A model generated the notes under the pieces. It worked only from the letters and a program-made list of their open reading frames with translations, made no database searches and was not told the DNA's origin. Made by a program: the position numbers and the translations under genes. From positions 1-64,000 of the forward strand of contig NZ_JACTVI010000042.1 in NCBI RefSeq assembly GCF_014495685.1: a stretch of DNA of 64,000 nt, in the 5' to 3' direction. Below are positions 1 through 64,000 of the stretch, one piece after another. The stretch's first letter is position 1. Every line of letters begins with the position of its first letter. The DNA comes from Streptomyces sp. TRM68367 (GTDB taxonomy: Bacteria; Actinomycetota; Actinomycetes; Streptomycetales; Streptomycetaceae).

Positions 1-21
1 ACCCGGCCCAACGCCACACCC

Positions 22-46
22 CCGGCCCGAGACACCCCCGGGCCGG
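22..46. terminator. Stem-loop, probable terminator of a gene left of the window
   Basis: An 8-bp inverted repeat (CCGGCCCG / CGGGCCGG) with a 9-nt loop spans 22-29 and 39-46. GC-rich stems without a long U-tract are usual for Streptomyces terminators. The gene it would serve lies outside the window, so its direction is unknown. Confidence 0.4.
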
Positions 47-113
47 TCACACCATACGAATCAACGACCCGCGAAGTACGGGACTAGCGGCGCTCGGAGC
101 GGTGTTCGCCCAG

Positions 114-185
114 AGGCGCTCGGCGTGGTCTCTCCAAAGGCGCTCGGCGTTGCCTTCCCCGAGGCGCTCGTCCGCCAGACGCGTC
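114..185. repeat. 24-bp tandem repeat, about three copies
   Basis: The core AGGCGCTCG recurs at 114, 138 and 162, a period of exactly 24 bp. The first two units continue with GGCGT and a C/T-rich tail; the third diverges after the core. Further degenerate echoes (CTCGGCGCGACCT near 209, CCGGCGTGGCCTT near 235) keep roughly the same spacing. The period is a multiple of three, so both strands stay open across it, but no gene is recognised. Confidence 0.6.
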
Positions 186-322
186 GGGCGCGTCGCACCT
201 CCTGAGACACTCGGCGCGACCTGCCTCCGAACCACCGGCGTGGCCTTCGAAAACGTGTTGACCTGCGGCACTTCGCGCGTCAGGGTGCGATACGGCGCGG
301 ATCACCGTCCCGTGCCGGGAAG

Positions 323-1291
323 GTGCTGGTCTTGATCACCATCGAGGACGTGCAAGCCGCGGCCGAACGGATCGCCGGACACGTCGTACGCACCCCGACC
401 GTGCCGAGCCCGGGCCTGTCCGCGCTGCTCGGCGCACCGGTCACCGTGAAGCTGGAACTGCTCCAGCGCACCGGCTCGTTCAAGGCGCGCGGGGCGACGG
501 CGAAGCTGCTGTCGCTGAGCGAGGCGGAGCGGGCCGCCGGGGTGGCGGCGGTCAGCGGCGGCAACCACGGCATCGCGCTCGCCGTGATGGCCGCCGCGCT
601 CGATGTGAAGGCCACGGTGGTGATGCCGCGTTCGGCGCCCGCCCCTGCCGTCGAGATCGTGGAGGCCTCCGGCGCCTCGGTGCGGCTGACCGACGACATG
701 CCGGGCGCCTTCGCACTCGTGACGCGACTCCAGGAGGAGGGGCTGACCCTGGTCCACCCCTTCGACGACCCGGTAGTGATCGCCGGGCAGGGGACCGTCG
801 GACTGGAGTTCGCCGACGACGCCGGGGACCTCACGGACGTCCTCGTCAGCATCGGGGGCGGCGGGCTGATCGCCGGAGTCGCGACGGCGATGAGGGCACG
901 GCGCCCCGGCGTGCGGATCTGGGGCGTCGAGACCGAGGGCGCCCAGGCCATGTCCGAGGCGCTGGCGGCGGGCGGCCCGGTGCCGGTCGCCCTGTCGTCG
1001 ATCGTGTCCACCCTCAGCGCCCCGTCCGTGTCACAGCTGACGTACGACCATGTGTCCGCGCTGGTCACCGAGGTGCTGGTGATCCCGGACCGGGAGGCCG
1101 TACAGGGCTCGCTCGACCTCGCCGACCAGGCCAAGGTGTGGACGGAACCGGCCGCCGGCTGCCTCCTGCCCGCCGCCCGGCAGGTCCTTGAGCGGGTCGG
1201 CGAAAGGGCCAGGCTCGGACTGGTGGTGTGCGGAGGCAACGCGACGACCGCCGACATGATCACCTGGTCGGCCCGCTTCGGCCTGCGCTGA
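323..1291 (+). CDS. PLP-dependent serine/threonine dehydratase
   Basis: A fold-type II pyridoxal-phosphate enzyme that would deaminate Ser or Thr to a 2-oxoacid and ammonia in the cytoplasm. The PLP-binding lysine sits in SFKARGA (Lys54), the substrate loop is SGGNHG near residue 78, the glycine-rich phosphate cup is GGGGLIAG near 178, and CGGNAT near the end is also typical. At 322 residues it lacks the C-terminal ACT domains of biosynthetic IlvA, which points to the short catabolic or racemase-like group. The GTG start at 323 follows a GGGA element with short spacing. It is transcribed alone. Serine or threonine racemase activity cannot be excluded from sequence. Confidence 0.85.
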   Translation: MLVLITIEDVQAAAERIAGHVVRTPTVPSPGLSALLGAPVTVKLELLQRTGSFKARGATAKLLSLSEAERAAGVAAVSGGNHGIALAVMAAALDVKATVVMPRSAPAPAVEIVEASGASVRLTDDMPGAFALVTRLQEEGLTLVHPFDDPVVIAGQGTVGLEFADDAGDLTDVLVSIGGGGLIAGVATAMRARRPGVRIWGVETEGAQAMSEALAAGGPVPVALSSIVSTLSAPSVSQLTYDHVSALVTEVLVIPDREAVQGSLDLADQAKVWTEPAAGCLLPAARQVLERVGERARLGLVVCGGNATTADMITWSARFGLR

Positions 1292-1642
1292 GGGCGCTGA
1301 CGCCACCGGACATTCCGTCGTCCATTTCCGGCCGACTGGCCGAAGAGTTCATCTCTATTGACATTCTGTCAATTTACCGTTGGTTACTCGACCAGGTGAA
1401 CCCAGGAATTTTCGTTTCAGCGGGCGCGGCCGGAGGAATTACCTGCGACGGACCCGCAGGGTTCGCGAGGTGGACAGCGCCCACGCGGCCCTCAATGGCG
1501 TCATTCCATCGCACATTTGCTCGCGTGGATTGGATAAGAGTGAAAATGCGTCGGGTAGTCGCGAGTTCATTGAACGCAGTGTGCCTCACTCACCGTACCT
1601 CTGGGAAAGGTGAGAGCCAGCGGGTTCAGCGAGGGATGGCCA
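1292..1642 (+). promoter_or_regulatory. Leader region of the pseudokinase gene, relatively AT-rich
   Basis: This 351-bp gap has no gene. It is clearly richer in A and T than its surroundings (about 1350-1440 and 1495-1570), as expected for a promoter-bearing region in Streptomyces. It contains the perfect palindrome listed at 1357-1373, whose left arm TTGACA could also serve as a -35 element. The ribosome binding site GAGGG of the next gene is at 1631-1635. No start site can be fixed by eye. Confidence 0.4.
1357..1373. promoter_or_regulatory. Palindromic operator candidate
   Basis: ATTGACATTCTGTCAAT is a perfect inverted repeat with two 7-bp arms around a 3-bp centre. Its size and symmetry suit a dimeric TetR- or MarR-type repressor. 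It lies about 270 bp before the pseudokinase start and 65 bp after the dehydratase stop. No cognate regulator gene is adjacent, so the assignment rests on symmetry alone. Confidence 0.4.
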
Positions 1643-3313
1643 ATGGGCAGGGCGCACGTCTCCACACAGCAGTTGGTGGCCGGCAGGTACCGGCTGCTCG
1701 ACATCGTCCATCGCGAGACGAACCGCATCTCCTGGTACGGCGAGGACGTCGAGGCCGAACGGCCGTGTCTCGTCACGCAGATCGGGCTGCCGGACGATCC
1801 GGCCCTGGGCTGCGCCCGCAACACCACGGCCCGGGTGATCCGGACCGGGGAGACCATCGGAATGCTGTGCTCCGGCCGCGTCCCGGCGGTTTTCGACGCA
1901 GTCGAGGAGACCGGCCTCCTGTGGATCGTCAACGAGTGGGCCGGCGGCACGCCGCTGGGCGAACTCCTCACCGAACAGGGGCCGTTCACCTGTGTACGGG
2001 CTGCGCGCATCGGGCTCCAGGTGCTGGACGTGCTGGAGGCCGCGCACGGCCAGGGCATCACGCACGGCGAGCTCAGCCCCGGCCAGGTGTTCGTGCGGGA
2101 CGAGGGCTCGGTCATCGTCACCGGCTTCGGGCTGGCCGGCGCGACCCTGGCACCCCGGCTCAGCGCACCGTCGTACGCCTCGCCCGAGCAGGCCCGTGAC
2201 GAGCGCATCGGGCCGGCGGCCGACCTGTGGGCGCTGGGCGCGATCCTCTACACGCTGGTCGAGGGCCGCCCTCCGTTCCGGGACCGGGGGCGGCCCGAGG
2301 CCACGCTGAAGGGGGTGGACCGGCTGCCGCTGCGTACGCCGGTGCGGGCGGGATCGCTCACGCAGGTCGTGCAGGGGCTGCTGCGCAAGGACTCCCGGGA
2401 CCGGCTGACCCGCCCGGTGGTGCGCCAGGCCCTCACCCGCGCGCTGACCGAGGACCCCGGCGCGCCCCTGGAAACAGGCCCGAGGCCGCCCCGGCTGCGG
2501 GTGGCGTACGCCGCCGCCCTGCACGCCGGGTCGCAGTGGAACCGGCGGACGATGGTCGCGGGCACCGCCCTGGCCGTGGTCACCGTCGCGGTCGCCGTGC
2601 TCGCCGCGACCCGCGGGCTGCCCGGTGACGACACCTCCGCCTCCGGCCCCGAGGCACGTCCCCCGGCCTCCGCCGCCGACCCCGGCGCCAGTGCCGGCGG
2701 AGGCGGAGGAACCGCCGCCCCGTCGGCGTCACCCCCACCCACCGCGTCCCCGTCCCCGTCTCCGTCCCCCTCCGACCCCACGCCCCCGGACAAGTCCCCG
2801 TCCCCCCCGCCCCCCAGGTCGTCCGCTCCGCCCGGCGACGGGCTGCCGCCCGGCTATCACCGCTACCACGCGCCCGAGGGCTTCTCCGTCGCCCTCCCCC
2901 AGGGCTGGAAGCGGCTGGAGACCCTGCGCCAGTCGGATGTGGCCTACCGGGCCTTCTTCGGCGCCGACGGCGACCACCGCCTGCTGGCGGTGACCTACAG
3001 CGAGCGTGTGGGCCCGGATCCGGTGGCGGTCTGGCGCGACGACGTCGAGCCCGGTCTGGAGCAGTCCGGCGACGACTACCGGCGGATCGGCGACATCCGC
3101 GCGACGACGTACCAGGGGCGCAAGGCCGCGGACATGCAGTGGCTCATCGACGACGGCGACACCCGCGTGCGCACCTTCGGCCGCGGCTTCCTCATCGGCG
3201 ACGGCCGCAGCTTCTCGCTGCGCTGGTCGACGCCGGCCGACGAGTGGGAGGAGCCCGCCAGCCAGGAGTCGTTGCGGACGTTCCTGGACACCTTCCGGCC
3301 TGGCGCGGACTGA
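1643..3313 (+). CDS. Membrane-anchored serine/threonine pseudokinase with extracytoplasmic domain
   Basis: The N-terminal ~270 residues have the protein kinase fold (hydrophobic ends of the hinge, the APE-like SPEQA, the DLWALGAILY helix), but the catalytic residues are gone. The HRD loop reads HGELSPGQ, the DFG motif reads TGFG, and no VAIK-type lysine is visible (PCLVTQI). It should therefore not phosphorylate by the usual mechanism. A single transmembrane helix (MVAGTALAVVTVAVAVLA) follows near residue 305, then a Pro/Ser-rich wall-spanning linker and a ~140-residue extracytoplasmic domain. The start at 1643 is chosen because GAGGG lies 7 nt upstream; an open frame from 1610 lacks this. 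It is convergent with the next gene with no gap. A scaffold or signalling role is inference. Confidence 0.8.
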   Translation: MGRAHVSTQQLVAGRYRLLDIVHRETNRISWYGEDVEAERPCLVTQIGLPDDPALGCARNTTARVIRTGETIGMLCSGRVPAVFDAVEETGLLWIVNEWAGGTPLGELLTEQGPFTCVRAARIGLQVLDVLEAAHGQGITHGELSPGQVFVRDEGSVIVTGFGLAGATLAPRLSAPSYASPEQARDERIGPAADLWALGAILYTLVEGRPPFRDRGRPEATLKGVDRLPLRTPVRAGSLTQVVQGLLRKDSRDRLTRPVVRQALTRALTEDPGAPLETGPRPPRLRVAYAAALHAGSQWNRRTMVAGTALAVVTVAVAVLAATRGLPGDDTSASGPEARPPASAADPGASAGGGGGTAAPSASPPPTASPSPSPSPSDPTPPDKSPSPPPPRSSAPPGDGLPPGYHRYHAPEGFSVALPQGWKRLETLRQSDVAYRAFFGADGDHRLLAVTYSERVGPDPVAVWRDDVEPGLEQSGDDYRRIGDIRATTYQGRKAADMQWLIDDGDTRVRTFGRGFLIGDGRSFSLRWSTPADEWEEPASQESLRTFLDTFRPGAD

Positions 3314-4753
3314 TCAGCCGCGCGGCGCGCGCTGCGAGCGCAGCGTCGGTCCGTGCAGTGGCTCGGTGGCCCAGCGCGCGGTGAACGTGCGGTCGGGGAG
3401 GGAGCAGGTCACCGTCAGACGGTGCGGTGTCTCCAGGAAGACCACGTCCGCGGTGAAGGTACCGGCGTCGGTCCATCCGCCGCTCACCGCGGTGGGGACG
3501 GGCTCCTCGGTGACCGTCCAGCCGTCCCGGCCGAGCCGCACGTCGAGGGGGTGGTCGTCGTCGGTGAGCGTCAGCCGCGGGCCGTCCGCCGTCACGGTGA
3601 CCGCGACCGCGGTCAGGTCCGGCAGGCCCGCGCAGACGCCGCCGTACGGCGTGAACGCGGCCTCCGACCAGGCCTCGGCCTCCTCCGGCGGGGCGGGCTC
3701 GCCCTGGACCGGCGGCAGCGCGAGCCGGGCGAGGCGCCGGCCAAGAGCCGCGTCCTGCTCCTCGCGGCCGGACAGCGGGCCGGGGCCGAAGGCGGGCAGC
3801 AGATGCGTCCAGACGAGGTCCAGCATCCGCTGCATGTCCGCGGTCGCCGCGGTGGCCGCGATCACGGCGTCCTGTTCGGGCAGCACCACGCAGAACTGGC
3901 CGTAGGCCCCGTCGCCGCGGTAGCCGTGCCGCGACCGCCAGAACTGGAAGCCGTAGCCCTGCTGCCAGTCGGACAGCGCCCCCTCGGGCGTGCCGTCGGC
4001 GTTCGCGGTCTGGGTGCGGGTGGCCTCGGCGACCCACCGCTCGGGCAGCAGCCGCCTGCCCTCCCACACGCCGCCACGCAGGTACAGCTGGCCGAGCCCG
4101 GCGACGGCGTCGGTGGTGGCGTGCAGTCCGCTGAAGCCCAGTTCGCGGCCCGACCGGTCGCGCAGCCAGGCCGCCGGGCCGATGCCGAGCGGTTCGAACA
4201 GCCGGGGCCGCAGGTACTCCGTCAGCGGCTGTCCCGTGACACGCTGGAGGATCGCGGCGAGCGTGTACGTGGTGGGGTTGTTGTAGGCGAAGACGGTGCC
4301 CGGGTCGCGCTCCGGCGGCAGCAGCAGGAAGCCGCGGACGAGTTCGTCGGGGTCGAGGGCGTCGGCCCGGGCCAGGGTCTCCTCCTCGTGCCCGCTGGCC
4401 ATGGACGCCACGTGCCGCACCAGCATCGACCGGCTGCGCGGGTCGGTGATGTCGGCCTCGAACTCCGGGAAGTACGAGATCACCGGGTCGTCGAGACCGA
4501 TCAGCCCCTCGGCGACGGCGAACCCGGCGGCCGTCGCGGTGAAACTCTTGCTGAGCGAGTACAGCAGCTGGGGGCGGTCGGGTGTGTACGGCGCCCACCA
4601 CCCGGAGGCCACGAGGTGACCGTGCCGCAGGATCATCAGGCTGTGCGGCTCGATGTCCGGGTCGGCGTCGACAGCGTCCAGGAAGGCGTGGACGCCGACG
4701 GCGTCGACGCCCTGCGCGGCGGGCGTGGAGACGGGCAGCCGGTGAATGTCCAT
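3314..4753 (-). CDS. Serine hydrolase, class C beta-lactamase / DD-peptidase fold
   Basis: The SxxK motif is Ser66-Leu-Ser-Lys69 (YSLSK) and the second motif is Tyr157-Asn-Asn159 (FAYNNPT), so the penicillin-binding fold is complete enough for an acyl-serine mechanism. The C-terminal ~100 residues form a beta-rich extension seen in EstB/6-aminohexanoate-dimer-hydrolase type members. No signal peptide is evident, which argues for an intracellular esterase or amidase rather than a cell-wall DD-peptidase. Its stop directly abuts the pseudokinase stop (TGATCA at 3311-3316), so the two genes are convergent. The substrate cannot be told from sequence. Confidence 0.82.
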   Translation of the reverse strand: MDIHRLPVSTPAAQGVDAVGVHAFLDAVDADPDIEPHSLMILRHGHLVASGWWAPYTPDRPQLLYSLSKSFTATAAGFAVAEGLIGLDDPVISYFPEFEADITDPRSRSMLVRHVASMASGHEEETLARADALDPDELVRGFLLLPPERDPGTVFAYNNPTTYTLAAILQRVTGQPLTEYLRPRLFEPLGIGPAAWLRDRSGRELGFSGLHATTDAVAGLGQLYLRGGVWEGRRLLPERWVAEATRTQTANADGTPEGALSDWQQGYGFQFWRSRHGYRGDGAYGQFCVVLPEQDAVIAATAATADMQRMLDLVWTHLLPAFGPGPLSGREEQDAALGRRLARLALPPVQGEPAPPEEAEAWSEAAFTPYGGVCAGLPDLTAVAVTVTADGPRLTLTDDDHPLDVRLGRDGWTVTEEPVPTAVSGGWTDAGTFTADVVFLETPHRLTVTCSLPDRTFTARWATEPLHGPTLRSQRAPRG

Positions 4754-4875
4754 GACAGCATTCTCCCTCAGCGGTCAGGCCATGATCCAGAGGCCGGACT
4801 GAGGACCGCGGCTAGCCGCTCCCCGGCCCCGGCGCCGAGCCGTTTTCGGGTGTGTCCGTCGGGGACTCGGGCCTC

Positions 4876-5847
4876 ATGGTGCAGATCGGATACACGATGA
4901 TGACCGAGCAGGCGGGGCCTCGTGAGCTCGTCGAGCACGTCGTGCGGGCCGAGGAGGTGGGGTTCGACTTCTCGGTGACCTCGGACCACTACTTCCCGTG
5001 GCTGCGCGCGCAGGGGCACTCGCCGTACGCGTGGAGCGTGCTGGGCGCGGCGGCGCACGCAACGACGCGCATTCCGCTGATGACGTACGTGACGTGTCCG
5101 ACGATCCGGTACCACCCGGCGGTGGTGGCGCAGAAGGCGGCCACGATGCAGCTGCTGTCCGGAGGACGGTTCCGGTTGGGGCTGGGGTCGGGCGAGAACC
5201 TCAACGAACATGTGGTGGGCGGCGGTTGGCCGCCGGTGGACGTGCGGCACGAGATGCTCCAGGAGGCCGTGGCGATCATCCGCGCGCTCTTCGCCGGCGG
5301 TCACGTCAACCACTGCGGCTCGCACTACGACGTGGAGTCGGCCCGGCTGTGGGACCTGCCCGACGAGCCGCCGCCCATCGGCATCGCCGTGTCCGGCGAA
5401 CGCTCCTGCGCGCTGGCGGGCAAGCTCGCCGACCTGGTCATCGCGACACAGCCCGAACAGGGCCTGCTGGCGGCGTTCGACCGGCACGGCGGCACGGGCA
5501 AGTCGCGCGTGGGCCAGCTGCCGGTCTGCCACGACCCCGACCGGGACACGGCCGTCAAGCGGGCCCACGCGCAGTTCCGCTGGTTCGGCGGCGGCTGGAA
5601 GGTCAACTCCGAGCTGCCGCACCCCGACTCGTTCGAGGCGGCCACGCAGTTCGTCACGCCCGACGACGTCGCCGCCTCGATCCCGTGCGGCGACGATCCG
5701 GAGGACTTCGTCGAGGCGGTACGCCCGTACGCCGAGGCCGGTTTCACCGAGATCGCCCTGGTGCAGATCGGCGGCGAGACACAGCCGGCGTTCCTGGACT
5801 GGTCGCAGAAGACGCTGCTGCCCGCACTGCGCGACGCCTTCGGCTGA
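4876..5847 (+). CDS. LLM-class F420-dependent oxidoreductase
   Basis: A luciferase-like TIM-barrel protein of the coenzyme F420 group. The protein begins MVQIGYTMMTEQ and carries TSDHYFPW near residue 42 and GLGSGENLNEHV near 108, both matching the F420-dependent glucose-6-phosphate-dehydrogenase-like branch (I recall TIGR03557). Redox of an unidentified substrate with F420 in the cytoplasm is expected. ATG 4876 is preferred over the in-frame GTG at 4852 because the family starts here and GGGGA lies 11 nt upstream. It stands alone, divergent from the serine hydrolase. Confidence 0.82.
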   Translation: MVQIGYTMMTEQAGPRELVEHVVRAEEVGFDFSVTSDHYFPWLRAQGHSPYAWSVLGAAAHATTRIPLMTYVTCPTIRYHPAVVAQKAATMQLLSGGRFRLGLGSGENLNEHVVGGGWPPVDVRHEMLQEAVAIIRALFAGGHVNHCGSHYDVESARLWDLPDEPPPIGIAVSGERSCALAGKLADLVIATQPEQGLLAAFDRHGGTGKSRVGQLPVCHDPDRDTAVKRAHAQFRWFGGGWKVNSELPHPDSFEAATQFVTPDDVAASIPCGDDPEDFVEAVRPYAEAGFTEIALVQIGGETQPAFLDWSQKTLLPALRDAFG

Positions 5848-6172
5848 CCCCCCGCGCCACCGGCGCGCACCGCCCCGTCAGGGGCCCCGGCAAAACATCT
5901 CCCATGGGCGCATTCAGGCTTCCCGTCTGCACGGACGCAGTGCCGATGCAGTCGGGTCAACCCTGCCCAGAAGAGCGGGTACTTCAGTGGCATGCTGTCG
6001 TGCCGAACCGCCACCCTGCGAGCATGACCGTCTTCTATCTGGTGCAGCACGCTACGAGGACGACATGGTCCAGCGCCTGGAGGACCTCCAGCGGGCCATC
6101 GCCACCTGCCTGGACGCGCTGCGCGGGGCGCGCGGGACCGAGTAGCACAGGTCGTTTCCGTCCGCGCCGGCC
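5848..6172 (+). other. Intergenic region with possible gene remnant
   Basis: This 325-bp gap lies between the LLM oxidoreductase and the DUF6328 gene. A GCCCC-gtca-GGGGC hairpin at 5872-5885 may terminate the former. From 6024 one frame reads MTVFYLVQHA, like the start of a histidine phosphatase (normally LVRHA). Another frame reads YEDDMVQRLEDLQRAIATCL up to a stop at 6145. Neither continues into a full domain, so I take this as debris or chance, not a gene. Confidence 0.35.
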
Positions 6173-6670
6173 TCACCGCGTCGTGTGCCGGCGCCGCAGC
6201 CACAGCGGGAACGCGAACCAGCACGCCACGTACCAGGCGACCATGGCCATGACCAGCCAGGGCACATAGCCGCCGTCGGTCGCCACCCGCAGGATCAGCA
6301 GCAGCGAGCACGTCATGGTGGCCAGCAGCAGGACGAGACCGACGAGGGTCAGCCGGGACGCCCACCGCACCGCCTGGGGCTTCACCCGGCGGCCGGAGAC
6401 CAGGCGGTGCAGGGACACGGGTCCGATCAGGGCACCGGTCGCGGCGGCGCCCAGGACCACGGTGACGATGTAGATGACCTGGTCGGCGTCGGCCAAATCG
6501 TCGTACTTCGGGGTGAACACGACGGTGAGCAGGAAGCCGAACAGGATCTGCACGCCCATCTGGGCGACGCGGACCTCCTGGATGAGCTCAACCCACATCC
6601 GGTCCGCCCGCTCCTCCTCGGTCTCGTTGCGCCCCCTGCGCCTCGCCGCGCCATCCGTCGTGCCCGACAC
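6173..6670 (-). CDS. DUF6328 family membrane protein
   Basis: A 165-residue protein with a basic, acidic-rich cytosolic head (RGRNETEEERADRMW) followed by four hydrophobic segments. The family motif region LIQEVRVAQMGVQILFGFLL precedes the first helix and FTPKYDDL follows it, as in actinobacterial DUF6328 proteins. The function is unknown. The GTG start at 6670 has GGGAGG 5 nt upstream. It is transcribed alone and faces away from the aldo/keto reductase upstream. Confidence 0.8.
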   Translation of the reverse strand: MSGTTDGAARRRGRNETEEERADRMWVELIQEVRVAQMGVQILFGFLLTVVFTPKYDDLADADQVIYIVTVVLGAAATGALIGPVSLHRLVSGRRVKPQAVRWASRLTLVGLVLLLATMTCSLLLILRVATDGGYVPWLVMAMVAWYVACWFAFPLWLRRRHTTR

Positions 6671-6810
6671 TGTGCCTCCCGGTTCGAGGGACCGACTTCC
6701 AGTCTTCCCGCGAGTTCCCCGTCTGCAGGCACCATGCCGGGCCGACCGTCCGTTCGAGCGTTCAGGGAGCGGTCATAGGGACCGCGCGAGCCTGAGCCCC
6801 GCCGTGAGCC

Positions 6811-7794
6811 CTACCAGCGGCCCTCGACCTGGTCCTTGATCCGCCGCTCGTACAGCTCGCGGATCGCGCTGAGCGTCGCGCCGGACAGCTCGGGCAGTTT
6901 CGCGGCGGCCGCGTTGGCGCGGGCCTGCTCGGGCGAGCGGGCGCCGGGAATCACGGTGGTCACGCCCGGCTGCTGGATGATCCAGCGCAGCGCGAGCTGG
7001 GCCGGGGTGTACCCGTCCGGGGCGAGGGCGGCGAACTCGGCGGCGGCCTCGACGCCCGTGGCGTAGTCGACGCCGGAGAAGGTCTCGCCCTGGTCGAAGG
7101 ACTCGCCGTGCCGGTTGAAGGTGCGGTGGTCGTTGGCGGCGAAGACAGTGTCCTTGGTGTACCGGCAGGACAGCAGGCCGGAGGCAAGGGGCACCCGCGC
7201 AATGATGCCGACGCCGGCCTCGCGGGCGGCGGGGAGAACCTCGTACAGGGGCTTCATGCGGAACGGGTTGAGGATGATCTGCACGCTGGCCACGTTCGGC
7301 CGGGCGATCGCGGTCAGCGCCTCGGCGCAGGTCTCGACGCTGACGCCGTAGTGGGCGATGCGCTCCTCCTCGACCAGGGTGTCCAGGGCGTCGAACACCT
7401 CGTCGGTGGAGTACACGGGCGTCGGCGGGCAGTGCAGCTGTACGAGGTCGAGGCGGTCGACGCCGAGGTTGCGCCGGGAACGGTCGTTCCAGGCGCGGAA
7501 GTTGTCCAGGACGTAGTTCTCCGGGATCTGGTCGACGCGGCGGCCCATCTTGGTGGCGACCAGCACGTGCAGGTCGGGGCGACCGCGCAGGATGGCGGCG
7601 ATGGTCTGTTCGCTGCGTCCGTCGCCGTACACGTCGGCGGTGTCGAAGAAGGTCACGCCGGACTCGGCGGCCGCTTCCAGTACTGCGAGGGCTTCCTTGT
7701 CGTCGACGTCACCCCAGTCGGCTCCCAGTTGCCAGGTGCCGAGACCGACCACGGAGGCGTGCTGACCAGACCTGTCGAATGTGCGCTCGTCCAT
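6811..7794 (-). CDS. Aldo/keto reductase
   Basis: An NADPH-dependent (beta/alpha)8-barrel reductase of 327 residues. The catalytic tetrad is visible: Asp and Tyr in FDTADVYGDG, Lys in ATKMG and His in LVQLHCPP. The cofactor-binding end reads VIPGARSPEQARANAAA. Members reduce aldehydes and ketones in the cytoplasm; the substrate is not predictable. It is followed at its 5' side by the remains of a TetR-type gene (7875-8101) in the same orientation, but the decayed frame makes operon regulation unlikely today. Confidence 0.87.
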   Translation of the reverse strand: MDERTFDRSGQHASVVGLGTWQLGADWGDVDDKEALAVLEAAAESGVTFFDTADVYGDGRSEQTIAAILRGRPDLHVLVATKMGRRVDQIPENYVLDNFRAWNDRSRRNLGVDRLDLVQLHCPPTPVYSTDEVFDALDTLVEEERIAHYGVSVETCAEALTAIARPNVASVQIILNPFRMKPLYEVLPAAREAGVGIIARVPLASGLLSCRYTKDTVFAANDHRTFNRHGESFDQGETFSGVDYATGVEAAAEFAALAPDGYTPAQLALRWIIQQPGVTTVIPGARSPEQARANAAAAKLPELSGATLSAIRELYERRIKDQVEGRW

Positions 7795-7874
7795 GGCGTC
7801 AGTCTGTCATCCGCCGCGCCGGTGCGCGGAGCTGCTCGCTGCGGTGTGCCGTACTGCTCGCTCCGATGTGCCGT

Positions 7875-8101
7875 TCACGCCGTGAGTTGGTCCTGTACGA
7901 CGGGTCCGCAGCGCTCCACGACGTCGTCGATCGCGCTCGCGCGCACGTGGTCGCCGCGTGCGATGCCCGTGCGATCACGCCCAGGCCGAGCAGGGTGGCG
8001 ACGGCCAGTTCGGCGCGCAGTCCGGCGTCGGGGCCGGCGAGGCGTGCGGTGAGGCTCTCGGTCACCTGGGCGCGGTAGTTGGCGCGCAGAATGTCGCCCA
8101 T
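7875..8101 (-). pseudogene. TetR-family regulator, 5'-truncated and frameshifted
   Basis: Only the C-terminal ligand-binding part of a TetR-type repressor survives. One frame gives MGDILRANYRAQVTESLTAR and LAVATLLGLGVI. About 7985 the reading shifts by one base to GIARGDHVRASAIDDVVE and CGPVVQDQLTA, ending at the stop at 7875-7877. The helix-turn-helix half is missing and does not appear in the 80 bp before the next gene. The neighbouring monooxygenase with palindromes in its leader is a plausible former target. No product is expected. Confidence 0.72.
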
Positions 8102-8182
8102 AGCGGTGAATTCCCATTCACCCCAGCTCTGTGGGTCGGGTGGACAGGCTCCTCAGCTGTACTGGTCCGGGGTGGCGGGCCG

Positions 8183-9397
8183 CTACTCGCGGGAGGCCAG
8201 CGCCCGTGCGTGCACGGTGCGGGCGAGCCGCGGTCCGAGCCAGCGCTTGAACCGGCGCAGCGCTGCCAGCCGCCCGGCGGCCCGGTCGAGGCGGTGGTAC
8301 AGCCGGGGCGGGATGTGGGGCAGCAGGGGAGAGTGGCGCTGGCCGAGCAGGGCGAACATCTGCTCCGGGGGCAGCCCGATGTAGCGGGGCAGGTTCTCGT
8401 ACCACCGGGCGCTGTAGCGGGCCGCGCTCTGCACGGGCAGCAGGCCCGCGCGGCGCTCCCGCTCGTAGCGGGCGAGGGCCTGCGGCAGGTCGGCGCACTC
8501 ACCCAGGGCCCCGGCGAGGGCGATGGCGTCCTCCAGGGCGAGGGTGGTGCCGGCGCCGATGGAGTAGTGCGTGGTGTGGGCGGCGTCGCCGATCAGGACG
8601 AGGTTGCCGTGGTGCCAGGCGGAGTTGGTGAGGGTGCGGAAGGTCAGCCACGGGGAGCTGCCGTCGGCGACGGTGCGGCCGATGAGGGGGTGGCCGTCCA
8701 GGACGCGGGCGAAGAGTTTCTCCAGGAGGGCGAGTCCGTCTGCCTCGTTCGCCCGGTCGAGGCCGAGACCGGTCCAGGTGTCGGGCGCGCACTCGACGAC
8801 GCAGGTGCTGCGGTCGGCGCCGTAGCCGTATCCGTAGGCCCAGATCCAGCCGTGGTCGGTCTCGACGAAGGAGAAGGTGAAGGCATCGAAGACCTTGCTG
8901 GTGCCGAGCCAGATGTAGCGGTTGCGGCCGGCTGTGAGGCGGGTGCCGAACCGGTCGGCGTGGCGGGTGCGCAGCGCGCTGTGGACGCCGTCGGCCGCCA
9001 CGATCAGGTCGGCGCCGGCGGGCAGGCTGTCGGGCGTGATCTCGTGCTCGAACTCCAGCCGTACGCCGAGCGAGCGGGCGCGGTCGGCGAGGATCTCCAG
9101 CAGCCGGTGGCGGCCGATGCCGAAGCCCTGGTCGCCGTGGTGCCGGGTGGTCTCGTCCCGCACGTGGGCGACCCCGTCGCTCCAGCGCACGGAGTTCTGG
9201 TCGAGGGCGCGGGCCGACTCGGGGTCGTGTTCGTGGAACCGGTCGAGCATGCCGCGCCAATAGGTCACGCCCCAGCCGTAGGTCGAGCCCTCCGGGTTGC
9301 GCTCGTAGACGGTGATGTCGTGGGCGGGGTCCTGCCGCTTCAGCAGGATCGAGAGATACAGGCCGGCGGGCCCGCCACCGACGCAGGCGACCTTCAC
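8183..9397 (-). CDS. FAD-dependent aromatic-type monooxygenase
   Basis: A p-hydroxybenzoate-hydroxylase-fold flavoprotein of 404 residues. The dinucleotide motif VGGGPAGLYLSILLK opens the protein, DLIVAADGVHSALR is the second FAD motif near residue 140, and LIGDAAHTTHYSIGAGTTLA near 285 binds the FAD pyrophosphate. The YGWGVTYW segment near residue 40 and the GAGTTLALEDA ending resemble the flavin module of anthraniloyl-CoA monooxygenase, so an aryl-CoA or aromatic acid substrate is possible. The GTG start at 9397 has GGGG 5 nt upstream. Two palindromes lie in the leader and a wrecked TetR gene lies immediately downstream. Confidence 0.82.
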   Translation of the reverse strand: MKVACVGGGPAGLYLSILLKRQDPAHDITVYERNPEGSTYGWGVTYWRGMLDRFHEHDPESARALDQNSVRWSDGVAHVRDETTRHHGDQGFGIGRHRLLEILADRARSLGVRLEFEHEITPDSLPAGADLIVAADGVHSALRTRHADRFGTRLTAGRNRYIWLGTSKVFDAFTFSFVETDHGWIWAYGYGYGADRSTCVVECAPDTWTGLGLDRANEADGLALLEKLFARVLDGHPLIGRTVADGSSPWLTFRTLTNSAWHHGNLVLIGDAAHTTHYSIGAGTTLALEDAIALAGALGECADLPQALARYERERRAGLLPVQSAARYSARWYENLPRYIGLPPEQMFALLGQRHSPLLPHIPPRLYHRLDRAAGRLAALRRFKRWLGPRLARTVHARALASRE

Positions 9398-9408
9398 ACA
9401 TACCCCTG

Positions 9409-9437
9409 GTAATTACTCAAGGCGGTCATTTAATGAC
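9409..9437. promoter_or_regulatory. Two palindromes in the monooxygenase leader
   Basis: GTAATTAC (9409-9416) and GTCATTTAATGAC (9425-9437, 6-bp arms around one T) lie 12-40 bp before the monooxygenase GTG. The AT-rich composition contrasts with the flanks. Position and symmetry suit a repressor site. The decayed TetR gene next to the monooxygenase is the obvious former candidate, but that link is inference. Confidence 0.4.
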
Positions 9438-9492
9438 GCAGAGTAGCAGCCCGGGGTCGTGCGCAGCGGTCTTGGTCACCTGCACAGCGTGC

Positions 9493-10185
9493 TCAGGCGT
9501 CCACCGCCGTACGGCACTCCGGGTGTCCCCAGCCCTGGGGGTGCTTGGCGATGGGCTCGCCGGCCGCGTAGGGGCGGCCGCAGCCGCAGCGGCCGGGGAA
9601 CTTCGCCTTGATGGTGCGCGAGGAGGCCGCCTTCGCGGTGCGCGCGGAGCCGCCGCGCGACCGGGTGCGCGGAGCCTTGGCGGTCGGTGTGTCGGGTGAC
9701 GGCGGCGGCTCCGGCGAGCCGAGGGCACTGCCCGCCGACTCCTGGACGGTGGCGGCCTGGCTGGCGGCGCGGTCGGCGAAGTCGTTGAGCTTGTCGCCGT
9801 CGACCTGGTGGGCGGGGACGTAGCGGAACTCGACCGAGCGGCCGGCGAGCAGGGTGTCGATGCGCACGACCAGGTCCTGGTTGGCGACCGGCTTGCCGGC
9901 GGCCGTCTTCCAGCCGTTGCGCTTCCAGCCGGGCAGCCATGTGGTGACAGCCTTCATGGCGTACTGGGAGTCCATCCGGATCTCCAGCGGCACGTCCGGG
10001 TCGGTGGCCGCCAGCAGGCGTTCCAGCGCGGTGAGTTCCGCGACGTTGTTGGTGGCCTTCCCGAGCGGGCCGGCCTCCCAGCGGGCGGGGGTCTCCGCCG
10101 CGTCGGCGATGACCCAGGCCCAGCCCGCGGGCCCGGGGTTTCCCTTCGAGGCCCCGTCGCACGCGGCCACCACACGTTCACGCAT
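9493..10185 (-). CDS. Ribonuclease H with C-terminal Cys/His motif
   Basis: The first ~145 residues are an RNase HI domain that would cleave the RNA strand of RNA/DNA hybrids. Its acidic residues are in VAACDGASKGNPG, NNVAELTALE, IRMDSQYAM and LNDFADRAA. After an Ala/Pro-rich linker (residues ~150-195) the protein ends with GRCGCGRPYAAGEPI then GWGHPEC, a Cys-x-Cys ... His-x-x-Cys cluster that looks able to hold zinc. The start MRERVVAACDG (ATG at 10185) fits the family; the open frame extends upstream only through an IS110 relic. It is transcribed alone. Confidence 0.83.
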   Translation of the reverse strand: MRERVVAACDGASKGNPGPAGWAWVIADAAETPARWEAGPLGKATNNVAELTALERLLAATDPDVPLEIRMDSQYAMKAVTTWLPGWKRNGWKTAAGKPVANQDLVVRIDTLLAGRSVEFRYVPAHQVDGDKLNDFADRAASQAATVQESAGSALGSPEPPPSPDTPTAKAPRTRSRGGSARTAKAASSRTIKAKFPGRCGCGRPYAAGEPIAKHPQGWGHPECRTAVDA

Positions 10186-10239
10186 GCGCACGATCATGCC
10201 ACGTGCCGACGGGGCTCCCGGTCCGTGGGAAGCTCCTGT

Positions 10240-10522
10240 AGAACCTTGCGGTCGGGCGGTCCACGTCGATCGCAGTGACGGCGTTGGAGCTGAGGAACCG
10301 GGCGATCCCGGCGCCATAGGCGCCGGTCCCCTCGGTTCCGACAGCGAGGACCTCGCCATGTGAGCGCAGCCAGTCCAGCAGCCTGCGGTAGCCGTCCGGG
10401 GTGGTCTCGAACTACTCGGTGGCCAGGTGGCGGCCGATGCTGTCGATGACCGCGGCCTGGTGGAGATCGGCATGGGTGTCGATCCCGCCGGCCACCGCAG
10501 GGCAGACGGACAAGACAGTGAT
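10240..10522 (-). mobile_element. IS110-family transposase fragment with nonsense codon
   Basis: Read on the minus strand, this gives the N-terminal part of an IS110 DEDD transposase: AGGIDTHADLHQAAVIDSIG, RHLATE, a TAG stop where the family has Gln, FETTPDGYRRLLDWLRSHGE, then VGTEGTGAYGAGIARFL and VDRP. Homology fades after about 10240, and the catalytic C-terminal part is absent. No initiator codon is in frame at the left end (ATC at 10520-10522). It is a dead remnant wedged between the RNase H and VOC genes. Confidence 0.75.
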
Positions 10523-10537
10523 GGGATCCTTGGCCGG

Positions 10538-11338
10538 TCAGTCGACGTCGGTCATGGCCGGCATCTCGCCTTCGGTCCTGGTGGTGTCGATCAACGAGAA
10601 GTTCGCGCCCTGCGGGTCGCTCAGCGCCGCGAACCGGCCGAAGGGGGTGTCCATCGGCCCGAAACGCAGAACGCCGCCCAGTTTGGTGGCCCTCGCGACG
10701 GCGTCGTCGCAGTCCTGTACGGAGAAGTAGACGTTGATGTACGGCTGCACCTCGGGCGGGAAGTCGTCCGTCATCTGCATCCGGCCGAGGGCGGGGCGCT
10801 CACCGAGGTTGTAGACGCGGAAGTCCATCGCGTCGTCCTGCATCTGCTGGGCCTTGTAGCCGAACAGGGCGGGGAAGAACGCGTCGGACTTCTCCGGCTC
10901 GCGGGTGAAGACCTCCGCCCAGGTGAACGCGCCCGGCTGGCCCGTCTCCGCCTCGAAGCCCTCGTGGGTGCCGGCCTGCCACAGGCCGAAGACGACGCCG
11001 CCGGGGTCGCGGGCCAGGCACATGGTGCCGAAGTCGCCGACCTGCATCGGCTCCATCAGCACCTCACCGCCATTGTCGCGGATTCGCGCCGCGGTGGCGG
11101 CGGCGTCGTCGGCCGCGAAGTACAGGCACCACTGCGACTGGCCCTCCTGGCCGGGCATGGGCGGGACGACGGCGGCGACCGCTTTGCCGCCCGAGTACGC
11201 CTCGGTGTAGTTGCCGTACACCGTCGACGCCTCGGCGAAGGTCCAGCCCAGGACGTCTCCGTAGAAGCTCTTGGCCCCCTCCAGGTCGGTGAACATCGCG
11301 TCGGCCCAACACGGGGCTCCCTCAGGGTGTACGGCCAT
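10538..11338 (-). CDS. VOC family protein with two glyoxalase-like domains
   Basis: A 266-residue protein of two vicinal-oxygen-chelate modules. The first opens [20 protein letters not shown] (to ~residue 125) and the second [20 protein letters not shown] (to ~255). Each has the usual FGxxxxxxDPxG-type ending ([21 protein letters not shown]). Such duplicated proteins form one metal- or ligand-binding pocket and are often linked to antibiotic binding or small-molecule turnover, but the substrate is unknown. It is divergent from the zinc alcohol dehydrogenase and followed by the IS110 remnant. Confidence 0.83.
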
Positions 11339-11474
11339 GATGCGGCCCTCTTCCGAGTCGGTGGCTGGTCCGCTTCCTCACGCTAGCCAGCCGGGCGCCG
11401 ACGCGCGCGCCGAACGGTTCCCTCCGCAGCACACTGGAGGGACCGGGACGGTCGTCGGCGGGACGGGGAGCGGC

Positions 11475-12497
11475 ATGGCGGACGGGACGATGCGCGCGTG
11501 GTCCGTGGTGCGCCCCGGGCCGGTCGAGGAGGGGTCCCTCCGGTTCGTCGAGAAGCCGGTGCCGGTGCCCGGGGACGACGAGCTGCTGGTGCACATGCGC
11601 ACGTGCGGGGTGTGCCGCACCGATCTGCACGTCGCCGAGGGCGACCTGCCGGTGCACCGGCCGGGCGTGACGCCGGGGCACGAGGTCGTCGGCGTGGTGG
11701 GCGCGCTCGGGGCGTCGGTGCGCGGCTTCGCCGTGGGCGACCGGGTCGGCGTGGCCTGGCTGCGACGCACCGACGGCACCTGCGTGTACTGCCGGCGGGG
11801 CGCCGAGAACCTGTGCCCGTCCTCGCGGTACACCGGCTGGGACGCGGACGGCGGCTACGCGCAGTACACGACCGTCCCCGCGGCCTTCGCCTATCCACTG
11901 CCCGCAAGCCTGGACGACGTGGCGCCGGCGCCGCTGATGTGCGCGGGCATCATCGGCTACCGGGCGCTGAAGCGGGCCGCGCTGCCGCCGGGCGGGCGGC
12001 TCGGGCTGTACGGCTTCGGCGGCAGCGCACATCTGTGCGCGCAGGTGGCGCTGGCCGAGGGCGCCGCCGTGCACGTGATGACGCGCGGGGCAGCTGCGCG
12101 GCGCCTGGCGCTGGACCTGGGCGCGTCCTCGGCCCAGGACGCGTGGGCGACGCCCCCGGAGCCCCTGGACAGCGCGATCCTGTTCGCCCCGGCCGGCGAT
12201 CTGGTACCGGTGGCGCTGCGGGCCCTGGACCGGGGCGGTGTACTGGCGATCGCCGGGATCCACCTCACGGACGTGCCGCCGCTGCACTACGAGTCCGAGT
12301 TGTTCTACGAGAAGGAGCTGCGCAGCGTCACCTCCAACACGCGCGAGGACGGGCGGGAGTTCCTGACGCTCGCCGCCCGGCACGGGGTGCGCGCCACCAC
12401 GCACACGTATCCGCTGTCGCGGGCGGACGAGGCGCTGCGGGACCTGAAGGAGGGGCGCTTCGACGGGGCCGCGGTGCTGGTGAACGACCTCTCCTGA
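11475..12497 (+). CDS. Zinc-dependent alcohol dehydrogenase (MDR family)
   Basis: A medium-chain NAD(P)-dependent dehydrogenase of 340 residues. The catalytic zinc site is CGVCRTDLH and GHEVVG; structural zinc is held by the cysteines of [15 protein letters not shown]. The Rossmann motif is YGFGGSAHL near residue 180. The GGYAQY segment and the [12 protein letters not shown] helix match the AdhA group of alcohol dehydrogenases. ATG 11475 is chosen because GGGGAG lies just upstream and the family begins near here; the open frame reaches back to 11271. It runs directly into a terpene synthase fragment (12502), so its downstream neighbours have been lost. Confidence 0.86.
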
Positions 12498-12501
12498 GCC
12501 C

Positions 12502-12735
12502 CGGCCCGTTCCGCTGGTCGTCTCCGCCAACGAGCGGTGCGGGCTCAAGGCGGCCTATCTGCGGGCCGTCGAGATCCACAACCGGATCATGGCGGCCTTG
12601 GAGGAGTCCGCCGACCTCTCCGCGACCACGCCGCTCGTCGAACGGCACGCCCGGGGGCTCGCCGCCTGGGTGTCCGGCAACCACGAGTGGCACGCCACCA
12701 ACACCCACCGCTACCACCTGCCCGACTACTGGTAA
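12502..12735 (+). pseudogene. C-terminal fragment of a terpene synthase, probably 2-methylisoborneol synthase
   Basis: The frame ending at TAA 12733-12735 reads CGLKAAYLRAVEIHNRIMAA, then ERHARGLAAWVSGNHEWHAT and THRYHLPDYW. This is the last ~75 residues of a bacterial class I terpene cyclase (the region after the NSE motif, with the terminal RY). The DDxxD and NSE metal-binding parts are missing, and no start codon or upstream homology is seen after the dehydrogenase stop at 12497. The next gene is a wrecked GPP C-methyltransferase, the usual operon partner of 2-methylisoborneol synthase; this favours that identity over other cyclases. Confidence 0.7.
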
Positions 12736-12783
12736 GGCGCATGACCCTTGACATCCCCTCAGAAACACCACGAGGAGTCATCG

Positions 12784-13215
12784 TTGACCACCACCGCCGA
12801 CCCCGGCTCCACGACCGCACCGGCGGCCACGCCGCTGCCGCACCAGTCCACGTACCAGGCCCGCGTCGCGGACTACTGGAACGCCGCCGAGCACGCCCGG
12901 CTGCTGCGCCGCGGCGGACGCTACGTGGTGATCACCGGCTGCTACAACGACACCTACGGGCAGGCCTCGCGCGAGGTCTCCCTCATCAACGCCCACTACA
13001 TCTGCGACATCCACCCCCGGTCGGCGTACTTCCGCGCGATGGCCCGGAGCCGCCTCGTCCCGGTCCATGTGCAGAACCTGACCGCGGAAACGATCCCCTA
13101 CCGGGAACTGCGCAAGCGGGCCGACCACCTGGTCACGGGCATCGAGGACACGTTCCTGACCGCCTACAACAACGGCAGCTTCCAGTACCTGCTGATCGCC
13201 GCCGACCGGGCCTGA
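12784..13215 (+). pseudogene. GPP 2-C-methyltransferase with internal deletion
   Basis: Intact geranyl diphosphate C2-methyltransferases, which make 2-methyl-GPP for 2-methylisoborneol, have about 290 residues. This frame has 143. It keeps the N-terminus (YQARVADYWN) and then jumps to the last ~105 residues (GGRYVVITGCYNDTYGQ, LVTGIEDTF, GSFQYLLIAADRA). The central Rossmann core with the SAM-binding glycine motif is absent. The deletion is in frame, so a short protein could still be made, but it cannot bind SAM. TTG 12784 is the likely start, with GAGGAG 6 nt upstream. It follows the cyclase fragment by 48 bp, as in the native operon. Confidence 0.78.
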
Positions 13216-13328
13216 CGCGGCGTCATGCCGTCGGCCGCCGGCGTACCGTGGCCGACGCGTGTCTTCCCCCCCGGCGCCCGGCTGTGCTTGCCTGGGGGCC
13301 GTTTCGGTGGCCGGGCGGGAGTTGCCGT

Positions 13329-14228
13329 ATGCGCAAGCCGTGGGTCGTGGGGGTACTGCTGGCGGGCGTGCTGCTCGGTGCGTGCGGGGATCCGGCGTCC
13401 GGGCCGCAGGAGGCACCGCTACCGCCCGAACCGGGCGCGTCGTCCACCACGCACCAGCGGGCCGCCGCCTCCCCGAGCGCGCCCGCCCGGGCTCCGCGCG
13501 TGCTGTACCTCGGCGACTCGCTCGCGATGGAGAACCAGAAGGTGCTGGGGCAGGAACTGCGCAGCCGGTTGCGCGCGACGTACACGAGCGCCCCGTACTC
13601 CGGGACCACGCTGTGCGACTACCTGGAGGGCACCGGTGAGCGGTCCCTCGTCCCGCCCGCGGACAAGGCAGCCACGCTGGTGCGCAAGCTGCGGCCGGAC
13701 TTCGTGGTGCTGCAGTTCTGGGGCAACGCCTGGGGTTACACGCCGTGCATGGACGGGATCACGTACGACGCCTCGCGCGAGCGGTACCTCGCACGGTACG
13801 CCGCCGACGCGGAGCGGCTCGCCGGGCAGATCTCCGCGGCCGGAGGCGACCGGCGTCCGCGCATCGTGTGGGTGCTGCAGGGTCCGGATCCGATCACCCC
13901 GGAGCGCGTCCGGCGCGTGAACGCGCTGTACGAGGAGCGGGCCGCCGCCTCCGGGGATCTGGTGGCCGACGCCGGGAAGACGGTGAGCCCGGCGTCGGCC
14001 CGCTACACGTGGGCGCGCCACCTGCCGTGCACCGCGTACGAGCGCGCCCATCCCGACTACTGCACCGAACCGGGCCGGGACCGTACGGCCCTGCACCGCG
14101 ACGACGACTACCTGCACTTCTGTCTGGCGCCCACGACGTCCGAGCCGAAGCCCTGCCCGGTCCGCTCCCCCGGCATCCTGCGCATGGCCCGCGAGATCAC
14201 ACGGGTGGTCGGGGACGAGGCCGGCTGA
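13329..14228 (+). CDS. SGNH/GDSL-like hydrolase, predicted lipoprotein
   Basis: A 299-residue protein starting with a lipoprotein signal (MRKPWVVGVLLAGVLLGAC, lipobox Cys19) and a Pro/Ser-rich spacer. The hydrolase block begins RVLYLGDSLAMEN (the GDS serine) and includes VVLQFWGNAW (the Asn block, with N in GN) near residue 125. It would act at the outer face of the membrane as an esterase or acyltransferase-like enzyme. The C-terminal half holds several cysteines (CTAYERAHPDYC, FCLAP) that may form disulfides. It stands alone between two decayed loci and appears intact. The substrate is unknown. Confidence 0.77.
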   Translation: MRKPWVVGVLLAGVLLGACGDPASGPQEAPLPPEPGASSTTHQRAAASPSAPARAPRVLYLGDSLAMENQKVLGQELRSRLRATYTSAPYSGTTLCDYLEGTGERSLVPPADKAATLVRKLRPDFVVLQFWGNAWGYTPCMDGITYDASRERYLARYAADAERLAGQISAAGGDRRPRIVWVLQGPDPITPERVRRVNALYEERAAASGDLVADAGKTVSPASARYTWARHLPCTAYERAHPDYCTEPGRDRTALHRDDDYLHFCLAPTTSEPKPCPVRSPGILRMAREITRVVGDEAG

Positions 14229-14283
14229 GCCCGGCCGGCAAAACCGTTCGACAGGACCCCGGCCGGCCGCTGGGATGGGCGGC

Positions 14284-14854
14284 ATGTGTGCCGTGAAGAT
14301 GCATGACGACGAGTTGGACATCGACGCCTCGCTCGTCGGCCGGCTGATCGCCGGACAGTTCCCGCAGTGGGCGGGGCTGCCCGTGCGGCGTGTGGAGTCC
14401 TCCGGGACCGAGAACGCCATGTTCCGCCTCGGCACGGACCTGGTGGTGCGATCGCGCAGCTGGTGGGGCGGATCGACACCCGTGCGATGACGGCGCTGTG
14501 GGAGGAGGCCCTGCGGGCTCCGGCGTACGCCGGGCCGCCCGTGTGGGCGCACGGCGATCTCATGCCGGGGAATCTCCTGGTCGGCAGCGGACGACTGGCC
14601 GCCGTGATCGATTTCGGCACCGTGGGCGTGGGCGATCCCGCCGTCGATCTGATCGTCACCTGGAATCTGCTGCCCGCACAGGCGCGGGGCGTCTTCCGCG
14701 AGGGTGTGGGGCCGATGACGCCGAGTGGGCGCGCGGCCGGGGCTGGGCGCTGTCGATCTCGCTGATCCAGCTGCCGTACTACTGGGACACGAATCAGGCG
14801 CTCGCGGCGAACTCACGGCATGTGATCCGGGAGATCCTGGCCGAATCCGCGTAG
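14284..14854 (+). pseudogene. Aminoglycoside-phosphotransferase-family gene, deleted and frameshifted
   Basis: Three frames together spell an APH-type small-molecule kinase. Frame one has LVGRLIAGQFPQWAGLPVRR to MFRLGTDLVVR. The middle ~100 residues are deleted at about 14447. Frame two resumes with QLVGRIDTRAMTALWEEALR and the catalytic WAHGDLMPGNLL and VIDFGTVGVGDPA. A second one-base shift near 14710 leads to DDAEWARGRGWALSISLIQL and the normal C-terminus. The ATP-binding lobe is mostly gone, so no kinase can be made. The Ala/Trp-rich tail matches the common Streptomyces group annotated as aminoglycoside phosphotransferase. Confidence 0.78.
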
Positions 14855-14858
14855 GGGG

Positions 14859-14901
14859 ACGGGCCCCGGCACCACGTGGGCGCGGTGCCGGGTGTGCCCG
14901 T
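14859..14901. terminator. Bidirectional terminator stem-loop
   Basis: A 9-bp perfect stem CCCGGCACC / GGTGCCGGG (14865-14873 and 14884-14892) is extended by an outer ACGGGC / GCCCGT pair (14859-14864 and 14896-14901). It lies between the convergent kinase pseudogene and the VOC gene and could serve both. Confidence 0.6.
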
Positions 14902-14915
14902 GCCCCCGCGGCGCG

Positions 14916-15398
14916 TCACTCGCCCGCGTACGCCTTCTCCAGGGCGGCGATGTCGAGCTTGCCCATCGACAGCATCGCCGTCATCGCGCGCTGTGCCTTC
15001 GCCGGGTCCGGGTCGCTGACCATGTCGTCGAGCCGTTCCGGGGTGACCTGCCAGGACACGCCGTACTTGTCCTTGAGCCAGCCGCAGGGGCCGGGCTCGC
15101 CGCCGTTCTCGGTCAGCTTGGTCCAGTAGTAGTCGATCTCCTCCTGGTTCTCGCAGTAGATCACGAAGGAGATCGCCTCGTTGAACTTGAACTCCGGGCC
15201 GCCGTTCAGCGCGAAGAACTTCTGGCCGTTGGCCGTGAACTCGACGGTCATCACGGTGCCCGCCGGGCGAGGCGCCTCCTCGGGGTAGCGGGCGATCCGG
15301 CCGATGCTGGAGTTCTTGAAGATCGAGACGTAGTAGTGGGCGGCTTCCTCGGCCTCGTTGTCGAACCAGAGACACGTGGTGAATCCGTCGGTGGCCAT
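14916..15398 (-). CDS. VOC family protein, PhnB / 3-demethylubiquinone-methyltransferase-like
   Basis: A 160-residue single-domain protein of the PhnB-like glyoxalase superfamily. It begins MATDGFTTCLWFDNEAEEAA and carries the family signatures YYVSIFKNS, FALNGGPEFKFN, SFVIYC, EIDYYWTKL, GWLKDKYGVSWQVTP and a C-terminal AMLSMGKLDIAALEKAY. These proteins are often annotated as 3-demethylubiquinone-9 3-methyltransferases, but the fold is not a methyltransferase and the role is unknown. ATG 15398 follows GGAGG by 5 nt. It is alone on the minus strand. Confidence 0.85.
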   Translation of the reverse strand: MATDGFTTCLWFDNEAEEAAHYYVSIFKNSSIGRIARYPEEAPRPAGTVMTVEFTANGQKFFALNGGPEFKFNEAISFVIYCENQEEIDYYWTKLTENGGEPGPCGWLKDKYGVSWQVTPERLDDMVSDPDPAKAQRAMTAMLSMGKLDIAALEKAYAGE

Positions 15399-15519
15399 GA
15401 GTACCTCCAGGGTGTGGAACGCGGTCATCTGTATCGACCGGTCCCGGCCGGGAAACTCATCGCTCGGCGGATGATTAATCCGTGGGGCCGCGTCACCGGC
15501 CGCGCCTACCATCCGGATC

Positions 15520-15783
15520 ATGACGACCTCATCGCCCGGACCCGACGGCATCCGGCCCTTCCGGATCGACGTCCCGCAGCGCGACCTCGACGATCTCCAC
15601 GACCGCCTCGACCGCACCCGCTGGCCGGAGAGCTGCCCGGCCCGCGAGCTGGGCCGCACCCACCCCGACCGGCTGATCGGCGTGCACCTCAATCTGCTGC
15701 CGGGCGCGCAGGCAGCCCATGAGCCGATGCCCGAGGAACTGGACGCGCTCGGCCCCGAGGAGCGAGAGCGCACGCTCGCCTCG
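15520..15783 (+). pseudogene. Epoxide hydrolase N-terminal fragment with internal deletion
   Basis: The frame begins like an actinobacterial epoxide hydrolase: IRPFRIDVPQRDLDDLHDRL then DRTRWPE. It then jumps to LGRTHPDRLIGVHLNLLPGA, a segment that in intact enzymes lies just beyond the catalytic Asp nucleophile, roughly 130 residues later. It is cut again after PEELDALGPEERERTLAS. The nucleophile, lid and His are all missing. The frame has no stop before the clpP gene downstream and is in phase with it, so a 406-residue fusion reading frame exists from 15520 to 16740. The strong RBS at 16073 argues that clpP starts independently. Confidence 0.7.
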
Positions 15784-16083
15784 TGGCGCCGCTGCGCATG
15801 TCCGCCGGGAGGTTCGCGGGCTCGCCGCCCGCGGGCCGGGAGGCGCGGAGATCCGGGCGGCGATCTCCGCCGCCCGCTGCTCGCCCCTGCGCGACCCGCG
15901 GCCGGCCCGCACCTGAAAGTCATCGCTCGGCTCCCTCTGCCCACAGCGAATCTGCTGCGGGCCTGGAAATCCCCGGCGGGCCCGGTGTCCGGCCGAGAGT
16001 GGAGTACGCGGCGACGCCCGCCGCGTGACGACAAGCGAGTGCAGGCGACTGCACGCGACAACGAGCGACGACTAGGAGCGCCG
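15784..16083 (+). promoter_or_regulatory. Upstream region of the clpP pair
   Basis: About 300 bp lie between the epoxide hydrolase remnant and clpP. The first half (15784-15910) is unrecognised GC-rich DNA with open frames but no homology I can name. The second half carries the palindrome GTGCAGGCGACTGCAC at 16039-16054 (6-bp arms, 4-bp centre), 30 bp before the start codon. Direct echoes of GCGA(C/G) occur at 16035-16070 (AAGCGAG, GCGACT, GCGACA, GCGACG). A ClgR/PopR-type activator, encoded just downstream at 17361-17810, is the likely user. Confidence 0.45.
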
Positions 16084-16740
16084 ATGTCTCCACTCACCGC
16101 CGGCCCGGTGCCGGCCCTGCTGCCCCGGGCCGAGGAGGGCGAGGCCCCTCCCACACGGTTCGACGACCACCTGGCCGCCCAACTGCTCGCGCAGCGCATC
16201 GTGTTCCTCGGCACCGAGGTCACCGAGGCCTCCGCGAACCGGGTCTGCGCCCAGCTGCTGCTTCTTTCCGCGGAGGACCCGCGCACCGACATCAGCCTGT
16301 ACATCAACAGCCCCGGCGGCTCGGTGCACGCGGGCCTGGCCATCTTCGACACGATGCGGCTGATCCCGAACGACGTCTCGACGCTGGCCATGGGATTCGC
16401 CGCCAGCATGGGCCAGTTCCTGCTCTGCGTCGGCACCCGCGGCAAGCGCTACGCCCTGCCGAACGCGCGGATCATGATGCATCAGCCGTCGGGCGGGATC
16501 GGCGGCACCACCTCCGACATCGAGATCCAGGCGGAGAACCTGGAGTTCGCCAAACGGACGATCGAGCAGATCACCGCCGAGCACACCGGCCAGTTGCCGG
16601 AGACCATCTCCCGGGACGGCGACCGGGACCGCTGGTTCACGGCGGAGCAGGCCAGGGAGTACGGCATGGTGGACCGGGTCGTGGAGTCCCTCGCGGACGT
16701 CCGCCCGGCCGCGTCGCGACGCAGGATGGGGCTTCAGTGA
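16084..16740 (+). CDS. clpP: ATP-dependent Clp protease proteolytic subunit, catalytically complete
   Basis: A 218-residue ClpP peptidase subunit. The triad is intact: Ser108 in [11 protein letters not shown], His133 in MMHQPSGG and Asp178 in SRDGDRD. The oligomer motifs YINSPGGSV and [10 protein letters not shown] are present. A ~25-residue N-terminal extension precedes the usual start of the fold and may be a processed propeptide. ATG 16084 has AGGAG 6 nt upstream. Its stop overlaps the start of the second clpP (TGATG), so the two should be co-translated and probably form mixed rings working with a Clp/Hsp100 ATPase encoded elsewhere. The pair plus a nearby ClgR/PopR-type regulator parallels the accessory clpP3-clpP4 locus of S. 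lividans/S. coelicolor. Confidence 0.92.
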
Positions 16741-17342
16741 TGGGGACGTACACGATTCCGAACGTCATCGAACGGACCCCGCAGGGCGAGCGGTCCTTCG
16801 ACGTGTTCAGCCGGCTGCTCAACGAGCGGATCATCTTTCTCGGCACCGAGATCGACGACGGCGTCGCCAACGTCGTCATCGCGCAACTCCTGCACCTGGA
16901 GTCGGCGTCCCCCGAGAACGAGATCTCCGTCTACATCAACTCCCCCGGTGGCTCGTTCACTTCGCTCATGGCCATCTACGACACGATGACGTTCGTGCAG
17001 GCGCCGATCTCGACATGCTGCGTCGGGCAGGCGGCCTCCACGGCGGCCGTGTTGCTGGCCGGCGGGGATCCCGGGCGGCGGTACGTGCTGGAGCACGCGC
17101 GCGTGCTGCTCGGGCAGCCGGCCTCCGGCGGGCAGCGGGGCACGGCGTCCGATCTGTCCCTCCAGGCCAAGGAGATGGTGCGGATCCGCTCCCAGGTGGA
17201 GGAGGTCCTGTCGCGGCACACGCACCACGACGTGGCGACGCTGCACGCGGACATGGACCGCGACAAGGTGTTCACCGCCCAGGAGGCCGTGGCCTACGGA
17301 CTGGCCGACGAGGTCCTCAGCCGGCGCCCGGTCATGGTCTGA
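16740..17342 (+). CDS. clpP: ClpP paralogue lacking the catalytic histidine
   Basis: A 200-residue ClpP-fold subunit. The serine is present (Ser100 in [14 protein letters not shown]) and so is the Asp (Asp170 in HADMDRD), but the position of the catalytic His is Gly125 ([10 protein letters not shown]; codons CTC GGG CAG). Oligomerisation elements ([20 protein letters not shown]) are kept. It probably assembles with the upstream subunit and is inactive or very weak on its own, shaping ring or ATPase docking. Translation is coupled to the upstream gene (TGATG); a GTG at 16737 is an alternative start. The change may be conserved in this accessory ClpP branch; that needs an alignment. Confidence 0.88.
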
Positions 17343-17360
17343 GGCACCGGCTGCCGCGTC

Positions 17361-17810
17361 TCAGGCGACCATGCACAGCCCGTCGTACGACGAAGTGGAG
17401 GCGCCACGGCTCCTGTTGGTGTACCGCGAGGTGACGCGGGTGAGTTCGCCGTGGGCCCGCGTCAGCAGGTCGCCGAGGCTCAGGCCGAGGGCGTGGGCGG
17501 CGGCCGCGAGGACCTCCGAGGAGGCCTCCTTGCGGCCGCGTTCCACCTCCGACAGGTACGGCATGGAGATCCGGGCCTCGTCCGCGACGTCCTTCAGCGT
17601 GCGCTCCTGCGCGAGGCGTTCGCGCCGCAGGACGTCACCGACCAGGTCGCGCCACAAGGGCTCCCTGGGCTTCCCGGCGGGCTCCGGACGGGCGGGCGGG
17701 GCGGCGGGGCGAGCCGGTCCCGGGGCTGCGGCGGGCCGGGCGGATTCCAGTCCTGCGGCGGGCCGGCGCAGGGGAATGACGCGGGCTTCGTTCGGCGCTT
17801 GTTCGCTCAC
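17361..17810 (-). CDS. XRE-family regulator, ClgR/PopR-like
   Basis: A 149-residue protein with a Pro/Ala-rich head of ~50 residues and a helix-turn-helix in the second half: RRERLAQERTLKDVADEARI, SMPYLSEVERGRKEASSEVL and AAAAHALGLSLGDLL. This is the pattern of actinobacterial ClgR/PopR activators of clp genes. It ends in MVA, close to the short Ala-terminated tails by which such regulators are degraded by ClpP. It converges on the clpP operon with an 18-bp gap. The GTG start at 17810 lies about 6 nt after a TAGGCT box, so the mRNA may be leaderless. Control of the neighbouring clpP operon is inference from family and position. Confidence 0.8.
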   Translation of the reverse strand: MSEQAPNEARVIPLRRPAAGLESARPAAAPGPARPAAPPARPEPAGKPREPLWRDLVGDVLRRERLAQERTLKDVADEARISMPYLSEVERGRKEASSEVLAAAAHALGLSLGDLLTRAHGELTRVTSRYTNRSRGASTSSYDGLCMVA

Positions 17811-17816
17811 ACCCTC

Positions 17817-17822
17817 AGCCTA
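17817..17822 (-). promoter_or_regulatory. -10 element of the ClgR/PopR-like gene
   Basis: TAGGCT on the minus strand fits the Streptomyces -10 pattern TAGxxT and ends 6 nt before the GTG at 17810. Transcription would begin at or next to the start codon, giving a leaderless mRNA; no good Shine-Dalgarno sequence is seen. The -35 box is not clear. Confidence 0.4.
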
Positions 17823-17865
17823 GAAGCGATGGACGCCAGGGGAAGGGCGCAGCATTCTGCCCTGA

Positions 17866-18677
17866 GTGGAATTCACGCAGGGGAAGGGGCGGGCCGTGGT
17901 GCTGCGCGAGAAGTTCGACGAGGTCGCGGAGTTGTACGACCGGGCCCGGCCCCGGTATCCCGAGGCCCTGGTCGCGGAGCTGGCCCGGGTGGCGGGCCTC
18001 GGCCCGGGCAGCCGGGTCCTGGAGGTGGGCCCCGGGACCGGTCAACTCACCGTGCCGCTCGCCGGGTTCGGCTGCCGCATCACCGCGGTGGAGGCCCCGA
18101 ACTGGCGGCGATGGCCCGGCGCCGGCTGGCCGCGTTCCCGGAGGCGGACGTCGTCGTGGCCGACTTCGAGCGCTGGGAGCTGCCGCCGGAGCCGTACGAC
18201 CTGGTGGTGAGCGGCACCTCGTTCCACTGGATCGACCCGGCGGTGCGCGTGGTCAAGGCGGCGCGGGCACTGCGTCCCGGCGGGCGGCTGGTCCTGGTCA
18301 CCACACACCATGTGGCGGGCGGCACCGAGGAGTTCTTCACCCGGGCTCAGGACTGCTACGAACGCTTGGACCCGGCCACGCCGCCCGGTCTGCGCGCGCG
18401 TGACGCGGCCGTGGTGAGCACGGACATCGGCGAGTTGACGGGTTCCCCGCTGTTCGGAGAGGTGGCGGTGGAACGGCACGTGCGGGACATCGCCTACTCC
18501 GCCGACGAGTACCTCGGCGTCCTGCTCACCTACTCGGGCCACCGCGCCCTGGACGACACCGCCCGCGAAGGGCTGCTGGGGTGCATCCGGGAGCTGATCG
18601 AGACGCGGTACGGCGGCCGGGTCACCAAGCGCTACCTGCACGAGCTGATCACGGCGCCCCGGGTGGCGCAGAACTGA
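17866..18677 (+). pseudogene. Class I SAM-dependent methyltransferase with one frameshift
   Basis: The first ~80 codons give EKFDEVAELYDRARPRYPEA and the SAM-binding VLEVGPGTGQLTVPLA, then ITAVEA. At about 18098 the homology moves to the next frame, GPELAAMARRRLAAFPEAD, and continues through VVVADFERWELP, SGTSFHWIDP and RPGGRLVLVTTHH to a normal C-terminus and stop at 18675-18677. One base gained or lost explains everything. The start is uncertain (GTG 17866 or GTG 17896). If the shift is a sequencing error the gene is intact at about 265 residues; otherwise it is recently dead, because the rest is undamaged. Confidence 0.8.
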
Positions 18678-18725
18678 CCGGGCGCCGCGGCCCGCCACCG
18701 GTTTTCCGCCGCACGCACGTGACAG

Positions 18726-18750
18726 GCATGCGTTGGCCTCTCCTGGGTAG
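18726..18750 (+). promoter_or_regulatory. SigB-type promoter candidate for the sigma factor gene
   Basis: GCAT (18726-18729), a 15-bp spacer and GGGTAG (18745-18750) fit the GNNT-N14-16-GGGTAY pattern recognised by Streptomyces SigB-family sigma factors; only the last base departs from Y. It lies 73 bp before the sigma factor start, as expected if the gene is autoregulated. Confidence 0.4.
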
Positions 18751-18782
18751 CCGACACCCGGAACATTCCGAGCAATTGTTGA

Positions 18783-18809
18783 CCGGCCGTTTTCCGGGCC
18801 GTCTTTTTT
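18783..18809 (+). terminator. Rho-independent hairpin with U-tract in the sigma factor leader
   Basis: The 5-bp stem CGGCC / GGCCG (18784-18788 and 18797-18801) with an 8-nt loop is followed by TTTTTT at 18804-18809, a rare T-run in this GC-rich DNA. It ends 13 bp before the sigma factor ATG. It either stops transcripts from the methyltransferase or acts as an attenuator, because it lies downstream of the candidate promoter. Confidence 0.5.
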
Positions 18810-18822
18810 CGTGGGAGAGGCA

Positions 18823-19728
18823 ATGGACACCGCCGTGACCGGGCCGGAGACAGAGAGCACCGAGGGGACCACCGGGAGCAGGACGGGCGACGCGGCGGGA
18901 AGGGGGGAGGGCACGCTTCCCGGCGTGCCCCAGGCGTGGAGCGTGGCGCCGCAGGACGCCCGGGAGCTGTCCCGGCAGTTCTTCCAGCGCCTGGCGGAGC
19001 TGGAGGAGGGTACGCACGAGTACCAGTACTCGCGCAACACGCTCATCGAGATGAACATGTCGCTGGTGCGGTTCGCGGCGGGACGGTTCCGGACCCGCGG
19101 CCACGACATGGAGGACATCGTCCAGACCGGCATGATCGGCCTGATCAAGGCGATCGACCGGTTCGAGCTGTCCCGCGAGGTCGAGTTCACGACGTTCGCG
19201 CTGCCCTACATCCTCGGGGAGATCAAGCGGTTCTTCCGTGACACCACCTGGGCGGTGCACGTGCCGCGGCGGCTCCAGGAGCTGCGCGTGGAGCTGGCCA
19301 GGGCCCGGGAGGAACTCGCCGGCCGGCTGGACCGCGAGCCGACGGTGGCCGAGCTGGCCACACTGATGGACCTGCCCGAGAGGGAGGTCGTCGAGGCGCA
19401 ACTCGCCGCCAACGGCTACACCTCCGCGTCGCTGGACGCGGCACTGACCGGCGACGGGCCGGAGGACGGCGAGGCGGTGCTGGCCGACTTCATCGGCGTG
19501 GAGGAGGAGCGGCTGCGGCTCGTCGAGGACGTCCACTCGCTCGCCCCGCTGATGGCCGAACTCGACGAGCGGGACCGGCGGATCATTCACCTGAGGTTCG
19601 TGGAGGAGGCCACGCAGGCGGAGATCGGCGAACGGCTGGGCTGCTCGCAGATGCATGTGTCCCGGCTGATCAAGCGGATCATCACGCGCCTGCGCCGGGG
19701 CCTCATGGCCGAGCCGGGCGGCGTCTGA
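18823..19728 (+). CDS. RNA polymerase sigma factor, SigB/SigF/SigG family
   Basis: A 301-residue group 3 sigma factor. After a ~40-residue polar head, region 2 reads NMSLVRFAAGRFRTRGHDME, DIVQTGMIGLIKAIDRFE and TTFALPYILGEIKRFFRD. Region 3 is PRRLQELRVELARAREEL, and region 4 ends with EATQAEIGERLGCSQMHVSR. It is the SigB-like stress or development type of which Streptomyces has about nine. ATG 18823 has GGGAGAGG just upstream; an in-frame GTG at 18811 is less likely. An anti-sigma-type ATPase gene converges on it and overlaps its 3' end by 26 bp. Context near clpP genes and PRC-barrel genes suggests a SigL-like locus, but this is not certain. Confidence 0.9.
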   Translation: MDTAVTGPETESTEGTTGSRTGDAAGRGEGTLPGVPQAWSVAPQDARELSRQFFQRLAELEEGTHEYQYSRNTLIEMNMSLVRFAAGRFRTRGHDMEDIVQTGMIGLIKAIDRFELSREVEFTTFALPYILGEIKRFFRDTTWAVHVPRRLQELRVELARAREELAGRLDREPTVAELATLMDLPEREVVEAQLAANGYTSASLDAALTGDGPEDGEAVLADFIGVEEERLRLVEDVHSLAPLMAELDERDRRIIHLRFVEEATQAEIGERLGCSQMHVSRLIKRIITRLRRGLMAEPGGV

Positions 19729-20200
19729 CGGGCCGCTGCCCGGCCTCCCCGTCGCCCACCCGCACCCTGGCCCGGACGCGCTTGCCGACCGGCACCCGCT
19801 CGACGGTGACGTTCTCGGCGAGCGCGTGGACTATCTCCAGACCGTGTCTGCCGATGCGCTCGGGGTCGCGGGGGAAGAGCCGGGGCAGTGCGGCACTGCT
19901 GTCGTAGACGGTCACGGCGACCGCGGCGTCCGTGCCCTCCAGCTCCAGGATGTACGGGCCGTTGCTGTGCCGGTCCGCGTTGGTGACCAGTTCGCTCACG
20001 ACCAGGAGCAGCGCGTCGGCGGACCGTTCGTCGATCACGGCGCACCACTCGGTCCTGAGCCGGCCCAGGAAACCCGTGGCGAAGGACCGGGCCTCGGCGA
20101 TGCAGCCGGGTTGGCCGGTGTAGTGCGCGGCGCGCCGCAGCGGTTCCACGGGCACGTCGAAACCAGTCGGTATCAATGCCTCGCCCACGTGCTCGGTCAT
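19703..20200 (-). CDS. Anti-sigma-type ATP-binding protein (HATPase_c_2, RsbW-like)
   Basis: A 165-residue single-domain GHKL ATPase. The N-box is ELVTNADRHS near residue 70 and the G-boxes are VTVYDSSAALPRLFPRD and GRHGLEIVHALAENV. In Streptomyces such proteins bind SigB-type sigma factors or act as serine kinases on anti-sigma antagonists. It converges on the SigB-type gene, with 26 bp of overlapping 3' ends, so mutual control is plausible; no STAS antagonist is encoded beside it. ATG 20200 follows a weak GAGAGAAA element and matches the family start. The Arg/Pro-rich tail (PVRRRPARP) is read from the antisense of the sigma gene. Confidence 0.82.
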   Translation of the reverse strand: MTEHVGEALIPTGFDVPVEPLRRAAHYTGQPGCIAEARSFATGFLGRLRTEWCAVIDERSADALLLVVSELVTNADRHSNGPYILELEGTDAAVAVTVYDSSAALPRLFPRDPERIGRHGLEIVHALAENVTVERVPVGKRVRARVRVGDGEAGQRPVRRRPARP

Positions 20201-20382
20201 GCGTTTCTCTCTCGACAAGCCGGACTGGCCGGACGCTCCTGCACAGTGCTCGTACCCCGTGCCGGGCCGTGCAGTCCCCACCGGGCCCACCCGCGCTGCG
20301 GGCATTCTCACAGCCGGGCGGGGCACTCGGAGCACACCGGGTCCGGTCCGGCGGCGGGCCGGTCCGGCGGGAAAGGCGTGCG

Positions 20383-20967
20383 ATGTACGAGCTGATGTCC
20401 GCGCGGAGCCTGACGACCCGGCCGGTGGTGACCCTCGGCGGGGATGTCGTCGCGCACGTCAGGGACACGGTGTTCGACGCCTCGGCGGGACGGATCACGG
20501 GCTTCACCCTGAGCGGCCCCCACCTGCTGTCGGGCCCGCTGCGGCTGGGCCTGCCGTGGCCGGCGGTGCACGCGCTGGGCCATGACGCGGTGATGATCCG
20601 CGACGCGGGAGCGCCGGCGCCGGTGGACATGGCCGCGGCGCGGCAGGCGGCCCGGCGGGGGCGGGTCGTGGGCGCGCGGGTGCTGACGGACGCGGGCACC
20701 GAGGTCGGCACGGTGCTCGACGTGGTGGTGGAGGGCGGCAAGAGCGGCCGGGTCACCGGGTTCCGGATCGCCGCGCGCAAGGCGCTCGTGCCGGGCCCGA
20801 AGCACCACCGGCGCAGGGTGTACGTGCCGCGCGGCGAGACGCTCGCCGTGTCCGGCGGTGCGCTGGTCATCCCAGGCGACACCACGCACTACGTGGTCGA
20901 CGACCTGCCGGCCTTCGTCCATGAGGTCGGTGCGCTGCGCGAGTCCCGGAAAGGGGCGCTGCCGTGA
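20383..20967 (+). CDS. PRC-barrel domain protein
   Basis: A 194-residue cytoplasmic protein with two PRC-barrel-like repeats: ELMSARSLTTRPVVTLGGD to about residue 80, and GRVVGARVLTDAGTEVGTVL to about 165. PRC barrels occur in RimM, photosynthetic reaction-centre H subunits and stress proteins and bind other proteins or RNA; no catalysis is expected. ATG 20383 is chosen by domain start; the open frame reaches back to 20176 through non-homologous sequence. It overlaps the next gene (TGATG), which encodes the same fold, so the two are an operon and probably partners. Confidence 0.75.
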   Translation: MYELMSARSLTTRPVVTLGGDVVAHVRDTVFDASAGRITGFTLSGPHLLSGPLRLGLPWPAVHALGHDAVMIRDAGAPAPVDMAAARQAARRGRVVGARVLTDAGTEVGTVLDVVVEGGKSGRVTGFRIAARKALVPGPKHHRRRVYVPRGETLAVSGGALVIPGDTTHYVVDDLPAFVHEVGALRESRKGALP

Positions 20968-21395
20968 TGCTGTTCTCCCAGGTGCGGGGGCTGCCCGTGG
21001 TGTCACTGTCCCCTGGACGCCGTGGGCGGTTCGCCGAGATGGGCGTGCTGAGGTCCCTGACCGTGGACGCCGCCACCGGGATGATCACGCATCTCCGGGT
21101 GCGCGGCCGGCATCCGCGCCGGGAGACCGTGCTGGCCCGGGAGGCGGTGCACGCCGTCGGTCCCGACGCCGTCGTGGTCCGCTCGGCCGACACCGCGGCC
21201 GCGCCGCCACCCCACCACGACCTGCCGGGCCGGCGGATCCTGACCGAGGCGGGCGACGAGCGCGGCACGGTCCTGGACGTCGCCTTCGATCCGGCGACGG
21301 GCCGCGTCGAGACGCTGCTCACCACGCGCGGCGAGCTGCCCGCCGGCCGCATGCTGGGCCTCGGCGACTACGCCCTGGTCGTCCGGACCGGCTGA
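20967..21395 (+). CDS. PRC-barrel domain protein, second of pair
   Basis: A 142-residue paralogue of the previous gene. It opens MLFSQVRGLPVVSLSPGRRG and contains a second barrel half beginning GRRILTEAGDERGTVLDVAF. The two repeats match residues of the upstream protein, suggesting a local duplication with shortening. Translation is coupled by TGATG at 20965-20969; a GTG at 20964 is an alternative start. Function is unknown; a stress-linked role is suggested only by the adjacent sigma factor locus. Confidence 0.72.
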   Translation: MLFSQVRGLPVVSLSPGRRGRFAEMGVLRSLTVDAATGMITHLRVRGRHPRRETVLAREAVHAVGPDAVVVRSADTAAAPPPHHDLPGRRILTEAGDERGTVLDVAFDPATGRVETLLTTRGELPAGRMLGLGDYALVVRTG

Positions 21396-21702
21396 GTCAC
21401 AGCGCCGGGGAGTGCGCCGGTGACTCCGGGGCCGACTGCGTCGTCGTGTCGGGCGGGGGCTCCGGGGACGGAGGCTCCTCGGGCGGCGGCGGCTCGCTCG
21501 TTTCCGGTGCCGGCGTGGGCGTCTCGGAGGTCGGCGGCCTGGTGGTCGGCGGGGTCGAGGTCGGCGACTCGGTGGGAGTGGAGACCCGGTCCGCTGCTCG
21601 ACCGGCCGGCCTTGTGTGCGCCGGTGATGGCCCGCCCGCAAGCCGACGCGGACGGACCCTCCCGGCAGGCGCGGCGCCCGGGCGCTGCTTAGCGTGGGCA
21701 GG
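21396..21702. other. Gene-free stretch with low-complexity Pro/Thr/Glu-coding strand
   Basis: The minus strand of 21397-21590 would encode a Ser/Thr/Pro/Glu-rich tail (PTESPTSTPPTTRPPTSETP and PPPPEEPPSPEPPP) ending at a stop at 21397. No start codon with a ribosome site and no folded domain precede it. It may be the last piece of a lost cell-wall or membrane protein, or mere GC skew. TAGCGT at 21690-21695 is a possible -10 box for the following gene, giving a leaderless transcript. Confidence 0.4.
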
Positions 21703-22971
21703 GTGAGCGTACGCACCGTCCCCGACCAGGCAGTCGCCCGGCACGGCTGGGTCCAGGCCCTCGGCGCGGTGCTGGCCGGGCTGGCGGCGATGGTGCTGGT
21801 CGCCGCGCTGGGGTTGTGGGCGGCCGGGGCCGCGGATCTCCCGGACGGCGCCTTTCCGCGGGTGGTCGTGGCGACCGTGGTCACCGCTGTCGGCGGCAGC
21901 ATCGAGATGACGGGGAACGCGGGCGGGCTCGCCGACACGGAGGCGGACCTGACCGTGCTCCCGCTGTCCGTCACGCTCACCGGTGCCCTGGTGATCGCCC
22001 GCGGCTTCCTGCGCCCGCTGCGGCACCGCGCGGTCGCGGGCGGCACGGAGCTGGCCGGCTGGGCCGGACGGGTCGCCGTCGTGTGGCTGCTCGCGCTGCT
22101 CGGCCTGGCCCTCGCCGCCCGCCAGACGTTCACGATCTCCCTGGGCGAGGGCACGCTGGGCGACATCGGCGACCTGTTCGGCATCGAGCCGGAGGTCGGC
22201 TTCGCCACCGACGTGCCGATCACCCTGCTGTTCGGCCTGCTGTGGCTGGCGGGGGTGCTGACGCTCGCCGTAGTCGTGGCGCGCGGGGCGCCACTGTCGG
22301 GGCGGCTGCTGCGCTTCCAGACGTCGGTGCGTCCGGCGACGTATGCCATGGTCGTGCTGCTGCTCGCGTACGTCGCCGTGGGGATCGTGGTCGCGCTGGT
22401 GGTGGCGGCGACGCGGGGGCACGCGGCGGAGACGTTCGCGGTGATCCTGCTCGGCCTGCCCAACCTGGTGTGGCTGGCGCTCACCATCGGCCTCGGCGCC
22501 ACCTGGGACGGCCGGGTGGAGGGGCCGTTCGGACTGCCGATGCCGCATGTGCTCGACGAGGTGCTGCGCGGACAGGACGTCGCCGCGCTCAACCTGAGTT
22601 CGCTCGCCGAGCAGGACGGCCGGGTGTGGTGGCTGGTGGTCGTCGACGCGGTGTTGCTGCTGGCCGCCGCGTTCCTGATGGCGGTCCGGTCACCGGCCCG
22701 GATGCGGGCCTGGCAGCACGCCGTGCACCTGGCGGTGGCGCTCGCGCTGACGGTGCTCATGATCTGTCTGGTCGCCCGGATCTCCGCGCACTACGGCCTG
22801 TCCGTGCTCGGCATCGGCGACCTGGGCGGCGATCTGGCCGGGGAGTTGTTCCTGCGGCCACGGGTGTGGACGGCTGTCGGCCTCGCCCTGCTGTGGGGCC
22901 TGGTCGCGGGCTTCCTGGGCGGCCTGCTGGCGCGGCAGGTGCACGGGGGCGCGGGTCGGCGGTGCGGGTGA
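21703..22971 (+). CDS. Streptophobe family integral membrane protein
   Basis: A 422-residue protein with about ten hydrophobic helices. The family features are the first helix pair (VLAGLAAMVLVAALGLWAAG), the polar VGGSIEMTGNAGG loop near residue 60, LGATWDGRVEGPFGLPMPHV near 270 and a VHLAVALALTVLMICLVARI helix near 345. Streptophobe proteins are restricted to Streptomyces and relatives and have no known function; they often sit near serine/threonine kinase or zinc-ribbon genes. GTG 21703 is preferred because TAGCGT lies 7 nt upstream; GTG 21694 is also possible. It is monocistronic. Confidence 0.8.
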   Translation: MSVRTVPDQAVARHGWVQALGAVLAGLAAMVLVAALGLWAAGAADLPDGAFPRVVVATVVTAVGGSIEMTGNAGGLADTEADLTVLPLSVTLTGALVIARGFLRPLRHRAVAGGTELAGWAGRVAVVWLLALLGLALAARQTFTISLGEGTLGDIGDLFGIEPEVGFATDVPITLLFGLLWLAGVLTLAVVVARGAPLSGRLLRFQTSVRPATYAMVVLLLAYVAVGIVVALVVAATRGHAAETFAVILLGLPNLVWLALTIGLGATWDGRVEGPFGLPMPHVLDEVLRGQDVAALNLSSLAEQDGRVWWLVVVDAVLLLAAAFLMAVRSPARMRAWQHAVHLAVALALTVLMICLVARISAHYGLSVLGIGDLGGDLAGELFLRPRVWTAVGLALLWGLVAGFLGGLLARQVHGGAGRRCG

Positions 22972-22996
22972 GCGGGCTGCCGGCAGGCCAGGACAG

Positions 22997-23407
22997 TCAG
23001 GCGACGGGGACGCCCAGCGACGGGATGGTGCGCTGCATGCGCAGAGCGTCGACGGACTCGGCGAGGAGTTCGTACTCGGTGGTGTCGTCGCTGGTGGCGA
23101 TGCGCACCAGGCGTCCGGCGGCCAGTTCGTCGGCGACCAGTTCCTGCTCGGCCGGGTCGCCGCACCAGGCGCGCAGGACGGCGGGCACGTCGGGTACGGT
23201 GTCGCCGACGGCGACGAGCGCGTTCGGCGGTATGTGCTCGGCGTCGGGCTGCGGATCTAATCGCTGGGCGATCCAGGAGGCCCGGTCCCGAAGCCACCAC
23301 AGGGCGAGCGCCAGGGTCGGGGCCCGGTAGGTGCCCAGAGGTACGCCGATGCGCCGGCCGTCGCAGACGCCGTACGCGGTGACATGGCACAGAAACTCGT
23401 CGTGCAC
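22997..23407 (-). CDS. Conserved hypothetical protein
   Basis: A 136-residue soluble protein beginning MHDEFLCHVTAYGVCDGRRI. It has a YRAPTLALALWWLRDRASW segment near residue 27 and an acidic helical middle (EQELVADELAAGRLV). No signal peptide, membrane helix or catalytic motif is seen. I do not recognise the family with certainty. It is convergent with the streptophobe gene (25-bp gap) and has a 343-bp gene-free region upstream. Confidence 0.6.
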   Translation of the reverse strand: MHDEFLCHVTAYGVCDGRRIGVPLGTYRAPTLALALWWLRDRASWIAQRLDPQPDAEHIPPNALVAVGDTVPDVPAVLRAWCGDPAEQELVADELAAGRLVRIATSDDTTEYELLAESVDALRMQRTIPSLGVPVA

Positions 23408-23750
23408 GCGGTGCCTTCCCCGTTGCCGTGCTCGGCGGTTGGCCGGGCCTCGCTTCCCGGCGGCTCGCGAGCGGTGCGTGAGGGCGCCGTAGCGGCATGT
23501 GAAGCGCTCTCGCTGTCGAGTATCTTCACTGCTGACACACTGTCACCATGGGTTTCCGGCCAGTCTCCTGGCATATTCTCCCTACCTGTTGGCCGAAATG
23601 CGACGGGCGTCGCGGGCGAGCGTCATGACCGCTACCGGACTCCCGTCTTGACCAGCACGGACGACCTCGATGGGACCGGCCCTCGCCCAGACGATGAGTT
23701 CTGCCGCCCGCAGCGGTCTGTAGGAGAAGGACCCCAGAGCGGAGGACGTC
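23408..23750. other. Intergenic region between hypothetical protein and DUF1905 gene
   Basis: This 343-bp gap lies between divergent genes and should hold both promoters. It includes a less GC-rich block (23515-23590) with TGACACACTGTCACC, where GTGACAGTGTGTCA-like symmetry is seen (TGACA-cac-TGTCA at 23533-23545). AGGAG at 23722 is too far from the DUF1905 start to be its ribosome site, but GGAGGAC at 23741-23747 serves. A 56-codon minus-strand frame (23582-23752) is discussed in the findings. Confidence 0.4.
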
Positions 23751-24041
23751 ATGGCTGCCGGCAGAGATGAAGTGCACGCGGAATTCACCGCCGTACTGCG
23801 CAAGAGCCCGGAGAGCGGCGGCTGGACGTATGTCGTCTGGCCCGAGTCCGTCACGTTCTTCGGTACCCGCGGACTGGTCAAGGTCCGCGGGACCATCGAC
23901 GGACACCCGTTCCAGAGCTCCTTCATGGCGCTCGGCGACGGCACGCACAAGCTTCCCGTCAAGGGCGAGGTGCGCAAGATCATCGGCAAGCAGGAGGGCG
24001 ACACCGTCACCGTGCGCCTGGAGGAACGGCTCAGCCCTTGA
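23751..24041 (+). CDS. DUF1905 domain protein
   Basis: A 96-residue protein covering a complete DUF1905 domain: [40 protein letters not shown] and [20 protein letters not shown]. The domain is a small beta-barrel, also found fused to YdeI/OmdA-type domains. Its role is unknown. ATG 23751 has GGAGGAC immediately upstream. The 3' end overlaps the convergent aldo/keto reductase by 11 bp. Confidence 0.85.
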
Positions 24042-25047
24042 TGGCGGCGTCGATGCGGGCCAGCTCGTCCGCGTCGAAGTCGAGGTTGCGGATGGCGGCG
24101 ACGCTGTCCTCCAGCTGCTGCGGGCTGCTCGCACCGACGAGCGCGGAGGTCACCCGGCGGCCGCGCAGCACCCACGCGAGGGCGAGCTGCGCCAGGGACT
24201 GCCCGCGGGACCTGGCGATGTCGTTGAGGGCGCGCAGCTTGGCCACGAGGTCCTCGGTGATCGCGTCCGAGTTCAGGAACGGGCTGTCGCTCGCGGCCCG
24301 CGAGTCCTCCGGGATGCCATCGAGGTAGCGGGCGGTCAGCACGCCCTGCTCCAGCGGGGAGAACACGATGGAGCCGACCTGGAGCTCGTCCAGGGCGTCC
24401 AGCAGGCCCTCGTCCTCGGGGCGGCGGTCGAGCATCGAGTAGCGGGGCTGGTGGATGAGCAGCGGCGTGCCCAGCTCGCCGAGGATGCGGGCGGCCTCGC
24501 GGGTCTGCTCGGCGGAGTAGTTGGAGATGCCGACGTACAGCGCCTTGCCCTGCTGGACGGCCGAGTGCAGGGCGCCCATCGTCTCCTCGAAGGGAGTGTC
24601 CGGGTCGGGGCGGTGTGAGTAGAAGATGTCGACGTAGTCCAGGCCCATCCGCTGCAGGCTCTGGTCGAGCGAGGACATCAGGTACTTGCGCGAGCCCCAC
24701 TCGCCGTACGGGCCGGGCCACATCAGGTAGCCGGCTTTGGTGGATATGATCATCTCGTCCCGGTACCGGGCGAAGTCCGTCTTCAGTGCCTCGCCGAAGG
24801 ACTCCTCGGCGGCGCCGGGCGGCGGGCCGTAGTTGTTGGCAAGGTCGAAGTGGGTGACGCCGAGGTCGAAGGCGCGGCGCAGGATCGCGCGCTGGGTCTC
24901 GACCGGGCGGTCCGGGCCGAAATTGTGCCACAGGCCGAGCGAGAGCGCGGGCAGCTTCAGGCCACTGCGTCCGGTGCGCCGGTAGGGCATGTCCGCGTAG
25001 CGGTCGGTGTGTGCGGTGTACAACGCGACTCCATGAAGGGTTGGCAC
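24031..25047 (-). CDS. Aldo/keto reductase, YghZ (glyceraldehyde-3-phosphate reductase)-like
   Basis: A 338-residue NADPH-dependent reductase. The YghZ/MgrA group shows in [60 protein letters not shown] and [19 protein letters not shown]; Asp, Tyr, Lys and His of the tetrad are all present. Known members detoxify methylglyoxal or reduce L-glyceraldehyde 3-phosphate in the cytoplasm. It is divergent from the LysR gene with a 99-bp gap, the classic layout of a LysR regulator and its target. Start ATG 25047; a slightly later start at ADMPYRRTG is possible. Confidence 0.88.
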
Positions 25048-25146
25048 GAAGGATCGGTCCCGGAACCGGTACCCACTCTCCCGCGACCTGCGCCCATGGG
25101 TCCAACAGAAGAATCCGATGAAATTCAGCGGATACGCTTCTCAATC

Positions 25147-26031
25147 ATGGAACTGCGCCATCTTCAGCACTTCGTGGCCGTCGCCGAGGACCAGCACTTC
25201 ACCCGGGCGGCGGAACGCCTGATGGTTTCCCAGTCGGGCCTGTCGGCCTCGATCCGGGCCCTGGAGCGGGAACTGCAGACCCCGCTGTTCGTGCGGACGA
25301 CCCGCCGGGTGACGCTCACCCCGGCCGGCCGAGCCCTGCTGGGCGAGGCGGAGCGGATCCTGACGCAGGTGCGCTCCGCGCACGAGGCGGTGGCCGCGGT
25401 GCAGGGCGTGCTGCGCGGCATGCTGGCGATGGGCACCGAGCAGTGCATCGCGGGCGTCGACGCGGCGCGGCTGCTGGCCGCGTTCCGGCGGCAGCACCCG
25501 GACGTGGAGATCTGTCTGCGGCAGGCGGGCTCGGGCGCGCTGGCGGAGGAGGTCGCGGCCGGGCGGCTGGACCTGGCGTTCGCCGTCCGGACAGACCATG
25601 CGGACAGCGACCAGCTGCGGTCCGTGCCGCTGGCCGACGAGCCGATGACGGTGCTGTGCCACGCCAGTCACCGGCTGGCATCCGCCGACGCCGTCACGCC
25701 GGAGGACCTGGGCCGCGAGGTGTTCGTGGACTTCCACCCGGACTGGGGTCCGCGCCGCATCACCGACGCCGCGTTCGCGGCCGCGGGCGTACGGCGGACG
25801 GTCGCGCTGGAGGTGAACGACGTGCACACCCTGCTCGACCTGGTCGACGAGAACCTCGGCATCGCGGTCGTGCCCCGGCACTTCCGGCACAAGCGCGCCT
25901 CGCTGACCGCCCTGCCGCTGAAGGGCACCGACGAGCGGGCGTACAAGACGGTCGCTCTGCTGCCGCCCGCGCAGGCCACCAGTCCGGCGGCGCGGGCGCT
26001 GATGGCGCTGCTGGAATCGGGAAGCGCGTGA
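25147..26031 (+). CDS. LysR-family transcriptional regulator
   Basis: A 294-residue LysR protein. The winged helix is ELRHLQHFVAVAEDQHFTRA, AERLMVSQSGLSASIRALER and ELQTPLFVRTTRRV. The effector domain runs from ~residue 90 (LRGMLAMGTEQ) to 290. ATG 25147 matches the universal MELRHLxxF start. It is divergent from the YghZ-type reductase, which is its likely target; the 99-bp shared leader is relatively AT-rich. A DinB-family gene follows on the same strand after 25 bp. The effector is unknown. Confidence 0.9.
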   Translation: MELRHLQHFVAVAEDQHFTRAAERLMVSQSGLSASIRALERELQTPLFVRTTRRVTLTPAGRALLGEAERILTQVRSAHEAVAAVQGVLRGMLAMGTEQCIAGVDAARLLAAFRRQHPDVEICLRQAGSGALAEEVAAGRLDLAFAVRTDHADSDQLRSVPLADEPMTVLCHASHRLASADAVTPEDLGREVFVDFHPDWGPRRITDAAFAAAGVRRTVALEVNDVHTLLDLVDENLGIAVVPRHFRHKRASLTALPLKGTDERAYKTVALLPPAQATSPAARALMALLESGSA

Positions 26032-26056
26032 GGGGCGGGTGCGCGATGGTGGACGC

Positions 26057-26566
26057 ATGCATGCGAAGGACATCCTCATCGACGGATACAACCGCATCCA
26101 GGAAGAGGTCCACGCCGCCGTCGAGGGCCTGGACCCCGACGACCTGAGCGCCCGCCCCTCCCCCGCCGCCAACTCCGTGTCCTGGCTCGTCTGGCATCTC
26201 ACCCGCGTCCAGGACGACCATGTCGCGGACGCCTTCGAGCTGGACCAGGTGTGGCTGGCGCAGGACTGGCAGGGGCGCTTCGGCCTCGGCCTGCCGCCCC
26301 ACGACACCGGGTACGGCCACAGCCCCGCGAAGGTCGCCAAGGTGCGCGTCGAGGACGGCGGCCTGCTGACCGGGTACTACGACGCCGTGCACGAGCAGAC
26401 CCTGCGGGCCCTGCGCGAGCTGACCGCCAAGGACCTCGAACGCGTCGTCGACGACCACTGGGATCCGCCGGTCACGCTGGGCGTGCGGTTGGTCAGCGTC
26501 CTGTCCGACGATCTCCAGCACGTCGGACAGGCCGCCTATGTGCGGGGGCTCCTTCAGAGCGCGTAG
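26057..26566 (+). CDS. DinB-family protein (mycothiol-dependent transferase-like)
   Basis: A 169-residue four-helix bundle protein. It begins [20 protein letters not shown] and contains the metal-ligand histidines in [14 protein letters not shown] and [16 protein letters not shown], three helices apart as in the DinB/MDMPI fold. In mycothiol-producing actinobacteria such proteins include thiol transferases and isomerases, but the substrate is open. ATG 26057 fits the family; GTG 26039 is an alternative. The last 13 bp overlap the convergent adenosine deaminase gene. Confidence 0.8.
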
Positions 26567-27621
26567 CCCGGCAGTACCACGTCACGGATGAGCGCGTTCC
26601 GCTCGTCGAACGGAAGGAACGCGCTCTTCAGGGCGTTCACGGTGACCTTGCGCAGGTCCTCGAGCGTCCAGCCCGCCTGCTCGACGAGCAGGGACATCTC
26701 GCGGGTCATCGTGGTGCCGGACACCAACCGGTTGTCGGTGTTGAGGGTGACGCGGAAGCCGAGGTCCTTCAGCGCAGTGATCGGGTGCTCGGCGATCGAG
26801 GTCGCGGCGCCGGTCTGCAGGTTGGAGGTGGGGCACATCTCCAGGGCGATCCGGCGGTCGCGCACCCAGCCGGCGCGCCTCCCCAGCTTGCCGTCGACGA
26901 TGTCGTCGGTGATGCGCACCCCGTGCCCGATGCGCTGGGCGCCGCACACCTGGAGGGCCTGGTGGATGCTGGGCAGGCCGTGGGCCTCGCCGGCGTGGAT
27001 GGTGAACGGTATGTTCTCGCGGCGCAGGTGCTCGAAGGCGGCGAGGTGATCGGCGGGCGGGAAGCCGTCCTCGGCGCCGGCGATGTCGAAGCCGACGACT
27101 CCGGCGTCCCGGAAGGCCACGACCAGGTCGGCGATCTCCCGGCTGCGGTCGAACATCCGCATGCCGCACAGCAGGGTCCGGACCTGTACCGGCGTCCCCG
27201 CAGCCGCCGCCTTGGCCATGCCCGCCGCGAGCCCCTCCTGGACGGTCCCGACGACCTCCGACAGAGCCAGCCCGCCCCTGACCATCAGCTCGGGGGCGTA
27301 GCGCACCTCGCCGTACACGACGCCGTCGGCGGCCAGGTCGAGGACGTACTCCTCGGCGGTGCGCAGCAGGCCCTCGCGGGTCTGCATGACGGCGAGGGTG
27401 TGCTCGAAGGTGGCTATGTACCGGACCAGGTCGCCGGAGCCCGCTGCGTCGTAGTACCAGGCGGCGAGTTCGCCGGGGTCGGTGGTGGGCAGGGTGTGCC
27501 CGACCGTGGCCGCGAGGTCGACGACGGTGGCGGGGCGCAGGCCGCCGTCGAGGTGGTCGTGCAGCACGGCCTTGGGCAGCCGGCGGAGGGTGTCGGTGTC
27601 GATGGTGTGGGGCGCGGTCAT
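26554..27621 (-). CDS. add: Adenosine deaminase
   Basis: A 355-residue zinc amidohydrolase that would convert adenosine to inosine. Zinc ligands and catalytic residues are visible: HDHLDGG (His-x-His), IHAGEAHG (His and the proton-donor Glu), RIGHGVRI (His) and LNTDNR (Asp). The length and the [16 protein letters not shown] and KSAFLPF blocks match actinobacterial Add proteins. It belongs to purine salvage and acts in the cytoplasm. It is followed upstream by a VOC gene on the same strand 40 bp away, possibly in one transcript. Confidence 0.93.
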
Positions 27622-27661
27622 GAGCGGTCTTTCTCGGTGAGCGGGTACGGGTGAGCGGGTG

Positions 27662-28060
27662 TTATCGGGCAGCGGGGTGGAGCAGGTCCCAGAGGTTGCC
27701 GTACAGGTCCTGGAAGACGGCGACGGTCCCGTACGGCTCGTGGCGCGGCTCCCTCACGAAGGTCACGCCGGCGGCGAGCAACCGGGCGTGGTCGCGGGCG
27801 AAGTCGTCGGTGTACAGGAAGAAGCCGACGCGCCCGCCCGTCTGGTCACCGACCCGGGATCGCTCGGCCTCGTTCCTGGCCCGGGCGAGCAGCAGCGCGG
27901 TGCCCTGCGCCGGTCCCCCGCCGGGCTCGACGACGACCCAGCGGAAGCCGTCGGGCTTGGGCCTGTCCTCGACGAGCCGGAAGCCGAGGGCTTCGGTGTA
28001 GAAACAGATCGCCTCGTCGTAGTCGTCGACGACGAGGCTGACCAGGGCGATGCGGTTCAT
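27662..28060 (-). CDS. VOC family protein (glyoxalase/bleomycin-resistance-like)
   Basis: A 132-residue single VOC domain. It starts [20 protein letters not shown] with [12 protein letters not shown], and ends with [18 protein letters not shown], where Glu is replaced by Asn/Asp-type residues seen in many such proteins. The adjacent ATGs (28063 and 28060) sit 2 and 5 nt after AAAGG; the second is spaced better. Function unknown. It lies upstream of adenosine deaminase on the same strand and has a near-palindromic site in its leader. Confidence 0.83.
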
Positions 28061-28094
28061 CATGGCCTTTCGGGGCGGCGGATTGACGGGTGAG

Positions 28095-28108
28095 GTTATA
28101 CGTAAAAC
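28095..28108. promoter_or_regulatory. Near-palindromic AT-rich site
   Basis: GTTATACGTAAAAC is symmetric in 12 of 14 positions around TACGTA and lies 35 bp before the VOC gene start. In DNA this rich in GC such a block is conspicuous. It could be a repressor site or contain the promoter of the VOC-add transcript (TATACG as -10). Confidence 0.35.
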
Positions 28109-28214
28109 GCCAGCGATGCCAGTCAACCGCGCACCGGCGTACGCGCTGCTCGGACCATGGTCCTAGGGCTGCCGCCCGAGGCGCGGCGGTGGGCGGGTCC
28201 GTTAGCGTCCCGGC

Positions 28215-28673
28215 ATGACGATCACCGAGCCGCCGCGTAGTGCGGAGCAGCGCAAGCAGGATGTCCTGGCCCGGCTGGAGCGGGAGGAGGACATCTGGGT
28301 GGCGTCGGCGGACGCCGAGGGGGTGCCGTGTCTGGTTCCGCTGTGGTTCCTGTGGGACGGCGAGGCGGTCTGGCTGTCCACGCGGCTGACCAATCCCACG
28401 GGGCGCAACCTCAGGGACGGCGGGCGAGCCCGGCTGGCGTTCGGGGACACGCGGGACGTGGTGCTCGTCGACGGTGCCGTGGAGAGCTTCTCACTGCGGG
28501 AGGTGCCGGCGGGGGCGGCCGAGGCGTTCCGGGCGAAGTACGGGTGGGATCCACGCGCCGATCACGCGTCCTACGCGTTCTTCCGGGTGCGGCCGACGGG
28601 GGTTCAGGCGTGGTGCGAGCAGCGGGAGTTGCCGCGTCGGCACGTTATGCGGGACGGAGTGTGGGTGGGGTGA
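28215..28673 (+). CDS. Pyridoxamine 5'-phosphate oxidase-fold protein
   Basis: A 152-residue split-barrel flavin/F420-binding-fold protein. The motifs are EREEDIWVASADAEGVPCLV, PLWFLWDGEAVWLSTR and NPTGRNLRDGGRARLAFGD, followed by VVLVDGAVESF; these match the actinobacterial PNPOx-like group, many of which bind F420. Reductase or oxidase activity on a small substrate is expected but unspecified. It is transcribed alone toward a gene-free GT-rich stretch. Confidence 0.82.
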   Translation: MTITEPPRSAEQRKQDVLARLEREEDIWVASADAEGVPCLVPLWFLWDGEAVWLSTRLTNPTGRNLRDGGRARLAFGDTRDVVLVDGAVESFSLREVPAGAAEAFRAKYGWDPRADHASYAFFRVRPTGVQAWCEQRELPRRHVMRDGVWVG

Positions 28674-28996
28674 CGGGCGACCGCGGTTGGCTGTGGGGTG
28701 CGCTGTGCCGGTGTGGGCCGGGGGTGGGTCGCGCGGGCCGGTGTTGGGGTGCGGCGGGTTGACTGCGTCGGCTGGGCCGCGTTTGTTGCTTGCCCGGCCT
28801 TGGTGCGGGCCGGGGTGGGTACGCTCGCCCGCGCTGGCAGGGTGCCGCTGCGCCCACCCGTGCCGCCCTGGGGGTACCTCCCAGGCTCTTGAGGCACCGG
28901 GGGAGGCACGACTGCCCGCAGCTACGACGGCTGCGGCGGTGCGGCGGCAGGCGGCTACGGCGGCTTCAGCTGCTGCCGGGGGTCGGCGGCGGTGGG
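28674..28996. other. Gene-free GT-rich stretch
   Basis: This 323-bp gap is between convergent genes. The plus strand is unusually rich in G and T (28690-28830), with repeated TGGG/GGTG words, and no frame resembles a protein. It contains the palindromic mini-element listed at 28868-28906, followed by GGCGGC-rich simple sequence up to 28990. Confidence 0.6.
28868..28906. repeat. Palindromic mini-element, intergenic copy
   Basis: CTGGG...CCCAG (28868-28872 and 28880-28884) and CCTCCC...GGGAGG (28877-28882 and 28901-28906) form overlapping stems. The layout GGGGGTACCTCCC then GGGGGAGG resembles dispersed palindromic elements that I recall as common in Streptomyces genomes. A related element sits inside the SpoIIE gene at 47441-47475. 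Confidence 0.5.
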
Positions 28997-29923
28997 TCAA
29001 CCGGTCTTCTGGCTCAGCTCGTTGAGCTGCCGCAGTTCGTCGGCCGTGAGGTGGAGGGCGCCTGCTGCCACGTTCTCCGTGAGGTGGGCGGGGTTGCCGG
29101 TGCCGGGGATGGCCAGGACGTGGGGGCCTTGGTGGAGGGTCCAGGCGATGCGCATCTGGGCGGGGGTTGCGCCGTGTGCTTGGGCGAGGGCGAGTAGCTC
29201 GTCGTCGCGGGCCGTGGTCGCGCCGTGCTCCCGGCCCTCGCCGGCGACGGCGTAGAACGGTACGAAGGCGATGTCCTGTTCGCCGCACAGGCGCAGTAGT
29301 TCGTCGGTGGCCGGGTCGGTGGCACCGAGGCCGTAGCGGTTCTGCACGCACACCACGGGTGCGATGGCCTGGGCCTCGGCGAGGTGGCGGGGCTCGACGT
29401 TGGAGATGCCGAGGTGCCTGATCAGGCCCGCCTCGCGGAGTTCGGCGAGAGCGCCGAAGTGCTCGGCGATGGAGCCGTAGCTCGGCATCCGGCGGAGGTT
29501 GACGACATCAAGATGGTCGCGGCCGAGCTGGCGCAGGTTCTCCTCGACGTGGCCGCGCAGTTCGTCGGGCCGGGCCGCGGTGGCCCACTCCCCCGAGTAG
29601 TCGCGGTGCGGGCCGACCTTGCTGACGATGACCAGGTCGTCCGGGTACGGCGCCAGCGCGCTGTTGATGAGCTCGTTGGCGGAGCGCAGCGCGGAGAAGT
29701 AGAAGGCGGCCGTGTCGACGTGGTTGACGCCGAGTTCGACGGCCCTGCGCAGCACGGCGAGGGAGCGGGCCCGGTCGCTCGGCGTGCCGAGGTGGAAGGC
29801 GGCGCTGCCCGTCAGCCGCATCGCGCCGAAGCCGATGCGGTGAACGGGCAGGTCGCCGAGTTTCCAGCTGCCCGCGGCGTCCGCGGTGATCGTGTCCGGC
29901 CTCATCGACGGAGTCTCGCACAT
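28997..29923 (-). CDS. Aldo/keto reductase, PdxI/YdbC-like
   Basis: A 308-residue aldo/keto reductase. Asp and Tyr are in HVDTAAFYFS and Lys in IVSKVGPHRD, but the usual catalytic His is Arg (LDVVNLRRMP). That LDVVNLR signature is what I recall from E. coli YdbC/PdxI, a pyridoxal reductase, so vitamin B6 reduction is possible. The cofactor site is AIPGTGNPAHLTENVAA. ATG 29923 or the in-frame ATG 29905 (MRPDTITADA) may be the start; neither has a strong ribosome site. It is separated from the glucosidase gene by 23 bp on the same strand and could be the last gene of that operon. Confidence 0.82.
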   Translation of the reverse strand: MCETPSMRPDTITADAAGSWKLGDLPVHRIGFGAMRLTGSAAFHLGTPSDRARSLAVLRRAVELGVNHVDTAAFYFSALRSANELINSALAPYPDDLVIVSKVGPHRDYSGEWATAARPDELRGHVEENLRQLGRDHLDVVNLRRMPSYGSIAEHFGALAELREAGLIRHLGISNVEPRHLAEAQAIAPVVCVQNRYGLGATDPATDELLRLCGEQDIAFVPFYAVAGEGREHGATTARDDELLALAQAHGATPAQMRIAWTLHQGPHVLAIPGTGNPAHLTENVAAGALHLTADELRQLNELSQKTG

Positions 29924-29946
29924 CGAGGAGTGGGCGTGGACGGGTG

Positions 29947-31620
29947 TTACACCGCCAGCCAGACGGCCTGGTCCGGGGGCAGCAGTCCGTTCTCGACGGG
30001 GCCGCTCGCCAGGAGGACCGAGGTGTGGTCGGGCAGGCGGTACGGCTCGGTGGAGAGGTTGATCGCGCAGAGGAAGCCGGGGCTGCGGGTGAGGGCGAGG
30101 ACGCCGTCGGGGGTGTCCAGCCAGGTCATGGTGCCGTCACCGAGTGCGGGATGCTCGCCGCGCAGGCGCAGGGCGGTGCGGTAGAGCTCCAGCATCGAGG
30201 CCGCGTCGCCCGTCTGGGCGGCCACGCTGAGGTCGGCCCAGGTCGCGGGCTGCGGGAGCCACGGGGTGGCATCGGCGTCGTCGGGGCTGAAGCCGTACGG
30301 TGCGGTCGGGCCGGACCACGGGATCGGGACGCGGCAGCCGTCACGGCCGCGGTCGGTGTGCCCGGAGCGTTCCCAGACGGGGTCCTGGAGGATGTCCTCG
30401 GGCAGGTCCTCGACCTCGGGCAGGCCGAGTTCCTCGCCCTGGTAGATGTACGTCCCGCCGGGCAGGGCGAGCATCAGGAGGGCGGCGGCGCGGGCGCGCC
30501 GGGCGCCCAGGTCGCGGTCGAGGGGGCCTTCGGGCGCATACGGCTCGCCCGCGACCCAGCGCCGGACGGTCCGGCGGCCGTAGCGGCTGGCGTGGCGCAT
30601 CACGTCGTGGTTGGAGAGCACCCAGGTGGCCGGTGCGCCCACCGCGCCGAGCATGGCGAGCGAGTCGTCGATCACCGAGCGCAGGTCCTTGGCGTCCCAG
30701 CCGCACATGAGGAAGTCGAAGTTGAACGCGGTGTGCAGGCCGTCCGCGCGGACGTAGGCGGCCAGCCGCTCGGGGGTGTCCGCCCAGGCCTCGGCGACGA
30801 AGGAGCGGTCGCCGTCGAACTCGTCGGCCACGCGGCGCCAGGCGCGGTAGATCTCGTGCACCTCGTCGCGGTCCCAGTGCGGGTGGTCGACGTGCTGGCG
30901 GATCCGCTCCTGCGCGTCGTCCCGGCGGGAGAGCGGTCCCAGTGTCGCCGGCTCCGGGCGCGGTGGCAGGTCGGGGAGTTCCGGTTGCTTGATCAGTCCG
31001 TGGGCGACGTCGATGCGGAAGCCGTCCACACCGCGGCTGAACCAGAACCGCAGGATGTCCTCGAACTCCTCCCGCACTTCGGGGTGTTGCCAGTTCAGGT
31101 CGGGCTGCTGCGGGGCGAACAGGTGGAGGTACCACTCGCCGTCGGGCAGCCGTGTCCAGGCCGGGCCGCCGAAGCAGGAGACCCAGTCGTTGGGCGGCTC
31201 GGCGCCGTCGGGCCCCCGGCCGGGGCGGAAGACGTACCGCTTCCGCTCGGGACTGCCCGGCCCAGCCGCCAACGCCTCCTGGAACCAGGCGTGTTGGTCG
31301 GAGGTGTGGTTGGGCACGATGTCGGGGATGACGCGGATTCCGTGCCGGTGCGCCTCCTCGATGAGGTGTTCCGCGTCGGCCAGGGTGCCGAACAGGGGGT
31401 CGATGTCGCGGTAGTCGGCCACGTCGTAACCGTGGTCGGCCATCGGCGACTTGTACCAGGGGTTGATCCAGATGGCGTCGACGCCGAGCGCCTTCAGATA
31501 CGGCAGGCGGGAGCGGATGCCGGCGATGTCACCGACGCCGTCGCCGTTTGCGTCGGCGAAACTGCGTATGTAGACCTGGTAGATGACGGCACTGCGCCAC
31601 CAAGGTGCTGTTTCGGGCAT
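29947..31620 (-). CDS. GH13 alpha-glucosidase (AglA-like)
   Basis: A 557-residue cytoplasmic glycoside hydrolase of family 13. The nucleophile is Asp204 (GFRIDVAHG), the acid/base is Glu277 (FVAEAWAD) and the transition-state Asp is 339 (LSNHDVMRH). Conserved region I is DIVPNHTSDQH at 100. The loop VGDIAGIRSRLPYL and the QPDLNWQHPEVR segment are typical of oligo-1,6/alpha-glucosidases. No signal peptide is present, so it should hydrolyse sugars brought in by the adjacent ABC importer. The gap to the upstream permease gene is 61 bp. ATG 31620 matches the family; AGGAG lies 12 nt upstream. Confidence 0.9.
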   Translation of the reverse strand: MPETAPWWRSAVIYQVYIRSFADANGDGVGDIAGIRSRLPYLKALGVDAIWINPWYKSPMADHGYDVADYRDIDPLFGTLADAEHLIEEAHRHGIRVIPDIVPNHTSDQHAWFQEALAAGPGSPERKRYVFRPGRGPDGAEPPNDWVSCFGGPAWTRLPDGEWYLHLFAPQQPDLNWQHPEVREEFEDILRFWFSRGVDGFRIDVAHGLIKQPELPDLPPRPEPATLGPLSRRDDAQERIRQHVDHPHWDRDEVHEIYRAWRRVADEFDGDRSFVAEAWADTPERLAAYVRADGLHTAFNFDFLMCGWDAKDLRSVIDDSLAMLGAVGAPATWVLSNHDVMRHASRYGRRTVRRWVAGEPYAPEGPLDRDLGARRARAAALLMLALPGGTYIYQGEELGLPEVEDLPEDILQDPVWERSGHTDRGRDGCRVPIPWSGPTAPYGFSPDDADATPWLPQPATWADLSVAAQTGDAASMLELYRTALRLRGEHPALGDGTMTWLDTPDGVLALTRSPGFLCAINLSTEPYRLPDHTSVLLASGPVENGLLPPDQAVWLAV

Positions 31621-31681
31621 GGTGTTGCGTTGCTCCTTGGTCTTCTTGCACTCCGGGAGAGGGCGGTGGGGCACCCGGTGG

Positions 31682-32518
31682 CTACTTCGCCGAGCCCGCG
31701 GTGAGACCGGCGACGATGCGACGCTGGAACAGCAGCACCATGACCACCAGCGGGATCGTGACGACCACGCCCGCGGCCATCTGGCTGCCGAACGGGGTCT
31801 GGTACGTCGTCGCACCGGAGAACTTCGAGATGGCGACCGTCGCGGTCTGCATGCCGGGCTTGTTGGTCATCGACAGGGCGATGAGGAACTCGTTCCAGGC
31901 GGCGATGAAGGTGATGATCGCGGTGGTGAAGATGCCGGGCGCGGCGAGCGGGATGATGATCCTGCGGAAGGCCTGGCCGCGGGTGCAGCCGTCGACCATG
32001 GCGGCGTGTTCCAGCTCGTCCGGCATCTGCCGGAAGAACGTGGTCAGGTTCCACACCGCCAGCGGCAGCGTGAAGGACATGCTCGGCACGATCATCGCCT
32101 GGTAGGTGTTGATCCAGCCGATGTTTGTGAACAGCTTCAGCAGCGGAACCACGATCGACACCACCGGGAACATCGAGGTGGCGATGATCAGTGTGAGGAT
32201 CAGCCGCTTGAACCGGAACTCCAGCCGGGCCATCGCGTACGCGGTGAACGTGGCCAGCAGCAGCGACAGTGTCGTGGTGATGCCGGCGACGATCAGGCTG
32301 TTGAGCAGCGCGCGCGTGAAGCCCTGGGTGGGGCTGAACACAGACCGGTAGTTCTCGAAGGACACCGGGGAGGGGAGTAGCGAGGTGCTGAAGATGTCGG
32401 TGGTGCGCCGCATGCTGGAGACCAGCATCCAGTAGAACGGGGCCAGACAGTAGGCCACCACCGCGGCGACTCCCACGTACGGCAGCCGCTGACGCCACTT
32501 GGCCGTGAGGGTGGTCAT
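31682..32518 (-). CDS. Carbohydrate ABC transporter permease (MalG type)
   Basis: A 278-residue inner-membrane permease with six helices. The EAA loop that contacts the ATPase reads EHAAMVDGCTRGQAFRRIII, and FTAYAMARLEF and FIAAWNEFLIAL are standard MalG-type blocks. It overlaps the upstream permease gene by 4 bp (ATGA type at 32515-32518), so the two are translated together. No ATPase gene is in the operon; in Streptomyces such importers share the general MsiK ATPase. Confidence 0.9.
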   Translation of the reverse strand: MTTLTAKWRQRLPYVGVAAVVAYCLAPFYWMLVSSMRRTTDIFSTSLLPSPVSFENYRSVFSPTQGFTRALLNSLIVAGITTTLSLLLATFTAYAMARLEFRFKRLILTLIIATSMFPVVSIVVPLLKLFTNIGWINTYQAMIVPSMSFTLPLAVWNLTTFFRQMPDELEHAAMVDGCTRGQAFRRIIIPLAAPGIFTTAIITFIAAWNEFLIALSMTNKPGMQTATVAISKFSGATTYQTPFGSQMAAGVVVTIPLVVMVLLFQRRIVAGLTAGSAK

Positions 32519-33582
32519 GCCGTCACCTCCGCACCGCGCTCCACGGCGCCCCGGCGTCTTCTCCTGCCCGCACGCCTGTCGCGTGTGCCGCCGTCGCCGC
32601 CGAGGTCGGCGCCCAGCAGCCGGACGAAGGCGAGCGCGATGAGGAAGACGTAGAGGAAGAGGAGCACCGCGTAGGCGGAGGCCGGTCCGAAGCGGACGTT
32701 GGAGGCCTCGCTCTGCGCGAGCATCGACAGGGTTTCCACCGAGCCCTTCTGCGCGCCGATGAGGATGTACGGCAGGTCGAACATCCGCAGTGCGTCCAGG
32801 CACCGGAACAGCACCGCCACCAGCAGCGCGGGCTTCACCAGGGGCAGGGTGATGCGCCAGAACCGGGCCAGGGCGCCGGCCCCGTCGATCCGGGCCGCCT
32901 CGTAGACCTCCTTCGGGATCACTTGAAGGCCGGCCAGGACCAGCAGCCCGATGAAGGGGGAGGTCTTCCACACGTCGGCGATGACGACCGCGATCTTGGC
33001 CTGGAAGCCGTCGGCGGTCCACAGCACCTGATGTCCGATGAGGACGTTGGCGATTCCGTCGGCGTTGAAGATCCACCGCCACAGCAGGCCGGAGATGGCC
33101 GTGGGGATCGCCCAGGGTATGAGGATGCTGGCCCGTACCAGGGACCGGCCGCGGAACGCCTTGTGCATGATCAACGCCATGGCCACACCGATCACCGTCT
33201 CCAGCGACACCGTGACGACGGTGAACAGCGTGGTGTTCCAGAAGGCGTTCCAGAACCGGTCGCCGGCCTGGGTGAAGATGTCGGTGTAGTTCTTCAGCCC
33301 CACGAAGGGCTCAGTGGTGCTGATGAAGCCGGTCTTGGGGTCCAGTCCCTGCGGCCCGTACAGCGACTCGTGCAGCGCCATGATCGTCGGGTAGATCACG
33401 ACGATCGTCAGTACCAGGAGCGTCGGGGAGACCAGCAGCGCGGCCATGCGCCCCGTGCCCGCGGTGGCCCGGGCCTGCCTGCCCCGGCGGTTCGGCAGTG
33501 CGGCGGGCCGCCCGGGGCGGCGGCCGGCCGCCGCCCCGGGCTCCCGCGCGGCGGCTTCGGGCGGGATCTTGATGGCGGACAT
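32515..33582 (-). CDS. Carbohydrate ABC transporter permease (MalF type)
   Basis: A 355-residue permease. A basic, Pro-rich cytosolic head of ~45 residues precedes the first helix (LLVSPTLLVLTIVVIYPTIM). The EAA loop is EAARIDGAGALARFWRITLP, and WAIPTAISGLLWRWIF is a typical helix. The C-terminus is highly basic (RDRRAGRRRRR). ATG 33582 is preferred because GAGG is near; a GTG at 33597 would overlap the binding protein gene. It is partner of the MalG-type permease and the lipoprotein. Confidence 0.88.
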   Translation of the reverse strand: MSAIKIPPEAAAREPGAAAGRRPGRPAALPNRRGRQARATAGTGRMAALLVSPTLLVLTIVVIYPTIMALHESLYGPQGLDPKTGFISTTEPFVGLKNYTDIFTQAGDRFWNAFWNTTLFTVVTVSLETVIGVAMALIMHKAFRGRSLVRASILIPWAIPTAISGLLWRWIFNADGIANVLIGHQVLWTADGFQAKIAVVIADVWKTSPFIGLLVLAGLQVIPKEVYEAARIDGAGALARFWRITLPLVKPALLVAVLFRCLDALRMFDLPYILIGAQKGSVETLSMLAQSEASNVRFGPASAYAVLLFLYVFLIALAFVRLLGADLGGDGGTRDRRAGRRRRRGAVERGAEVTA

Positions 33583-33593
33583 GAACCGGGGCC

Positions 33594-34901
33594 TCACTGC
33601 TGCGCCGTCAGCTTCTGCAGGTCCGCCTGCAGGTCCTTCAGCGCCTGCGCACTGCTCTTCTTGCCGGTCAGCGCGGCGTAGACCTCCTTCTGGATCGCCT
33701 GCGTCACTTGCCCGTACTGCACGACCCGCGGACGCGGCACGGCATGCGTGATGGACGCCTTGAGGTCGGACAGGTACGGATACTGCTTGTCCAGCGCGGC
33801 GCTGTCGTACAGGCTCGCGTACGGCGAGGGGAGGGAGGCCTTCTTGAGGAAGTAGGTGGAGTTCTCCTCGTTGGTGAGGAACTTCATGAAGTCCAGGGCC
33901 GTGGCCTTGTTCTTGGCGAAGGACGACAGGGCCAGGTTGGAACCGCCCAGGCTGGAGACGCCGGGCCCGTTCAGGCCGGGCAGCGGCGCGACCGCGAACT
34001 TGCCCGCGATCTTGCTCTTCTCCGCCAGGGAGTACACGTACGGCCAGTTGTTCAGGAATATGAGCTTTCCGGACTGGAACGCCTGACGGCCGTCCTCCTC
34101 CTGGTAGGTGATGGCCGCCTTCGGGATCGTGCCGTCCTTGAAGGCGTTGACGAGGAAGTCCAGGCCCTTCTTCGCCTGCGGGGTGTCGACGTCCGGCTTG
34201 CCGTTGGCGTCGGTGATGACACCGCCCGCGGAGTTCACGGCCTCGGCGAAGTTCACCGTCAGGCCCTCGTACTGCTGGAACTGCCCGGCGTAGCAGGACA
34301 TGCTCTTGGCCTCGGGGAGCTTCTTCACCTTGGCGCAGTCGGCCGTCATCTCCGCCCAGGTGGACGGGGGCCGGGTGATGCCGGCCTTCTTCAGCAGGTC
34401 TGTGCGGTAGAACAGCAGCTCACCGTTCGAATTGAACGGTACGGCGTACAGCTTGCCGCGGTACTTGCCTGTCTCCACCACCGGCTTCAGCATCTTCTGC
34501 AGCGGGAACTGAGTCGCGGGCAGCGGTTCGATCCACTGGTGGGCGGCGAACTCCGACGTCCACACGACGTCGGTGGCGAGCACCGTGTAGGCGTCGGACT
34601 TCGTCTCCGCGTTCTGGATCATCTGCTGGCGCTGCGAGTCGGCGTCCGTCGGCAGCTGGATGAAGGTGACCTTCTGCTTCGGGTGCTGCTTGTTCCAGCG
34701 GTTGAGGATGGTCTGGACGGTGCCGGTGGTGTCCTTGCCGGCCACGTACGTGATGGGGCCGCGGCCCTTGAACGACGCGGCGGCGGCCGATGCGGCCGAT
34801 CCGGACCCGCCGGTGCCGGACGATCCACAGGCGGTGAGGAGCAGTCCGGCTGCCGTGAGGGCCGCGGAACACTGCATCACTCTGGCGGTGCTTGTCTTCA
34901 C
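33594..34901 (-). CDS. Sugar-binding lipoprotein of ABC importer (AglE-like)
   Basis: A 435-residue extracytoplasmic solute-binding protein of the MalE type. The signal peptide ends with the lipobox LLTACGSS. The mature part opens with a Ser/Ala/Gly spacer and contains NRWNKQHPKQKVTF, TDVVWTSEFAAHQWIEPL, FNSNGELLFYRTDLLKKAG and NNWPYVYSL, usual in alpha-glucoside or trehalose/maltose binders. GTG 34901 has AGGAG 6 nt upstream; the open frame extends to 34967 without support. It is the first gene of the four-gene import and hydrolysis operon. The paired alpha-glucosidase supports an alpha-glucoside ligand. Confidence 0.9.
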   Translation of the reverse strand: MKTSTARVMQCSAALTAAGLLLTACGSSGTGGSGSAASAAAASFKGRGPITYVAGKDTTGTVQTILNRWNKQHPKQKVTFIQLPTDADSQRQQMIQNAETKSDAYTVLATDVVWTSEFAAHQWIEPLPATQFPLQKMLKPVVETGKYRGKLYAVPFNSNGELLFYRTDLLKKAGITRPPSTWAEMTADCAKVKKLPEAKSMSCYAGQFQQYEGLTVNFAEAVNSAGGVITDANGKPDVDTPQAKKGLDFLVNAFKDGTIPKAAITYQEEDGRQAFQSGKLIFLNNWPYVYSLAEKSKIAGKFAVAPLPGLNGPGVSSLGGSNLALSSFAKNKATALDFMKFLTNEENSTYFLKKASLPSPYASLYDSAALDKQYPYLSDLKASITHAVPRPRVVQYGQVTQAIQKEVYAALTGKKSSAQALKDLQADLQKLTAQQ

Positions 34902-35045
34902 TGTTACTCCTGGTCGTGCGGAACCGAAGCCGTGGCTTTCCCCCAGGTCATGAGATTGCGTTGTCACAGCATTGGACTGACAAAAAACACAGGTCGGATA
35001 CCCGAACGAGCAGTCCGTCCGGGCTGTACCTGTCCGCCTCCGGAC

Positions 35046-35102
35046 AACGCTTGCACGCTAGGAGCGGCATTTCGGGAAGTCAATGCATGATTGCGTGGCA
35101 AT
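35046..35102. promoter_or_regulatory. Operator candidates upstream of the sugar operon
   Basis: Three symmetric elements lie 145-200 bp before the binding-protein start: AACGCTTGCA (35046-35055, a LacI-type half-site pattern), CAATGCATGATTG (35081-35093) and ATTGCGTGGCAAT (35090-35102, perfect 5-bp arms around GTG). The last two overlap. LacI-family repressors usually govern agl-type operons, but no LacI gene is in this window. Confidence 0.4.
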
Positions 35103-35172
35103 AAGGAAAGAAAACGGTGAGAGTTCAGTCACAGACACAGCACAGCAGGCTGGTGCCCGGAGGCGTGGATGC

Positions 35173-35601
35173 TCAGCGAGTGCCCGGCACGGGCGAGTTG
35201 GCCGGCACCGGCGGCTCCTCCAGCGTCGTCGCCAGCCGGTCCAGCAGGCCGCGCAGCAGGTCGGTGTCGTCGTCGGAGAGCGCCGGCCAGTCGGCGCGGA
35301 CCGCGCGGTCGATGCTCCGCCAGTACTCCTGGCCGCGCGGGGTGAGGTGGGCGAGGATGCGCCGCCGGTCGAGCGGATCGACCCGGCGGTGCACGAGGTT
35401 TCGGTCGACGAGGTGGTCGGCGAGCTTGGTCAGCGTCGGCGGCGGCAGGAAGGCCGCCTCGGCGACCGCCGTCATGCGGTGCCCCTCGCCGTCGGAGAGC
35501 AGGGCGAGCACCCGCCACACCTCCAGCGAGCAGCCGTGCGCCTTCAGGACGGCCTCGAGCCGGCGCGCGGCCAGCCGCTCGGCCCGGGTCAGGAGCTGCA
35601 T
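35173..35601 (-). CDS. MarR-family regulator, possibly N-terminally truncated
   Basis: The protein reads MQLLTRAERLAARRLEAVLK, EVWRVLALLSDGEGHRMTAV, the recognition region FLPPPTLTKLADHLVDRNLV and the wing HRRVDPLDRRRILAHLTPRG. From ATG 35601 it has 142 residues, within the family range, but homologues as I know them start 10-20 residues earlier. Coding continues as YECAAL just upstream before being cut at about 35640 by the junction with a transporter fragment on the other strand. The DNA-binding core is intact. Its promoter is likely lost, so activity is doubtful. Confidence 0.7.
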   Translation of the reverse strand: MQLLTRAERLAARRLEAVLKAHGCSLEVWRVLALLSDGEGHRMTAVAEAAFLPPPTLTKLADHLVDRNLVHRRVDPLDRRRILAHLTPRGQEYWRSIDRAVRADWPALSDDDTDLLRGLLDRLATTLEEPPVPANSPVPGTR

Positions 35602-35645
35602 CAGGGCGGCGCACTCGTATGCGCGGGAGTCCGGCGGGCGCGTCG

Positions 35646-36259
35646 CCGGTGAGGCGTATCTGCCGCTCGGCACCCATGACTTCGCGCCGGTACTGCGCCG
35701 GATCGAGCGCTCGGACGCGGACGCCGTGCTGCTGCCGGCGGGCAGCGACGCGGTGCGGTTCAACCGGGCGTTCGCCGCGTACGGGCTGCACGAGCGGTGT
35801 CTGCGGCTGAGCACGCTGATGGACGGGAACATGCTGATGGCGAGCGGACCGGCGGCCACCGAAGACCTGTACAGCACGGCCGGGTTCTTCGCCTCGCTCG
35901 CCAACCGCGACACCCTCGACTTCCACGGGCGGTACGCTTCCCGGTACAGCGTCGAGGCCCCGGCCCTCGGCAACTTCGGCGAATCCTGCTACGAGGGCGT
36001 GCTGCTGCTCCCCGCCCTCATCGGCCGGGCCGGGACGCTGGACGTGGCGGCGATCGGGTCGGCGGCCGACACCGTGTCGTACGAGGGTCCGCGCGGGCTG
36101 CTGCATCTGCGCGGCAGCCATGTGCGGCAGCGGATCTATCCGGCGCGCGCGGCCGGCCTCGACTTCGACGTGGGCACGGAACTGACGCTCCTGCGGAAAG
36201 CACGTAGGGCGATGACGAACTCAGCCGCCGAATCCACGGATCGGTTCGCCAACGGGTGA
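35646..36259 (+). pseudogene. C-terminal fragment of an ABC transporter substrate-binding protein
   Basis: The plus-strand frame gives GEAYLPLGTHDFAPVLRRIE, SDADAVLLPAGSDAVRFNRA, EDLYSTAGFFASLANRDTLD and GESCYEGVLLLPALIGRAG. This is the second half of an amide/urea-type periplasmic binding protein (Peripla_BP_6). The signal peptide and first lobe are missing, and the frame runs upstream only through the antisense of the MarR gene. Such genes normally lie divergent from a MarR- or GntR-type regulator. Here a deletion at ~35640 has removed both 5' ends together with the shared promoter. No start site remains. Confidence 0.72.
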
Positions 36260-36261
36260 GT

Positions 36262-37014
36262 TCACGTCGAGGTCCGGCCTGTCCACGAGGACGAGGGCCT
36301 GGCGGGGGCCTCGGTCTCGGCGACGCCAACCGCCCGGTTCAGCGCGACGGCCGGGCTCGGACGAGGGCCGGAAGCTGGTCGTAGAGCTGGCGGATCTGCC
36401 GCCGGCCGTGGCGTCCGCGGTGGGTGCGTCGCTGTGGACGGCCTGGATCGCGGGCCTGGACCTGGTAAGGGCCGTGCCGGTCGCGGCACAGGCGGCGGCG
36501 GACCAGCGCCTGCCCTTCGGCGATCAGGCCGCCATCCCAGCGGGCCCGGTCCTGTTCGGGCAGCGGCACCAGCACACCGCCGTCGCCGCGCCGGGCGGCC
36601 CTGCGCGACTCGGCGAGCGGCGGCCCGGGCCTGCTGGGAGAGCGCGGGGTGGCAGCAGGTGAAGGTCAGGCGGAGCCGTTCGTCGCGCACGGGCTCTCCT
36701 CGGGCGGTGCGTCGGGGGCGTGCAGCAGGTCCGCCTCGGCGTGCCGCGCGTCCCGCCCGGCCTCGCGGCACAGACAGTCGATGGCCCGGTTTCGCGCGGT
36801 GGTGATGATCCACCCGGCCGGACTCGGTTGCGCCCCGGTCTCCGGCCGGCGCCGCACCGCGGTGGTGAAGTCGTCCTGGGCCGCTTCCTCGGCTGGGGCC
36901 TGCCGGCGGATCAGGCCAGAGGAAATCGACAGCTCCTCATGGGCGCTGGTGAGGGGGGTCTGGTGCGTCCAGCTGCAAGGCGGAGAAGGGAGTCGCCTCG
37001 ACACCCGTGGTCAT
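36262..37014 (-). pseudogene. ECF-type RNA polymerase sigma factor, multiply broken
   Basis: Pieces in different minus-strand frames spell an ECF sigma of the group with a DUF6596/SnoaL-like tail: AQDDFTTAVRRRPETG, SPAGWIITTARNRAIDCLCR, then VRDERLRLTFTCCHPAL, PLPEQDRARWDGGLIAEGQA, RQIRQLYDQLPALVRARPS and VALNRAVGVAETEAP. At least three frame changes and deletions (the sigma-4 helix-turn-helix is missing) separate them. ATG 37014 begins MTTGVEATPF. The ATG overlaps the stop of the YciI remnant upstream, the usual arrangement of YciI with this sigma type. No functional product is possible. Confidence 0.7.
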
Positions 37015-37163
37015 CAGTCCTCGGCTTCGCCCATGAACGGCCGCACCTCGATCGGCAGCGTGGTCGCCGCCGCCAGCCTGCGGCCCCACTCCAGGGCCGC
37101 GTCCAGGTCGGGCGCCTTGATGAGGCTGATGCCCCCGAGCATCTCCTCGCCGCGCCTGCCCCA
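37014..37163 (-). pseudogene. YciI-family protein, C-terminal remnant
   Basis: The minus strand reads GEEMLGGISLIKAPDLDAAL, EWGRRLAAATTLPIEVRPFM and GEAED, the last ~45 residues of a YCII-related protein. These usually stand upstream of ECF sigma factors of the type found next door. Its TGA overlaps the sigma ATG (TGATG). The first half, with the catalytic His-Asp region, is missing at ~37163, next to the SPW promoter region. Confidence 0.65.
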
Positions 37164-37278
37164 TGCGCATCCGGCCTCTACACATAAGGGAAAAATAAGC
37201 GCAGAATGAGCTCACGCGGTGCTTAATCCGCATACCGCACCAGACGCGGTCAGGCCTGCAAGGCAAAGGAGACGAGTC

Positions 37279-37719
37279 ATGGCCAACGTCTCGCCCACCA
37301 GGGGTGACATATCCGGCCACCCCGATGCATCCGAGATGCGGGCACGGTATGCCCGAATGCTCGGTGGTCGCGATGTGGCGCTCGTGGACGGACCGGTGTT
37401 CCTGCTCGGTCTGTACTGCGCCGTATCCCCGTGGATACTCCACTACACGACGAGCCAGCCTCCACTCGTGACACACAACCTCATCGTCGGCATCGCGATA
37501 GGACTGCTGGCCCTGGGGTTCACCCGGGCTCCGGAACGCATGTACGGCCTGAGCTGGGCCATGTGCGCGCTGGGCATCTGGATGATCATCGCCCCGTGGG
37601 TCGTCGGCGACGGCCCCGACGCGGGCGTGATCGTGAACAACATCGTCATCGGTGGCCTGGCCTTTGTCCTGGGGCTGTTGTGCGCCGGTACGGCGGCGAA
37701 GAGCGCCCCCAAGCCGTAG
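37279..37719 (+). CDS. SPW repeat protein, membrane
   Basis: A 146-residue protein with four hydrophobic helices in two repeats. The SPW motif appears as AVSPWILHY near residue 55 and again as IIAPWVVGD near 108, each at a helix end, as in the SPW family. The head (residues 1-40) is polar. ATG 37279 has AAGGAG 8 nt upstream. It is followed by a strong terminator (37746-37776), so it is monocistronic. The function is unknown. The AT-richer leader 37170-37230 suits a regulated promoter. Confidence 0.85.
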   Translation: MANVSPTRGDISGHPDASEMRARYARMLGGRDVALVDGPVFLLGLYCAVSPWILHYTTSQPPLVTHNLIVGIAIGLLALGFTRAPERMYGLSWAMCALGIWMIIAPWVVGDGPDAGVIVNNIVIGGLAFVLGLLCAGTAAKSAPKP

Positions 37720-37745
37720 GGACACCCCAGGAAAGGGAAACGAGC

Positions 37746-37776
37746 GAGGCCGGTCCGCCATGTACGGACCGGCCTC
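37746..37776 (+). terminator. Strong terminator hairpin after SPW gene
   Basis: A 12-bp perfect stem, GAGGCCGGTCCG / CGGACCGGCCTC, at 37746-37757 and 37765-37776 with a 7-nt loop, 26 bp after the SPW stop. Confidence 0.75.
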
Positions 37777-37799
37777 TCCGCGTCGGCCGTGCCTCGTGC

Positions 37800-37945
37800 C
37801 GGACGATGCCGGCGTGCGGCTGGATCTCGAAGGTGACGCGGGAGTGCCGGTCCGGGGTTCCCTCGTCCTCGCGCCGGCCCAGGTGGTGACCAGGCGGGCC
37901 GGCCGCTCGCTGGCCTCCAGGGCGGCCAGGCGCGTCACGGCCTGA
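37800..37945 (-). pseudogene. SRPBCC/AHSA1-domain remnant
   Basis: The minus strand gives EASERPARLVTTWAG in one frame, then after a one-base shift DEGTPDRHSRVTFEIQPHAG and IVRHEAR. The order R-LV-x-TW followed by SRVTFEIxPHxxxVR is characteristic of AHSA1-type SRPBCC proteins. Only ~45 residues remain. It is flanked by the SPW terminator and a phosphotransferase gene. Confidence 0.6.
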
Positions 37946-37954
37946 AGCGGGCCG

Positions 37955-38692
37955 TCAGCGCAGGAAGGTGCCCAGTTCCCGGCGGTGCGCTGAGACCCAG
38001 CCGTGGGCCGCCCGGACCTCGTCCACGACCCCGCGCTCCCGCAGTCGCTGCATGGCCGGTGCGCCGCGCAGTGCGGCGGACTCGATGCCCCGTCGGCAGC
38101 GGTCCTGCCACCACAGGATCGTGTCGAGGAGCTGGTCGCGCCCGGTCAGGCCGTACGCGTCACAGACGAGCCCGATCCGGCGTGCCGCCTCCCGCACGTC
38201 GGCCGCGCCGGGGCCGAGGTCCAGGTACTGCCAGCACACATGGGCGACATCGTGGATCCGCTCCCCCGGCGCGGCGATGTCCCAGTCGATGAGGGCCAGC
38301 GGCGTCCACTCCGCGCCGGTCACGGCGTACACCGTGTTCTTCGGGGAGAGGTCGTTGTGGCACACCACGTCCTGGTCACCCGCCAGGGCCGTCCCGTGGG
38401 TCAGGTCGTGGAACTCGCGCACGAGCCGCGCGATCCGCACCAGCCCGGCGTCGGTGCGGGCGGCCGCGCGCTGCGCCGGGGTGAGCGCCGCCCGCCCCTC
38501 GATGTGGCCGAGCACCTCCCGCCCCCGCTCGTCCGTCCCGAGAAACCTCGGCGCCCCGGCCCACCCGTGCCGCTCGAACAGCGCGAGCAGGTCCCGTACA
38601 TACCCCGACCGGGCCGAGGGCGTACGCCGCACGGTGTCCCCGATGCGCACGACGTCGTTGATGAATCCCCCGGCGAGAAACTGCTCCTCCAC
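37955..38692 (-). CDS. Aminoglycoside phosphotransferase-family protein
   Basis: A 245-residue small-molecule kinase-like protein. The catalytic loop is VVCHNDLSPKNTVY near residue 120 (HND in place of the common HGD, with the Asp kept), and the metal-binding segment is LALIDWDIAAPGERIHDVAH. The ATP lobe is short, beginning EEQFLAGGFINDVVRIGDTV. GTG 38692 is chosen because AGGAGG lies 5 nt upstream; an ATG at 38740 would add unrelated residues. Antibiotic or metabolite phosphorylation cannot be decided. It is co-directional with the GNAT gene, 60 bp downstream of it. Confidence 0.82.
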   Translation of the reverse strand: MEEQFLAGGFINDVVRIGDTVRRTPSARSGYVRDLLALFERHGWAGAPRFLGTDERGREVLGHIEGRAALTPAQRAAARTDAGLVRIARLVREFHDLTHGTALAGDQDVVCHNDLSPKNTVYAVTGAEWTPLALIDWDIAAPGERIHDVAHVCWQYLDLGPGAADVREAARRIGLVCDAYGLTGRDQLLDTILWWQDRCRRGIESAALRGAPAMQRLRERGVVDEVRAAHGWVSAHRRELGTFLR

Positions 38693-38752
38693 CTGAACCT
38701 CCTGCCGCGCCCCGGACGCACGCGCCCAGGCGGCACGCACATGTGGCGACCG

Positions 38753-39529
38753 CTACGGCACGTACGTGTACGGCGTCGTCGTAGTGAGGGGCGCGAAGCC
38801 GAGGCGTTCGAGGACGGGGCGGCTCTGGCTGGAGGCGTCGACCTGGAGGTAGCGGTAGCCGCGTTCCACGGCGGCGCGGGCGCGGTGGGCGACCAGGGAC
38901 CGGTAGATGCCGCGGCCGCGCCAGCCCTCGACGGTGCCGCCGCCCCACAGCCCGGCGAACCTCGTCCCGGGCACGAGTTCCATGCGGGCCGCGCTCACCG
39001 GCTCTTCACCGGCCAGCGCCACGACGGCGACGACGGTGTCGGGGTCGGCCGCCAGCCGGGCGAGCAGCTGGTGCCGCAGCCAGGCGCTGTCCGCGCCGAA
39101 GGCCTTCGCGTGCACGTCGGCGACGAGATCGACGCCCGCCTGGTCGGTGACCGGCAGGACGCGGATGCCCTCGGGCGGCTCGGCGTCGAGGTCCAGGTCG
39201 GCGGCCTCGCCGAGCATCAGCGTCTCCTCGGGGCCCGGCGCGAACCCGGCCGTGCCCAGCCGTTGGCCGAGGTCCACCGGCAGATCGTGCCCGTACAGCT
39301 TCCACTCGAAGGCACGGCCGAGGCCGGTGTAGTACCGGATCTGCTCGGCGATCGCCGCCTCCACGCCGGTCCCGTCCAGGCCGGACCACAGGACGCCGTT
39401 CCAGCCGTGCGCGGGGGCGACCTGCCGCACCACGCCGCCGGCCCGCTCGACCCGGGCGTCGGGGCTGTCGGGCTGCGCTCCCTCGCGCAGGTCACGGTCG
39501 AAGAGGGCGAGCACCGCAGCATGATCCAT
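38753..39529 (-). CDS. GNAT-family N-acetyltransferase
   Basis: A 258-residue acyl-CoA N-acyltransferase. The acetyl-CoA-binding block is GGTVEGWRGRGIYRSLVAHR near residue 195, followed by YRYLQVDASSQSRPVLERLG and the terminal FAPLTTTTPYTY. The first ~130 residues form an additional N-terminal half (MDHAAVLALFDRDLREGAQP), typical of two-lobed actinobacterial GNATs. The substrate amine is unknown. ATG 39529; divergent from the deaminase gene 118 bp away. Confidence 0.85.
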   Translation of the reverse strand: MDHAAVLALFDRDLREGAQPDSPDARVERAGGVVRQVAPAHGWNGVLWSGLDGTGVEAAIAEQIRYYTGLGRAFEWKLYGHDLPVDLGQRLGTAGFAPGPEETLMLGEAADLDLDAEPPEGIRVLPVTDQAGVDLVADVHAKAFGADSAWLRHQLLARLAADPDTVVAVVALAGEEPVSAARMELVPGTRFAGLWGGGTVEGWRGRGIYRSLVAHRARAAVERGYRYLQVDASSQSRPVLERLGFAPLTTTTPYTYVP

Positions 39530-39647
39530 GCCCCCACTCCAGCACGCCGGTGTCACAGCGGCAACGCAATTGAGGTGCGGCCGGGCCGCGGAGAAGGCCG
39601 ATGATGGGGACGCCCACTGGATCACCGATGCGAAAGGCAACGCACCC

Positions 39648-40133
39648 ATGACCGTGCAGGACACCGAGCTGCCGTACTTGCGCCGCTGCGTGGAGCTGGC
39701 CGCCGAGGCGCTGGCGGCCGGGGACGAGCCGTTCGGCTCGGTGCTGGTCGGCGCGGACGGCACCGTGCTCGGCGAGGACCACAATCGGGTGGCGTCCGGC
39801 GACCGCACCCGGCACCCCGAGTTCGCCCTGGCCCGCTGGTCGGCCGCCCACCTCACGCCCGGGGAACGGGCGGAGGCGACCGTGTACACCTCCGGCGAGC
39901 ACTGCCCGATGTGCGCGGCCGCGCACGCCTGGGTGGGCCTCGGCCGCATCGTGTACGTCGCCTCCTCCGAGCAGCTCTCGGCCTGGCTGGCGGAGCTGGG
40001 CGTGCCGCAGCCGCCGGTGCGGACACTGCCCGTCCACGAGGTCGCACCCGGCGTGGCCGTGGACGGCCCCGTGCCCGAACTGGCCGAGCAGGTACGCGCG
40101 TTGCACGTCCGCTTCCATCACGGCGGCACCTGA
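39648..40133 (+). CDS. Nucleoside deaminase (CMP/dCMP deaminase fold)
   Basis: A 161-residue zinc-dependent deaminase. The zinc and proton-transfer motif reads RTRHPEFALA (His-x-Glu, with Pro instead of Ala) and the cysteine pair is EHCPMCAAAHAW. The GDEPFGSVLVGADG block is the usual substrate loop. These proteins act on guanine, cytosine or related bases in salvage. ATG 39648 is chosen by domain start with GAAAGG 11 nt upstream. Downstream lies only gene debris. Confidence 0.87.
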   Translation: MTVQDTELPYLRRCVELAAEALAAGDEPFGSVLVGADGTVLGEDHNRVASGDRTRHPEFALARWSAAHLTPGERAEATVYTSGEHCPMCAAAHAWVGLGRIVYVASSEQLSAWLAELGVPQPPVRTLPVHEVAPGVAVDGPVPELAEQVRALHVRFHHGGT

Positions 40134-40143
40134 CAGGACGCCC

Positions 40144-40440
40144 TACTGCTGGCCCTGGGCACGGTGCCCTGCTCGGCTTCGACATCGCGTACGGCATCCT
40201 GCAGCAGCGGGAGCCCCTGCTCCCGCCGGCGCACCGGCTGGTGCTGCTCGCCGCAGTGACCCTGATCGCACCGGGCATCCTGCTGTACGAGGGGCTGACC
40301 CGCACCGCGCACGACGCCGCCGTGATCGCCACCTTCTCCGGGATGCTCTTCCTGCTGGTGATCCTGCGGCTGTCGGGCATGGTCGTGGCGCATCGCCGGG
40401 CGGTGGCCCGGGAGCTCGCCCTGGGCCGGGCCGGTGCGTC
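40144..40440 (+). pseudogene. Fragment of a multi-helix membrane sensor (diguanylate-cyclase-type head)
   Basis: The frame reads LLGFDIAYGILQQREPLLPP, HRLVLLAAVTLIAPGILLYE, AAVIATFSGMLFLLVILRLS and MVVAHRRAVARELALG. This is the last three hydrophobic helices plus the juxtamembrane helix found before GAF/GGDEF parts in Streptomyces cyclic-di-GMP proteins. It has no start, no upstream helices and no output domain; it stops at ~40440 where another gene remnant begins. The exact family is uncertain; the membrane character is clear. Confidence 0.5.
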
Positions 40441-40449
40441 CCGGGTGTC

Positions 40450-40773
40450 GGTCGTCAGCACGAGGAGGTCGCCCGGTCCTGCGAGGCCGCGGTCGACCGG
40501 CTGCTCGGCGTTCTGCCGGGCGTTCGTGCGGTGCGTGCAGCCGGGCGGGTATCTGGCGGCGGCGTTCATGGAGAACATGCCGACCAACCGCATCGGGCCC
40601 GCGTCGCGCTGGCCGGGCTGCCCGGTGGACCCGGACGCCGTACGGGAGGTGTTCACGCCGCTGCCCCGGGAGCCGGCGGTCACCCGCATCGACGCCGACC
40701 CGACGCTGCCGGCTACGGGGACTCCGGGATGGTGCTGCTCAGCGGGGTGACCGGGCCGTCGCTGCCGGGCTGA
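40450..40773 (+). pseudogene. C-terminal fragment of a SAM methyltransferase, frameshifted
   Basis: One frame has HEEVARSCEAAVDRLLGVLP. The next frame has VQPGGYLAAAFMENMPTNRI, WPGCPVDPDAVREVFTPL and VTRIDADPTLP, and the ending YGDSGMVLLSGV needs a further shift. RPGGYLxxAFMENM with WPGCPVD is the end of the NNMT/PNMT-like methyltransferase group common in Streptomyces. The SAM-binding half is absent. It is fused directly to the membrane-sensor fragment, so a deletion joined two unrelated genes. Confidence 0.6.
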
Positions 40774-40784
40774 GGTGCCGTACG

Positions 40785-40814
40785 CGGCCCCGCCGGTGAC
40801 GGTCAGCGGGGCCG
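40785..40814 (-). terminator. Terminator hairpin downstream of chaplin gene
   Basis: A 9-bp perfect stem, CGGCCCCGC / GCGGGGCCG, spans 40785-40793 and 40806-40814 with a 12-nt loop, 15 bp beyond the chaplin stop. Confidence 0.6.
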
Positions 40815-40828
40815 GGTTGGGGGGCGGG

Positions 40829-41521
40829 TCAGGCGTCCGGCCCGGGGCGGAAGCGGCGGTAGAGGGCAACGCCGGTGAGGAAGAGGGCCGCGCTCCCGGC
40901 GAGGGCGGGCACCGTGTGGTCCGTTCCCGTGTGGGCGAGGGCGGCATCGTCCGTCTGCGGGGCGGGCTTCGGTGCCGGGTGGTGCGGGCCGGGCGGCGGG
41001 GTCGGTCGGGGCGTCGGCTTCGTGGGGCGGTCGGGCGTGGCGGGCCGGCCGGGGCAGTCCGGCCGGTCGCCGGGGGTGTTCACGGACTCGTTGCCGGTGG
41101 CCGGATTGCCGACGCCCGCCACGTTCACGCTGTCACCGCTGACGTTGACCGGGAGGTCCACCGGCTGCTGCACGCCGTTGCCGGAGAGCACGCCCGGTGA
41201 ATCCTTTGCGCTGCTCTCGGCGGCGGCTGCGCCGGACGTCCCGCCCCGGTGGCCGGAGCCCCCGCCCTCGTTGGCGCAGGTGTTGCCCGCGGCCGGGTTG
41301 AGCAGCTCGGCCACGTTCACGGTGTTCCCGCACATGTTCACGGGGACGGGCACCGGGAGCTGCATGGTGTTGCCGGAGATCACCCCGGGCGAGCCGGCCG
41401 CGTCGCCCTGTGCTCCTGAGGCGCCATCAGCCGCAAAGGCGGCGGAAGCCGGGATCGTCATGGCCATCGCGCCGGACGCGGCGGCGACGGCGATCACACT
41501 GTTTCGGGCAACCCGTCTCAT
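40829..41521 (-). CDS. Long chaplin with two chaplin domains and sortase signal
   Basis: A 230-residue secreted, wall-anchored amyloid protein of the hydrophobic sheath on aerial hyphae. A signal peptide (residues 1-30) is followed by chaplin domain 1 (~44-84, SPGVISGNTMQLPVPVPVNM then CGNTVNVAELLNPAAGNTC) and domain 2 (~108-148). Domain 1 has the two usual cysteines (64 and 82); domain 2 has Ser128 and Ser146 in their place. A Pro-rich wall spacer leads to LAHTG near residue 197, a LAxTG-type sortase E site, then a membrane helix and RRFRPG. ATG 41521 has AGGAA upstream. It is divergent from the peptidase gene. Confidence 0.92.
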   Translation of the reverse strand: MRRVARNSVIAVAAASGAMAMTIPASAAFAADGASGAQGDAAGSPGVISGNTMQLPVPVPVNMCGNTVNVAELLNPAAGNTCANEGGGSGHRGGTSGAAAAESSAKDSPGVLSGNGVQQPVDLPVNVSGDSVNVAGVGNPATGNESVNTPGDRPDCPGRPATPDRPTKPTPRPTPPPGPHHPAPKPAPQTDDAALAHTGTDHTVPALAGSAALFLTGVALYRRFRPGPDA

Positions 41522-41775
41522 AGGTTCCTGCCTTCCAGACAGACATGGTCGCGGGCACTCGCCCGCACCGGTTAAACGGGGACGGACCATCCGAGTTATG
41601 GCTCATAGCTTCACTCCATCGAGCGGCCCGGCTCGAATGCCCGGCGCGGGCGTCGTACGTACATCCCGCGGCGCGGCCGGCCGATCACTCGTCCGGAGGC
41701 GCGGCTTCCGGGGTCCGCTTATGGTGATCGAGGGCGCCGATTCCGGTCCGCAGCGGGGCGCCCCGGGAGGCATCG

Positions 41776-43383
41776 ATGCTGGCCAAGTCCACGCGTTCCC
41801 CGTTCCGTCGCTGTGCGGTCACCGCGGCGGGGCTCGCCCTGCTGGGGGCGGGGCTGCCGGCCGTGGCCGCGGACGACGACCGTGCCGACCTGTCCCGGTT
41901 CTACCGGCAGAAGGTCAGGTGGTCGGCGTGCGGGGGCGAGGGCGTGCCGAAGGACCTGCAGTGCGGGAAAGTCACCGTCCCCGTGGACTACGCCCGGCCC
42001 GGGTCGGGCACCCTCGACCTGGCCCTCGCCCGCTACCGGGCCACGGGCGAGTCACGCGGCTCGGTGGTGCTCAACTTCGGCGGCCCCGGCGGTGCGGGGG
42101 TCAGGGAACTCGCCTCCGGCGCCAAGGAGTTCATGGAGCTGACCGACGACTACGACGTGGTGGCGTTCGACCCGCGCGGCGTCGGCCGCTCCTCGCCGGT
42201 CAGCTGCGGCGAGGCCGCCGCCGAGGCCGCGAGCGCCGCGAACGGCAGCGGTGACGTCACCGACCCGCAGCCCGTGCTGCGGCGGCTGCGGAAGGCGGCC
42301 GCCGAGTGCGCCGCGCACTCGGGGCCGGTGCTGCGCCGCATAGGCACCGTGAACGCCGCGCGCGACCTCGACGTGATGCGTCAGGCGCTCGGCGACGCCA
42401 AGCTCAACTACCTCGGGTTCTCCTACGGCACCCGGCTCGGCGCGGTCTATGCGGCCCAGTTCCCCGACAAGGTCGGCAGGCTGGCCCTGGACGGCGTGGA
42501 CACACTGACGGAACCGCTGTCCGAGCAGGGGCTGGTGAGCGCGGCGGGGCAGCAGACGGCGCTGGAGAACTTCCTCGACTGGTGCACGCGGGAGGACATC
42601 GCCTGTCCCTTCGGCCAGGATCCGCGTGACGCCCGCGAGCAGGTCGTCCAGCTGGTCGGCTCGCTGGACCAGGATCCGGTGCCGACGGGCTTCGGCGACG
42701 AGTTCTCCGGCCAGGACCTGGTGGGGGCACTCGCGCAGGCGCTGTACAGCAAGGAGTGGTGGCCGTCGCTGGAGCGGGCGTTCGCCCTGCTGCTGGAGGA
42801 CGGCGACACGCGGGGTCTCGAGGCCTTCACGACCGGCGGCATGGCGCTCCCCGGCCTTCCGGGCTTCCCGGTGCCGCCGCTGCCGCCCCGGCAGCAGAGG
42901 GGCGGCGGTCTCGTCGACGAGGAGGACGTGCCCCTGGACAACCTGCCGGCGGCGCTGATGGCGATCAACTGCGCGGACGATCCTGACCGCCCCACCGCCG
43001 GGCAGATCACCAGGAACCTGGGCCGGCTGCGCGCCGCGTACCAGGAGGCGTCGCCGGTGTTCGGCCGGTACCGCCTCACCCAGGTCCTGATGTGTTACGG
43101 CCGGCCCAGGGGCACCGACTTCATCCGCGACGAGGTCAGGGACGTCGACACGCCGAAGATGCTGCTGGTGGGGACGCGCGGCGACCCCGCCACGCCGTAC
43201 CGCTGGACGGAGCAGACGGCGCGCCGGCTCGGCTCCTCGGCGGTGGTGTTGGACAACAAGGGCGAGGGCCACACCGGGTACGGGTCGTCCAAGTGCGTGC
43301 ACCGCAAGGTCGACGCCTTCCTGCTGTACGGCACGCTGCCGCCGGACCGCAGCTCCTGCGGCGCGGAGGACGACGAGCGCTGA
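41776..43383 (+). CDS. Secreted alpha/beta hydrolase, tripeptidyl aminopeptidase type
   Basis: A 535-residue exported peptidase of the Streptomyces tripeptidyl aminopeptidase (TAP/Slp) group. Signal peptide residues 1-31 (end AVAAD). The oxyanion block is LNFGGPGGAG near 100, the nucleophile Ser216 lies in GFSYGT, the acid is in VGTRGDPATPY and the His in GEGHTGYG near the C-terminus. CMCYGRP-type cysteines (MAINCADD, LMCYGRP) fit the family. It would remove N-terminal tripeptides outside the cell. ATG 41776 follows CGGGAGG by 5 nt. It is divergent from the chaplin gene with a 254-bp shared leader. Confidence 0.9.
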   Translation: MLAKSTRSPFRRCAVTAAGLALLGAGLPAVAADDDRADLSRFYRQKVRWSACGGEGVPKDLQCGKVTVPVDYARPGSGTLDLALARYRATGESRGSVVLNFGGPGGAGVRELASGAKEFMELTDDYDVVAFDPRGVGRSSPVSCGEAAAEAASAANGSGDVTDPQPVLRRLRKAAAECAAHSGPVLRRIGTVNAARDLDVMRQALGDAKLNYLGFSYGTRLGAVYAAQFPDKVGRLALDGVDTLTEPLSEQGLVSAAGQQTALENFLDWCTREDIACPFGQDPRDAREQVVQLVGSLDQDPVPTGFGDEFSGQDLVGALAQALYSKEWWPSLERAFALLLEDGDTRGLEAFTTGGMALPGLPGFPVPPLPPRQQRGGGLVDEEDVPLDNLPAALMAINCADDPDRPTAGQITRNLGRLRAAYQEASPVFGRYRLTQVLMCYGRPRGTDFIRDEVRDVDTPKMLLVGTRGDPATPYRWTEQTARRLGSSAVVLDNKGEGHTGYGSSKCVHRKVDAFLLYGTLPPDRSSCGAEDDER

Positions 43384-43389
43384 ACCCGC

Positions 43390-44076
43390 TCAGGTGAGGG
43401 TGATGTCCGGCTCGAGGAGGTCGATCCACTGAGCCAGGTCGAGGGCGCGCTCCAGGCCGCGCCGGGCCGCCTGGGTGTACACGGGCGCTTCGCGGTGCGC
43501 TGCCTGCCGCAGACGTTCGCGATCGACGAGATCGAAGACGGGGTGGCCGGGCCGGGCCAGGAGGTCCTTGGCCTGGACCTGGAGGGCGGACCCGTGCGCC
43601 GGGTCCTGGGTGGACGGGTACGGGCTCTTGGCCCGGTCGTACACCGACGTGGGGATGACGTCCGCGGTCGCCTCCCTGAGCGGGCTCTTCTCCCGGCCGG
43701 CGAAGGACTTCAGCGCCCAGGGCGCGTTGTAGCCGTAGTCGACGAGCCGGTGGTCGCAGAAGGGTACGCGGACCTCGAGGCCGACGGCCATGCTGACGCG
43801 GTCCTTGCGGTCCAGCAGGATCCCGACGAACCGGGTCAGGTGCAGGTGGCAGATCTGCCGCATCCGCGGTACTCGAAGTCGCTCTCGCCGTCGAGGCGGC
43901 GGACGGCCGAGACGGCGGTGCGGTAGCCGTCGGCGACGTACGACGGCAGGTTCAGTGCCTCGGTCAGGTCGCGGCGCAGGACGTCGGTGTCGTCGCCGAA
44001 GTCGCGGCCGAGGCGCACCAGCCAGGGGAAGGTGTCGGCCGTGCGGACCGCCTCGTCGAAGAAGTGCCGTTCTGCA
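43390..44076 (-). pseudogene. Asparagine synthetase (glutamine-hydrolysing) C-terminal fragment, frameshifted
   Basis: Only the last ~220 residues of an AsnB-type synthetase remain. One frame has HFFDEAVRTADTFPWLVRLG, DVLRRDLTEALNLPSYVADG and RRLDGESDFEYR. About 43868 it shifts to QICHLHLTRFVGILLDRKDR, VSMAVGLEVRVPFCDHRLVD and GREKSPLREATADVIPTSVY, and ends normally. The glutaminase half and the ATP-pyrophosphatase loop are lost at ~44076. The surviving synthetase blocks are well preserved, so the loss appears recent. Confidence 0.8.
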
Positions 44077-44107
44077 CGTGCGCACCCGCATCCGGCGCAC
44101 CAGTTGT

Positions 44108-44122
44108 ATCTGGCATCCAGAT
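44108..44122. promoter_or_regulatory. Perfect palindrome next to the asnB remnant
   Basis: ATCTGGCATCCAGAT has 6-bp arms around CAT. It lies 31 bp beyond the truncated end of the asnB fragment and about 540 bp upstream of the next intact minus-strand start, so it may be a stranded operator of a deleted promoter. Confidence 0.35.
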
Positions 44123-44298
44123 TTCGAGCGTGAGACACACCCCGGATCCGGTCAACGTGGTCGTCCCGTGCGCGCGCCCGCCCCACGCTTTCGGTCGCAC
44201 TTTGCCCGCACGCTCCCCGCGTGCCCAGCCAGGCAGAAAGCGGGCCCCGGCCGGAACCGGCCGTCGGCAAAGTCTTCCCCAACCGCCTCCCCGGGGCC

Positions 44299-44661
44299 TC
44301 AGCGCGGGGCACCCACCCTGTTCCGAAGCGTGCGGGCCACCCGTTCGGCGTCGGGCGCCGAGACCGCGAGCCGGACGAACGGCGTGGACGGGCACAGGTC
44401 CACGACCACGGCGGGCCTGCCCACCCGGACCGCGACGAAGTCGCGCCCCTGAGGGTGCTGCCGCTCCCCCACGCTGTAGCGGTCGGGAGTGCTGTGACCG
44501 GACCGGGCCGTGCCGCGCAGCGCCCGCCACCAGTCGGGCTCGACCCGGGCATCCTTCACCTGTGCCAGCGGCACCCGGATCTCCCGGCGCCGCGCGAGAA
44601 GGGCCTCGCGTGGGGACAGCCGTACGACGACGTCCTCGTCGTCCACGCGCAGACGGGCCAT
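44299..44661 (-). CDS. Conserved hypothetical protein
   Basis: A 120-residue soluble protein. It begins MARLRVDDEDVVVRLSPREA, continues with RREIRVPLAQVKDARVEPDW and GRDFVAVRVGRPAVVVDLCP, and ends in a helix (SAPDAERVARTLRNRVG). The strand-rich pattern with a C-terminal helix suggests a bacterial PH-like fold, but I cannot name a family. It is divergent from the baeRF3 gene with a 101-bp gap. Confidence 0.65.
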   Translation of the reverse strand: MARLRVDDEDVVVRLSPREALLARRREIRVPLAQVKDARVEPDWWRALRGTARSGHSTPDRYSVGERQHPQGRDFVAVRVGRPAVVVDLCPSTPFVRLAVSAPDAERVARTLRNRVGAPR

Positions 44662-44762
44662 CGCCAGTCACCTCCACCTCCAGCGTGCACCCTCCGGCGG
44701 GGCGGCGGGAACTCGGCGCCGTACCACATGCCCGGCTGGAGAAACGGTTCTATCGTGCTGTC

Positions 44763-45857
44763 ATGGAGCACGATCTGAGTCCCGCGACCCTGGCCGAGCT
44801 GCGCCGTCCGCGCCCCTATCCCGCGGTCTCCGTGCTGACTCCGACGCACCGTCGCGAACCCGACCGGGCCCAGGATCCGGTGCGGCTGCGCAATGTCGTG
44901 GCCGAGGCCAAGAAGCAGCTGGAGTCCGACCCTGCGGTCACCCGGGACCGGCGCGCCGAGGTGGCCCGGGAACTCGACCGGGCCCTCGCCGAGGTCGATC
45001 TGACGCACGCCGAGGACGGCCTGGTGATCTTCGCCGCTCCGGGTGAGCACCAGGTGTGGTCGCTCGCCCGCAACGTGCCGGAGCGCGTGGTGCTGTCGGA
45101 CACCTTCCTCACCCGCAATCTCGTCTCCGCGCGGGCCGCCGAGCAGCCGTTCTGGGCGCTGTCGGTCGCCGCCGACCGCGTCACCCTGTGGAACGGCGGC
45201 ACGGACCGGGTCGTCGAGGAGCGCTACGGCGGCTTCCCGCTGACCCGGCGCGTGGAGAACTTCGACCCCGAGCGCCAGGAGCGCATCGGCGACGTGCCGA
45301 GCACCTACAGCGACGAAGGCACCCGCCAGTTCCTGCGGGAGGCCGACACCGCGCTGGCCGGGGTCCTGCGCGCGTACCCGCGGCCGCTGTACGTCACCGG
45401 GGACCAGGCCGCGCTGTCCGTCCTCGACGAGGTCGGCAGTGCCCCCAAGGGCGCCGTGCACATCCCGTACGGAGGTCTGGCGCACAGTGTCCCGGAGGCC
45501 GTGTGGCAGGCCGTGCGGCCGGCGGTCGCGGCCGAGGAGCGCCGGGCCTCCGACGCCGTGACCCGGGAGCTGATCTCGGCGCGCGGCCGCCGCGACTACG
45601 CGGCGGGCATCGACGAGATCTGGCGGAGCGCCCGGGAGGGCCGGGTGCGGCTGCTGGCCGTCGAGGAGAACTACCAGGTGACCATGCGCGACGCCGGCGA
45701 CCATCTGGTCCCGGCGGTCAGCGGGGATCTCGACGCCCACGAGGACATCGTGGACGAGATCGTCGAGCAGTGCCTGGAGACCGGGGCGGACGTCCGTTTC
45801 GTACCGGACGGAGCGCTGGGGGACGCCAACGGGATCGCGGGAGTCCTGCGGTACTGA
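44763..45857 (+). CDS. baeRF3 domain protein (bacterial archaeo-eukaryotic release-factor-like)
   Basis: A 364-residue protein of the baeRF family 3. It starts LSPATLAELRRPRPYPAVSV with LTPTHRREPDRAQDPVRLRN, and has LVIFAAPGEHQVWSL near residue 90, RQFLREADTALAGVLRAYPR near 190 and the LLAVEENYQV and VDEIVEQCLETGADVRFV blocks at the end. These resemble eRF1 domains 2-3 and have been proposed to act in ribosome rescue or defence, but no function is proven. ATG 44763. It is monocistronic. Confidence 0.8.
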   Translation: MEHDLSPATLAELRRPRPYPAVSVLTPTHRREPDRAQDPVRLRNVVAEAKKQLESDPAVTRDRRAEVARELDRALAEVDLTHAEDGLVIFAAPGEHQVWSLARNVPERVVLSDTFLTRNLVSARAAEQPFWALSVAADRVTLWNGGTDRVVEERYGGFPLTRRVENFDPERQERIGDVPSTYSDEGTRQFLREADTALAGVLRAYPRPLYVTGDQAALSVLDEVGSAPKGAVHIPYGGLAHSVPEAVWQAVRPAVAAEERRASDAVTRELISARGRRDYAAGIDEIWRSAREGRVRLLAVEENYQVTMRDAGDHLVPAVSGDLDAHEDIVDEIVEQCLETGADVRFVPDGALGDANGIAGVLRY

Positions 45858-45967
45858 AAACGCCGCATCAGCGATAGAACACACGCACGTCGAACAGTTG
45901 TCGAAAGTCGGCTCCGACGCTCTCGACGGTCCGTCAAGTAACGTATGACTCCTACGACTTGTCCCAT

Positions 45968-46024
45968 CCCGGAGGGCACATCACGCGTAGCCCGGATTCA
46001 CCCTCCGGGCCTATGGCATATGCC
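45968..46024 (+). promoter_or_regulatory. Inverted repeats in the leader of the SpoIIE-type gene
   Basis: CCCGGAGGG / CCCTCCGGG (45968-45976 and 46001-46009) can pair across a 24-nt loop, directly followed by the palindrome GGCATATGCC (46015-46024). They lie 120-180 bp before the phosphatase start, within a 288-bp gene-free leader. A regulator site or leader hairpin is possible. Confidence 0.35.
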
Positions 46025-46145
46025 AACAGCACCACCCTATCGTGTGTTGCCAAATCCCTTACAGGGCGTCGCGGGCTGTGCAACAGTCGTAACGGTCCCT
46101 CCCGATCCGCCTTGGTCGTACCGTCCCCCTCCACCGGAGTGCGTC

Positions 46146-47627
46146 ATGCCGTCCCACCTCTCCGCGGACCGCCCCGCCGCGCAACCGCCAGGACCCGGCT
46201 CGGTCGACGCCCTGATCTCCAAGACACGGCGACTCAAGGGCGACGTGAACGCCATCCGGCGGGACGCGCAGGGCGACGGATCCGACCCGCAGGGACGCTG
46301 GCAGCGCGCGCTGTACGACCTGGCTCTGCATCAACTCAACGACCTCGACGCCCACTTGGCCCAGCTGCGGGACGGCCCGCTGCCCGCCTCCGACGCCCCA
46401 CCCGCCGAGACGGCCGGGCCGTCACCCGCCGTCCCCGCCCCACCATCCCCGCCCCGCGACGGCTCGCTGCTCAGCCGGGTCGGCAGCGCGGAGTGGAACC
46501 TGCTGACGGACGAGGCCGACTGGTCCGGGGAGCTCTACCGGATCCTCGGCCGCGACCCCGCCGCTCCCCCGCTCACCCTCGACGAACTGCCGTCCCTGGT
46601 GCTCCACGAGGACCGGCCGAAGCTGACGGCGATGGTCACGGACTGTCTCGTGGACGCCCGGCCCATCGACGGCGAGTTCCGCATCGTGCGTCCGGACGGC
46701 GAGGTACGGACCGTGCACATGATGGGCGAACCGGTGCTCGACGCCGACGGCAGCACCGCCTCCATGTGGGCGGTGCTCCGCGACGTCAGCGAGCTGCGCC
46801 GCAGCCAGCGCGCGGTGAGCGAGACCCGCGACTCGCTCCAGCGCCACCGGCAGCTCGCGCAGACCGAGCACCGGCTCGCGGTCGAGCTGCAGGAAGCCGT
46901 GCTGCCGCCGTGGCGCGGTTCCCTGCGGCTCCCGCGCCACGGCAGCCGCAGCCTGGACCTCGCCGCCCGCTATCTGCCGTCGTCGACGGCGGCGCTGATC
47001 GGCGGCGACTGGTACGACGCGCTCGAGTTGCCCGGCGGCGAGACCCTGCTCAGCATCGGCGACCTGACCGGGCACGGCCCCGCCGTGACGTCGGGCATGG
47101 CGATGCTGCTGGGTGCCGTACGCGGCATGGCGATGGCGGGCGCCGGGCCCGGCCGGCTGATGGGGTGGCTCAACCAGTTACTCGACGCCACCGTGGAGCC
47201 GGCCCTCGGCAGCGCCGTGTGCTGCCGCTACCGGCCCGAGACCCGCTCGCTGGTGTGGGCGCAGGCCGGACACCCCGTCCCGCTGCTGTTCCGCGACGGG
47301 ACGGGGCACAGGCTGGACGCGCCGCACGGCGTCCTGCTCGGCGCGACCTCGGGCGCCACCTACGGAGAGGCCGAGGTGACCCTCGAAGTGGGCGACCTGC
47401 TGCTCTTCCACACCGACGGACTGGTGCCACGGCAGTGGGGCTCCCCCCGCGCGAGCGAAGCCGAGCGTGGGGGAGGAACGGCGGCCGTGAACCGCCTCCT
47501 GGACCTGGCCCCGCGTCTGGCCGGCGCGAGCACCGCACAGGACTGCGTGCGGGCGGTCGTGGAGGAGTTCGGCGAGACCGAGCGGGAGGACGACGCCTGT
47601 GTGCTCATCGCCAGGGTGACATCGTAG
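46146..47627 (+). CDS. PAS-domain SpoIIE-type PP2C phosphatase
   Basis: A 493-residue soluble phosphatase. A helical head (residues 1-75) and Pro/Ala linker are followed by a PAS domain (~110-220, with ELYRILGRDPAAPPLTLDEL and FRIVRPDGEVRTVHMMGEP) and a SpoIIE domain (~250-493). Metal-binding Asp residues are in LIGGDWYDALEL and SIGDLTGHGPAVTSGMAM, and in the terminal EREDDACVLIARV. Such enzymes dephosphorylate anti-sigma antagonists. Codon 345 (47178-47180) is TTA, so translation should need the bldA tRNA. A palindromic mini-element inserts SPRASEAERGGG in frame near residue 440. ATG 46146 follows GGAG. Confidence 0.9.
   Translation: MPSHLSADRPAAQPPGPGSVDALISKTRRLKGDVNAIRRDAQGDGSDPQGRWQRALYDLALHQLNDLDAHLAQLRDGPLPASDAPPAETAGPSPAVPAPPSPPRDGSLLSRVGSAEWNLLTDEADWSGELYRILGRDPAAPPLTLDELPSLVLHEDRPKLTAMVTDCLVDARPIDGEFRIVRPDGEVRTVHMMGEPVLDADGSTASMWAVLRDVSELRRSQRAVSETRDSLQRHRQLAQTEHRLAVELQEAVLPPWRGSLRLPRHGSRSLDLAARYLPSSTAALIGGDWYDALELPGGETLLSIGDLTGHGPAVTSGMAMLLGAVRGMAMAGAGPGRLMGWLNQLLDATVEPALGSAVCCRYRPETRSLVWAQAGHPVPLLFRDGTGHRLDAPHGVLLGATSGATYGEAEVTLEVGDLLLFHTDGLVPRQWGSPRASEAERGGGTAAVNRLLDLAPRLAGASTAQDCVRAVVEEFGETEREDDACVLIARVTS
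47441..47475. repeat. Palindromic mini-element inside the SpoIIE gene
   Basis: CTCCCCC (47441-47447) and GGGGGAG (47469-47475) bracket a partly palindromic centre rich in CGAGCG/CGAAGC. It is in frame and adds SPRASEAERGGG between two conserved blocks of the SpoIIE domain. I recall closely similar peptides inserted into many Streptomyces proteins, which indicates a dispersed element. Confidence 0.6.
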
Positions 47628-47664
47628 GGATAGTGGTGACGTTGCAGGCACCGCGGCGGACGGC

Positions 47665-47684
47665 GGCACAGTCCCCCCTGTGCC
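47665..47684. terminator. Terminator hairpin between convergent genes
   Basis: GGCACAG / CTGTGCC (47665-47671 and 47678-47684) with a 6-nt CCCCCC-type loop, 38 bp after the SpoIIE stop and 32 bp beyond the NsdB stop. It could serve both. Confidence 0.55.
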
Positions 47685-47715
47685 CGTGCGTTCCCGGGCG
47701 TGCCTGCTGCTCGCG

Positions 47716-49209
47716 TTATGCCTGGGCGCTGTTCCCGGTCCGGCCCCTCGCCTTCGGCAGCGCCACCTTGATCTCCTCCCGCAGCTCGTTGATCTTCGGG
47801 TAGTCGGCGTACTCCGCCGTGAGCCGGTACATCTGGCGCAGCCGGTCCCAGGTGCGGTGGGAGGAGTTGGAGCCCATCGACACCAGGGCCAGCCGCGCGT
47901 AGCGGTCCGCCTGTTCGGGGTCGTCCGCGATGAAGCAGGCGGAGGCCATCGACAGGTAGTCGAAGATCTTCGACCGCTGCCGGGCGTCGGTCCGCAGGGA
48001 CAGAGCCTTGTCCGCGTAGTGCTGGGCGTGCGCGGCCGCGGTGGGCTCGAACTCCGCCAGCGTGCGGTAGGCCAGGGCCTGCATGCCGTACAGGTCCTCC
48101 TCCGTGAACAGTTGCATCCAGTCCGGCGGGGGCACGTCACCCTTGTCGGCGACGAAGAGGTCCTCCGCCCGGCCCAGGGTGCGGCGCATCGCCTGACTCC
48201 TGCCCATGGAGGCCTGCGCCCAGGCCTCGATGGTGAAGAGCATCGCCCGGGTACGCGGCAGCACTTCCTCGCCGACGCCGGACTTGGCGAGCTTCATCAG
48301 GTCGAGCGCGTCGTCGGGCCGGCCCAGGTGCACCATCTGGCGGGCCGCCCGGGACAGCGCCTCGCCGGCGCGGGGCCGGTCGCCGCCCTCGCGGGCCGCG
48401 TGGGCGGCGATGACGAAGTACTTCTGGGCCGTGGGTTCGAGGCCGACGTCGTGGGACATCCAGCCGGCGAGGACGGCGAGGTTGGCGGCGACGCCCCACA
48501 GGCGCCGCTGGAGGTGGGGTGGGTGACGGTAGGCGAGCATGCCGCCCACTTCGTTGAGCTGGCCCACCACCGCCTTGCGCTGGAGCCCGCCGCCGCGGGC
48601 GGCGTCCCAGGCGCGGAACACCTCGACCGAGCGCTCCAGTTCCTCGATCTCCTGCGACCCGATGGGGGCGGCCTCGTAGCGGTCGAACCCAGCGGGGTCG
48701 GCGTGCAGGTGATTGTCGAAGTCGGGAGCGTCGGCAGCCAGGGCAGGGTCGGTGTGCAGCCAGTCGTGCATGGCGCTGCTGAGTGCGGATCCCGCGGCGA
48801 GCGCGGCGCCCGCGCCCACCAAGCCGCGTCGGTTGAGCATGAGGTCCATTCCCGTGAATTCGGTGAGGACCTCGGCGGTCCGTTCGGGCGCCCACGGCAC
48901 TCCGTCGGGATGGTCCACACTCCCGCCGCCCTGCCGTTTCCCCGCACGCCCGTGCCGGACCAGACCGAGGTCCTCGATGGTCACGACACGGCCGAGACGC
49001 TCGGTGAACAGAGCCGCCAGCACCCGCGGCACCGGATCGCGGGGTAACTCCCCCATGTCGATCCACCGCCGCACCCGGGAGGTGTCGGTCGCCAGCTGGG
49101 GGTGACCCATGGCCGCCGCCCGCCGGTTGACCAGTCTCGCGAGTTCGCCCTTGGACCAGCCGGCCAGGCCGAACAGGTCCGCGAGCCGGGTGTTGGGTTG
49201 TCCGCTCAC
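47716..49209 (-). CDS. nsdB: NsdB-type DNA-binding regulator with TPR-like repeats
   Basis: A 497-residue regulator. The N-terminus is a helix-turn-helix (SGQPNTRLADLFGLAGWSKG, ARLVNRRAAAMGHPQLATDT, SRVRRWIDMGELPRDPVPRV). A hydrophobic NRRGLVGAGAALAAGSALSS follows near residue 148. The C-terminal 300 residues are helical repeats of TPR type (AHAAREGGDRPRAGEALSRA, LDLMKLAKSGVGEEVL, YADKALSLRTDARQRSKIFD). This matches my memory of the NsdA/NsdB family, negative regulators of antibiotic production and sporulation; the SGQPNTRLADLF start favours NsdB. GTG 49209 has GGGGGC just upstream. It converges on the SpoIIE-type gene and is divergent from a TTA-containing phosphotransferase. Confidence 0.8.
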   Translation of the reverse strand: MSGQPNTRLADLFGLAGWSKGELARLVNRRAAAMGHPQLATDTSRVRRWIDMGELPRDPVPRVLAALFTERLGRVVTIEDLGLVRHGRAGKRQGGGSVDHPDGVPWAPERTAEVLTEFTGMDLMLNRRGLVGAGAALAAGSALSSAMHDWLHTDPALAADAPDFDNHLHADPAGFDRYEAAPIGSQEIEELERSVEVFRAWDAARGGGLQRKAVVGQLNEVGGMLAYRHPPHLQRRLWGVAANLAVLAGWMSHDVGLEPTAQKYFVIAAHAAREGGDRPRAGEALSRAARQMVHLGRPDDALDLMKLAKSGVGEEVLPRTRAMLFTIEAWAQASMGRSQAMRRTLGRAEDLFVADKGDVPPPDWMQLFTEEDLYGMQALAYRTLAEFEPTAAAHAQHYADKALSLRTDARQRSKIFDYLSMASACFIADDPEQADRYARLALVSMGSNSSHRTWDRLRQMYRLTAEYADYPKINELREEIKVALPKARGRTGNSAQA

Positions 49210-49244
49210 ATCAAGCCCCCAGGTTCTCGGCTGACTTGACAGTA

Positions 49245-49300
49245 GCCCGGTGAGAGTTGCCGGGCGACTATTCGCCAGGGTTCGCCAGGCTGCGCCAGAT
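49245..49300. repeat. Inverted repeat and three 10-bp direct repeats in the nsdB divergent leader
   Basis: GCCCGG / CCGGGC (49245-49250 and 49260-49265) is followed by TTCGCCAGGG, TTCGCCAGGC and TGCGCCAGAT in register at 49271, 49281 and 49291. A 10-bp period places all three on one face of the helix. They lie 60-90 bp before the nsdB start and about 200 bp before the phosphotransferase start. Confidence 0.55.
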
Positions 49301-49501
49301 GGTGTGCCACGACCCATCGGGTGTCAGGTAGGAACGCGCCACCCCGACCCGGTCGCCGCAGGGACATTCCCCAGGGTGTTTCCGTGGGACCGGGCCGGGT
49401 TGAGCGATGACTTCTCCGTGGCCTCCCCGAGGAGTGCACAGGTCCTCCCCGAAGGAGGGCACAGCAGGAACAGCAGGCACACGAAGGGATCTGTTTCGCC
49501 C

Positions 49502-50641
49502 ATGTACGCAGCATCGTCCTCCGTGTCCGCCCCGCCCCGGTCGCTGCATCCCCGCCCGGCGGGCAGCGGCCCCTATCTCGCCCCCGCGCGCGGGGCGGCC
49601 CCCGTGCCCGGCGCGGGCAGGACGCGGCTCGCCGCGGGGCCCGGCACGCAACCGCTCAGCGGGAGACTCGACTTGTCCGGCCCTCAGGGCGCCCAGCTGC
49701 GCACGGCGATCGCGTCCGTGCACCGGATCTGCCCGGAGTTCGCTCCGGTGCAGGTGCTGCGCCGCAGCGGGCGGTCCGTGCTGCTGGTCGGCACGACCGG
49801 TCGCAGCACGGCCGTCGCCAAGTGTTTACTGGACCACTCCCCCGCCTGGGCCGAGCGGATCCGGCACGAGATAGAGGCATACCGCGCGTTCGTCCGGCAC
49901 CGCCCTCCGGTGCGGGTGCCGAGACTGATCGCGGCGGATCCGGACAACTGCACGCTCGTCATCGAGCGGATGCCCGGGCGGGTGGCGGCACTGCGGCGGC
50001 ACCCGGCGGAGGCGCCGCCGCGGGCGGACATCAGGGCGGCACTCGGCGCGATCTGCCGGCTGAACGCCTGGCGGCCGCCGGCGGGCACCTTCGACGCCCC
50101 GCTGAAGTACGCGGCGCGCATCTCCCGGTGCCACGAGCTTGGCCTGCTCACCGACCGGGACCTGGGCGATCTGCAGAAGCTGCTGCACGGCATCGCGCAA
50201 GCGGCCGGGCGGCACGGCATGGGCCAGTTCTGCCACGGCGAGGCACTGCTGTCCAACATTCTCCTGTCACCGGCCGGTCCAGTGCTGGTGGACTGGGAGC
50301 ATGCGGGCTGGTACCTGCCGGGCTACGACCTGGCGACGCTGTGGTCGGTGCTCGGGGACGCACCGGTGGCCCGGCGGCAGATCAGCCAGCTCGCGCAGTC
50401 GGCGGGGCCGGCGTCACGGGACGGGTTCCTGGTGAACCTGATGCTGGTCCTGACCCGTGAGATCCGTACGTACGAGACGGCCGTGCAGCGCTCGATGCAC
50501 GACGTGGCCCCGGCGGCACCGGGAACGGCCCACCCTGGTGCTGCGCCGTCCGGCGAGGAACAGCGGCTGCTGCTGAGGCGGCTGCACGACGACTGCCAGC
50601 AGGTCCGACGGGCCGTGCGCGCGGCGGTCGGCACTCGCTGA
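49502..50641 (+). CDS. Phosphotransferase-family protein, TTA-containing
   Basis: A 379-residue protein of the APH/choline-kinase fold. After a ~75-residue Pro/Ala-rich head the kinase part has [20 protein letters not shown] (the Lys of the ATP site), [20 protein letters not shown], the catalytic [13 protein letters not shown] (HGE instead of HGD) and [19 protein letters not shown]. Asp in DWEHA is kept for metal. The HGE change may weaken catalysis. Codon 109 (49826-49828) is TTA, so expression should be bldA-dependent and late in growth. ATG 49502. It is divergent from nsdB; no partner gene is adjacent. Confidence 0.78.
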
Positions 50642-50691
50642 CGGGGACAGCGGTCCGCAGTGCGCCAGGACAGGGGCGCGCCGCGGGCCGC

Positions 50692-50760
50692 TCGTACGAA
50701 CGGACACGTGCCCGTCGTACCGGCGGATCACGGGCCGTCGTACGGGCGGACAGCACGGCC
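50692..50760. repeat. Three tandem 23-bp direct repeats upstream of the amidase gene
   Basis: Units begin TCGTAC at 50692, 50715 and 50738, exactly 23 bp apart, with the shared pattern TCGTAC-3-CGGA-CACG-GCC. About 15 of 23 positions are identical in all three. They end 153 bp before the amidase start codon. The spacing of slightly over two helical turns suits cooperative binding of a regulator. Confidence 0.7.
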
Positions 50761-50912
50761 ATTGGTGTACGCCACCGACGTGCCGAACCCGCTGATGACA
50801 AGGGAAGTCGCCTCCTGCTGGGCAGGATTGACGGATCGTCGGCAAGCCGGTACCACAGACCCACGCCCGGCCCCGCACGGCACGCTCCGCCCGACTGTCC
50901 CAGGAGGCCGCC

Positions 50913-52865
50913 TTGCCCGTCACCGCCTCGCATCCCTCGCCCGGTCGCAGACGCATCCGCAGGGCGGCCGGCGCCCTGGCCGGTGCGACACTGCTGCTGC
51001 CGCTGCTCGGCGCCGCTCCGTCCGAGGCGCAGCACTCCGCGGACCGCCTTCAGCTGGCGTTCGCCTCGGCCGCCTCGGAGTATCACGTCCCGCAGAGCGT
51101 GCTGCTGGGCGTCTCCTACCTCCAGTCCCGCTGGGACGCGCACGCCGGCGCGCCGAGCGTGACCGGCGGCTACGGCCCGATGCACCTGACGGACGCCCGC
51201 ACCGCGCTGGCCGGGGCACCGCACCACAGCGAGGGCGCGGAGGACCCGCGCGGCGACACCGCCCGCCCGGCGCTGCACCCCGACGCGAAGGCCCCGGAGG
51301 CCACCGATCTCCCGGCCCGCCTGCGGACACTGCCGAAGGCTGCCGAGCTGACCGGCCGGAGCCCGCGGAAGCTGCGTGATGACCCGGCCGCCAACGTGGC
51401 GGGCGGCGCCGCGCTGCTGGCCGCCGCGCAGAAGCAGCTGGGCGAGCCGCTGAGCGAGGATCCGGCGGACTGGTACGGGGCAGTGGCCCGCTTCTCGGGT
51501 GCCGACGACACCGCGACGGCGGCGGCGTACGCGAACGACGTGTACGACACCCTCCGCACCGGCGCGGAACGCACCACGGACGCCGGCCAGCGCATCGCCC
51601 TGGCCGCGCAGCCGAGGCTCGCCCCGGAGACGGCCCAGCTGCGGCGCACGGGCCTGCGCACGCTCTCCGCCGCCGGCACCGAGTGCCCGCGGACGGTGTC
51701 CTGCGAGTGGCTCCCGGCGCCGTACGAGCGGTTTGGCGACGACGACTACGGCAACCACGACCTGGCCGACCGTCCCGCGTCCCAGCGCATCCGGTACATC
51801 GTCGTCCACGACACGGAGGGCGCCTGGGACGGCGTGCTCAACCTGGTGCAGGACCCGGCCTACGTGTCCTGGCACTACACGCTGCGCTCCACGGACGGCC
51901 ACATCGCCCAGCACGTGAAGGCTGAGAACGTGGGCTGGCATGCGGGCAACTGGTACGTCAACGCCGGGTCGGTCGGCCTGGAGCACGAGGGGTTCCTGGC
52001 CAGTCCGGACGCCTGGTACACGGAGGCGATGTACCGCTCGTCGGCGCGCCTGGTGAAGTACCTCGCGGCGAAGTACGGCATCCCGCTGGACCGGCAGCAC
52101 ATCCTGGGCCACGACAACGTGCCGGGCCCGACCACCTCAGCCATCGCCGGGATGCACACCGACCCCGGCCCGTACTGGGACTGGCGGCACTACTTCGCGC
52201 TGCTGGGCCGCCCCTTCGAGCCGACGGCAGGCACGAACAGCGGCATGGTGACGATCCGGCCCGGCTACGGCACGAACCGGCCGGAGTACACGGACTGCAC
52301 GGCGAAGGGACAGCCCTGCGCGGTGCACGGGTCGAGCGCGGTGCGGCTCCACTCCGACCACGACGAGGAGTCCGCCCTGATCAAGGACACCGGCCTGGGC
52401 ACGGAGCCGACGACGGGGGTCAACGACCTGTCCTCGCGGGTGTCCACCGGCCAGCAGTACGCGGTCGCCGGCCGCTGGGGCGACTGGACGGCCATCTGGT
52501 ACCTGGGGCAGAAGGCCTGGTTCAGGAACCCGAAGGCACAGCCGACGGCGGTGCCCGCGTCGGGTCTCGTGGTGACGCCCAAGAAGGGCCTTGCGAGCGT
52601 TCCGGTGTACGGGCGGGCGTACCCGGAGAAGGAGGCCTACCCGGCGGGCGTGCCCGCGCAGTCGGTGTCTGCGCTGCCGTACCGGCTTCCGGCCGGGCAG
52701 AAGTACGTGGCCGGTGACAAGGTGCCCGGCGAGTACTACTACGCGGTGACCTTCGACGAGGCCTCGCACAAGGTGGTGGTCGGCAAGGACCTGTACTACG
52801 AGATCCAGTTCGGGCACCGGGTGGGGTTCGTACGGGCCGCGGACGTTCGGGTGATGTCCGAGTAG
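50913..52865 (+). CDS. Secreted N-acetylmuramoyl-L-alanine amidase
   Basis: A 650-residue exported peptidoglycan hydrolase. A signal peptide (AGALAGATLLLPLLGAAPSEA) is followed by a lytic-transglycosylase-like helical region (~45-200, VPQSVLLGVSYLQSRWDAHA with GGYGPMHL). The Amidase_2 domain (~285-430) has zinc ligands in IVVHDTEGAW and MHTDPGPYW and HILGHDNVPG between them, plus WHYTLRSTDGHIAQHV. The last ~200 residues are SH3-like beta repeats (VHGSSAVRLHS, VPVYGRAYPE) for wall binding. TTG 50913 has AGGAGG 6 nt upstream, a convincing rare start. It ends in a shared terminator with the convergent GH95 gene. Confidence 0.9.
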   Translation: MPVTASHPSPGRRRIRRAAGALAGATLLLPLLGAAPSEAQHSADRLQLAFASAASEYHVPQSVLLGVSYLQSRWDAHAGAPSVTGGYGPMHLTDARTALAGAPHHSEGAEDPRGDTARPALHPDAKAPEATDLPARLRTLPKAAELTGRSPRKLRDDPAANVAGGAALLAAAQKQLGEPLSEDPADWYGAVARFSGADDTATAAAYANDVYDTLRTGAERTTDAGQRIALAAQPRLAPETAQLRRTGLRTLSAAGTECPRTVSCEWLPAPYERFGDDDYGNHDLADRPASQRIRYIVVHDTEGAWDGVLNLVQDPAYVSWHYTLRSTDGHIAQHVKAENVGWHAGNWYVNAGSVGLEHEGFLASPDAWYTEAMYRSSARLVKYLAAKYGIPLDRQHILGHDNVPGPTTSAIAGMHTDPGPYWDWRHYFALLGRPFEPTAGTNSGMVTIRPGYGTNRPEYTDCTAKGQPCAVHGSSAVRLHSDHDEESALIKDTGLGTEPTTGVNDLSSRVSTGQQYAVAGRWGDWTAIWYLGQKAWFRNPKAQPTAVPASGLVVTPKKGLASVPVYGRAYPEKEAYPAGVPAQSVSALPYRLPAGQKYVAGDKVPGEYYYAVTFDEASHKVVVGKDLYYEIQFGHRVGFVRAADVRVMSE

Positions 52866-52885
52866 CCGTAGTCATCGCCGACGGA

Positions 52886-52915
52886 AGGGCCGGGTCCCGT
52901 GCGGGGCCCGGCCCT
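52886..52915. terminator. Bidirectional terminator between amidase and GH95 genes
   Basis: AGGGCCGGG / CCCGGCCCT (52886-52894 and 52907-52915), extended inward by TCCC/GGGG pairs, gives a ~13-bp stem with a 4-nt loop, 21 bp after the amidase stop and 7 bp beyond the GH95 stop. Confidence 0.75.
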
Positions 52916-52921
52916 CGCGCG

Positions 52922-55306
52922 TCAGTGCCAGACGTACCGCTTCCCGGCGACCGCCCTGAAGGTCACCTCGCCGTCCTTCAACAAGTCGCTGCGGACGGTG
53001 AGTTCGCGGGTCCGGGCGGGGTGGAGCGCGATGCGGGTGGCGCGCCCCTCGGCCCAGTCGATGTCGACGGTGGCGCCGCCGCGGGCGCGCAGGCCGCGGA
53101 CCGAGCCGGTCTGCCAGGCGGTGGGGAGGGCGGGCAGCACCTCGACGACGTCGTGCTGGCTCTGCAGGAGCATCTCCACGATTCCGGACGTCGCGCCGAA
53201 GTTGCCGTCGATCTGGAACGGCGGATGGGTGTCCCACAGGTTCGGCAGCGTCGAGGACTTGAGCTGTTCGCCGAGCATCTTGTGCGCGTGGTCGCCGTCG
53301 CGCAGCCGCGCCCAGAAGTTGATCTTCCAGGCCTTGGACCAGCCGGTGCCGCCGTCGCCGCGCGCGGTGAGGGAGACCTTCGCGGCTTCGGCCCAGGTGC
53401 TGCCGGGCCGGATCTGCCGTCCGGGGTGCAGGGCGAACAGGTGGGAGACGTGCCGGTGGGTGTCGGCCGGGTCGTCCAGGTCCGCCTTCCACTCCTGGAG
53501 CTGGCCCCAGGAGCCGATGCGCAGGCCGGGGTCCAGCCGGTCCAGCGCCTGCTGGAGTTGGGTGCGGAACGCCGGGGAGTCGCCCAGGACGCGGGCCGCG
53601 TCCAGGGTGTTGGTGAACAGGTCGTGCACGATCTGCTGGGACATGGCCGCGCCCGCGGTGAAGTCGCCGTGCTCGGGCGAGTAGCTGGGCGTGACGACCA
53701 GGGTCCCGTCGCGCGGGTCGGTGCGCAGGTTGGCGAGCCAGAACTCGGCGGCCTCCTTCAGCACCGGGTAGGCGGTGGTGCGCAGGTAGTCGGTGGAGCC
53801 GCCGAAGAGGTAGTGCTCGTAGAGCTGCTGGGTGAGCCAGGCCGCCGCCTCCGGGAACCAGAACGCGGTCGCCCAGTCGTGCACGCCGGTGAAGCCGTAC
53901 GGGTTGGTCTCGTTGTGCACGACCCAGCCGCGTGAGCCGAACATCTCCTTCGCCGTACGGCGGCCCGGCGCGCGCAGGGACTCGACGAAGCGGTCGTACG
54001 GGGCCGTCGTCTCGGCCAGGTTGGCGGCCTCGGCGAGCCAGTAGTTCATCTGCAGGTTGATGTTGACGTGGTAGTCGGAGGACCACGGGGGCGTGGTGCT
54101 GTGGTTCCAGACGCCCTGGAGGTTGGCGGGCAGGGAGCCGGGTCGGGAGGAGGCGATGAGCAGGTAGCGACCGTACTGGAAGAAGAGCGCTTCCAGGGCG
54201 CGGTCCGTCGGGGTCTCGCCGCCCGTGTAACCGGCGAGGAGGCGGTCGGTGGGGAGGTCCGGTGGGAGGGTCTGGCCGATGTCGAGGGCGACGCGGTGGA
54301 AGAGGGCGCGGTGGTCGCGGAGGTGGCGCAACAGCAGGGACTCGTAGCGGTTGCCCGCCCGGGCGACGGCGCGGGTGACGGCGGCGTGCGGGTCAGGGCC
54401 GCGGTACTCGGGGTAGGTGTCGGCGTAGTCCGTGCCGGCGGCCAGGACGAACCAGGCGCTGTCGGCCCCCGTGACGGTGATCGTGCCGTCTTGGTTCGAG
54501 GTGACGGTGCCACCCTTGCTACGGACGCGGATCTGGGCCTCGAAGCGCAGGCCGTTGTCCTTCAGGGCGCCCCGCACGGTGAGCCCGCCGTCCGCCGCGC
54601 TCGCCGTGAAGTCGCTGCGCGGTGAGGTGTGGCGCAGGGTGAAGGTGACGCGGCCCGGTTGGCCGGCGGCGATGCGTCCGACGATCACTCCGTCGGGGTA
54701 GGAGGCGAAGAAGTCCCGTTGGTGGCGGACCTGTTGATGGGTGAAGACGACCGAGGCGACGGCGTTGTCGAGGTCGAGTGCGCGGCGGTACGTGCCGGGG
54801 TCCGCGGCCGGGGCGTCGGGGAAGTCGAGGTACAGGTCGCCGAAGGTCTGGTAGGCGCCGAATCCGGCCTTCGGCTGGCCGAGCCGGGCGGCGACGTCGT
54901 CGGGGTCGAGCCGGGTCCGGGCGTCGAGGTCGTCCTGGACGGCGGTGAGGGCGCCGGGGCGGGGTGCGCGCCAGTTGCCGAAGTCGTAGCCCTGAGCGGA
55001 ACCGGGCCCACCGGTCCACAGGGTCTTCTCGTTGAACTGCAGCCGCTCGGAGGCGAGGCCGCCGAACACCATGGCGCCCAGTGCGCCGTTGCCGATGGGC
55101 AGGGCCTCGCGCTCCCAGTCGGTGGCCGGGGCGGTGTACCAGAGGACCGAGGCGTCCCGGCCGCTGATACGTGACACATCGGATGACTCCACCGCGGCCG
55201 CCTCTGCGGAGCTCAACGCCAAGCCACTCAGGGCAAGGCCGCCCACCCCGCCCGCGGCAGCTTTCAGCGTGCTTCTTCGGGAGATCTCATGCGACTCATG
55301 CGACAT
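52922..55306 (-). CDS. Secreted glycoside hydrolase family 95 (alpha-L-fucosidase/galactosidase type)
   Basis: A 794-residue exported enzyme. The N-terminus is a Tat-type signal (SRRSTLKAAAGGVGGLALSG). The GH95 beta-sandwich domain runs to ~270 (LPIGNGALGAMVFGG, LQFNEKTLWTGGPGS), then the (alpha/alpha)6 barrel. Catalytic elements by comparison with 1,2-alpha-L-fucosidase are WNHSTTPPWSSDYHVNINLQ (activating Asn residues), VTPSYSPEHGDF (general acid Glu) and PPFQIDGNFGATSGIVEML (Asp). It would remove alpha-fucose or alpha-galactose from plant or animal glycans outside the cell. No transporter or regulator is adjacent. ATG 55306; the gene is monocistronic. Confidence 0.92.
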   Translation of the reverse strand: MSHESHEISRRSTLKAAAGGVGGLALSGLALSSAEAAAVESSDVSRISGRDASVLWYTAPATDWEREALPIGNGALGAMVFGGLASERLQFNEKTLWTGGPGSAQGYDFGNWRAPRPGALTAVQDDLDARTRLDPDDVAARLGQPKAGFGAYQTFGDLYLDFPDAPAADPGTYRRALDLDNAVASVVFTHQQVRHQRDFFASYPDGVIVGRIAAGQPGRVTFTLRHTSPRSDFTASAADGGLTVRGALKDNGLRFEAQIRVRSKGGTVTSNQDGTITVTGADSAWFVLAAGTDYADTYPEYRGPDPHAAVTRAVARAGNRYESLLLRHLRDHRALFHRVALDIGQTLPPDLPTDRLLAGYTGGETPTDRALEALFFQYGRYLLIASSRPGSLPANLQGVWNHSTTPPWSSDYHVNINLQMNYWLAEAANLAETTAPYDRFVESLRAPGRRTAKEMFGSRGWVVHNETNPYGFTGVHDWATAFWFPEAAAWLTQQLYEHYLFGGSTDYLRTTAYPVLKEAAEFWLANLRTDPRDGTLVVTPSYSPEHGDFTAGAAMSQQIVHDLFTNTLDAARVLGDSPAFRTQLQQALDRLDPGLRIGSWGQLQEWKADLDDPADTHRHVSHLFALHPGRQIRPGSTWAEAAKVSLTARGDGGTGWSKAWKINFWARLRDGDHAHKMLGEQLKSSTLPNLWDTHPPFQIDGNFGATSGIVEMLLQSQHDVVEVLPALPTAWQTGSVRGLRARGGATVDIDWAEGRATRIALHPARTRELTVRSDLLKDGEVTFRAVAGKRYVWH

Positions 55307-55429
55307 GGCCCTCGACGCTAGTGGTCCGATGACTCAGGCGACAAGGGTCATGACGAGACATGCCGGGGCCCGAACGGCCCAGAGTGGTCGGAGGGCTTGG
55401 CGCGCTCGGAATGCTCGGGGCGCTCGGGG

Positions 55430-55927
55430 TCAGCCCTGCTGGAACAGCTCCGCGGGCAGCGGTTTGAGGAGGGCGTACAGGTCGTCGGTGATGGGGCGGT
55501 CCCAGGCGGCGATGGTCACCAGGACGTTGTCGCTGCGATCGAACTGCACGCAGGAGATCCGGCCCTCGGAGAGCTTGACGCGGCGCACGATCAGCAGGTT
55601 GTCACCCTGCATGACGGGCACGTCCTCCGTGCCGACGACCGTGACCTCCTCGTCGTTCTCCAGCGCCAGCAGCAGTTGCGCCACCTCGAACGGGACCTGG
55701 CCCTCGGGGACCTCGCGGGCCGGGGAGCCCTCCGGCAGATTGCCGATGATCATCGCCGGACCGCGGCCGCCGAACAGGTCGTAACGCAGGAAGACGCCCT
55801 GGCAGCTGCCGTCGGGGGCGGGCAGCAGGCCGGCCCCCAGGTTTCCGGGCCAGTCACCCGGGTCCATGGCCAGTACGTCGAAGTCGGGCCCGGCGGGAGT
55901 GGCACTGCGGCGGCGGAGGAACGACAT
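55430..55927 (-). CDS. Conserved hypothetical protein
   Basis: A 165-residue soluble protein conserved, as far as I can tell, among streptomycetes. It begins MSFLRRRSATPAGPDFDVLA and contains DPGDWPGNLGAGLLPAPDGS, the hydrophobic AMIIGNLPEGSPAREVPEGQ and a C-terminal DDLYALLKPLPAEL. No catalytic motif or membrane helix is visible. ATG 55927 and 55936 are both possible. It faces the same way as the CGNR gene upstream, 60 bp apart. Confidence 0.65.
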   Translation of the reverse strand: MSFLRRRSATPAGPDFDVLAMDPGDWPGNLGAGLLPAPDGSCQGVFLRYDLFGGRGPAMIIGNLPEGSPAREVPEGQVPFEVAQLLLALENDEEVTVVGTEDVPVMQGDNLLIVRRVKLSEGRISCVQFDRSDNVLVTIAAWDRPITDDLYALLKPLPAELFQQG

Positions 55928-55996
55928 GCCGCCCATGGTACGTGGCCGGACCTGCTGCGTGGCGTGCGGGCGGAACCTGATCCGGGCGGCCGCGCC

Positions 55997-56602
55997 TCAG
56001 GCCGCCCTCTTGTGCCGCTGGTGGTGGCGGGCCACGCGGGCCCGGTTGCCGCGGGACGGTTTGCACCACTCCTGGCGCGGGTGCTCCTTCAGGAAGTAGC
56101 GCACGCAGCGCGGGGCGTGGCAGGCGCGCAGCCGCTCCCGGTCCGGGCTCGCGAGGAAGCCGATCACGGCCTGCGCGAGCGCGGCGGTCAGCTCTTCCCC
56201 ACCGCGCACGGGCTGCCGCTGTACGACGGGTTCGGCGTCGTCGGCCCAGTGCAGGACCGGCACGGTCGGGGTCCGGGCGGCGGCCGCGTTGAGGCGCCGC
56301 AGGGCGTCGGGGACGGGCAGCAGGCGGGCCGCGTCGGCGGGGCTCGGCTCACCGGGGCGCACGGCGCGCGAGAAGAGGGCACGGACGGCGGCACGCAGTT
56401 CCCGTACGGCGGTGAGGCTCGCGTCGTCGGCGACGAACCGGCCGGCCTCCGGCAGGGTAGTACCGGGGCGGGCGCGGACCCAGGCGGTGAGGCCGGCGGG
56501 GTCGGTGAGGTCGTCGGCGACACCGCCGTTGCCGTCGTGCCGGATGGTGAGGACAAGGTCCAGGGCGAGCCGGGCATCCCCGGTGATGGAGGCGGCGTGC
56601 AT
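55997..56602 (-). CDS. CGNR/ABATE-type zinc-finger protein with one ligand lost
   Basis: A 201-residue protein of the ABATE plus CGNR zinc-finger family, putative stress-responsive transcription factors. The N-terminal domain (LALDLVLTIRHDGNGGVADD, LRAAVRALFSRAVRPGEPSP) is followed by the finger CHAPRCVRYFLKEHPRQEWC then KPSRGNRARVARHHQRH. The eponymous CGNR reads RGNR here: CGC (Arg) stands where TGC (Cys) is expected. Zinc binding would be weakened. ATG 56602 (MHAASITGDARL) fits the family; an ATG at 56629 adds nine residues. Monocistronic or paired with the downstream hypothetical gene. Confidence 0.8.
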   Translation of the reverse strand: MHAASITGDARLALDLVLTIRHDGNGGVADDLTDPAGLTAWVRARPGTTLPEAGRFVADDASLTAVRELRAAVRALFSRAVRPGEPSPADAARLLPVPDALRRLNAAAARTPTVPVLHWADDAEPVVQRQPVRGGEELTAALAQAVIGFLASPDRERLRACHAPRCVRYFLKEHPRQEWCKPSRGNRARVARHHQRHKRAA

Positions 56603-56661
56603 GGGGCTAATGGATAGGGACACCCGCATCCGTTAGGGCAGACGGCCGGTGCTCCCCCGCC

Positions 56662-57567
56662 TCACTCCTCGGGCGGCGTGGGCGGCACCACCGCCACAGG
56701 GCTCGCCGCGTGCATCAGCACCGCGTGGGCCACGGAGCCCATCATCCGGGCGGGGGCCAGCAGACGGCGGCGGTGGCGGCCGACGACGACCAGGTCGGCG
56801 TCCTGGGAGGCGGCGACGAGGTGTCCGGCGGCATCGCCGGCGACGGCATGGACCTCGGTGCGGACGCCGGGGTGGCGTGCGCGGTGCTGGGCGAGGAAGC
56901 CCTCGGCGAGGGCGCGGGTCTGGCCCTCGATCTCGTCCTGGTCGAGCGGCGGCGGCACGAGTTCGCCGGGGACCATCCAGGTCTGGGCCGGCCACGCGTA
57001 GGCGGCGACGGCCTGGAGGCGGGCGTCGCGCAGGGCGGCCTCGGTGAAGGCGAAGGCCAGTACGGCTTCGTCGGGGCCGTCGGCGTGCACGCCCACGACC
57101 ACCCGGGGACCGGGCTCGGCGGGGATCGCCGCTGCGTGGACCTCGCGGCCGGGCGGGGGCACCACGACGACGGGGCACTCGGCGTCGCGGGCGACGGTCA
57201 TGCCGCTGGAGCCGAGCAGCAGGCCGGCGAAGCCGCCCCGGCCGCGTGAGCCGAGCACCAACAGCTGGGCGGCGGTGCCCAGTTCGGGCAGCATCGCACC
57301 GGGCGTGCCCTCCAGGCCGACGTATTCCACCTCCGGCAGTCCGGCGCGGCCGTTCAGCCGGCCGCGCACCTGGTCGAGGACCGGGTCGTCCGCCAGGTCC
57401 GGCAGACCGGACGCCAGCGCCTCGGGCTGCGCCCAGGGGGCGTACTGCCGCACGTGCACCACCCGTAGCGGCGCCTGTCGCCGGCGGGCGGCGTCCAGGG
57501 CCCATTCCAGGGCACGCAGACCGCCGTCCGAACCGTCGACCGCCGCGATGACCGGCAGGGTGCTCAT
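56662..57567 (-). CDS. Universal stress protein, two UspA domains
   Basis: A 301-residue tandem UspA protein. Domain 1 (residues 1-145) has IAAVDGSDGGLRALEWALDA and the ATP loop GSRGRGGFAGLLLGSSGMTV. Domain 2 (~155-295) has VVVGVHADGPDEAVLAFAF and VVVGRHRRRLLAPARMMGSV, where the G-x2-G-x9-G(S/T) loop is less complete. The first domain should bind ATP; the second may not. In Streptomyces and mycobacteria such proteins are induced by hypoxia and stationary phase. ATG 57567; transcribed alone. Confidence 0.9.
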   Translation of the reverse strand: MSTLPVIAAVDGSDGGLRALEWALDAARRRQAPLRVVHVRQYAPWAQPEALASGLPDLADDPVLDQVRGRLNGRAGLPEVEYVGLEGTPGAMLPELGTAAQLLVLGSRGRGGFAGLLLGSSGMTVARDAECPVVVVPPPGREVHAAAIPAEPGPRVVVGVHADGPDEAVLAFAFTEAALRDARLQAVAAYAWPAQTWMVPGELVPPPLDQDEIEGQTRALAEGFLAQHRARHPGVRTEVHAVAGDAAGHLVAASQDADLVVVGRHRRRLLAPARMMGSVAHAVLMHAASPVAVVPPTPPEE

Positions 57568-57737
57568 GGGTTCCTCACCTCCGGAACAGGACCGTGCCCT
57601 TCCCGGTGCCAGCCTGGCTCAGGTGCCGGTCCCGGGAAGGCGCCTACGGTCGCGTGTCCGGAATCCGGGGCGGAACAGCCCCGATCGGCCGGGTGGCACG
57701 AACAGGCGCCGCCGGTCCGCCCCGCGCTCGGTTCGCG

Positions 57738-57980
57738 CTACGTGAGGTCGAACTCCCCTTCCCGAGCCCCGGACACGAAAGCGCCCCACTCTGCGGGGGT
57801 GAAGATCAGGGATGGGCTCTCCGGGCGGGCACTGTTCCGCATGGCGATGAACCCCTCCACAAAGGCGATCTGGACATCCCCCAGGCCGCGGCTGCTGGAC
57901 TGCCACTGCGCGTTGCTGAGGTCCAGCTCCGGCTTGTCCCAGCCTGTGAGCGGGCGCTGCTTGGTGGTGCTCTCGGCCAC
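57738..57980 (-). CDS. DUF397 domain protein
   Basis: An 80-residue protein with one DUF397 domain: LDLSNAQWQSSSRGLGDVQI, IAMRNSARPESPSLIFTPAE and WGAFVSGAREGEFDLT. DUF397 genes normally follow an XRE regulator and form a toxin-antitoxin-like or developmental pair (BldB/WhiJ-like systems). Here no XRE gene is adjacent: the neighbours are a universal stress protein and a thiolase. The substitution of the usual CVEVA by VQIAFVEG is notable. GTG 57980 has GGGAGGAGC upstream. Confidence 0.82.
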   Translation of the reverse strand: MAESTTKQRPLTGWDKPELDLSNAQWQSSSRGLGDVQIAFVEGFIAMRNSARPESPSLIFTPAEWGAFVSGAREGEFDLT

Positions 57981-58075
57981 GTCCGTGCTCCTCCCGATCT
58001 CGTCGTCCCGCGGCCAGCCTAGCGATCGGTTCCTGACCTCGACAGGCCACGTGTGTGGGACTTTGCCGAGGCCTT

Positions 58076-59242
58076 TCAGGAGTCCGGTGGCGCGGCGCCC
58101 ACGAGCCACATGGAGAAGAACTGCGATCCGCCGCCGTAGGCGTGGCCGAGCACCCGGCGCGCCCCCGTGACCTGGTGTTCTCCAGCCTGGCCGCGCACCT
58201 GGAGCGCAGCCTCCGCGAAGCGGATCATGCCGGAGGCGCCGATGGGGTTGGTGGACAGCACGCCGCCGGACATGTTGACGGGCAGGTCTCCGTCCAACTC
58301 GGTCACGCCGGACTCGGTGAGCTTCCAGCCCTCGCCCTCGGCGGCGAAGCCGAGGTTCTCCAGCCACATCGGCTCGTACCAGGAGAACGGTACGTAGATC
58401 TCGGCGGCGTCGATCTCGCGGCGCGGGTCGGTGATCCCGGCCTGCCGGTACACGTCGGCCGCGCAGTCCCGGCCCGCCCTGGGTGACACGCAGTCCTTGC
58501 CGGCGAACAGGGTGGGCTCGCTGCGCATCGCGCCGCCGAGCATCCAGGCGGGCGGCCGGGGCGCACGGGCGGCTCCGGCGCGGTCGGTGAGGACCAGGGC
58601 GCAGGCGCCGTCGGAGGAGGGGCAGGTCTCGGAGTAGCGGATCGGGTCCCACAGCATCGGCGAGGCCATCACCTTCTCCAGCGTGATGTCCTGCTCGTGG
58701 AGGTGCGCGTAGGGATTCTTGAGCGCGTTGCGCCGGTCCTTGTAGGCGACGAGGGCGCCGACGGTGTCCGGGGCGCCGCTGCGCCGCATGTACGCGCGCA
58801 CGTGCGGGGCGAAGAAGCCGCCCGCCCCGGCCAGCAGGGGCTGCTGGAAGGGGATCGGCAGGGACAGTCCCCACATGGCGTTGGACTCGGACTGCTTCTC
58901 GAAGGCGAGCGTCAGGACGGTGCCGTGCACGCGGGCCGCGACCAGGTTGGCGGCGACGAGGGCCGTCGATCCCCCGACCGACCCGGCCGTGTGCACCCGG
59001 AGCATGGGCTTGCCCACCGCTCCGAGCGCGTCGGCGAGGTACAGCTCGGGCATCATGACGCCCTCGAAGAAGTCGGGCGCCTTGCCGATGACGACGGCGT
59101 CGATGTCCGCCCAGGTCAATTCGGCGTCGCTCAGGGCCCGCCCGGCGGCCTCCCGGACGAGCCCCGCGATCGACACGTCCCGGCGCGCGGCGACGTGCTT
59201 GGTCTGGCCGATGCCGACGACGGCGACGGGTTCCTTGCTCAT
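58076..59242 (-). CDS. Lipid-transfer protein / thiolase-fold (Ltp2-like)
   Basis: A 388-residue thiolase-superfamily protein. It starts VAVVGIGQTKHVAARRDVSI. The nucleophile region reads VHTAGSVGGSTALVAANLVA without the thiolase Cys, and the C-terminus has NMSGGVLSTNPIGASGMIRF and RVLGHAYGGGSQFFSMWLVG. Loss of Cys with a retained fold is the mark of Ltp2/SCP-x-type aldol lyases in steroid and acyl-CoA side-chain breakdown. Its neighbour DUF35/OB-fold protein is the typical activating partner. It overlaps the second thiolase gene by 4 bp (ATGA), last in a four-gene operon. Confidence 0.83.
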   Translation of the reverse strand: MSKEPVAVVGIGQTKHVAARRDVSIAGLVREAAGRALSDAELTWADIDAVVIGKAPDFFEGVMMPELYLADALGAVGKPMLRVHTAGSVGGSTALVAANLVAARVHGTVLTLAFEKQSESNAMWGLSLPIPFQQPLLAGAGGFFAPHVRAYMRRSGAPDTVGALVAYKDRRNALKNPYAHLHEQDITLEKVMASPMLWDPIRYSETCPSSDGACALVLTDRAGAARAPRPPAWMLGGAMRSEPTLFAGKDCVSPRAGRDCAADVYRQAGITDPRREIDAAEIYVPFSWYEPMWLENLGFAAEGEGWKLTESGVTELDGDLPVNMSGGVLSTNPIGASGMIRFAEAALQVRGQAGEHQVTGARRVLGHAYGGGSQFFSMWLVGAAPPDS

Positions 59243-60303
59243 CGGGGATCCCCTTCGAGTACGGCGACCAGGTTCTGTTGCAGGCAGGGTCCGGACGTGG
59301 CGTGCGCGAGGGCGCGGTCGGACTCGCCGCGGTGGATGCGGGCGGCGGCCTCCCCGATGCGGACGAGCCCGGCGGCCATGATCGGGTTGGCGGCGAGCGC
59401 GCCCCCGGAGGGGTTGACGCGCACGGAGTCGTCGAGCCGCAGCGCCTTGCGCAGGACGACCTCCTGGGCGGTGAACGGCGCGTGCAACTCGGCGGTGTCC
59501 ACGGGCCGTTCGAAGGCGCCGGACCTCTCCGCGGCCAAGCGGGCGGACGGCGAGTCGGTCAGGTCGCGCACGCCGAGCCCGTGGGCCTCGATGCGGTGGT
59601 CGACGCCGCGGATCCAGGCGGGCCGGCCGCACAGTTCGCGGGCCCGCTCCCCCGCCGCGAGGATCACGGCGGCGGCCCCGTCGCCGACGGGCGGGCAGTC
59701 GCCGGTGCGCAGGGGCCGTACGACGTACTCCCCCTGCGGCACCGAACCGCGCAGTTGTGCGTGGGAGTTGGCGGCCGCCGCCTCCCGGCTGCGGGTGGCG
59801 ACGGCGGCGAGCGCGGGTTCGTCGGTCTCGCCCGCGTCGATGAGGGCCTGCGCCTGGAGGGCGGCCAGGGCGACCGAGTCGGGCCAGAGGGGGGCGACGT
59901 AGTACGGGTCGAGCTGGCGGGTCAGGACGTCCCGTACGGGGCCGGGCGAGGACTTGCCGTACGAGTAGACCAGCGCGGTCTCGGCGTCGCCGGTGAGCAG
60001 TTTGGTCCAGGCCTCGTACAGGGCCCAGGCGCCGTCCATCTCGACGTGCGACTCGGAGATCGGCGGCCAGGCACCGACGCCGTCGAGGGCGAGGGTGAAG
60101 GAGAAGGCGCGGCCGGCGAGGTAGTCGCTGGAGCCGGAGCAGGTGAAGTCGATGTCGGCGGTCTTGAGGCCGGTGCGGGCGAGGACCTCGTGCAGGACCG
60201 GCATGAGCATCTCGACCTCGGACTGCTCGAAGCTGGTGCGCCGGTGGTCGGTCTGTGCGAAGGCGACGACGGCGATCTCGCGGTCCCCTGGTGCGCTCGT
60301 CAC
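59239..60303 (-). CDS. Thiolase-like acetyl-CoA acetyltransferase family protein
   Basis: A 354-residue thiolase-fold protein. The N-terminal half has IAVVAFAQTDHRRTSFEQSE and IDFTCSGSSDYLAGRAFSF, with a Cys at the nucleophile position; the C-terminal half has RVNPSGGALAANPIMAAGLV but lacks the usual GHP/CG histidine-cysteine block. It may be a structural or regulatory partner of the Ltp2-like protein or a real thiolase. GTG 60303 overlaps the upstream stop by 4 bp, so translation is coupled. It sits between the DUF35 and Ltp genes. Confidence 0.8.
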   Translation of the reverse strand: MTSAPGDREIAVVAFAQTDHRRTSFEQSEVEMLMPVLHEVLARTGLKTADIDFTCSGSSDYLAGRAFSFTLALDGVGAWPPISESHVEMDGAWALYEAWTKLLTGDAETALVYSYGKSSPGPVRDVLTRQLDPYYVAPLWPDSVALAALQAQALIDAGETDEPALAAVATRSREAAAANSHAQLRGSVPQGEYVVRPLRTGDCPPVGDGAAAVILAAGERARELCGRPAWIRGVDHRIEAHGLGVRDLTDSPSARLAAERSGAFERPVDTAELHAPFTAQEVVLRKALRLDDSVRVNPSGGALAANPIMAAGLVRIGEAAARIHRGESDRALAHATSGPCLQQNLVAVLEGDPR

Positions 60304-61259
60304 AGCAGCTCCTTGTAGGTGTCGTAGTCCGCGTCGGGTTCGCCGGTCGGCCGGTAGTGGTCGGGGTAGCGGGCTCCCTCCGTCCACACCGCTTCGACGC
60401 GCAGGCCCATTCGCACCTGGTCGTAGGGGATGCCGGCGATCCGGCCGTGCAGCGCGAGATCCGCGCCGTCGAGGGCGATGTGGGCGTAGACGTACGGCAC
60501 CTCGATGTCCAGGTTCTTCGCCTTGATGTTGACGATGCAGAAGGTGGTGACCGTGCCGCGCGGGCCCACCTCGACCTGCTCGGCCGTGGCGACGCCGCAG
60601 GTGGGGCAGGCGCCGCGGGGCGGGACGTACACCTTGCGGCAGACCGGGCAGCGCTCGCCGACGATCCGGCGGTCGGCGAGCGCGGTGATGTAGGCGGTCT
60701 GGGCGCGGCCGGGCGAGTAGGTGTAGTCGAGGCGGGCGGTGGCGACGATGCCGGTGACGGGGTCCTCGAACTCACCGGTGTGGGCAGCAGGTTCGGCGGT
60801 ATCGGCGGTTGCAGCGTCGTACGGCTCGAAGCAGGCGATGTCCGTGATGGCGCCGGAGCGTTCGGCGGACCAGCGGATGCGGACGCGCATGCCGGTGTGC
60901 ACGGCGTCGGGGCCGGGGGCGTCGAGAGCGTGCAGGAGGGCGGTGTCGGCGCCGTCGAGGCGGACCAGGACCCAGGCGAAGGGGGTGTCGAGGGGCTGGC
61001 CGCGGCGCGGGGCGTGGTTCCACGCCCAGGTGGTGACCGTGCCGGTGGGGGCTACTTCGACAAGGCCGCCGAGGTCGCGGATCTCCTCGGCGGTGACGGG
61101 GTCGTACTCGACGGGCGGGACGAGGGTGCGGCCGTCGCCGGTCTGCACGCCGAGGACGACGCGTTCGCGCAGGCCGGTCAGGAAGGCGCTCTGGACCGGG
61201 CCGAGGGAGCGGGTGAAGGGGAACTCGACGACGAGTGGCGCTGTGAGGACTTCGGGCAC
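60300..61259 (-). CDS. Tandem DUF35 / OB-fold protein with one zinc ribbon
   Basis: A 319-residue protein of two OB-fold halves. The C-terminal half (~165-319) has a rubredoxin-like zinc ribbon (RCPVCRKVYVPPRGACPTC) followed by the OB fold (GPRGTVTTFCIVNIKAKNLD, PYVYAHIALDGADLALHGRI). The N-terminal half has a matching OB fold (TGTVTTWAWNHAPRRGQPLD) but no ribbon cysteines. DUF35 proteins bind acyl-CoA and partner thiolase/Ltp enzymes, as in the ChsH2-Ltp2 aldolase of steroid degradation. It overlaps the thiolase gene by 4 bp and follows the hydratase gene by 61 bp. Confidence 0.85.
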   Translation of the reverse strand: MPEVLTAPLVVEFPFTRSLGPVQSAFLTGLRERVVLGVQTGDGRTLVPPVEYDPVTAEEIRDLGGLVEVAPTGTVTTWAWNHAPRRGQPLDTPFAWVLVRLDGADTALLHALDAPGPDAVHTGMRVRIRWSAERSGAITDIACFEPYDAATADTAEPAAHTGEFEDPVTGIVATARLDYTYSPGRAQTAYITALADRRIVGERCPVCRKVYVPPRGACPTCGVATAEQVEVGPRGTVTTFCIVNIKAKNLDIEVPYVYAHIALDGADLALHGRIAGIPYDQVRMGLRVEAVWTEGARYPDHYRPTGEPDADYDTYKELL

Positions 61260-61320
61260 GGGGACTCCTGGTTAGGGCTCAGGCGCGTGGGTCGGGACTC
61301 AGGCCCGCATGCAGACGGGC

Positions 61321-62136
61321 TCAGGCCCGCTTGTAGATCGGCGGGCGCTTCTCCGCGAAGGCGCGGGCACCCTCCTTGGCGTCGGCGGTGTCGAAGACGG
61401 GCCAGCCGCGCCCCAGTTCGGCGGCGAGACCGTCGGCCTCGGTCATCTCGGCGCTCTCGTACACGGAGGCCTTGACGGCCTCGACGGCGAGCGGGCCGCA
61501 GGCGTTGATCCGCTCGGCGATCTCCAGGGCCTTGTCGAGGGCGGTGCCGTCGGGGACGACGTGGCCGATCAGGCCGATGTCCGCGGCCTCGCGGGCGCTG
61601 TAGGGGCGGCCGGTGAGCAGCATCTCCAGGGCGTGGGTGCGCGGGATCTGCCGCTGGAGCCGGACCGTCGATCCGCCGATCGGGAACAGGCCGCGTCTGA
61701 CCTCGAAGAGCCCGAAGGTGGCCGACTCCCCGGCGACGCGGATGTCGGTGCCCTGGAGCATCTCGGTGCCGCCCGCGACGCAGTGCCCCTCGACGGCGGC
61801 GATCACCGGCTTGCGGGGGCGGTGATGGCGCAGCATCGCCTTCCAGTGCAGATCCGGGTCGGCCTTGAGCCGGTGCCGGTAGTGCTCCCCCTCCATGCCC
61901 TTCCCGGACAGGGCCTTGAGGTCCATGCCGGCGCAGAACGAGCCGCCCGCGCCCGTGAACACGATCGAGCGGATCGCGTCGTCCGCGTCGGCCTCGACCC
62001 AGCCGTCGTACAGGCCGACGAGCATCGGCAACGAGAGCGCGTTCTTCGCCTCCGGCCGGTTGAGCGTGAGGACGAGTGTGGCGCCCTCGCGCCGCACGGT
62101 GAGGTGCTCCGTCCCGTGGTTTTCCGTCCCACCCAT
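61321..62136 (-). CDS. Enoyl-CoA hydratase / crotonase family
   Basis: A 271-residue crotonase-fold enzyme, first gene of the minus-strand operon. The CoA and oxyanion elements are LTLNRPEAKNALSLPMLVGL, GAGGSFCAGMDLKAL and AAVEGHCVAGGTEMLQGTDI, followed by ATFGLFEVRRGLFPIGGSTV. The second catalytic Glu region (EVRRGLFP) is retained. It should hydrate or isomerise an enoyl-CoA made by the divergent acyl-CoA synthetase route. The leader shared with that gene contains operator-like repeats. ATG 62136. Confidence 0.88.
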   Translation of the reverse strand: MGGTENHGTEHLTVRREGATLVLTLNRPEAKNALSLPMLVGLYDGWVEADADDAIRSIVFTGAGGSFCAGMDLKALSGKGMEGEHYRHRLKADPDLHWKAMLRHHRPRKPVIAAVEGHCVAGGTEMLQGTDIRVAGESATFGLFEVRRGLFPIGGSTVRLQRQIPRTHALEMLLTGRPYSAREAADIGLIGHVVPDGTALDKALEIAERINACGPLAVEAVKASVYESAEMTEADGLAAELGRGWPVFDTADAKEGARAFAEKRPPIYKRA

Positions 62137-62162
62137 CGCTGTCTCCCCTCTGACAGAACGAG

Positions 62163-62217
62163 AACAGGTTGCAGGAGGCGGGATGACAGGACAAGTGTTT
62201 TCTGACAGACAGTCAGA
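62163..62217. promoter_or_regulatory. Operator candidates between crotonase and acyl-CoA synthetase genes
   Basis: TCTGACAGACAGTCAGA (62201-62217) is a perfect inverted repeat with 6-bp arms and a 5-bp centre, a TetR-type architecture. AGAACAGGTT (62161-62170) contains AACNNGTT, the core of the KstR motif of actinobacterial steroid regulons. A partial direct repeat CTCTGACAG lies at 62149-62157. The position between divergent start codons (62136 and 62311) suits control of the whole cluster. Confidence 0.5.
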
Positions 62218-62310
62218 TTTCTTCTGCGCGGACCCTTCACAGTTGAGGCGCCCTTTGCTCTGATGACCGGCGAACCGGTGCGAGCGGGCCGTCCGAGGTC
62301 AGGAGGAGCG

Positions 62311-63918
62311 GTGGAGTACAACCTTGCCGACCTGTTCGAGTCGGTCGTCGACGTCGTCCCCGACCGGGAGGCCCTGGTGTACGTCGACCACCCGGGCACC
62401 GGCGCCGAGCGGCGGCTGACGTACGCGGAGCTGGACGCGGCCGCCAACCGCATCGGCCACCATCTGCTCGCCAGCGGGATACGGCCCGGGGAGCATGTCG
62501 GGCTCCACCTCTACAACGGCATCGAGTATCTCCAGACCGTGCTCGGCTGCCTGAAGGCGCGGATCGTGCCAGTCAACGTCAACTACCGCTACGTGGAAGA
62601 GGAGCTGGTCTACCTCTACCGGGACGCGGATCTGGTGGGGCTGGTCTTCGACGCGGAGTTCGCGGACCGGGTGGCGGCGGCGCTGCCGCGGGCGAAGCAG
62701 CTGCGGCACCTGTTACGGGTGGGGGCTCCGAAGCCGACCGGGGTGCCCGCCGTGGGGTTCGCGCAGGCCGAGGCGGCGGGGTCGCCCGAGCGGGGATTCC
62801 CGGCGCGCTCGGCCGACGACCAGTTCATCATCTACACCGGCGGCACGACCGGGATGCCCAAGGGCGTGATGTGGCGCCAGGAGGACCTGTTCTTCGCCGG
62901 GCTCGGCGGCGGTGCGCCGACCGGGGAGCCCGTGCGCAAGCCGGAGGAGCTGGCCGAGCGGGTCGCGGCCGGCGGGGCGGGGATCACCTTCTTCCCCACG
63001 GCACCGCTGATGCACGGCACGTCCACGCTGACCGCGTTCATCGGCTTCAACTTCGGGCAGTGCGTGGTGATCCACCGCAGGTTCGTGCCCGAGGAGGTGC
63101 TGCGGACCGTCGAGCGGGAGCGCGTCACCAGCATCTCGCTGGTGGGCGACGCGATGCTGCGGCCGCTGATCGACGCGCTGACCGGCCCGATGAAGGGCAC
63201 GGACTGCTCGTCACTGTTCAGCGTGTCGTCGTCCGGCGCGATCATGTCGGAGACGGTGCGGCGGCAGTTCCAGGAGCTGGTGCCGAACGCGATGCTGCTG
63301 AACAACTTCGGTTCCTCGGAGTCCGGCTTCAACGGAACCGCGACCGAGGACGCGGGCGCCGAGCGCGGCTTCCGGATCCGCGTCCACGCGCGGACCCAGG
63401 TGGTGGACCTGGCCACGCACGAGCCCGTCGCGGCCGGCGAGGTGGGCCAGATCGCCCAGTGCGGCCATGTGCCGCTCGGCTACTACAACGACCCGGCGAA
63501 AACGGCGGAGACCTTCTTCCAGAAGGACGGCGAGCGCTGGGTGCTGCTCGGCGACATGGCGACCGTCGGCGCGGACGGCGTGGTCACGGTCCTCGGCCGC
63601 GGTTCGCAGTGCATCAACACCGGGGGCGAGAAGGTGTACCCGGAGGAGGTCGAGCAGGCGCTCAAGTCCCATCCCGACGTGTACGACGCGCTGGTCGCGG
63701 GCGTGCCGGACGAGCGGTGGGGACACCATGTGGCGGCCGTGGTGCAGTTGCGCGAGGGCGCGCCGCGGCTCTCGCTGACCGACGTCCAGACCCACTGCCG
63801 TACCCGTCTGGCCGGATACAAGGTCCCGCGACAGCTGGTGATCGCCGAGGCCATCCAGCGGTCGCCGAGCGGCAAGGCGGACTACCGGTGGGCGCGGGAG
63901 GTGGCGGCGGACGGGTGA
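62311..63918 (+). CDS. Fatty acyl-CoA synthetase (AMP-forming), TTA-containing
   Basis: A 535-residue ANL-superfamily ligase that would activate a carboxylic acid with ATP and CoA. The P-loop is IIYTGGTTGMPKGVMW near residue 170, the acyl/adenine block NNFGSSESGFNG near 330, the Asp motif WVLLGDMATVGADG near 410 and the catalytic Lys in PSGKADYRW near the end. GTG 62311 has AGGAGG 4 nt upstream; an ATG at 62263 would lack a good site. Codon 135 (62713-62715) is TTA, predicting bldA-dependent expression. It is divergent from the crotonase operon, which should process its acyl-CoA product. Confidence 0.92.
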   Translation: MEYNLADLFESVVDVVPDREALVYVDHPGTGAERRLTYAELDAAANRIGHHLLASGIRPGEHVGLHLYNGIEYLQTVLGCLKARIVPVNVNYRYVEEELVYLYRDADLVGLVFDAEFADRVAAALPRAKQLRHLLRVGAPKPTGVPAVGFAQAEAAGSPERGFPARSADDQFIIYTGGTTGMPKGVMWRQEDLFFAGLGGGAPTGEPVRKPEELAERVAAGGAGITFFPTAPLMHGTSTLTAFIGFNFGQCVVIHRRFVPEEVLRTVERERVTSISLVGDAMLRPLIDALTGPMKGTDCSSLFSVSSSGAIMSETVRRQFQELVPNAMLLNNFGSSESGFNGTATEDAGAERGFRIRVHARTQVVDLATHEPVAAGEVGQIAQCGHVPLGYYNDPAKTAETFFQKDGERWVLLGDMATVGADGVVTVLGRGSQCINTGGEKVYPEEVEQALKSHPDVYDALVAGVPDERWGHHVAAVVQLREGAPRLSLTDVQTHCRTRLAGYKVPRQLVIAEAIQRSPSGKADYRWAREVAADG

Positions 63919-64000
63919 TCTCCCGGGGTGATTTCCCGGCCGCGCGATTGAACCGACGGTGACGTACGGACGTACTGGTGGTGGCAGGCTCGGTCATGGG

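Follow-up and report, generated by a model that had tools for sequence, protein, structure and literature searches.

Between an alcohol dehydrogenase gene and a lipoprotein-like gene of Streptomyces sp. TRM68367, the end of a terpene cyclase gene is directly followed by a short methyltransferase reading frame, which raises the question of what once stood at this locus, how it was lost and whether anything left there still works. An earlier note on this DNA, made from the letters of the window (the whole 64,000-nucleotide stretch that was analysed), proposed the recent relic of a 2-methylisoborneol (2-MIB) operon. Our comparison with relatives supports a non-functional remnant of a C11-terpenoid operon, a reading to which we assign a probability of roughly 0.88. 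The alignments show two separate gaps, which would have removed the upstream region, an encapsulin shell gene, the greater part of the cyclase and the middle of the methyltransferase, where its glycine motif lies (Table 1).

Table 1 Positions of the relic pieces, the deletion joints and the bordering genes in the window.
Feature	Positions	Strand	Remarks
Alcohol dehydrogenase, intact	11475..12497	+	Borders the relic; marks the left edge of the locus in relatives
Deletion 1 joint	12498..12511		Gone: upstream intergenic region, the encapsulin shell gene as a whole, cyclase codons 1 to ~275
Terpene cyclase tail, 2-MIB-synthase-type, last ~75 codons	12511..12735	+	Family and structure matches
GPP 2-C-methyltransferase (GPPMT) stub, 143 codons, TTG start	12784..13215	+	N-terminus and last ~108 codons joined
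Deletion 2 joint	12880..12894		459 bp (153 codons) gone, in frame
Lipoprotein-like gene after the relic	13329..14228	+	In some relatives, the right edge of the locus

Family matches, together with the alignment to the locus of S. viridochromogenes DSM 40736 (L105), confirm that a cyclase tail is followed by an in-frame join of the two ends of a GPPMT. The tail matches the profile of family 2 encapsulin cargo terpene cyclases, NF041167, at positions 297–366 of 366 (E = 4e-19), and its 69.1 bits, below the 400-bit cut-off, mark it as a fragment only; it also matches the structure PDB 4zq8 (E = 2.9e-30) and the 2-MIB synthase structures 3v1v/3v1x (E of about 1e-19). The GPPMT stub matches the equivalog NF041943 at positions 165–271 of 272 (E = 2.5e-52), and with 178.4 bits, under the curated cut-off of 400, likewise counts as a fragment of its family; its N-terminus weakly resembles 4f84 and 3vc1. 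GAGGAG lies upstream of its TTG, a start common to many intact GPPMT homologues when the first start codon is taken. The stub had been described as still translatable, which holds for the GPPMT piece, the only sizeable translatable frame of the two scraps, but not for the cyclase tail, in whose frame the list of open reading frames has no entry of at least 60 residues with an ATG, GTG or TTG start. On the left, the dehydrogenase is 83% identical to the gene of relative G063 over residues 1–340, and its homologue in G009 matches Pfam ADH_N; on the right, the lipoprotein-like gene presumably encodes an SGNH-like product.

A DNA search of 150 relatives, with stretches compared from 20 of them, recovered the same flanks around two blocks that are missing from the window. 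The first block in G063 (L047) carries a 476-residue shell of encapsulin family 2B (NF041163, 704 bits) and the larger part of a 349-residue cyclase (NF041167, 416 bits), and an intact GPPMT from S. cyaneochromogenes (L139) scores 461 bits to NF041943, the cut-off being 400 bits for each of the three profiles. Shell, cyclase and GPPMT occur together in all 13 stretches L047–L059 (the shell match is split in L057), with the dehydrogenase in the same stretch in 8 of the 13; in seven further stretches (L060–L066) the dehydrogenase is present while shell, cyclase and GPPMT all go unmatched. The DNA alignment continues from the stub into the lipoprotein-like gene in L047–L051 (G063, G049, G001, G007 and G067). 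From these stretches and their flanks, the ancestral order here reads alcohol dehydrogenase, shell, cyclase and GPPMT, with the lipoprotein-like gene next in some genomes, and such intact syntenic operons bear out the proposed relic of a cyclase and GPPMT operon. Across 80 named loci, the best 80 of 239, all three genes are full length in 65 (a single match covering 85% or more of the reference, free of stops), 10 lack a shell match but have cyclase and GPPMT at full length (one of them, L138, at a contig end), and 5 show lesions or split matches (L143, L149, L153, L165 and L177). The encapsulin shell is thus not universal in this kind of operon; the window itself has no shell match.

The first gap runs from just past the stop codon of the dehydrogenase to around cyclase codon 275. 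Its site spans 2467–2700 bp in G063, G067, G049 and G007 against 7–11 bp in the window, and 3331 bp in S. viridochromogenes against 22 bp, giving a deletion of about 2.5–3.3 kb. The second gap amounts to a net loss of 459 bp against S. viridochromogenes and also against each of G063, G067, G049 and G007. Its joint reads AACGCCGCCGAGCAC; by eye about 2 bp are strictly shared, and CGCCGAG lies near both ends in several relatives, although S. viridochromogenes has a different base in the left-hand copy. A ten-base repeat suggested here by overlapping BLAST ends was dropped, the joint sharing only about 2–7 bp. Mapping the junctions against relatives thus returned two gaps, as the earlier note expected, but the first is more than a truncation of the cyclase, since a shell gene and intergenic region went with it.

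Both catalytic centres fall in the deleted parts, as had been supposed. The GPPMT motif DAGCGRGG (seen in L139 and in 4f84/3vc1), which we take to be the SAM-binding glycine motif, lies within the 153 codons gone from the window. In intact relatives the CYC-containing Asp-rich motif and the NDLYSFTKE (NSE) motif, both presumably metal-binding, are upstream of the retained cyclase tail. By this alignment, deletion 2 would have taken the glycine motif and deletion 1 both metal-binding motifs.

A profile search of the strain's own genome found no second GPPMT or cyclase of the same type: the next best scores are 41.9 bits for NF041943 and 49.6 bits for NF041167, against cut-offs of 400. A full-length family 2B encapsulin shell (779 bits) does occur on contig 113 of this genome (G000), at 4170–5519 (L208/L215). 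We considered a link to the relic and dropped it: the shell is 59% identical to that of L047, and the four neighbouring frames scanned, one overlapping frame left aside, are DUF4158, amidase, PLP-enzyme and Na/H-exchanger frames with no match to the cyclase family, so it looks like part of another system.

Which pathway the intact operon served depends on the cyclase clade. The S. coelicolor 2-MIB genes (PDB 3v1v/3v1x and 3vc1), of which we take SCO7700 to be the cyclase and SCO7701 the GPPMT, are homologous to both pieces in the window. A tree built from 36 of the 112 collected cyclases has three groups, each on one side of a branch: 17 4zq8-like rows (100/99), 9 SCO7700-like rows (100/99) and 10 others (100/98), the last carrying a long-branch warning. 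The intact relatives form a clade with 4zq8, apart from the SCO7700-like clade. The window tail, placed by identity outside the tree, is 65–83% identical to 4zq8-like sequences, 51–55% to SCO7700-like ones and 33–54% to the third group, so SCO7700/SCO7701, named earlier as the reference pair, is not the closest one. The idea of a cyclase and GPPMT operon of the 2-MIB type stands, yet the cyclase tail aligns better to another cyclase/methyltransferase pair, that of the 4zq8-like clade, which is in part the outcome the note had itself set against its reading.

The two systems differ in other ways. Against eight SCO7700-like genes, the intact L047 cyclase is 51–54% identical and the L139 GPPMT 58–61%. 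Most intact relatives have a DSCYCEEDEG-like motif in place of DDCYCEDHGG, with DDCYCEDRGGS in 2 of the 80 loci (best 80 of 239), and GPTG is found in none of the 20 clade-A cyclase rows printed compared with four of eight SCO7700-like rows. The window shares its clade (by identity), chromosomal address and flanks with 4zq8-like operons that contain a 2B shell and a GPPMT, such as L105 and L139; those loci are full length, whereas the window lacks the shell and both catalytic centres. Loci L185–L190, L192–L194 and L202 hold a third GPPMT-linked cyclase group, mostly with an NDLYSM-type motif and without a CYC motif, adjoining the highest-scoring GPPMTs.

Published work bears on these clades. 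Two points favour the 2-MIB label: a genus survey treats three Streptomyces clades together as ‘2-MIB synthases’ (PMC6604706), and short-form homologues of 2-MIB synthase, which lack the long N-terminal domain, are recognized (PMC10520479). Elsewhere, C-methyltransferases adjoin 2-MIBS-like cyclases in 2B encapsulin operons (PMC8346489); and 2-methylenebornane synthases use the same substrate as 2-MIB synthases (PMC5908152). Our literature search found no product assay of the 4zq8-like cyclase clade, and we therefore infer the product from sequence: 2-MIB is likely for the intact operon, and the pathway label of the relic should read 2-MIB-type C11 terpenoid, with a predicted product.

Is decay of this operon exceptional? 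A survey of 392 Streptomyces genomes (E ≤ 1e-25, tallied by each genome's best copy) gave a GPPMT match in 229, of which 226 pass the cut-off. Because the other two below it are divergent and nearly full length (G349 spans profile positions 6–269 and G436 5–270), the genome of the window has, by best copy, the only truncated GPPMT of the 229. Three low scorers, G349, G436 and G429, were examined as candidate truncations and are not truncated like the window's copy. Genome G205 has five GPPMT matches among the matches listed.

Outside this tally, at least four other Streptomyces carry lesions of their own in the same kind of operon, and seven of the stretches compared lack it at the site. S. 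olindensis DAUFPE 5622 (L143) retains cyclase residues 63–196 beside GPPMT residues 179–293; G062 (L211) has shell pieces and two GPPMT pieces; S. olivaceus NRRL B-3009 (L165) has a stop codon in GPPMT; and Streptomyces sp. NBC_01446 (L149) keeps a 39-codon cyclase tail with a full-length GPPMT, an existing intermediate of the expected kind. The view that a stub left in frame is an unusual kind of decay finds no support here: other broken copies exist, and one deletion length in three is in frame, which makes such a stub unremarkable. Neither the deleted shell gene nor the repeated loss of the locus had been noticed in the earlier note.

We placed these states on a tree of the flanks, reduced from 49 to 44 rows by removing five identical flank sequences (36 with the locus, 8 without it or with a relic; S. 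olindensis left out). The window groups (99/92) with S. viridochromogenes, where the operon is full length, and with G009 and G026, where it is absent, so that the operon is found present, half-erased and gone side by side. Presence and absence change seven times, at least five of them forced by supported branches; the seven absent rows were hand-picked for lacking the locus, and the tree speaks to recurrence of the changes, not to their frequency. The states are no more clustered than shuffled labels (7 changes against a shuffled mean of 7.5). Gain by transfer may have occurred in other species; a possible route is the 1.07-Mb plasmid SNP1 of S. nigrescens HEK616, which carries a full-length operon of the 4zq8-like type (L151). 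A bolder idea, that this encapsulin/C11-terpenoid operon is recurrently lost at one address through different deletions in related species, with loss of the volatile or of the shell repeatedly favoured and the window a snapshot of the process, seems doubtful to us.

The surviving scraps give an indication of age. Median pairwise dN/dS involving the window is 0.18 at the GPPMT end (0.13 over 250 pairs of other sequences), 0.34 in the cyclase tail (0.30 among others) and 0.65 in the 20 N-terminal GPPMT codons (0.27 among others), with controls of 0.24 for the dehydrogenase (others 0.22) and 0.29 for the lipoprotein-like gene (others 0.32). At columns at least 95% conserved, the window departs twice at the GPPMT end (third of 81 rows), once from Trp to Arg and once from Asp to Asn, and four times in the cyclase tail (first of 79 rows). 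Relaxed constraint since the split from S. viridochromogenes did not reach statistical support: nonsynonymous-to-synonymous counts are 6:11 versus 1:16 at the GPPMT end (Fisher p = 0.085), 9:10 versus 6:5 in the cyclase tail (p = 1.0) and 15:21 versus 7:21 pooled (p = 0.19). The scraps appear constrained to much the same degree as intact genes, so constraint probably persisted over most of the branch, and the operon was most likely lost fairly recently, in line with the age first suggested. Constraint this close to that of intact genes also weighs against reading the pieces as a non-functional remnant.

An assembly fault would leave a similar picture if the missing DNA is in the cell and was dropped where pieces were merged in the draft, which comprises 284 contigs. 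Over five pairwise comparisons, in which the same site is counted in several pairs, the window has 30 clean deletions against 11 in reverse: 7, 8, 7 and 5 relative to G067, G049, G007 and G009 (41–47 kb aligned) and 3 relative to G063 (16 kb), with 3, 2, 2, 3 and 1 in the reverse direction for G067, G049, G007, G009 and G063. A 20-kb stretch of contig C219 also has many small gaps in its first half relative to three relatives. However, G009, a single-contig genome, has 7, 5, 5 and 4 clean deletions against G067, G049, G007 and G063 (21–49 kb; 21 in total), with 2, 5, 4 and 2 in reverse (13), so a finished genome can yield counts of this size. Among the other relatives, which are closer to one another, the counts are 0–6, and of the six the window is the richest in deletions. 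The excess could be explained by an assembly fault or by a decaying region. Over a 20-kb stretch from rpoB the alignment falls into long blocks, though some 14–23 kb are absent as one block, and the few bases shared at the deletion 2 joint would make a short assembler overlap. Since there is almost no shared sequence at the joints, and the same operon carries different lesions in other genomes, some of them drafts too, real deletions are much more likely, and we regard a fault of assembly as improbable. We give still less credence, very little indeed, to the GPPMT stub having been kept as a working small protein, such as a regulator or an inactive partner. Its frame is open across the join, with a start codon and an upstream GAGGAG, and its sequence is nearly undamaged, but it is the sole truncated best copy among the 229 carriers, the operon region upstream of it is gone, it departs at the two conserved columns described above (the Asp to Asn change being common to L138), and a scan for one promoter type found no promoter-like site in 12300–13450.

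Other genes of the window are also damaged. An APH-family phosphotransferase gene (Pfam of the G009 homologue) at 14275–14854 lacks about 320 bp at 14448–14450 relative to G009, and an epoxide-hydrolase-like gene at 15520–15798 (EHN domain in G063) lacks about 450 bp at 15640 and has lost its end. Compared with G009, three more genes are truncated: a protein with a cholesterol-oxidase substrate-binding domain keeps its last 40 residues of 377 (8175–8294), an FHA/ABC protein its first 130 of 675 (22996–23385), and a further gene is about 200 codons short (35347–36190). Elsewhere in the genome, the block absent beside the rpoB region, which is present in G067, G009 and G007, maps to contig C245 near 30771–30979 (L088 10771–10979).

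If the locus is the remnant of a C11-terpenoid operon, the intact genes would have methylated GPP to 2-methyl-GPP and cyclized this to 2-MIB or a close C11 relative, with the cyclase possibly housed inside the encapsulin shell. Both gaps could have arisen by ordinary illegitimate joining. Deletion 1, had it come first, would have left the GPPMT without the operon promoter and its partner, making deletion 2 neutral. The strain would no longer make the C11 compound. The relic would then be one more pseudogenized secondary-metabolite operon, an instance of ordinary decay under a corrected label: the operon that was lost had an encapsulin shell and a cyclase from a clade other than that of SCO7700.
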